Source: Planctomycetota bacterium (lineage in GTDB: Bacteria; Planctomycetota; Phycisphaerae; WQYP01). Taken from it: a DNA stretch of 23,418 nucleotides. A program made the translations under genes and the position numbers. Where the stretch lies: positions 1 to 23,418 of the forward strand of contig JAKCCC010000001.1 in assembly GCA_021838985.1 (NCBI GenBank). Reading direction: 5' to 3'. This document shows, piece after piece, positions 1-23,418 of this stretch. Each line of letters starts with the position of its first letter. Position 1 is the first letter of the stretch. Under the pieces are notes generated by a model that did no database searches, was not told where the DNA came from, and saw only the letters and a list, made by a program, of their open reading frames with translations.

Positions 1-689
1 ACGGCCAAAAGCCCGGCGCGCCGCCCCATACGAAGATCATCTTTTTCCCCGATCAACATTTGGGCCGCAACACGGGTTGGAAAATGGGGTTTCCGTTGGA
101 AAGCATGGTCTTGTGGGATTACCGGAAACCGACGGGCGGCCTGTCCGAGCAGCAGCTGCGCGACGCCACGTTTATCCTCTGGAAAGGCCACTGCAGCGTC
201 CATCAGTTATTCCGCCCGGAACATGTGGAACAGGCTCGGCGGCGACTACCGGGCGTGAAGGTGTTGGTGCACCCGGAATGTTGCTGGGAGGTGGTGCGAA
301 AGGCCGATCGGGTCGGTTCGACCGAATTCATCCGCCAGCAAGTTGCCGCCGCGGCGCCGGGTGACAAGTGGGCCATTGGCACAGAGGTGCACATGGTCAA
401 CCGGTTGGCCCGGCAGCATCCTGAACAAACCATAATCGTCCTGTCCGAATGCCAGTGTCTGTGTACGACCATGTACCGTATCGACCCGGCGCATTTACTT
501 TGGGTGCTGGACCATCTGGTCGCAGGCGAGGTGGTGAATCAAATTAAGGTGGATCCGTTCGATGCCTATTGGTCCCGCGTGAGCCTGCAACGCATGTTGG
601 ACATCACGGCTGGCCGACCTCTTCAAGAACCTCCCCAGCCGCCGCCGGAACACATGCCAACCGCGGTAGCGTTGCCGGCACTGGTGTAA
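1..689 (+). CDS. nadA: Quinolinate synthase NadA, 3' part (5' end outside window)
   Basis: NadA condenses iminoaspartate with dihydroxyacetone phosphate to quinolinate, the first committed precursor of NAD, using a [4Fe-4S] cluster. The reading frame is open from base 3 to the TAA at 687-689, giving about 228 residues with no start in the window. Family signatures are clear: FFPDQHLGRN, then KGHCSVH (second cluster cysteine), HPECCWEVV, VGSTEFI, GTEVHMVNRL, the cysteine-rich CQCLCTTMYRI (third cluster cysteine) and a C-terminal LQRMLDITAG. The HPEC form resembles the longer Bacillus-type NadA rather than the E. coli form, which reads HPES. The first cluster cysteine must lie upstream of the window. 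A proline-rich tail of about 24 residues follows the conserved core. nadB and nadC are not visible here. The family call is secure; only the length is unknown. Confidence 0.96.
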   Translation, partial: GQKPGAPPHTKIIFFPDQHLGRNTGWKMGFPLESMVLWDYRKPTGGLSEQQLRDATFILWKGHCSVHQLFRPEHVEQARRRLPGVKVLVHPECCWEVVRKADRVGSTEFIRQQVAAAAPGDKWAIGTEVHMVNRLARQHPEQTIIVLSECQCLCTTMYRIDPAHLLWVLDHLVAGEVVNQIKVDPFDAYWSRVSLQRMLDITAGRPLQEPPQPPPEHMPTAVALPALV

Positions 690-787
690 CCTTCAGGACA
701 TGTGTTAAAATTCCACTGTGCTGAAAATAGCGAGGTGGGGCGCTACCCGCACCACCACCCTCGCCCCCGCTAGCCCGAACGTTTCAC

Positions 788-814
788 CACAGAGAACACG
801 GAGGGCACGGAGGA
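788..814. repeat. Three tandem 9-bp units (CACRGAGRR)
   Basis: The units are CACAGAGAA, CACGGAGGG and CACGGAGGA in direct succession, preceded by TTTCAC. From memory, sequences of this kind (CACCACAGAGAACACGGAGG) recur between genes in many environmental bacteria. The repeat itself is read directly; calling it a dispersed family is recall, not a search result. Confidence 0.55.
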
Positions 815-842
815 ACATATTTGGACCGCCGTGTGGATCGCA

Positions 843-886
843 ATCCCGCGGCGGTCGTGAGTACGCCCGTTACACGGCCGCGGGAT
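843..886. repeat. 10-bp perfect inverted repeat upstream of the BON/DUF1207 gene
   Basis: ATCCCGCGGC at 843-852 is the exact reverse complement of GCCGCGGGAT at 877-886, with a 24-nt loop between them. It lies about 120 bp before the ATG at 1005. It could be an operator or an mRNA leader hairpin. No T-run follows, so it is not a standard terminator. Confidence 0.5.
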
Positions 887-1004
887 ATAACTGACGGCCT
901 TGAACACGAGGATTTCGGCGAGACTGTGCCCCCATGGTCGCCGGAGCGATGGCTGGCGTCGTAAAAAGACGAGCGGGGCGCGGAACCATGACGGGAGCTG
1001 GGCC

Positions 1005-2273
1005 ATGCGTAACGTACTTAGGCCGGCGTTTCTGATGCTGTGGATCATTGGCGGCACGATCGGGCGTGGTCACGCCGCACCGCCACCTAGCGACCAATAT
1101 TTGACCGGTTATCTGACCGCCGTGTTACGGCTACGCTATCACGTGCACCCCCTGCGGTTGACGGTGCATCATGGCGTGGCGAAATTAACCCTTCCCTCCA
1201 TGCCACCGCAAGAAGCCGCGCGGATAAAGAAATCGCTCCTGGCGGTTCCGGGAATCCGCTCTGTGGGTATCCGTACCATCCGCTCCATCCCGGGTTCCCG
1301 CGTTGCCGCATCCGCCCTGCATCCGCTCCCGTCGCCAACGGCGGGGCAACCGAGCCGGAAACAACAAACCCTACCGGTCCTCCCGCCTCTGCCGCGACAA
1401 TATCGCCTGACCTTCTCCCCACCGGCGTGGAAACGGCACGGCCCTTTATACCGTTTGCCGACGGGCTTTTTCCCTCCCGGCCGGTTATTTACGCCGTTAT
1501 TAGCCGATCCGAAGTGGCCCGGCTCCTCCGCCGCCTATGCCCATTATTCCCCCTACCATCCGAATGGGTTGAAAGATGTGGTGGCGGTGAGTATTGGTGA
1601 TACGATCCCGTTTTTTCGCGACAATCTTCCCGGCGGCTGGCAGGAAGAAGGCGGGATGCAGGCGGATGTCTATGCCTACTTCAACATGGACACGACGCAT
1701 AAGGACTTACAAAACGCGGATTACTTCGTCGGCGGTTATGCGGCGTTTCGGCATCGTAATCTTTCCTTTATCGTTCGGTTCTTCCACCAAAGCTCCCACC
1801 TGGGCGATGAATTCCTGATCAACAATCCGGCGTACTATGCCAACTCCAGCGGCATACCCGGAACGGGTCTGCGCACCAAGATCAGTTACGAACAGATCAA
1901 CAGTATTGTGTCGCTGGACTTGTGGCGCCGCACTTTCCGCGTGTACGGCGGCGGCGGCTACCTGGTCGATGTCGGGCCCAGCACGTTGGGTAAATGGACC
2001 TTCGAATACGGCGCTGAATATCATGGACCGGTGCTGTGGCGCACACCGTACACCCGCTGGAATCCCGTGGCGGGCGCGGATTTCCAAAACTGGAGCTACA
2101 ATCATTACGATACGGACATTTCGCTGCGCGCCGGTATCCAGGCAACCAACGGCCGGCCCGACAGTCCGCGGCTCCAGTTTCTGCTCGAGTTTTATACCGG
2201 CCATTCTTATTATGGCCAATTCTTCGTCAATCCAATTCAATATTTTGGCCTCGGCGTACACTTTTATTTCTGA
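1005..2273 (+). CDS. Secreted BON-like + DUF1207 protein, probable outer-membrane barrel
   Basis: This 422-residue protein has unknown function. Residues 1-24 form a signal peptide with a hydrophobic FLMLWIIGG core and a likely cut after GHA. Residues about 30-95 resemble a BON domain (short repeated motif, LTVHHGVAKLTLP ... VPGIRSVGI), a lipid- or periplasm-associated module. A proline-rich linker runs to about 150. The rest matches DUF1207: LFTPLLADPKWP, ADYFVGGYAAF, FFHQSSHLGDEFLI, YGGGGYLVDVGP, and a final strand ending LGVHFYF. The alternating aromatic pattern and terminal Phe fit an outer-membrane beta-barrel. The ATG at 1005 was chosen because GGGAG at 993-997 is a good ribosome site and the signal peptide starts there; the frame remains open further upstream without protein character. 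The next gene begins 14 bp after the stop, so the two are probably co-transcribed. The DUF1207 call is strong; the BON call is moderate. Confidence 0.82.
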   Translation: MRNVLRPAFLMLWIIGGTIGRGHAAPPPSDQYLTGYLTAVLRLRYHVHPLRLTVHHGVAKLTLPSMPPQEAARIKKSLLAVPGIRSVGIRTIRSIPGSRVAASALHPLPSPTAGQPSRKQQTLPVLPPLPRQYRLTFSPPAWKRHGPLYRLPTGFFPPGRLFTPLLADPKWPGSSAAYAHYSPYHPNGLKDVVAVSIGDTIPFFRDNLPGGWQEEGGMQADVYAYFNMDTTHKDLQNADYFVGGYAAFRHRNLSFIVRFFHQSSHLGDEFLINNPAYYANSSGIPGTGLRTKISYEQINSIVSLDLWRRTFRVYGGGGYLVDVGPSTLGKWTFEYGAEYHGPVLWRTPYTRWNPVAGADFQNWSYNHYDTDISLRAGIQATNGRPDSPRLQFLLEFYTGHSYYGQFFVNPIQYFGLGVHFYF

Positions 2274-2287
2274 GGAAGGAGTATGAC

Positions 2288-3181
2288 GTGTCTACGGCAA
2301 CCATCGCACCGTTGGAGGTGGGCGTATGCAGCTGGTCGCTGCGGAATTCGGATTGGCCCAGTTTAAAGCGTCTACCGGAGACGTTACAGCTGCGGCTGCT
2401 GCACCTGGGGCTGGTTGAGGCGGTGGAACTGGCGGCGGATAAACAAGCCGCATGGGTGCAACAGGCCCGGAATTCCGGCTTGCTCTTCAGCGCGGGCATG
2501 ATCGGTTTTCCAGGCGAAAACTACCACTCCTTGGCAACGATTAAAGCCACCGGTGGTTTTGTACCGGATGCCGAGTTTGAGACCCGCTTGAAACGGGTCG
2601 TGGCCGCCGGCCGAATCGCCCGCCAGCTCGGAATCTCCATTCTGACCACCCACGCTGGCTTTTTACCGCCCGCGGCGGAACGGGCTAATTTTCTCAAAAT
2701 GGTTAAGCGGCTCCAGCGGGTGACCGACGCCCTGGCGGAATCCTCCGTGACCCTGCTCTTTGAGACCGGCCAGGAGAAGCCCACGGACCTGGCCGCGTTT
2801 CTAGCCGCGCTGGGGCGCGCCAATGTCGGTATCAACTTTGATCCGGCCAATCTTATCTTATACGGCGCCGGCGAGCCTGCCGCGGCGGTGGAAATACTGG
2901 GGCCCTGGATTCGCCAGATGCACGCCAAAGATGCGCGGCGCGGCGCCGCAGCCTCCGGCGACCAATGGCGCGGCCAGGAGTGCGTCTTAGGCGAAGGCGA
3001 TGCCCAGTTGCCGCAGGTGTTGGCGGGTCTATGGCGGCGGGGCTATCGCGGGCCCGTGATTATTGAGTGGGAGGGCGGCGCGGATCAGTTGGCATCCCTG
3101 CGGCGCGGCGCGGAATTTTTGCGCGGTATCATCCGAAATCTTCCCGGGGCGCCCCGCGAGGGGGCGGCCCGGCCGGCGTGA
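2288..3181 (+). CDS. Sugar phosphate isomerase/epimerase (xylose isomerase-like TIM barrel)
   Basis: This is a 297-residue protein of the AP-endonuclease-2/xylose-isomerase-like TIM-barrel family, which interconverts or dehydrates sugars and cyclitols at a divalent metal. The start is GVCSWSL and the predicted metal ligands are E159 (LLFETGQE), D185 (NFDPANLILYG), H212 (MHAKDA) and E260 (IIEWEGG), all in family order. There is no signal peptide, so it is probably cytoplasmic. GTG at 2288 was chosen because GGAAGGAG at 2274-2281 lies 6 nt ahead; the nearby ATG at 2283 is in another frame. It follows the DUF1207 gene by 14 bp and runs tail-to-tail into nfo, six bases away. The substrate cannot be told from sequence. 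Confidence 0.88.
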   Translation: MSTATIAPLEVGVCSWSLRNSDWPSLKRLPETLQLRLLHLGLVEAVELAADKQAAWVQQARNSGLLFSAGMIGFPGENYHSLATIKATGGFVPDAEFETRLKRVVAAGRIARQLGISILTTHAGFLPPAAERANFLKMVKRLQRVTDALAESSVTLLFETGQEKPTDLAAFLAALGRANVGINFDPANLILYGAGEPAAAVEILGPWIRQMHAKDARRGAAASGDQWRGQECVLGEGDAQLPQVLAGLWRRGYRGPVIIEWEGGADQLASLRRGAEFLRGIIRNLPGAPREGAARPA

Positions 3182-3187
3182 GCCAAG

Positions 3188-4111
3188 TTAAGGAACATCC
3201 GCTGGCGCAGAACGGGCGGGACCTTTCTCCACGCGCCACGAGCGGATGCGAACCGGCTTGCCGGCGGCCAATTTTTCCAGGATGTCCAGGTTGATCTGAT
3301 CCCACAATCGGCCGTTCGGGGCGAAACCTTTGGGGGTTTCGAGAATCTTGGGAATAGCCGCAAAGCGCTTTTGCCGGCAAATATAGGAAAACGCGGGCAG
3401 TCCCACATAACCACGCCCGATATGGGCATGGCGGTCCACCCGACTGCCCCGCGGTTTTAAACTATCATTAAGATGCAGAACCCGCAGCCGATCCCGACCG
3501 ACGATGCGATCGAATTGTCGTAGGGTGGCCGCCATGCCGCGCTCGGTGGTAATATCATACCCCGCCGCCAGAATGTGGCAGGTATCCAGGCAGACACCCA
3601 GGCGATGCTCCGCACGAACGGCTTCGATGATCGCACGGAGATGTTCGAACTTCCACCCCAGCGCCGTACCCTGGCCAGCCGTGGTCTCCAGACACAGGAT
3701 GGCATTTCTGCTAGCCGTTTGCTTCAACACACGCTCCAGCGAATCAATCATTCGCCGCAAACCAGCGGTTTCGCCCGCCCCACCGTGCGCGCCGCCATGC
3801 GTCACCAGGAAGCCGACCCCCAATTGGTCGCAGCGCTCCAATTCACCCGCCAGGGCCGCAATACTCCTGCGCCGCAATGACGCATCGCCGGCCGCCAGGT
3901 TAATCAAATAAGAATCATGGGCCACGATCTGCCCAAAGCCGAGGCGCGACGCTTCGCTGTGAAATTGGAGCACCGCGTCTTGCCGGAACGGCGGCGCCGT
4001 CCATTGCCGTTGGTTTCGGGTGAAAATCTGCACGGTCTGCAGATGCAGTGCTTCCGCCGCCAGCAACGCCTGATGCAATCCGCCGGCGATGGAAAGATGT
4101 GAGCCGAACAT
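3188..4111 (-). CDS. nfo: Endonuclease IV (AP endonuclease), Nfo
   Basis: Endonuclease IV cuts DNA 5' of abasic sites in base-excision repair, using three zinc ions. The 307-residue product begins MFGSHLSIAGG, the usual N-terminus. All nine zinc ligands can be placed: H65 (VAHDSYL), H105 (THGGAHGG), E142 (LETTAGQG), D176 and H179 (LDTCH), H213 (HLNDS), D226 and H228 (VDRHAHIG) and E258 (ILETPKG). It is about 25 residues longer than typical because of a basic C-terminal tail. The ATG at 4111 matches the family start; the frame is open upstream to 4339 but is not conserved-looking. The ribosome site is weak, with GGAG 14 nt ahead. Fold and ligands make the identification secure. Confidence 0.96.
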   Translation of the reverse strand: MFGSHLSIAGGLHQALLAAEALHLQTVQIFTRNQRQWTAPPFRQDAVLQFHSEASRLGFGQIVAHDSYLINLAAGDASLRRRSIAALAGELERCDQLGVGFLVTHGGAHGGAGETAGLRRMIDSLERVLKQTASRNAILCLETTAGQGTALGWKFEHLRAIIEAVRAEHRLGVCLDTCHILAAGYDITTERGMAATLRQFDRIVGRDRLRVLHLNDSLKPRGSRVDRHAHIGRGYVGLPAFSYICRQKRFAAIPKILETPKGFAPNGRLWDQINLDILEKLAAGKPVRIRSWRVEKGPARSAPADVP

Positions 4112-4194
4112 ATTTTGGATTTTTTCTCCGGATGTCTCGCCGGGCGTCCAATGCTCTGTCAATCGACAAATTTCTGGTGGGCGAAAACGCCCCG

Positions 4195-4244
4195 GACTCG
4201 CCACCGAAGCCGAAGCACCGGGCTTCAGCTCACCGTAGCGAGTC
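4195..4244. repeat. Imperfect 50-nt hairpin upstream of nfo
   Basis: GACTCGC at 4195-4201 pairs with GCGAGTC at 4238-4244. Inside it, GAAGC at 4212-4216 pairs with GCTTC at 4222-4226 around a 5-nt loop, with partial pairing (AC/GT, AGC/GCT) in between. It sits about 85-135 bp upstream of the nfo start, possibly in its leader. No T-run follows. Confidence 0.45.
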
Positions 4245-4436
4245 GCCCGCGGCGACCCGGTGAACGGCGGCGGACGGGGTACCCGAAAGTTAGGCGGTGA
4301 CAAAGCACTGGGCGTCTTTCCAGCTATTACCTGGACCAACGCCTAAACAGAAACGCGGAATAAATCATTGGATCGCCGGCGGCACTCCGTGGCCCGCTCC
4401 AACCGTGGGTCGAAGATCCGCCCTGGTGGACACCGC

Positions 4437-4478
4437 CCGAAGTGCCGTGGTTTGTCCGCTGATTCGACGGCACTTCGG
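4437..4478. repeat. 12-bp perfect inverted repeat downstream of the FHA gene
   Basis: CCGAAGTGCCGT at 4437-4448 is the exact reverse complement of ACGGCACTTCGG at 4467-4478, with an 18-nt loop. It lies about 50 bp beyond the FHA gene's stop. There is no T-run on either strand, so a Rho-independent terminator is unlikely. It may protect the mRNA 3' end or bind a protein. Confidence 0.55.
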
Positions 4479-4512
4479 AATGTGCCTACTACCGATTCAT
4501 TCGGCGTTCCTA

Positions 4513-4540
4513 CTTAGGATGGCTGGCTTAGGATGGCTGG
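4513..4540. repeat. 14-bp exact tandem duplication over the FHA stop codon
   Basis: CTTAGGATGGCTGG occurs at 4513-4526 and again at 4527-4540. The second copy contains the FHA gene's stop (TTA on this strand, 4528-4530) and its last codons. The first copy repeats them just after the stop. This looks like a recent slippage duplication. Confidence 0.7.
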
Positions 4541-5073
4541 CCCGCCGCCTTCTTCGCCTGCATGGCTTCCAAAACCCGCATCGCTTCCGCGCTGGTGGAA
4601 TCATCCATACCGTCGCCGGGTGCGGTATCCGATGCTTCCGCGCCCGGAGTGGGGCCGGCCCCCGCCACGGGATTGTTGGCCGGCGCCGCGGGCGCCGCCG
4701 CGGGCGAAGCATTGGGCGGGCCTGGCTCCGCGCCTTCCGCGGTCAGAACTATCGGCGTTGGCTCAATGTTCTCAGGTTGGCCGTCAATCACCACCGTCAG
4801 GTTGATCGGTCCGACCCGGATCCGATCCCCCGCCTTCAGAGTTTCATCCGTGATGACGCGCTGGCCGTTATAGAAGGTTCCGTTGGAGCTGCCGACATCC
4901 TGCAGCAACGCGCCCTTCTCGCTGAGCGTGATCTGACAATGACGACGTGACACTATCGCCAACGGAATCTGCAGGTCGCATTCCACCGCCCTTCCGATTA
5001 GCGTTTGCGGCTTTTGCAAGGGAAAATCGCGACGCTGGCCATTCCGCGTGAATATCACCAATCGTACATCCAT
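4528..5073 (-). CDS. FHA-domain protein
   Basis: This 181-residue protein has one N-terminal forkhead-associated domain (residues about 3-96), a module that binds phosphothreonine peptides. The signature residues are present: G27-R28 (LIGRAVECDLQI), S42-R-R-H45 and GSSNGTFYNG at 61-70. Residues 100-181 are a low-complexity Ala/Pro/Gly tail ending in a short charged segment (EAMRVLEAMQAKKAA). There is no signal peptide or membrane segment. The ATG at 5073 has GGAAG four bases ahead and a TATAAT-type promoter about 55 bp upstream. It is divergent from hemW. No kinase or phosphatase partner is seen nearby, so the pathway is unknown. The family call is firm. Confidence 0.93.
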   Translation of the reverse strand: MDVRLVIFTRNGQRRDFPLQKPQTLIGRAVECDLQIPLAIVSRRHCQITLSEKGALLQDVGSSNGTFYNGQRVITDETLKAGDRIRVGPINLTVVIDGQPENIEPTPIVLTAEGAEPGPPNASPAAAPAAPANNPVAGAGPTPGAEASDTAPGDGMDDSTSAEAMRVLEAMQAKKAAGQPS

Positions 5074-5127
5074 TTCGCTTCCAGCCGGTTATGTCGTCCG
5101 TGGCGAGATTTCCGTCCGCCAATGGCT

Positions 5128-5157
5128 ATTATATCGTAATGGAAAAAGATGCAACAA
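5128..5157 (-). promoter_or_regulatory. Probable sigma70 promoter for the FHA gene
   Basis: On the minus strand TATAAT (5133-5128) is a perfect -10. TTGTTG (5157-5152) is a partial -35 with an 18-bp spacer. The start would be near 5121, leaving about 48 nt of leader. On the plus strand the same AT-rich patch reads TATTAT at 5127-5132, exactly placed to start hemW transcription at its ATG (5139), though no plus-strand -35 is evident. Confidence 0.5.
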
Positions 5158-6566
5158 CGCCCGCCCCCGGCGTTTACACCGGGTACACCGCTGAACCACG
5201 CCACCTGGCGGCCCCCGCGCCACCCGCTTCGACAATTTGTCCCGTCCCCGATTCCGCCGGGCGGCGCACACATGCCCTGCCGCTGGTCTGCGCCGCGGCG
5301 GCAGGGAAAGCCTTTTTTCCCCTGCCCGAACCACGGCAACTGGATATCTTTCCACGGCTTGCCGGTATTTACGTGCACGTACCATTTTGTTCAACCAAGT
5401 GCCACTACTGCGATTTTTATTCCGTCGCGGACCAGCTTCACCGAAGCGGAGCGTACTTGGAAGCATTGGATCGGGAATTTGACCTGCAAACGGAACATTT
5501 TGGGGTGCCGGAGCCAGAAACTATTTTCATCGGTGGCGGCACGCCGACCCTGCTGACGCCATCGCACTTGGCGCGCCTGTTGGAAATTGTACGCCGGCAC
5601 CTGAACACTACCCGGCTGGTGGAATTCACGGTGGAAGCGAATCCCAACACGTTCGACGCTCAGCGTGCCACCGTGTTGAAACAGGCGGGGGTCAACCGCA
5701 TTAGCTTCGGTGCGCAGAGTTTTATCCCCGAAGAACTCGTCGCGCTGCAGCGCGAGCATAGCCCGGAAGACGTGCCCAGGGCGGTGGACTTCGCCCGCGC
5801 GGTGGGGATTACCCGGATCAACCTGGATTTGATCTTTGGTATTCCCGGCCAAAGTCTCGCCAGCCTCGAAACATCGCTGCGCCGTGCCGTGGCCTTAAAC
5901 CCGGAACATTTATCCTGCTATAATTTAATTTATGAACCGAACACGCCGCTGGCGGCGCGACGAACCCGTGGGGAGATCACGCCCCTTGACGAAGCCTTGG
6001 AATTGGCCATGTTTCGGCAGGTGCAAACCATGCTGACGCAGCATGGTTTTACGCGTTATGAGATCTCCAATTACGCCCGCGCCGGCGCTGAATGCCAGCA
6101 CAATCTACACTATTGGCGCGGTGCGTTTTATCTGGGATTCGGCCCTTCCGCGGCGGGCCACCATAGCGGCTGGCGGTGGAAAAATAGCGCCAGCTTGAAT
6201 CGATACACCCAGGCCTTGATCCGCTCCGTACCCTGCCTGCCCATCGCGTCCCGCGAGCGGCTGACCGGTTGGGCGCGCTGGGGTGAACTGGCCATGCTAC
6301 GGCTTCGGCTCAGCTCGGGCTTGCAGTATGGACCCTTCCAGCGGCAAACCGGCGTGGACACGCGGGCACGGCTCGCGGGTGTGCGGCGTAAATATGAAGG
6401 CTTGGGATTGCTAAACGCTACGCCGGACGCTTTGGCTTTAACAGACGCCGCCGTGCCCGTGTCGGACACGATCTTGGCGGACGTGCTGGCGGCGTTTGGG
6501 GCAAAGGACGGTTCTTTATGCCCTGCAGGCGCTCTGCAAGGTGAGTCTTTGACCTGTAGACCATGA
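5139..6566 (+). CDS. hemW: HemW-type radical SAM protein (haem chaperone)
   Basis: HemW is a radical SAM protein related to coproporphyrinogen dehydrogenase HemN, but it acts in haem delivery rather than as the oxidase. The radical SAM motif CSTKCHYC is followed by DF, not the extra cysteine of true HemN. The HNLHYW motif (in CQHNLHYWRG), associated with haem binding in HemW, is present. IFIGGGTPTLL, FTVEANPNTF, RISFGAQSF and INLDLIFGIPGQ are family blocks. The predicted product has 475 residues, with about 77 residues ahead of the YVHVPF core, which is unusually long. An in-frame ATG at 5091 is an alternative, but it would place the FHA promoter inside the gene. Neither ATG has a clear ribosome site. 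It is divergent from the FHA gene. The function call is strong; the start is uncertain. Confidence 0.92.
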   Translation: MEKDATTPAPGVYTGYTAEPRHLAAPAPPASTICPVPDSAGRRTHALPLVCAAAAGKAFFPLPEPRQLDIFPRLAGIYVHVPFCSTKCHYCDFYSVADQLHRSGAYLEALDREFDLQTEHFGVPEPETIFIGGGTPTLLTPSHLARLLEIVRRHLNTTRLVEFTVEANPNTFDAQRATVLKQAGVNRISFGAQSFIPEELVALQREHSPEDVPRAVDFARAVGITRINLDLIFGIPGQSLASLETSLRRAVALNPEHLSCYNLIYEPNTPLAARRTRGEITPLDEALELAMFRQVQTMLTQHGFTRYEISNYARAGAECQHNLHYWRGAFYLGFGPSAAGHHSGWRWKNSASLNRYTQALIRSVPCLPIASRERLTGWARWGELAMLRLRLSSGLQYGPFQRQTGVDTRARLAGVRRKYEGLGLLNATPDALALTDAAVPVSDTILADVLAAFGAKDGSLCPAGALQGESLTCRP

Positions 6567-6767
6567 AAATACTCATAGCCCCAGGGGCGCCGCGCTAGGC
6601 AGGGGCCGGCGTGGCGATTTTCAGGATACGGTCATGCCCTGAGGATTCAGGTTCGGGTTTCGGTTTTCAGCGGCGGACAGCCGTCTGGCGGATACTGAAA
6701 GTCGCAAGCTGAACCTTCTGGCCGAGCTGGCGCTAACGCCCGCCGGTGAAGAAAAAGGATCGGAATC
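6567..6767. other. hemW-MFS spacer, possible gene remnant
   Basis: These 201 bp have no full gene. An ATG at 6563 overlaps hemW's stop as ATGA and reads MKILIAPGAPR before a TAG at 6596-6598. MKILIAP is how glycerate kinases commonly begin. A second frame, open from 6643, ends in a TGA at 6769-6771 that overlaps the MFS start codon as GTGA and reads ...RKLNLLAELALTPAGEE... This could be a gene with its middle lost, but both pieces are short and chance is not excluded. Confidence 0.3.
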
Positions 6768-8162
6768 GTGAGGAAAGCCAGCTTATTCACCATCTTTCTT
6801 ATCGTGTTCATTGACCTGGTCGGTTTTGGAATCGTCTTGCCGAACCTGCAGCTTTATGGTCAGCAATTTGGCATCACGAATTACTTCTTCCTGGCTCTCA
6901 TCGGGGCCACCTATTCCTTTTTCCAGTTTCTGTTCGCCCCCCTGCTGGGGCGATGGTCGGATCGTATTGGTCGGCGGCCAGTGCTACTGGTCAGTCAGGC
7001 CGGCGCGCTGGTGGGCTGGCTGATGTTGTTCTCCGCCAACGCCTTTTCCGGCGCCGCGACCGGAATCGTGCTTATCTTCGCCTCCCGGGTGCTCAATGGC
7101 ATTACCGGTGGCAATATTTCCACCGCCTTCGCGTACGTGGCGGATATCACCTCACCGGAAAACCGAGCGAAAGGAATGGGCGTTATCGGGGCGGCGTTTG
7201 GGCTGGGTTTTGTGTGCGGCCCGTTACTTGGCGCGGGTGTCAGCGCCACCCTGGGGCTTCGATACGTGCCTCTGGCGGCGTGCGTTTTTACGATCACCGC
7301 TCTGACCATGACCTGGCTGACTCTGGCCGAGTCCCGAACGCCATCCGCTGCGGCAGGTCAGCAAATCACCGGGGCTCGGCGTTTCTCCTTTGGTGGACTT
7401 CGTCGCAGCCTGGCCCGCCCCATTATTGGACCATTAATCCTGCTGTTCTTCGTGAATGGCTTTGCCTTCGCGGGCATGGAACAGACGGCCAGCCTGCTGA
7501 TTCAAAACCGCATCTATCCCATTGCCGCGATGGCCCCCCATTCCCCGCGGGTACGGGCGCCGCGAGAAACTGGCGTCATCCGTCAAGCCGCGGCACAGCG
7601 CAGCGCCGCGGCGGGTGCTGCGGCGCTACGGAAAAAACAGGATGACCGCGCCTCCGTGGCGTCGGGGATCTTGTTCGGTCTCATCGGGATCATGATCGTG
7701 GTGGTGCAAGGGGGCTTGATCGGACGGTTGAGCCGGCGCTACGGGGAGCTGTCGTTGACTGTTCTTGGGCCTGTGATCATTGCCCTTGGCCTGGTGCTTA
7801 TGGGGTTGCCAGTGGGGCTGTGGACGTGGAATTGGACTGGATTCTTAACCGGCGGGCTGCTGCTGGCCGTGGGCAGTGGTCTATTTAACCCCGCCATGCA
7901 GAGCCTGATCAGCCGCCATTGTTCCGCCGACGAACAGGGAGAGGTGCTTGGGGCGAACCAGGGCATGGCTTCCCTGGCCCGCGCCACCGGTCCGATCCTG
8001 GCTGGAGTGCTGTTCCAATATGTGGCTCCCGCCTGCCCGTATTACCTCTCGGCGGTGCTGTGTCTGGTTGTCACAGCGGCCATCTTTAGCCGACGCGAGC
8101 GGTTTCGTCTGCCGGCGCCAGTTGCCGCTGAGGCACACCCAGACGCCGCCCCAGCCAAATAA
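6768..8162 (+). CDS. MFS transporter, TetA/multidrug-like (12 helices)
   Basis: This 464-residue inner-membrane major facilitator protein is probably a proton-driven drug or metabolite exporter. Helix 1 carries FIDLVGFGIVLP (14-25). Motif A, GRWSDRIGRRP, follows helix 2 (61-71). The helix-4 arginine is in FASRVLNG, and motif C, GLGFVCGPLLGAG, is in helix 5 (145-157). Twelve hydrophobic segments can be counted. Between helices 7 and 8 (about 250-293) is an unusual Ala/Arg-rich insertion of some 40 residues, so the periplasmic loop is long. GTG at 6768 is chosen because AAGGA at 6755-6759 is 8 nt ahead. The last 77 bp overlap the converging PAP2 gene. Substrate unknown. Confidence 0.9.
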   Translation: MRKASLFTIFLIVFIDLVGFGIVLPNLQLYGQQFGITNYFFLALIGATYSFFQFLFAPLLGRWSDRIGRRPVLLVSQAGALVGWLMLFSANAFSGAATGIVLIFASRVLNGITGGNISTAFAYVADITSPENRAKGMGVIGAAFGLGFVCGPLLGAGVSATLGLRYVPLAACVFTITALTMTWLTLAESRTPSAAAGQQITGARRFSFGGLRRSLARPIIGPLILLFFVNGFAFAGMEQTASLLIQNRIYPIAAMAPHSPRVRAPRETGVIRQAAAQRSAAAGAAALRKKQDDRASVASGILFGLIGIMIVVVQGGLIGRLSRRYGELSLTVLGPVIIALGLVLMGLPVGLWTWNWTGFLTGGLLLAVGSGLFNPAMQSLISRHCSADEQGEVLGANQGMASLARATGPILAGVLFQYVAPACPYYLSAVLCLVVTAAIFSRRERFRLPAPVAAEAHPDAAPAK

Positions 8163-9009
8163 CGACGCCGAAGCCGCAGAACCACCCAATCGCCCCACCG
8201 GCCAAAACATCGGAATAAAAATGCGCCTGCATCACCACCCGTGAAAACGCGACCAACCAGGCTAAAACCAGAAACAACCGCCGCCCCTTGGGTGATAGAT
8301 AGGTCAACGCCGCGGCCAAGGCGAAAGCCACCATGGCGTGGCCGCTGGGGAAACTCAAATCCGTTTGGGTAAAGAAACCTCGGCCCCATTGCCAGACATT
8401 GTAAACATGGCCTGCCTGCAGTGAGCCGTTGAGGTCGCCATTCGGCAATATCCCGATGGGGCGAATGCGACCGGCAATCGCTTTGACCAGTTCGGAGACC
8501 GCCCCCGCCCCCAGCACGCCGCCGAGGGTCAGCGCGGCGGCCTTCCAGCCAGCGGGATCGTAAAACCAGATAAAAACGCAAATGAAGAGAACCTCACCCG
8601 GCTCGCCGACATCACGCAGAACCCGCCACTCACTTTCGGTGCGATGATAAAGACGGCTGTGCATCGGTGGGGTGAGCGTGCGCCACCATGGCGCGTTGGG
8701 ATGCTGGGCTGGATTGAGCCGTACGGCCTGCCAACGATACGGATTTTGATTACCCATCAACCAGCGCGTGGTCCGCCACGCGAAGCGATCCAGACGGGCA
8801 TTGAAGCTCAACAAAGCCACTTCCGCGGCCAATATCATGCCCAGAAGAATCAGATTCTTTTTCCAAACGGAATGCCGGTGAGACCGCGTATTCGGCAACC
8901 GGTTTATATTCGTACCGGCGATGGGGACCTCGCCGGTCACGGTCCCCCCGCGTTTCCGCCCCCGCGTGTTTGCGGGTCCTTGAGCCTTCATCCTGGCGCT
9001 TTTTTCCAT
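8086..9009 (-). CDS. PAP2-family membrane phosphatase
   Basis: The 307-residue membrane protein belongs to the type-2 phosphatidic acid phosphatase family, which dephosphorylates lipid phosphates such as undecaprenyl diphosphate or phosphatidate at the outer face of the inner membrane. All three catalytic motifs are intact: K176-(6)-R183-P184 (KAIAGRIRP), PSGH at 221-224, and SR-(5)-H263-(3)-D267 (SRVVMQAHFYSD). Hydrophobic helices surround them. Residues 1-50 are basic and polar, and probably cytoplasmic. The start overlaps the end of accA by 22 bp, suggesting co-translation. The ATG at 8991 (residue 7) is an alternative. The 3' end overlaps the MFS gene. The lipid substrate cannot be told from sequence. 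Confidence 0.92.
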   Translation of the reverse strand: MEKSARMKAQGPANTRGRKRGGTVTGEVPIAGTNINRLPNTRSHRHSVWKKNLILLGMILAAEVALLSFNARLDRFAWRTTRWLMGNQNPYRWQAVRLNPAQHPNAPWWRTLTPPMHSRLYHRTESEWRVLRDVGEPGEVLFICVFIWFYDPAGWKAAALTLGGVLGAGAVSELVKAIAGRIRPIGILPNGDLNGSLQAGHVYNVWQWGRGFFTQTDLSFPSGHAMVAFALAAALTYLSPKGRRLFLVLAWLVAFSRVVMQAHFYSDVLAGGAIGWFCGFGVVIWLGRRLGVPQRQLAPADETARVG

Positions 9010-10145
9010 CCCTGCTCCTGCAGCGCCGCTTCACCCTGCCGGCGCAGACGTTGGTAGCGCTGCTCGAGCAGTTCTGGTATTGGCACCGCCTTTAATTGGC
9101 GCAGCGTGCGGTCGATGTAACGTTCCAGGGTATCCGCCGCGGCGCGGGGATTCCGGTGCGCCCCGCCCAGGGGTTCGCTGATCACTTCATCCACCACCCC
9201 CAACTGTTCCAATCGGCTGCCGGTGAGCTTAAGAGCCTCTGCGGCGTCGGCGGCATTCTCCGAGCCTTTCCACAGAATACCGCTGCAACCTTCCGGCGAA
9301 ATCACGCTGTACCATGCGAACTGCATGATCGCCAGCCGATCCCCCACGCCCAGCCCCAGCGCCCCGCCGGAGCCGCCCTCGCCAATCACGACGCAGACAA
9401 TCGGTGTCGCCAACTGAGACATCTCCCGCAAATTCACGGCGACGGCCTCCGCAATGCCGCGTTCCTCCGAACCGACACCGGGATAAGCACCCGGGGTATC
9501 GATAAAGCTCACCACCGGCAACCCGAACTTGGCGGCCAGTTGCATTTTCAGAAGCGCTTTGCGATATCCCTCCGGATGGGCACAGCCAAAATTGCAGGTA
9601 ATTTTTTCCTTGGTATCCCGCCCCTTTTGATGGCCCACCAACATGATCTTGTGGCCGGCAATGCGACCGGTTCCCGTGACCACCGCCGGATCGTCGGCAA
9701 ACCGGCGGTCACCATGCAGTTCCTCGAAATCTTTGACGATCATTTCGATATAGTCGCGGGTTTGCGGTCGTGCCGGATGCCGGGCCACCTGCACCGTTTC
9801 CCAAGCCGACAAATGGTCATAGGTTTTTTTCACCAGCGCGGCAAGATTGCCGCGGAGTTGGGCAATCTCGGAGCCATAATCGATACCCTTTTGCTCTTGC
9901 AACGCGATGAGTTCGTTAATCTGCCGCTCCAATTTCAGAATCGGCTGATCAAACGCCAATCCCATCCCCATGGGACGTGCTGGCGGCGCAACCTTGGCCA
10001 ATTCCCGCACCACCGCAGCCGGTGCAGCCGGTGCGACGCTGCGGTTCAGTCGCTCGGGTTTCGCCCCTGCCCCGACGCGAGCGACGCGGCGCCGGCTTTC
10101 CGTGGGGGTAGGATTGGTCTTGCCAGGGATGGAGCGTTTGGCCAT
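8988..10145 (-). CDS. accA: Acetyl-CoA carboxylase carboxyltransferase subunit alpha
   Basis: AccA with AccD transfers the carboxyl group from carboxybiotin to acetyl-CoA, giving malonyl-CoA for fatty acid synthesis. The core starts at LAFDQPILKLERQINEL (about residue 63) and includes DYIEMIVKDFEELHGDR, GHQKGRDTKE (171-180), NFGCAHPEGYRKA, FIDTPGAYPG (214-223) and GEGGSGGALG (255-264), all canonical. The product has 385 residues if it begins at the ATG at 10145. The first 60 residues are a basic, Ala/Pro-rich extension not typical of AccA. ATG codons at 9971 and 9965 would give the usual length. None of the three starts has a strong ribosome site. accD is not nearby. The downstream PAP2 gene overlaps by 22 bp. 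Confidence 0.95.
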   Translation of the reverse strand: MAKRSIPGKTNPTPTESRRRVARVGAGAKPERLNRSVAPAAPAAVVRELAKVAPPARPMGMGLAFDQPILKLERQINELIALQEQKGIDYGSEIAQLRGNLAALVKKTYDHLSAWETVQVARHPARPQTRDYIEMIVKDFEELHGDRRFADDPAVVTGTGRIAGHKIMLVGHQKGRDTKEKITCNFGCAHPEGYRKALLKMQLAAKFGLPVVSFIDTPGAYPGVGSEERGIAEAVAVNLREMSQLATPIVCVVIGEGGSGGALGLGVGDRLAIMQFAWYSVISPEGCSGILWKGSENAADAAEALKLTGSRLEQLGVVDEVISEPLGGAHRNPRAAADTLERYIDRTLRQLKAVPIPELLEQRYQRLRRQGEAALQEQGWKKAPG

Positions 10146-10381
10146 AGAAAGTTTCAATCCGGTTGCGGTAACGGTCCTGAAAGTCGCCCCGCCGCCCCCT
10201 CATAGCCCGGAGTCCGCCGCGGGCGGATAAACTTGCAGCGACGGGTCTTGGGAACTCCCGTGGCGCCCAACCCCGCGCTGCAGTTTAGTCGCTCGCGGCA
10301 ACCTTGGGGCAATGCATATTTTCATATCCCATAGGCAGCCCTGCGGCAGGCCGCCTACCTACTTTTATAACAAGTTTTATG

Positions 10382-10414
10382 AAATAAGAAAAACCCGGCG
10401 ACTATTGCCGCCAG
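10382..10414 (-). terminator. Rho-independent terminator of the CrtC-like gene
   Basis: Read on the minus strand, CTGGCG (10414-10409) pairs with CGCCGG (10400-10395) around an 8-nt loop, followed by G and TTTTTCTTATTT. One pair is a T-G wobble. The stem includes the last codons and its loop the TAG stop of the CrtC-like gene. The stem is short, but the T-run is convincing. Confidence 0.6.
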
Positions 10415-11670
10415 AGAGGATCGTCGGCCGGAACACGGTAGATGCAGCGCAGGGCCAAGTCGCTGAGGATTGGCCAAGCCAGACGCCGCAGATCCAAGGT
10501 TTCCATGGTCGCCCCCGCGGCCCACCGCGGCGCGCTGCGACCGCAACGCAATTCTATGCTGCAACGGCTCAGCACCGACCAGGGAGAGGATTCCAAGACG
10601 CCCTCCCGCCGAACCAGCAGTTCAGCCTCACGGCCCGCGGCATCCGCACCCTGCAATTTCAGGAGCGCCGGATAACGCATCCAGTAGTCACCGCGGCGGC
10701 TGTGACGGATGGACCACCGGGGCTGATCCACAAATATTCTTTCGGCCCCCGGCCCAAATATGCCGATACTGCCAGACGCCGCGGCGGACCGGCGCCCTTC
10801 GGCGTGATGCCAAGTCAGCGCCCAATCTGACCCGACCGCCCGTCCGCGGCTTAAAGCCCCGGCATCCAGCGTCAGGGGCGACTCCCCGTAAAAATGATCG
10901 TGACCGCCGGCGCAGCACAAGGGCATATCCAACAATACGGTCTCGCGGAGAGAATCGAGATGTTGAATCCGACCGCTGACCTGACAGTGCGGTGCGCTGA
11001 TCACCCAGGTGGGATGGCCCCCCTGCAGGGAAGCCGGCCGCAAAGGCTGCACGTGCTGTACGCCCGTGAAGGTCGGTTGAAAGGTCAGCTCCACCAGCAG
11101 ACACTGATCCGTACGGTAATGCGGCCCAGCCAGTCCGGCAACCATCGGATACCCCCGCGCCACGAGACCGAAGCTGCCGTCCTGGCGCAGCGTGATATGA
11201 TTCGGGCCTATTGAAAATTCCGCTGATCCAGGCTCGCCCCTGGCCGCCCCCGGCGGATACAGGTTGATGGCCCGTGCGACCGGACGGTACCCCTGGAAAA
11301 AGGAAATCGCCGCACCCGGATAGAGCGCCGGCGAAACCTCCTGCCAGGCCGAACCGCTCCGTTTACGGGGCGAACGATAACCGGTCGCACTTTGGCGTAA
11401 ATACTGCGGGTGGAAATACATCCCATCAAAGATATCCACCACCACACCGCCGCCGCTGGCGTCGAACGCCTCGAAATGCCAACATTCATAGGCTCCGGCG
11501 GTAGTTTGCTGTCGCCAGCCGTCCTCTTTCCAATGCGCCGCCCGTGCGGGGGGCAGGCCGGCCAGACCGGTCGCGGACCCGGCGAATGAACCAAAGCCAG
11601 AGCGTGACCCGGCCCGTGAACCTTCTCGGACCGCACGCAAATAGGATTGCCAAGTCTCTTGCTTGATCAT
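10402..11670 (-). CDS. CrtC/AttH-like (carotenoid hydratase-like) protein
   Basis: This protein of about 422 residues resembles the lipocalin-like CrtC/AttH group, which includes carotenoid 1,2-hydratase (hydroxyneurosporene synthase). Supporting features are AYECWHFEAFD at about 60-70 (family form YEWWYFDA), VVVDIFDGMYFHPQY (a hydrophobic strand followed by P-x-Y), and GGHDHFYGESPL at 255-265, matching the G-x-HDH-x-x-G active-site motif, with a Trp-rich DWALTWHHAE after it. No carotenoid genes are in the window, so the substrate is unclear. The ATG at 11670 falls inside a promoter-like -10; if that promoter is real, translation must start lower, perhaps at the TTG at 11640. Conservation begins only near residue 46, so either start is possible. 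A terminator ends the gene. Confidence 0.65.
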   Translation of the reverse strand: MIKQETWQSYLRAVREGSRAGSRSGFGSFAGSATGLAGLPPARAAHWKEDGWRQQTTAGAYECWHFEAFDASGGGVVVDIFDGMYFHPQYLRQSATGYRSPRKRSGSAWQEVSPALYPGAAISFFQGYRPVARAINLYPPGAARGEPGSAEFSIGPNHITLRQDGSFGLVARGYPMVAGLAGPHYRTDQCLLVELTFQPTFTGVQHVQPLRPASLQGGHPTWVISAPHCQVSGRIQHLDSLRETVLLDMPLCCAGGHDHFYGESPLTLDAGALSRGRAVGSDWALTWHHAEGRRSAAASGSIGIFGPGAERIFVDQPRWSIRHSRRGDYWMRYPALLKLQGADAAGREAELLVRREGVLESSPWSVLSRCSIELRCGRSAPRWAAGATMETLDLRRLAWPILSDLALRCIYRVPADDPLWRQ

Positions 11671-11697
11671 TATCTTGATCTTGTGATCTCGTGCCAA
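11669..11697 (-). promoter_or_regulatory. Candidate sigma70 promoter at the CrtC-like gene start
   Basis: On the minus strand TTGGCA (11697-11692), a 17-bp spacer and GATAAT (11674-11669) each match consensus at five of six positions. Transcription would begin near 11662, just inside the ATG-started frame. The arrangement closely resembles the galM promoter in this window. Confidence 0.45.
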
Positions 11698-12062
11698 CGG
11701 GTCGGGCCGGATTCTTGGCAAACCCTTGGCCGCGCCACAGCGGCAAAGAAAGATGGCTTGGTGTGGAAGCGACGTCTCGCCGCTTTCGGCGTCCAGAAGC
11801 GGTCCCGGCTCACCGGAACTTCCACTATGGTTGTCGAAAAATCCGGCTACACCCGTGCCAACTGCTGTATTGTATCCGAAAGATCGTTGAACTGCCAGCC
11901 GACCCTGGCCTTGGCTTGGCCAGAGGTCTGCCCATTTTTCGGGAAGCGCGAGCCTCCGGCAATCTCCCGTCACGCGGTCTCGGCACCTGGGCTTGTAACC
12001 GACGGCAGGTTCGCTCTGGGCTGGTTCAGCCACGTTCGCAACGACCATCGGCATATGGCCGG
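11671..12062. other. Gene-free stretch between hemC and the CrtC-like gene
   Basis: These 392 bp show no recognisable protein. Frames are open on both strands, but their residue content is that of non-coding GC-rich DNA and no family motif appears. The only signal I can support is the promoter-like pair at 11669-11697. The gap suggests that the CrtC-like gene is a separate transcription unit from hemC. Confidence 0.55.
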
Positions 12063-13058
12063 CTACACGGATCCACTGGAGGCCCGAATCTCGTCTAAGA
12101 TTTCCTTCGCCCCGCGCTGCATCAGCGCCTCAAGCAAACGTGGCTGTAAGGCCTGCAGACCAGCCGGTGTAGCGTCCTCGCTCAGCAGCGCGACACGGGC
12201 CGTGCGCCCTCCATCCAGCGAACCGACGAACGCCCGCACGATCCAACCCGATTGGGCTTTCCCGTTGACCTGTCCCCGCGGTAAGGCGCACACGCCGATG
12301 GGCGAAAGGCAGCTGCCGTTCAATGCTCCGATCAGGCCCCGTTCAAATTCCAACGCCGCGGCCGCGATCGGATCGTGGATGGGCTTAAGCAGGGTTCGCA
12401 CCACCTCGTCATCACCGCAGGTCTGCAGCACCAGGGCGCCCTGCCCGCCGGCCGGGATGAATTCTTCGACCGGAAGAATATGCCCTGGCCGCGGCTGCAG
12501 ACCGCTCCGCTCCAGGCCGGCTTGGGCCAGCAGCGTGGCCTCCACTACTCCGTCGCGCACTTTTTGGAGGCGCGTTTGAATATTGCCCCGGATCGCCGTG
12601 ACGCGTAAATCCGGTCGCCGCGCCAGCACCTGGGCCTGCCGCCGCGGAGAGGACGTTCCTACCAAGGCTCCGCGCGGCAGATCGGCAATGGATTTTCCGT
12701 CCCGGCTGATCCACACATCATTGGGGGCTCCGCGTGGAGGTGTGGCGGCGATGACCAGCCCCGGTGGTAAAGTCGTGGGAACATCTTTGGCCGAATGCAC
12801 CGCCAGATCAATCCGCCCCTCTCTTAAAGCCTCCTCGATTTCTTTGACAAACAGGCCCTTACCGCCAAACTCCCTCAGCGGCCGATCCGGTTGGCGGTCG
12901 GCGCTGGTGACGATTTCGATCAGTTCCACCACCCATGCGCCAATATGCGGCGCCAACAGCTGCCGCACCAATTCACCTTGCGCCCGCGCCAATGGACTGC
13001 CTCGGGTGCCGCAACGCAGCACCAACCTGTCGGCCTGGGATGGATCCAGCTCAGCCAT
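12063..13058 (-). CDS. hemC: Porphobilinogen deaminase (hydroxymethylbilane synthase)
   Basis: HemC polymerises four porphobilinogens into hydroxymethylbilane, using a covalently attached dipyrromethane cofactor. The 331-residue product has GTRGSPLAR near the N-terminus, GGKGLFVKEIEEAL, HSAKDVPTTLP with the catalytic Asp (D92), GTSSPRRQAQ, IRGNIQTRL, and the cofactor-bearing Cys250 in NGSCLSPIG. All expected substrate-binding arginines are present. The ATG at 13058 lies nine bases after the argS stop, so it is the last gene of the arfB-rsfS-argS-hemC block. No strong ribosome site is seen, so translation may depend on argS. hemD and hemA are not in the window. Identification is secure. Confidence 0.97.
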   Translation of the reverse strand: MAELDPSQADRLVLRCGTRGSPLARAQGELVRQLLAPHIGAWVVELIEIVTSADRQPDRPLREFGGKGLFVKEIEEALREGRIDLAVHSAKDVPTTLPPGLVIAATPPRGAPNDVWISRDGKSIADLPRGALVGTSSPRRQAQVLARRPDLRVTAIRGNIQTRLQKVRDGVVEATLLAQAGLERSGLQPRPGHILPVEEFIPAGGQGALVLQTCGDDEVVRTLLKPIHDPIAAAALEFERGLIGALNGSCLSPIGVCALPRGQVNGKAQSGWIVRAFVGSLDGGRTARVALLSEDATPAGLQALQPRLLEALMQRGAKEILDEIRASSGSV

Positions 13059-13067
13059 GTTTGACGG

Positions 13068-15098
13068 TCACATTTCGTCCAGCACAGCGATGCCCAGCAA
13101 TTCCTGGAGCCCCACCCGCAGGACCGCCGCCGTAAGTCGGCATAGTCGCAGGCGGCTGAAGCGTAACTCCTCGACGCCGGCTTGCAGCACGGGGCAGCTT
13201 TCATAAAAGGCGGAAAATTCCACCGCCAGTTCGTACAGATAGGTGCACAAATAATGTGGTTTAAGGTCACGCCCCACCGCATGGACCACGCCGGCGAACT
13301 GCAGTAAACGCCGCGCCAGCGCGATTTCCTGCGGCGTTTCCAATTGTAAGGGCGCCGCGGCGCTGCGCCCTGCGTGTTCTCCACGGGCCGGCGCGCTGCT
13401 CGCGGCATCCGCTTTGCGCAGAATGCTCTGAATGCGGGTGTAGGCATACTGCAGATACGGCCCGGTGTTGCCGTCCAGCGCCAGCATGCGGGACCAGGAA
13501 AAAACATAATCGCTGGTGCGATCCTGCCGCAAATCGGAATATTTCACCGCCCCGATTCCAACCGCCTTGGCCACCTGGCGGCGCGTGGCTTCGGACAGCA
13601 GTGGATTCTTCTGAGCCACCACGGCAGCCGCCTTATCCACCGCTTCCGTGAGCAGCTCCTGGAGCTTAATGGATTCTCCGGAACGGGTCTTGAATGGTTT
13701 GCCATCTTCCCCCAGCAGTGACCCAAACGCGGCATGTTCCAGGCGGACCGGGGCGCCAGTAATGGGATTCCTATCCCAATGCGCGGCGCGCACCGTGTCG
13801 AACAGCATCGCAAAATGCTGGCTCTGACGGGCATCCGTGACATAAATCACACGATCCGCCCGCCAGTCGCGGTTCCAAGGGGCTTGCTCTTCCGATGTGG
13901 TCTTGGCTTCCTGAATGCGAAAGTACAGGGCGGCCAAATCCGTGGCCGCGTATAAATAAGCTCCGTCAGCTTTACGCACGATTAAAGGAACCGGGTTGTG
14001 ATCTTGGTCCACATACCCCGGCAAAAAAACGCACCACGCCCCATTGGATTCGGCTGCGAACGGGCGCATGACCACCGGGGGCTTTTCTTCCACCGCCTCG
14101 GCTACGCGCTCCACCGCTTCCGCCCCGGCCAGGGCGCCGCTGGCCTCCAACGCCGCGGATGCGGTTAAGGCCGTTACATCCACCGCCCGCCGGCGCTGCG
14201 GATCAAACACTTCGGCCAGGCCCACTTTCGGCCCTTCGCCGCCCAATTCCAGGGCGCGGCGCAGGCGTTCGACCATGGGCGCCAGCCGATCTTTGTAGTA
14301 ACTTTCCGCACGTATGTCGCGCTCGGAAAGAGCTACGCCGAGCATCTCAAAAATTTCACGGCAATGCCGCCGGCTTTCCTGGCAGATGCCCTGCCACAAG
14401 CGGACGGTTTCCGGATCCGCCTGTTGCAGCTTCACCACTTCCTGGCGTGCCTGCGCTGCAAAGACCGGGTCTTCGCGATCACGCTGGACGGCCTGGCGGT
14501 AGCAGGCCTCCCAATCCGTGATGGGGATAGTTGCCTCGTTCCGGCTCGTCGCAGCCAGTTCCCGCGCCTGCCGGATTAACATGCCGAACTGGGTGCCGAA
14601 ATCGCCGACATGGTTTTGTCGCACCACGCCATGGCCAAGGAAGGCCAGGACGCGCGCGATAGCGTCGCCGATAACGGCGCTCCGTAAATGTCCAACGTGC
14701 ATCTCCTTGGCCAGATTCGGTCCACCGTAATCCACCACCACGGTCTGCCCAACGGCCACGCCTTCCACGCCCGCCCGGGCGGGACTTTCCGCTTCACGCG
14801 TCAGCGCTGCGCACTGCTGCGCCAGCCAGGCCGGGCGAAGCCGCAAATTAATAAATCCTGGTCCGGCGATTTGTGGTGATTCGCACAGGTCCTCCACCGA
14901 CAGATGGGTCAGGATTTGCTCGGCGACTTTCCGCGGTGGCTGCGACAACCGCCGCGCCAGCGCCAACGCCGCATTGCACTGATAATCAGCAAATTTCGGA
15001 TCCGCAGCCTGCACCATGGGATTGCCAGCATATTCCGAGCCAAACGCCAGGCCTATGGCCGTGCTGAACCGTGGCTTGAGAATATCTTCGATGGGCAT
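13068..15098 (-). CDS. argS: Arginyl-tRNA synthetase
   Basis: ArgS charges tRNA-Arg with arginine. The 676-residue class I synthetase has an N-terminal additional domain (1-110), the HIGH-type motif HVGH at 134-137 within GGPNLAKEMHVGHLRSAVIG, HVGDFGTQFG, the Y-x-ATDLAA block (383-390), VIYVTDARQSQHF, GEDGKPFKTR at 463-472 replacing KMSKS, and a C-terminal anticodon-binding domain ending in Met, as is usual. It is about 100 residues longer than E. coli ArgS, partly from an Ala/Glu-rich segment at about 287-345. The ATG at 15098 overlaps the rsfS stop as TGATG, pointing to coupled translation. A GTG one codon earlier is possible. Identification is secure. Confidence 0.97.
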   Translation of the reverse strand: MPIEDILKPRFSTAIGLAFGSEYAGNPMVQAADPKFADYQCNAALALARRLSQPPRKVAEQILTHLSVEDLCESPQIAGPGFINLRLRPAWLAQQCAALTREAESPARAGVEGVAVGQTVVVDYGGPNLAKEMHVGHLRSAVIGDAIARVLAFLGHGVVRQNHVGDFGTQFGMLIRQARELAATSRNEATIPITDWEACYRQAVQRDREDPVFAAQARQEVVKLQQADPETVRLWQGICQESRRHCREIFEMLGVALSERDIRAESYYKDRLAPMVERLRRALELGGEGPKVGLAEVFDPQRRRAVDVTALTASAALEASGALAGAEAVERVAEAVEEKPPVVMRPFAAESNGAWCVFLPGYVDQDHNPVPLIVRKADGAYLYAATDLAALYFRIQEAKTTSEEQAPWNRDWRADRVIYVTDARQSQHFAMLFDTVRAAHWDRNPITGAPVRLEHAAFGSLLGEDGKPFKTRSGESIKLQELLTEAVDKAAAVVAQKNPLLSEATRRQVAKAVGIGAVKYSDLRQDRTSDYVFSWSRMLALDGNTGPYLQYAYTRIQSILRKADAASSAPARGEHAGRSAAAPLQLETPQEIALARRLLQFAGVVHAVGRDLKPHYLCTYLYELAVEFSAFYESCPVLQAGVEELRFSRLRLCRLTAAVLRVGLQELLGIAVLDEM

Positions 15099-15892
15099 CA
15101 CTGGCCGGCTCCCGTTTTTTTCGTGATTCGCCTTCGCTTTTTAGAACCGCTGACACCGGTGACCGCGCCCTTCGGCCGGGCGGGTTCCTGCGCCGCTGCT
15201 TTTTTGGCTTGCGGCTTGGCGGTCGAACGCTTCCGGCGCGGCCGCGCTGGAGAATCCTCGGCCGGCGAAGTCGCCGAAATTTCCACTTCCATGACCGCGG
15301 ATTCCGCTGGGAGTTTCTCCTCGGCTGGGGCACGCTCATTCCACATCATTTGTGCTTCCGCGAGTTCTTCGACATTTTCATCCGCCGCAACGATCTGAGC
15401 TTCCCATTGATCCGCCTCACCCAAGCTTCGGTCCCGCTCCGCTGACGTGACGGCCGCCGCTTTGGTCCCGGCACCCTCGGACGCCGCGCTGGGGGCTGTG
15501 GCTTGAGCCACGGGGGCCTCGCCCGGAGTCTCGCGCCAGCCTAGGCGCGGGCAATCGCCCCACAGCAGCTCCAAGTCGTAGAACTGTCGACTGGTTTCAT
15601 CGAATAGGTGGGCCACGATTTCCACGAAGTCAATGAGGATCCACTTGGCGGTATCGTAGCCATTGCTGCGCCACGCCTTAAAGCCGCTGGCTTTGCCCAG
15701 GGCGGCCAAGGCCTCCCCCGCCGTGCGCATTTGCCGCGGGGAAATGCCGGTGGCAATCAAAAAAAACTTGGCCACGGGCGAGCGCCGGCGAACATCCAAC
15801 AGCACCACGTCGCGGCAGCGTGTGTCGGCCGCGAGCCGGGCGAGTGCCATCGCCACATCCAAGGCGTTATCCGCCGCTCCAACCTCGCGCAT
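15098..15892 (-). CDS. rsfS: Ribosomal silencing factor RsfS with long C-terminal extension
   Basis: RsfS binds ribosomal protein L14 and blocks subunit joining when nutrients are scarce. Residues 1-118 are the RsfS domain: DVVLLDVRRRSPVAKFFLIATG, SNGYDTAKWILIDFVEIVAHLFDE and RQFYDLELLWGD, all standard. Known RsfS proteins usually stop near here, at about 105-130 residues. This one continues to 264, with an acidic Ala/Glu-rich stretch (about 145-210) and then a Lys/Arg/Ala-rich tail reminiscent of histone-H1-like tails. The ATG at 15892 has AAGGTG six bases ahead; a GTG at 15901 is an alternative. The stop overlaps the argS start, and arfB ends 28 bp upstream. The domain call is secure; the role of the tail is unknown. 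Confidence 0.93.
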   Translation of the reverse strand: MREVGAADNALDVAMALARLAADTRCRDVVLLDVRRRSPVAKFFLIATGISPRQMRTAGEALAALGKASGFKAWRSNGYDTAKWILIDFVEIVAHLFDETSRQFYDLELLWGDCPRLGWRETPGEAPVAQATAPSAASEGAGTKAAAVTSAERDRSLGEADQWEAQIVAADENVEELAEAQMMWNERAPAEEKLPAESAVMEVEISATSPAEDSPARPRRKRSTAKPQAKKAAAQEPARPKGAVTGVSGSKKRRRITKKTGAGQ

Positions 15893-15920
15893 GTCTTGCA
15901 CCTTCTCACCGCCTTCGGGC

Positions 15921-16388
15921 CTACCACGCCGCCCGGGCCTCGTGCCGTTGCTGCTTAATGACGGAACGGGCCTTTTTTCGTTCCAGACGTCGCCGCTCGC
16001 TGGCGGCGGTCGGATGCGATTGGCGCCTGATCTTCGGTTCCACCAAAGCCCGTTCGATCAGACCGCGCAGCCGGGCCACACAGGTCCGCCGATTGGCCTC
16101 CTGCGTACGTTCGCTGCCGCTGACCAAAACCAAACATCCGGCGGCGTCGACCGCCCGCCCGGCCAACCGCAAAAGACGTGTGCGTGCCCGCTCGGACAAG
16201 CCGTGTAAATCATCCGGATGGATGCGCAGCTCCGTTTTCGTGTTCACTTTATTGACATTTTGCCCCCCCGGCCCACCCGACCGCGAAAAGCCGAACTGCA
16301 GGTGGCCTTTATCCGCCCACACACTCCGGCCCAGCGTCACACCGGGAAGAACCGGCGCCAGGCTTTTGCTGTCACCTTTTTCCACCAT
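15921..16388 (-). CDS. arfB: Ribosome-rescue peptidyl-tRNA hydrolase ArfB
   Basis: ArfB (YaeJ) enters stalled ribosomes that lack a stop codon and hydrolyses peptidyl-tRNA. The 155-residue protein has the release-factor catalytic domain with GGQ at 41-43 in RSGGPGGQNVNKVNTKTELR. It lacks the codon-recognition domains of RF1/RF2, and ends in a basic tail (ERRRLERKKARSVIKQQRHEARAAW region) of the kind that fills the empty mRNA channel. The ATG at 16388 has GGGGA about 8 nt ahead. It is first in a probable operon with rsfS, argS and hemC, so three of the four genes concern the ribosome or tRNA. Length and motif order fit ArfB better than RF1/RF2 fragments. Confidence 0.93.
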   Translation of the reverse strand: MVEKGDSKSLAPVLPGVTLGRSVWADKGHLQFGFSRSGGPGGQNVNKVNTKTELRIHPDDLHGLSERARTRLLRLAGRAVDAAGCLVLVSGSERTQEANRRTCVARLRGLIERALVEPKIRRQSHPTAASERRRLERKKARSVIKQQRHEARAAW

Positions 16389-16618
16389 GCGGCCATTCCC
16401 CGAACCCTACCGCAGCCAGCCAGAGATCCGTATCATAATCTTCGCGTTTCTTCGCGTCGCGCAAAGATTTTGGTCGCCAGGGAATCCCCGGTATTCCAGC
16501 CGAAACCCCACTCCCGGCGGAGATCACCCCGGCGACTCTTCGACGCGGGGGCTCTCTATTGGGTTGCGGCTTAATTTAGTCGCCATGGCGACCAGGGCGC
16601 GCTGGACCATAGTCCATT
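16389..16618. other. Spacer between the GT87-like gene and arfB, palindromes and repeats
   Basis: This 230-bp stretch has no gene. It contains a perfect 14-bp palindrome GTCGCCATGGCGAC (16579-16592), a small hairpin TGGAC/GTCCA (16603-16616) just past the GT87-like gene's stop, and a 10-bp repeat listed separately. On the plus strand the small hairpin is followed by TTTTACTTTC, but no plus-strand gene ends here. Confidence 0.5.
16441..16460. repeat. Two tandem 10-bp units (TTCGCGTYKC)
   Basis: TTCGCGTTTC is followed directly by TTCGCGTCGC and then GCAAAGATTT. From memory, strings such as CTTTGCG...CGCGAAG occur between genes in many environmental bacterial genomes. This is recall, not a search result. 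Confidence 0.45.
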
Positions 16619-17983
16619 TTACTTTCTTCCGCCTGTTACCATCCGCTCCGGGTTCATAGCCATGGTTTCCTCCTGCGCCACCGCTTCGGACCGGCGGGCG
16701 CCGCCGGCCGTCAGAATAGCCAGCACCAGCAGTATACCAGCCAATAACGCCGGATCGGCGGTTCGTCCATAGTTCGCCGCATGCGGGCCGAAAATCTTGA
16801 CGATATCGGAGGTCAATAACATCAGCACCGCGGCCGCGACCAGCGCCAAAGTCGCGCGCCACGCCGCCGCTTTTCGGACCAGAGGATCCGCCACAATCAT
16901 CGCCGTCGCCAGCAAGGTCAGGATTAGCGTCACATAGTCCGGCACCCACGCCCATTCCTCGGCCCAGAGCATAAACGCCGCGACGGCGCCGATTTCCAGG
17001 ACATAGCGTGGGCAGCGCAGGCTAGGCAGCCGTCGCCGCATCCAGAACAGACCAAGCCCGCCTATAACCACCAACACGGCTCGAATAAGCCCTTCCGCCG
17101 CAGGACGGCTTAAGGCCAGGACGTTGACAAAGTAATTCTTATGCACACCCTGGTGGTATGTGGTAAACGCCGGCACGTGGCAGATCAGGCGCAACAGAAA
17201 ACTGGGCAGCGACTCTCCTTGCGGCACTTTTACCGCCCCCTGAAAAATATACGGTAAAATCATCACCCGCAAATATTGCTGATTCCACAAAACCGCCTGC
17301 GGCCAGCCCACGGCGATGGTCAGCGGCAAATAGAGCCACAAGACAATGCCGACCGCCATCGCCGCCCCAGCGCGCCAGCGCCGCCTCCAGAGCAGATAGA
17401 TCAGAAAAATAATCGGCGTCACTTTAATGCACACCGCCAGCGCCAGGGACAGTCCGCCCAGTGCATCCCCTAAAGGGTCCTCCCTCTGCACCAACCAAAG
17501 CCCCAGCATCATCGGCGCGAGCATCAGCAAGTTCATCTGCCCCTCCTGCATATCGCCGATGACCGGCCACATCCAGGCCAGAATCGCCAGCAGCAGGGGC
17601 AGCGCGGTAATCCGCCCGCCCGCCCGGCGAATCATTCCTAGACCACAATAAAGAATCACCGCCACCAACAGCAGCTTCATCAGCACCCATACGAACTGGG
17701 CGCTCGGAAACGAGAGCAGGGAAAACGGCGATAGCAGAAGAATAGTCACCGGTGGCATGGGCCAGCGGGTGTTGTGGATCGCCATATGCTTAAAGAGCAA
17801 CTTCGGCAACAGGAGCAGCCAGCGGTTAAAGTCATTGATATCGGTAGGATGCGCGCTCGAGAGGCTGTTGAGCTGACGATCAAAGGCCTGGACCGCCAGG
17901 GTTGCCGCGATAATCACCGCTCCGGCCCAGCCCCCCAGTGCCCACCACGCGGGACCGCGAGCGGCGTTCGATTGGTCTTCCAT
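16619..17983 (-). CDS. GT87-like (DUF2029) integral membrane mannosyltransferase-type protein
   Basis: This 454-residue multi-pass protein resembles the DUF2029/GT87 group of polyprenyl-phosphate-dependent glycosyltransferases, which work on the outer face of the inner membrane. After helix 1 there is an acidic loop (HPTDINDF, 45-52) of the kind that holds the catalytic Asp. Then come DMQEGQMNLLML (144-155, family pattern GQ-x-N) and AVCIKVTPIIF (183-193, family pattern K-x-x-P). About ten to twelve hydrophobic segments are present. The ATG at 17983 has AAAGGG four bases ahead. It is transcribed away from galM. The acceptor and sugar are unknown. The family call is good, the chemistry only inferred. 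Confidence 0.82.
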   Translation of the reverse strand: MEDQSNAARGPAWWALGGWAGAVIIAATLAVQAFDRQLNSLSSAHPTDINDFNRWLLLLPKLLFKHMAIHNTRWPMPPVTILLLSPFSLLSFPSAQFVWVLMKLLLVAVILYCGLGMIRRAGGRITALPLLLAILAWMWPVIGDMQEGQMNLLMLAPMMLGLWLVQREDPLGDALGGLSLALAVCIKVTPIIFLIYLLWRRRWRAGAAMAVGIVLWLYLPLTIAVGWPQAVLWNQQYLRVMILPYIFQGAVKVPQGESLPSFLLRLICHVPAFTTYHQGVHKNYFVNVLALSRPAAEGLIRAVLVVIGGLGLFWMRRRLPSLRCPRYVLEIGAVAAFMLWAEEWAWVPDYVTLILTLLATAMIVADPLVRKAAAWRATLALVAAAVLMLLTSDIVKIFGPHAANYGRTADPALLAGILLVLAILTAGGARRSEAVAQEETMAMNPERMVTGGRK

Positions 17984-18053
17984 CTTGCCCTTTCTCTATG
18001 CGCGGCCTTTTCGTCGTTCGCCGCAGCGTCCGGATTTACCGCCCATCTGGACT

Positions 18054-18059
18054 ATTATA
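18054..18059 (-). promoter_or_regulatory. Candidate -10 box for the GT87-like gene
   Basis: TATAAT on the minus strand is a perfect -10, about 70 bp ahead of the ATG. No -35 is recognisable at 16-18 bp, so it is only a candidate. Confidence 0.3.
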
Positions 18060-18076
18060 GACCGGGACCAGCGAAT

Positions 18077-18191
18077 GGGTGTGGCCATATTTCGTGGCAA
18101 ACGCCAACCACCGGCCATAGCGTTAAACCTCCAACCGTCTTAACGGCGGCATTTATGCCGCGCGTCCTTGCCACAAAGTCTGGCCACACCC
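18077..18191. repeat. 115-bp structured element with 24-bp inverted arms
   Basis: The two ends are inverted copies: 18077-18100 and 18168-18191 pair at 21 of 24 positions, including a perfect outer 11 bp (GGGTGTGGCCA with TGGCCACACCC) and a perfect inner 7 bp (GTGGCAA with TTGCCAC). ACGC (18101-18104) can also pair with GCGT (18162-18165) across a 2-nt bulge. Inside are two perfect 6-bp hairpins with no gap between them: CGTTAA/TTAACG (18121-18145, 13-nt loop) and GCGGCA/TGCCGC (18146-18161, loop TTTA). This resembles a three-way junction. It lies wholly upstream of the galM promoter and is divergent from the GT87-like gene. It may be a small RNA, a MITE- or REPIN-like element, or a DNA operator. 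No flanking target duplication is evident. Confidence 0.7.
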
Positions 18192-18217
18192 TGCAAGACC
18201 GTCAAGTCCAAAGTGAT

Positions 18218-18246
18218 TTGACATTTCCGAACCGCAATTTGATAAT
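18218..18246 (+). promoter_or_regulatory. Near-consensus sigma70 promoter of galM
   Basis: TTGACA (18218-18223, perfect), a 17-bp spacer and GATAAT (18241-18246, five of six) form the best promoter in the window. Transcription is expected at about 18253-18254, where the ATG of galM lies, so the mRNA should be leaderless. An earlier in-frame ATG at 18245 is inside the -10 and would not be transcribed. Confidence 0.75.
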
Positions 18247-18253
18247 GCCCACC

Positions 18254-19291
18254 ATGCGCATCGAACCGAGCCATTTCGGCCAAACCTCGGAGGGCACGCC
18301 GGTAAAACTTTTTACGCTGGAGGATGGCCATGGTCTGAAGGTGAAGGTGATTTCTTACGGCGCCATCCTTACAGAATTACACACGCCGGATCGGCGCGGC
18401 CAAACCGCTGACGTCGTACTGGGTTTCGCCGAGTTGGCCCCTTATCTCGGGCCACACCCCTATTTCGGCGCCGTGGTCGGACGGGTGGCCAACCGAATCG
18501 CGGGGGCGGCCTTCACTCATCGCGGCAAGACGTATTCCCTCACCGCCAACAACGGACGCCATTCGCTGCACGGCGGCCCCACCGGCATGGCCAGGCGCCT
18601 CTGGACGGCCCAAGATCGCTCTTCTCGGACCACCCCGGCGGTCGAATTTAGCTATAAGAGTCCTGATAAAGAGGAGGGCTTTCCGGGTAATCTCGAGGTC
18701 CGGGCCACCTACAGCCTGCCCGAAAAAGGCACGCTGCGCCTGGAGATGACGGCACGGTCGGATCAAAACACCCCGGTCAATTTGACCAATCACAGTTATT
18801 TTAATCTGCGCGGCGCCGGCCAGGGAAACATTCTGGATCACGAACTTTTTCTGGCGGCTGACTTCTACACCCCTGGCGATGCCGAGCTGATTCCCACTGG
18901 GGAAATTCGGCGCGTCGCCGGCACGCCTTTCGATTTCACTGAAGCCAAGCCGGTGGGCCGGGATATCCAGCGGGTGCCCGGCGGTTATGACTGCAATTTT
19001 GTACTGCGCGGCGGCCCGGACGAGTTGCGCCTGGCGGCGCGCCTGCGCGATCGGCCTAGCGGCCGCGTAATGGAAGTATGGACCACGCAGCCAGGGATTC
19101 AGCTTTACACGGGAAATTTCCTCAACGGCTCGCTGCGCGGCATCGGCGGGGTTTACCCCCAGTACGCCGGCTTGTGTCTCGAAACCCAGCACTTTCCCGA
19201 TGCGCTGCACTTCAGCCATTTTCCCTCGATCCTACTGACGCCCCCGCATGAATATCGGCACGTGGTGGAATATCGCTTCAGCGCCGATTAA
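18254..19291 (+). CDS. galM: Aldose 1-epimerase (galactose mutarotase)
   Basis: GalM interconverts alpha and beta anomers of galactose and other aldoses. The 345-residue protein has GRVANRIAGAAF (R81), NNGRHSLHGG with H106, NLTNHSYFNL with the acid H180, GGYDCNF with D246, VWTTQPGIQLYTGN, and CLETQHFPDA with the base E310, followed by FPSILLTPPHEY. All catalytic residues are present. No signal peptide is obvious, so it is probably cytoplasmic. The start at 18254 is chosen because the promoter places transcription there; 18245 is the alternative, and the frame is open further upstream. There is no ribosome site ahead of either. The DUF89 gene follows after 76 bp. No other Leloir-pathway gene is nearby. 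Confidence 0.95.
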   Translation: MRIEPSHFGQTSEGTPVKLFTLEDGHGLKVKVISYGAILTELHTPDRRGQTADVVLGFAELAPYLGPHPYFGAVVGRVANRIAGAAFTHRGKTYSLTANNGRHSLHGGPTGMARRLWTAQDRSSRTTPAVEFSYKSPDKEEGFPGNLEVRATYSLPEKGTLRLEMTARSDQNTPVNLTNHSYFNLRGAGQGNILDHELFLAADFYTPGDAELIPTGEIRRVAGTPFDFTEAKPVGRDIQRVPGGYDCNFVLRGGPDELRLAARLRDRPSGRVMEVWTTQPGIQLYTGNFLNGSLRGIGGVYPQYAGLCLETQHFPDALHFSHFPSILLTPPHEYRHVVEYRFSAD

Positions 19292-19340
19292 CCCCTGGCC
19301 TCGGACCACTGGTGCGTCCTTTAAGTTTTTCCGTTCCGCT

Positions 19341-19361
19341 TTTTACCTTTTACTGTTTACT
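19341..19361 (+). repeat. Three tandem 7-bp units before the DUF89 gene
   Basis: TTTTACC, TTTTACT and GTTTACT follow one another and end 6 nt before the ATG at 19368. The whole region from 19322 to 19367 is pyrimidine-rich and has no Shine-Dalgarno sequence. Confidence 0.5.
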
Positions 19362-19367
19362 TTCGTC

Positions 19368-20429
19368 ATGCCCATCTTCAGCCTGCTCCACGATCCGACC
19401 AACTATTACCCCTGCACGCAGAATATGCTTACGGATCAACCGTTCCGTGAATTCTGGCTGGATTACATCGTCTCCCACACGGTCACGCTGATCGTTCCCC
19501 TCGCGGAACAAACCTACGGTCCGAATGGCGCCGTCCAGGCCCGGGCCTGCGCTGCGGATCTGACCAGCCAGATGGAACGCCTCCGCCGTCAACCGGACTT
19601 TTACGGCGAGCTAAATCTGCAGACCCTGGCTAGCCTCCGCCAAACCTGCCTGCGCCATTACGGCATCCCCGATCCATTTCTGGTCAGCAAACAGCGCGAG
19701 AATAGGGCGATGCTGGCGCTATATCCGGCCGTCATTGCGGACCTTGACCGCTGTACGGATCCCGCAAAGACTTTGCAGCTTCTGGTGGAAGGCGTTTTCG
19801 CCGGGAACATTTTCGATTTAGGCGCCTCGGCCACCGCTGGGCAATTTGCTGATACCTCGCCGGATTTTCTGAAAGTTCGCGCCTCTTTGGCCGACCGGCG
19901 CCCATGGTTGGTCGACCATTTTGATGCGTTTGCGCCACGTCTACTGCGGGGTGACTATCATAAAACGCTGTTTTTCATGGACAATGCCGGCAGTGATGCG
20001 ATTCTGGGGGTGCTACCTCTGGCCCGCTGGCTCGCCCGCCGCGGCGGCACGGTTTGCCTGCTGGCCAATGAAGCACCGGCACTTAACGACATTACCATTG
20101 CGGAGTTGCGGGCCGTGCTGGACCGGACCTCGGACGTGGATCCGCTGATGCGCGAACTGCTGGCGGCTGGGCGCATCGCCGCCGCTTCCTCCGGCGGCAC
20201 GACACCCCTGCTGGACCTGCGCCAGGTCAGTGACGAATGCAACGCCCAGGCCGCCGACGCCGACCTGCTTTTCTTCGAAGGGATGGGCCGCGGCCTGGAA
20301 AGTAATTTTCGTACGGCCTTCCGCGTGGATACCGTGAAGCTTTGCATGATTAAGGAAGAAATCATCGCCGCCAAACACGGCGGAAAAGTTTTTGACGTTG
20401 TGTTCCGTTTCGACCCGGCGGCTCGTTAG
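19368..20429 (+). CDS. DUF89 metal-dependent phosphatase, plant/PanK4-type
   Basis: This 353-residue protein fits the DUF89 (ARMT1-like) family of damage-control phosphatases, which remove phosphate from harmful or surplus metabolites. Specifically, it resembles subfamily II, which includes plant At2g17340 and the C-terminal 4'-phosphopantetheine phosphatase domain of animal PanK4. Matching blocks are FAGNIFDLGA (144-153), FFMDNAGSDAILGVLPLAR with the metal-binding D205, N206 and D210, LLANEAPALNDITIAEL (N240, D241), and FFEGMGRGLESNF (302-314) followed by KLCMIKEE. No kinase domain is fused. The ATG at 19368 precedes the conserved start, but there is no ribosome site; a pyrimidine-rich leader is present. 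It follows galM by 76 bp, so co-transcription is possible. The family is clear; the substrate is inferred. Confidence 0.87.
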   Translation: MPIFSLLHDPTNYYPCTQNMLTDQPFREFWLDYIVSHTVTLIVPLAEQTYGPNGAVQARACAADLTSQMERLRRQPDFYGELNLQTLASLRQTCLRHYGIPDPFLVSKQRENRAMLALYPAVIADLDRCTDPAKTLQLLVEGVFAGNIFDLGASATAGQFADTSPDFLKVRASLADRRPWLVDHFDAFAPRLLRGDYHKTLFFMDNAGSDAILGVLPLARWLARRGGTVCLLANEAPALNDITIAELRAVLDRTSDVDPLMRELLAAGRIAAASSGGTTPLLDLRQVSDECNAQAADADLLFFEGMGRGLESNFRTAFRVDTVKLCMIKEEIIAAKHGGKVFDVVFRFDPAAR

Positions 20430-20793
20430 ATCCCAGCTGGCTAAGTGGTGATTTTCCGCTACAGGAGAGCTGTATTGGGATACCCGAAAGGGTTTACCGA
20501 TTTCAGCGACCGATGCCGCCACAGGCCCGCTTGCGGCCTGGCACTCCGCGCCCCGCCACACACCGACGTTCCCCCGAAATGTAAAGGTTATTTCCTGATA
20601 ACCCCATACCATTCCGGCCCGTAAACGGTTACAAGCTATTTTCGCTCCCTGCCCTCGGGAGGCGCCGCTTCTGACGCGGCAAACGGACTCGCTTCACCGG
20701 CCGCCAGCGCCGTGGCCGAACTTGCCTCCCCCTCCGAAACCATCGGTGCGGCCGAAATCACCCTCCACCCCGCGCCAAGGATTGATCGCGGCG
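20430..20793. other. Gene-free stretch between converging DUF89 and SH3b genes
   Basis: I find no gene in these 364 bp. Small hairpins occur, such as CAGGCC/GGCCTG (20522-20540, 7-nt loop) and a GAAA-loop hairpin ACCC/GGGT just beyond the DUF89 stop. Neither has a T-run, so neither is a typical terminator, although the convergent position makes a terminator function plausible. Confidence 0.55.
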
Positions 20794-22287
20794 TCAGCCG
20801 GCGGCGGGGGTCGTGGTATCGCTGGGCGTACCACTTGTAGCGCGGCGAATTTTTGGCGTTGGTAGAAGCGTGGCGCTGGCGGCCTGGATGATTCGCACGG
20901 TCAGGCCCGTTTTACCCGTAATGATCCCTTTTACGCCAATATACAGCCCAAGCAGTTTGGACAAAGCGATCTTGTTGGTGGGTTCAAGATACGCGATTAC
21001 CCGACCGGTGCGGGGATCCACCAGCGCGTAATTCTTTGTCGCCAGGCTGGTTCGCAAAACCCCTTTCGCCAGGAAGGGCGACCGCACCATCAGCTTGGCC
21101 AGGGCCTTTTGCGATTGCTTCCACTGCTTCTGCCACGGGCGGATCAACTTTGAGACGGACTCACTCTTGCTGGTGGTAAGAGCCAACTGCCGCAGCGCTA
21201 TCCGTTTCTTGATCACCTTGCACCACGTCCGCACGTTACCCCGCAGCAAAGCCGGCAGGTGCTGCCGGGCGCACCAACCCTGATATTGTTTAAGCAGCGC
21301 GGCTAATTGGGTTTCCTGCGGCAGCGGCTTGTGAAATTCCAGCACCGTCTGGTGATTCAACCGCTTCAGCTGGGCGTAAATCGTTTGCTCTGATGGCGGG
21401 GGCAAAACGGCGCCCTTGGGCGCCACGTTGGAAACCTTCGAACTAGCTGACGCCAGGCCAGACTGTCGCGCAGCGCTGCCGCCCGGCTCGGTCGCACGCG
21501 CGGTGGATGCCGCGGGGCTGCCGTAGCCACCCCTGGCCGGCCCGGAAAGCGTTGGTAAGCCGGAACCGGTATAACCGGGCGGCATTCTTAGATGCGGCGT
21601 GACATAAATGCTGCCGGCCGCGGCTGGACGCACAAATTGCCCGGCCAGGTACAGCGCGGCGCCAGTTGGGGGCCGGATAATAAAATACTTGCCGGCCTGG
21701 CCGGTAATGGACACCCGCACCCCTTGCCGCACGCGGCCAATGACAGCGTAACGGCTGTGCGGGGTTATAGCGCTGGCCGCACGAAGGTTAATAAAGTTTC
21801 CCTTGACCGTGCCGCTATTGCCGTTGGCCCCAACCTGCACATATTGGCGCGCGATATAACAGCGCGTTCCGGCCGGCGCTTCGATGCGATACCAGTTTCC
21901 CTGCTGGCTCTTGATGCTCGCGACCACCCGGACCAGATCACCGCGTGTTAATTCACCGACCGGATAATAAGCCGTCCCCGGCCCGCTGCGAACATTGACA
22001 TCCGTGGCGGTCACTTCACCAATGAACTTTTTCCTGGCTGGCGCGGCTGGCGCGACCGCTGTCGCTGGTTGCGGTTGCGTGGCCGGCGCGACCGCTGTCA
22101 CTGGTTGCGGTTGCGTGGCCGGCGGCGGCACGAATGGGACGGTCGTGGGCACCGGTGCCAGGGCCGGCGGACCCGAGGCAATGTCACTGCCCGCGGCCAA
22201 CGCCAAGGAGCCTATTCCCAGCGTAGCCAACGTTATGACGGTGCAAGAGATACCGATTTTACGATCGTACCGAAACCTGGCGCCCAT
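20794..22287 (-). CDS. Secreted protein with two SH3b domains
   Basis: This 497-residue exported protein has no known function. Residues 1-32 are a signal peptide (basic start, TVITLATLGIGSLALAA core). A Pro/Ala linker with a 12-residue tandem repeat (ATQPQPVTAVAP, ATQPQPATAVAP) follows. Bacterial SH3 domain 1 is at 88-152 (TDVNVRSGPGTAYYPVGEL ... GNWYRIEAP) and domain 2 at 159-222 (GNFINLRAASA ... YFIIRPPTG). Such domains often bind peptidoglycan. After a low-complexity linker there is a mainly helical region (300-400) and a compact end domain, YALVDPRTGRVIAYL ... YIGVKGIITG (420-457), perhaps OB-like. GAGGAG seven bases ahead of the ATG at 22287 fixes the start. A weak promoter (TTGACG at 22383-22378) may serve it. 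Likely periplasmic or cell-wall associated. Confidence 0.88.
   Translation of the reverse strand: MGARFRYDRKIGISCTVITLATLGIGSLALAAGSDIASGPPALAPVPTTVPFVPPPATQPQPVTAVAPATQPQPATAVAPAAPARKKFIGEVTATDVNVRSGPGTAYYPVGELTRGDLVRVVASIKSQQGNWYRIEAPAGTRCYIARQYVQVGANGNSGTVKGNFINLRAASAITPHSRYAVIGRVRQGVRVSITGQAGKYFIIRPPTGAALYLAGQFVRPAAAGSIYVTPHLRMPPGYTGSGLPTLSGPARGGYGSPAASTARATEPGGSAARQSGLASASSKVSNVAPKGAVLPPPSEQTIYAQLKRLNHQTVLEFHKPLPQETQLAALLKQYQGWCARQHLPALLRGNVRTWCKVIKKRIALRQLALTTSKSESVSKLIRPWQKQWKQSQKALAKLMVRSPFLAKGVLRTSLATKNYALVDPRTGRVIAYLEPTNKIALSKLLGLYIGVKGIITGKTGLTVRIIQAASATLLPTPKIRRATSGTPSDTTTPAAG
22049..22120 (-). repeat. 36-bp tandem duplication inside the SH3b gene
   Basis: Positions 22049-22084 and 22085-22120 are the same 36 bp with one difference (G at 22063, A at 22099). 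They encode the doubled ATQPQP-x-TAVAP unit of the linker. The duplication keeps the frame. Confidence 0.85.
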
Positions 22288-22416
22288 GCCTTTTCTCCTC
22301 GGATGACCCCTTTGAGTCGCTGCCATTCGGCCGCTGTTGGCGGCGTGTCCATTGAACCTAACATCCGGCGCTGCACGCGTCAAGGATTCCGATGGGCTGC
22401 AAATTTCCGGCGTGCC

Positions 22417-22438
22417 GGGTGCAGGTTGGGTGCAGGTT
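22417..22438. repeat. 11-bp tandem duplication at an isomerase promoter
   Basis: GGGTGCAGGTT occurs twice in succession (22417-22427, 22428-22438). The second copy runs into the candidate -35 TTGACG. The units could be a regulator binding site or a slippage duplication. Confidence 0.6.
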
Positions 22439-22465
22439 GACGACCCTGTATATATCGCTTACCAT
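22437..22465 (+). promoter_or_regulatory. Candidate promoter of the downstream sugar isomerase
   Basis: TTGACG (22437-22442, five of six), a 17-bp spacer and TACCAT (22460-22465, four of six). The leader would be about 100 nt to the ATG at 22574. An AT-rich TATATAT lies between the boxes. Confidence 0.4.
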
Positions 22466-22573
22466 CGATAGCGTCGGTGGAGCGGTCGAACGCGAACCAT
22501 ACCCTGAAAATGGCCGCGCTGGGCCAAGGCTTCAGAGTCCGCGGCGTGCCGAAGAGCCGGAAAAGATCATATT

Positions 22574-23398
22574 ATGTATCGAGAAACCTTTGAACCGTTT
22601 CGCCTGGGTTGCCAAACCATAACCTTCGGCGAGCGACAGTGTGAATTTCTACCCCGTGTGTTTGCCGCCGTCGCGAACGCGGGTTACGCGGGCGTGGAAA
22701 TCGGATTCCGGCACATCCAGCGGACACCGCCGGACCAGCTGCGGGATATGTTGGAGCGAGCACACCTTACTCTCCTCGCCACCCATGTGGGGGGCAACCT
22801 CGCGGATACCGGCCAGGCCGGCGCGGAACGCGGGCTGTTGGCTCAGGTATTGGACTATTTGAACGCCATAAACGTGCCGTGCCTGATGTATTCCGGCCTG
22901 AAGTTCGAGAATGAGGCACAGTTCCAGAACGATTTGGCCAGGCTGCGCCAGGCCGCCAGCGAATGCCATCGCCGAAAGGTGCATTTGCTGTATCATAACC
23001 ATGATTGGGAATTCACCGCAGGCGGTCGGGTTATCGAGGCCCTGCTCGCCGAGGGGGGCGCGGAGCTGGGTTTCTGTCCCGATATCGGGTGGGTAATCCG
23101 CGGTGGCGCAGATCCGCTGGCGCTGCTGGAACGGATGAAAAATCGCCTCGGTGCCATCCACCTGAAAGATTTCTCCACCGCCGGACCGGAGGCCAAAACG
23201 GTGCTGCTCGGTGCTGGCGTCGCCCCGTTAAAGCAGGCCGCAGCATGGGTGGCGAAAAACAAACCGGGTCTCTGGGTCGTGGCGGAGCAAGATCAGGCCG
23301 AACTGCCGGCCGCAGAGGCCATTCGTCGCAACGCGATTTTCCTGCGCGCCTGGGCGCGCGGTGCGGCTGCGGCGGACGGCGCCGCCACGCTGCGCTGA
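22574..23398 (+). CDS. Sugar phosphate isomerase/epimerase (IolE-like TIM barrel)
   Basis: This 274-residue protein belongs to the xylose-isomerase-like TIM-barrel family and looks closest to the inosose dehydratase/isomerase group. It starts LGCQTITFG, with GYAGVEIGF (37-45), THVGGNL, the HNHDWEF block (141-147), FCPDIGWV with the likely metal ligand D170, AIHLKDF with H196, and WVVAEQD with E238. No signal peptide is apparent. The ATG at 22574 has GGAAAAG about 8 nt upstream. It is divergent from the SH3b gene. Substrate cannot be told; the fold assignment is firm. It shares only the fold, not obvious close similarity, with the isomerase at 2288-3181. Confidence 0.88.
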   Translation: MYRETFEPFRLGCQTITFGERQCEFLPRVFAAVANAGYAGVEIGFRHIQRTPPDQLRDMLERAHLTLLATHVGGNLADTGQAGAERGLLAQVLDYLNAINVPCLMYSGLKFENEAQFQNDLARLRQAASECHRRKVHLLYHNHDWEFTAGGRVIEALLAEGGAELGFCPDIGWVIRGGADPLALLERMKNRLGAIHLKDFSTAGPEAKTVLLGAGVAPLKQAAAWVAKNKPGLWVVAEQDQAELPAAEAIRRNAIFLRAWARGAAAADGAATLR

Positions 23399-23418
23399 AC
23401 CCACAATGACCAGGGAAA

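What the first reader, a model, noticed from the sequence alone, without database searches (positions are those of the whole stretch)
18077..18191. 115-bp inverted-repeat element with a three-way-junction-like fold between GT87-like gene and galM
The arms (18077-18100 and 18168-18191) match at 21 of 24 positions, and two perfect 6-bp hairpins lie back to back inside. Such layered, gap-free pairing is unlikely by chance in about 270 bp. Its position outside the predicted galM transcript argues against a simple galM leader. It could be a MITE/REPIN-like mobile repeat, an independent small RNA, or a DNA operator.
Basis: partly seen in the sequence, partly recalled or inferred. Interest (0 to 1): 0.7.

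Follow-up and report, generated by a model that had tools for sequence, protein, structure and literature searches.

The report
Decayed miniature transposon upstream of galM
The 115-bp inverted repeat is an old, decaying copy of a small non-coding transposon that is scattered many times through this planctomycete genome and its sister species and was most likely moved by the transposase of a known insertion-sequence family, so it is a real but fairly ordinary mobile repeat and not a regulatory RNA.

Summary
In detail: the arms match at 21 of 24 positions and both strands fold better than all of 200 shuffles. The element is one copy of a dispersed non-autonomous transposon (MITE), mostly 120-129 bp, in an uncultured planctomycete. 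A pattern for its terminal inverted repeat (TIR) hits 107 times in the own genome (control 6) and 163 times in the sister species (control 18). Of 65 elements under 160 bp, 31 share 6 or more of 8 flank bases, against 0.64% of crossed pairs. One sister-species copy is absent from this window, where a single 8-bp target stands at 22402-22409. ISKra4-like insertion sequences in relatives carry the same or related ends, so their transposase is the likely mover; none was found in the own, incomplete genome. A second member lies at 11699-11854. The three-way-junction fold is peculiar to this copy: little covariation above control, and 13 orthologous pairs diverge like their flanks (10.1% against 11.5%). 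The window copy itself has no recognisable target duplication. New member of a known kind.

The parts
18077..18191 (.). MITE copy (115 bp; 122-bp subfamily, 8 bp missing relative to the other aligned copies)
   Evidence: aligned with 33 other copies in A1; ortholog L034:3525-3652 in the sister species G001
18077..18098 (+). Left terminal inverted repeat (22 bp)
   Evidence: TIR weight-matrix score 32.9; 4 hits at score 9 or more in the same 335 kb after mononucleotide shuffling, 207 unshuffled
18170..18191 (-). Right terminal inverted repeat (22 bp)
   Evidence: TIR weight-matrix score 32.8
18121..18145 (.). Internal hairpin 1 (CGTTAA/TTAACG), perfect in this copy, not in the family consensus
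18146..18161 (.). Internal hairpin 2 (GCGGCA-TTTA-TGCCGC), the core shared by the copies of the 122-bp subfamily
11691..11698 (.). 8-bp target-site duplication GTGCCAAC, left copy, of the second member
11699..11854 (.). Second MITE in the window (156 bp, different interior, same kind of terminal repeats)
   Evidence: Right TIR score 24.0, left end below the score threshold of 9; sequence; sister-species ortholog L116:601-747 with the same duplication in reverse complement
11855..11862 (.). 8-bp target-site duplication GTGCCAAC, right copy, of the second member
22402..22409 (.). Empty site (single copy of AATTTCCG) where the sister species G001 carries a 123-bp member (L034:7790-7912)
   Evidence: an 8-bp overlap of the flanks gives 48 of 60 matching bases, the other overlaps tried (0-7, 9-12) 33-39
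18218..18246 (+). Promoter-like match upstream of galM, outside the element
   Evidence: pattern match only
16619..17983 (-). GT87-domain protein gene flanking the element
   Evidence: PF09594
18254..19291 (+). galM, aldose 1-epimerase, flanking the element

Best explanation
18077-18191 is an old copy of a non-autonomous miniature transposon (MITE). At 115 bp it cannot encode a transposase. Its two 22-bp terminal inverted repeats are nearly the same sequence as the ends of ISKra4-like insertion sequences in relatives. The transposase of such an insertion sequence, a Mutator-like DDE enzyme, is inferred to have recognised these ends in trans and inserted the element into new sites with an 8-bp staggered cut, which created the 8-bp duplications seen around other copies. 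This copy entered the GT87-galM intergenic region before the two held species of the genus split, and has since lost 8 bp and any visible target duplication. Shown by sequence: copy number, shared ends, 8-bp duplications in the family, an empty orthologous site for a sister copy, matching ends on ISKra4-like insertion sequences, and drift at about the rate of the flanks. Inferred: that the ISKra4-type transposase is the one that moved it, and that it has no function now.
For: Copies: 10 further places in the own genome at E 1.1e-7 or better. In 41 genomes, own included, 8 have a match at E 0.001 or better; near-full-length ones are in G000 and G001, those in the other six are shorter pieces, and for several genomes only 20 candidates were scored. 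TIR pattern: 107 hits against control 6 in G000, 163 against 18 in G001. Spacing: 52 of 89 inward TIR pairs in the fetched loci are 120-129 bp long (some pairs are alternatives at one place). Target duplications: in 37 aligned copies, flank identity 59.1% at k=8 against 26.4% for crossed flanks; k=9 gives 41.7%, the other lengths from 3 to 12 give 18-35%. 31 of 65 elements under 160 bp reach 6 of 8, crossed pairs 0.64% (the 4 listed elements of 160 bp or more had been admitted only if they reached 6 of 8 and are left out). Empty site in the window for a syntenic sister copy. Partner: in G001 an ORF that matches the C-terminal part of the ISKra4 transposase model (57.8 bits) ends one base before a TIR (L182). 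In 15 of 16 fetched regions of G002 and G015 the contig ends 101-172 bp, mostly 125-127 bp, inside an element bounded by this TIR, and these ends carry a transposase start or stop. Insertion sequences of 1566 and 1589 bp with related ends and perfect 8-bp duplications in G019 and G024 (ISKra4 match). Published p-MULT elements, ISKra4 among them, have 18-39-bp inverted repeats and 8- or 9-bp duplications (PMC3942029, section 11 read).
Against: The window copy shows no target duplication (1 of 8), nor does its ortholog (2 of 8). No ISKra4-like transposase joined to this TIR was found in the own genome (one weak hit, E 2.1e-7, no TIR in its locus), which is 69.5% complete. All ISKra4 matches stay below that model's curated cut-off (0 of 28 genomes over it, best 204.3 of 205 bits; the model also rings in 2 of 14 control genomes). 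The insertion sequences with perfect duplications have a related, not identical, TIR, and a third one, in G016, has no duplication (1 of 8). Other tries for an empty site failed: no clean site; the ortholog carried the element. Orthologous pairs in the duplication count are not independent.
Confidence: 0.94

Rival explanations
1. A structured small RNA (or leader RNA) gene whose three-way-junction fold is functional and kept by selection.
For: Strong folding energies, an internal hairpin shared by the aligned copies, and two of five pairing measures of the + structure modestly above column shuffles (cells changed on both sides 31 against 20.6, 10 of 500 shuffles as high; covariation score 0.161 against 0.149, 11 of 500).
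Against: The tool warns that relatedness alone can give such excess. Pairs changed on both sides: 13 against 10.3 for the + structure (65 of 500) and 13 against 13.8 for the - structure (365 of 500). RNAalifold covariation term -0.31, 1 of 16 pairs with a double change. The orthologous copy at this locus folds at z -1.82 with a different structure. No Rfam match at gathering threshold. Element and flank diverge alike in 13 ortholog pairs. Dozens of dispersed copies, many with target duplications.
Confidence: 0.02
2. A protein-binding operator (inverted repeat) that regulates galM and the divergent GT87 gene.
For: It lies between divergent genes and just upstream of a promoter-like site. [quoted passage not shown]
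Against: The same kind of element stands at many other places: 79 candidate elements collected here, 36 in G000 and 43 in G001, some being alternative pairings at one place. Between orthologs, TIR positions change at 8.9%, core positions at 8.7%, the rest at 11.9%, flanks at 11.5%. At this locus the ortholog has 13 substitutions, 4 of them in TIR positions. Binding was not tested.
Confidence: 0.03
3. A REPIN (paired REP elements moved by a RAYT transposase).
For: A dispersed palindromic repeat.
Against: REPs are 20-40-bp palindromes, two large groups being GTAG- or CGTC-tagged (PMC3733652, title and start of abstract in a search listing). These elements are about 122 bp, share ends with an ISKra4-like insertion sequence and leave 8-bp duplications. 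RAYT genes were not searched for.
Confidence: 0.01

Closest known systems
ISKra4 family insertion sequences (p-MULT 4: ISAzba1, ISMich2, ISKra4 groups; NCBIfam NF033572)
   Same: Same kind of ends: inverted repeats within the published 18-39 bp and 8-bp duplications (PMC3942029). A closely similar TIR stands next to ISKra4-like transposase genes in relatives.
   Different: The window element has no transposase gene, is 115 bp, and by eye its interior does not resemble the subterminal sequence of the insertion sequences beyond the TIR. The transposases score below the NF033572 cut-off.
Bacterial MITEs in general
   Same: Short, non-coding, terminal inverted repeats, dispersed copies, target duplications, and a candidate partner insertion sequence with matching ends.
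   Different: The partner is ISKra4-like. In the held papers only one holds all of ISKra4, MITE and miniature inverted-repeat, and the passages seen do not describe an ISKra4 MITE. Several different interiors share one TIR here.
REP/REPIN elements with RAYT transposases
   Same: Palindromic and dispersed.
   Different: Length, ends and target duplications differ; the associated transposase here is ISKra4-like (RAYT not searched).

Membership tests
MITE | Short and without a transposase gene | tested here: met
   115 bp, too short for a transposase; 52 of 89 TIR pairs are 120-129 bp
MITE | Terminal inverted repeats | tested here: met
   21 of 24 positions; TIR scores 32.9 and 32.8
MITE | Many dispersed copies in the genome | tested here: met
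MITE | Target-site duplication of fixed length, in the family | tested here: met
   8 bp: 31 of 65 elements under 160 bp with 6 or more of 8, crossed pairs 0.64%
MITE | Target-site duplication at the window copy itself | tested here: not met
   1 of 8 here, 2 of 8 at the ortholog; read as decay of an old insertion. The second window member has 8 of 8.
MITE | Insertion polymorphism with a clean empty site | tested here: met
   For a sister copy, at window 22402-22409; not for the window copy, which both species share. Five other tries gave none.
MITE mobilised by ISKra4 | Autonomous element with the same ends in the same or a related genome | tested here: met
   Same genus: C-terminal fragment next to a TIR (L182). 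Same family: collapsed copies and full-length relatives with a related TIR. Not found in the own 69.5%-complete genome.
MITE mobilised by ISKra4 | Transposition in trans by that transposase | not testable with these tools
   Needs an assay
ISKra4 family transposase (NF033572) | Score over the curated cut-off | tested here: not met
   0 of 28 genomes over 205 bits, best 204.3; L170 145.5 bits, L182 fragment 57.8 bits. The name is therefore ISKra4-like by best match.
Structured RNA | Compensatory base changes clearly above control | tested here: not met
   two of five measures of the + structure modestly above shuffles
REPIN/RAYT | 20-40-bp REP units with GTAG or CGTC tags and a RAYT gene | tested here: inconclusive
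   Length and ends do not fit; RAYT genes not searched

The most novel reading that the evidence does not exclude
One ISKra4-type (Mutator-like) transposase cross-mobilises a whole set of MITEs with unrelated interiors in this planctomycete family, and the internal hairpin core (CGGCGGCATTTATGCCG), found in copies of several genera although orthologous copies do not preserve it, is a cis-acting part needed for transposition and not for the host.
Probability: 0.15. Interest if true: 0.4.

Novelty: new member of a known kind. Interest (0 to 1): 0.25.

Why it matters
It explains the repeat without invoking a new RNA or operator and gives the family a likely mover. It also shows how strong folding of a single copy can mislead: four of the five copies folded here on the + strand of their locus reference reach z -4.8 to -6.7 without a common shape. 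The set of MITE classes with one shared TIR, with insertion differences between two species, is a usable marker of transposon activity in an uncultured planctomycete lineage.

Tried and rejected
Structured RNA: Rfam at gathering threshold (0 matches), RNAalifold, pair counts for the window's + and - strand structures, folds of the ortholog and three other copies. Three of the four copies fold well but each differently, as expected from shared terminal repeats; rejected.

Host constraint on the core: I expected the strongly shared core to be under selection. In 13 ortholog pairs core positions changed at 8.7% (34 of 390), TIR at 8.9% (51 of 572), the rest at 11.9% (73 of 613), and elements as a whole at 10.1% against 11.5% for 60-bp flanks; rejected as a host function. 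The first copies were gathered by similarity to the window copy, which favours the core; the later set was gathered by TIR alone.

Empty sites: the L031 site gave a gap larger than the element; the L035 and L111 queries returned no adjoining flanks, mostly repeats; the orthologs of L021 and of the second window element carry the element. The clean empty site came from comparing the flanks of 78 elements with all held loci: 4 candidate sites, of which only the L034/window one was examined base by base. Of the other three, two had a flank overlap of 13 and one a gap of 4; I did not look at them further.

Distribution: TIR at 1 mismatch or fewer in 20 of 28 family genomes and 65 of 248 class genomes. 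Most of the genomes outside the family have one hit and may be chance; those with more than a few are G044 (14), G197 (7) and G054 (6), not followed up.

Rows dropped: copies L046, L010 and L011 were left out of alignment A1 (34 of 37 kept). In the 69-row list, elements of 160 bp or more were included only with 6 or more of 8 matching, so I report 31 of 65 without them; L104 is in that list twice with two right ends; orthologous pairs in it are not independent. The shuffles kept single-base composition only, and the loci scanned had been fetched because they had hits.

Full report
What was claimed and what is there. The arms at 18077-18100 and 18168-18191 match at 21 of 24 positions, and two perfect 6-bp hairpins lie between them. 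Both strands fold better than all of 200 shuffles. The flanking genes are a GT87-domain protein and galM.

It is one of many copies. A search of the window's own assembly (2.92 Mb, 579 contigs, 69.5% complete) found 58 matches at E 10 or better, the window itself included; 10 others have E 1.1e-7 or better, and many of the weak ones are single arms. Among 41 genomes, the own one included, 8 had a match at E 0.001 or better. The near-full-length matches are in G000 and in the one other genome of the same genus, G001; the rest are pieces, and in several genomes only 20 candidates were scored. A pattern for the terminal repeat, up to 2 mismatches, hit 107 times in G000 (control, the pattern read backwards: 6) and 163 times in G001 (control 18). 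A scan of named genomes with the internal core returned 22 stretches: 21 from Planctomycetota MAGs (isolates DBS1-1.bin91, SKS5.bin63, LSA5.bin36, FK5.bin10) and one from Acinetobacter beijerinckii that I did not follow up. Equal contig lengths suggest that DBS1-1.bin91 is G001.

Anatomy of the family. Thirty-seven copies were aligned and 34 kept in alignment A1. The usual length is about 123 bp, with ends near GGGTGTGGCC(A/G)GATTTCTTGGC and GCCACAAAATCTGGCCACACCC and a shared core around CTTAGCGGCGGCATTTATGCCG. The window copy lacks 8 bp next to the core. A weight matrix of the 22-bp end scanned over 335 kb of fetched loci gave 207 hits, against 4 after mononucleotide shuffling; these loci had been fetched because of hits. 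Of 89 inward pairs 52 are 120-129 bp long, and there are further classes around 147 bp and 210-500 bp with different interiors but the same ends.

Signs of transposition. Flanks of the 37 copies agree at 59.1% of positions when compared as 8-mers next to the element, against 26.4% for crossed flanks; 9-mers give 41.7%, other lengths 18-35%. Of 65 elements shorter than 160 bp, 31 have 6 or more of 8 matching flank bases; the crossed control is 0.64%. The element at L034:7790-7912 in G001 is missing at the syntenic place in the window. Its two flanks meet at window 22409 and share a single AATTTCCG (22402-22409); an 8-bp overlap gives 48 of 60 matching bases and the other overlaps tried, 0 to 12, give 33-39. 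The window also holds a second member, 11699-11854, of a different interior class, with a perfect 8-bp duplication GTGCCAAC that its ortholog shares. The window copy at 18077 has no visible duplication (1 of 8), and its sister-species ortholog has none either (2 of 8). Five other tries for an empty site gave none: no clean site; ortholog occupied.

The likely mover. In 15 of 16 fetched regions of two genomes of the same family, G002 and G015, the contig ends 101-172 bp (mostly 125-127 bp) beyond the same terminal repeat, as happens when an assembly breaks in a long repeat. Some of these ends read into a transposase start (MDKDVLKKRLMASCEAHL...) 71 bp from the edge, others into a transposase end (...KWDADHAAAMMTLLAMRESNQHQQWWAMRARAA); four of each were translated. 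In G001 an ORF with nearly the same ending matches the ISKra4 family (57.8 bits) and stops one base before a terminal repeat. ISKra4-family matches occur in 20 of 28 genomes of the family, none over the curated cut-off, the best at 204.3 of 205 bits; 2 of 14 control genomes also ring. Insertion sequences of 1566 and 1589 bp in G019 and G024 have related ends and perfect 8-bp duplications; a third, in G016, has none. The published description of this transposase group gives 18-39-bp inverted repeats and 8- or 9-bp duplications, and names Planctomycetes among the hosts of p-MULT 4 (PMC3942029, section 11 read; other passages). In the own genome only a weak match without a nearby repeat was seen, so the mover is inferred from relatives.

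Not an RNA, not an operator. RNAalifold on A1 gives 16 pairs, namely outer repeat pairs, the core hairpin and two further pairs, with a covariation term of -0.31. Counting pairs of the window's own two structures gives 13 pairs changed on both sides in each, against 10.3 and 13.8 in shuffles; two of five measures for the + structure are modestly above shuffles (10 and 11 of 500 as high), which relatedness can cause. The ortholog at this same locus folds at z -1.82 and differently, while three other copies fold at z -4.8 to -6.7 in yet other shapes. Thirteen orthologous pairs differ at 160 of 1581 element positions (10.1%) and at 178 of 1552 positions of the 60-bp flanks (11.5%); by zone, TIR 8.9%, core 8.7%, rest 11.9%. 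I read this as drift, not maintenance. At the window locus alone the element changed somewhat more than its flanks (11.3% against 6.7%).

Known or new. This appears to be an undescribed family of MITEs with ISKra4-like ends. I searched the held papers for ISKra4 with MITE terms, Planctomycetes with MITE terms and ISKra4 with inverted-repeat, duplication and Planctomycetes terms; no title or start of abstract in the parts listed describes it, but most of those papers were seen only as listings. The one paper holding all three ISKra4/MITE terms does not describe such elements in the passages seen (PMC9208149), and a 2024 review of prokaryotic MITEs has 0 occurrences of ISKra4 in its main text (PMC10969869, word search). 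ISfinder was not available. The kind of element is well known, so interest is modest.

Noticed in passing
window 11699-11854: A second MITE with the same kind of ends and a different interior, flanked by a perfect 8-bp duplication. A 550-aa ORF listed across it (10402-12054, -) had no Pfam match in either of the two parts tested.
   Followed up: yes
window 22402-22409: Empty orthologous site of a sister-species MITE insertion.
   Followed up: yes
L035:3473-3737 and L021:1869-1942: Two further repeated stretches outside the elements, with many copies in G000 and G001 respectively.
   Followed up: no
L099:612-895 and L101:1283-1600: Several left ends with one right end at one orthologous site, suggesting repeated insertion into or next to earlier copies.
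   Followed up: no
L028:95-241, L031:1501-1647, L030:1581-1726, L026:460-606: A 147-bp class with an internal palindrome (GTGGAAGCGGCGTCTCGCCGC... in L028) and the same TIR.
   Followed up: partly
G044, G197, G054 (same class, other families): Multiple TIR matches (14, 7 and 6 hits) outside the family, possibly related insertion sequences or MITEs.
   Followed up: no
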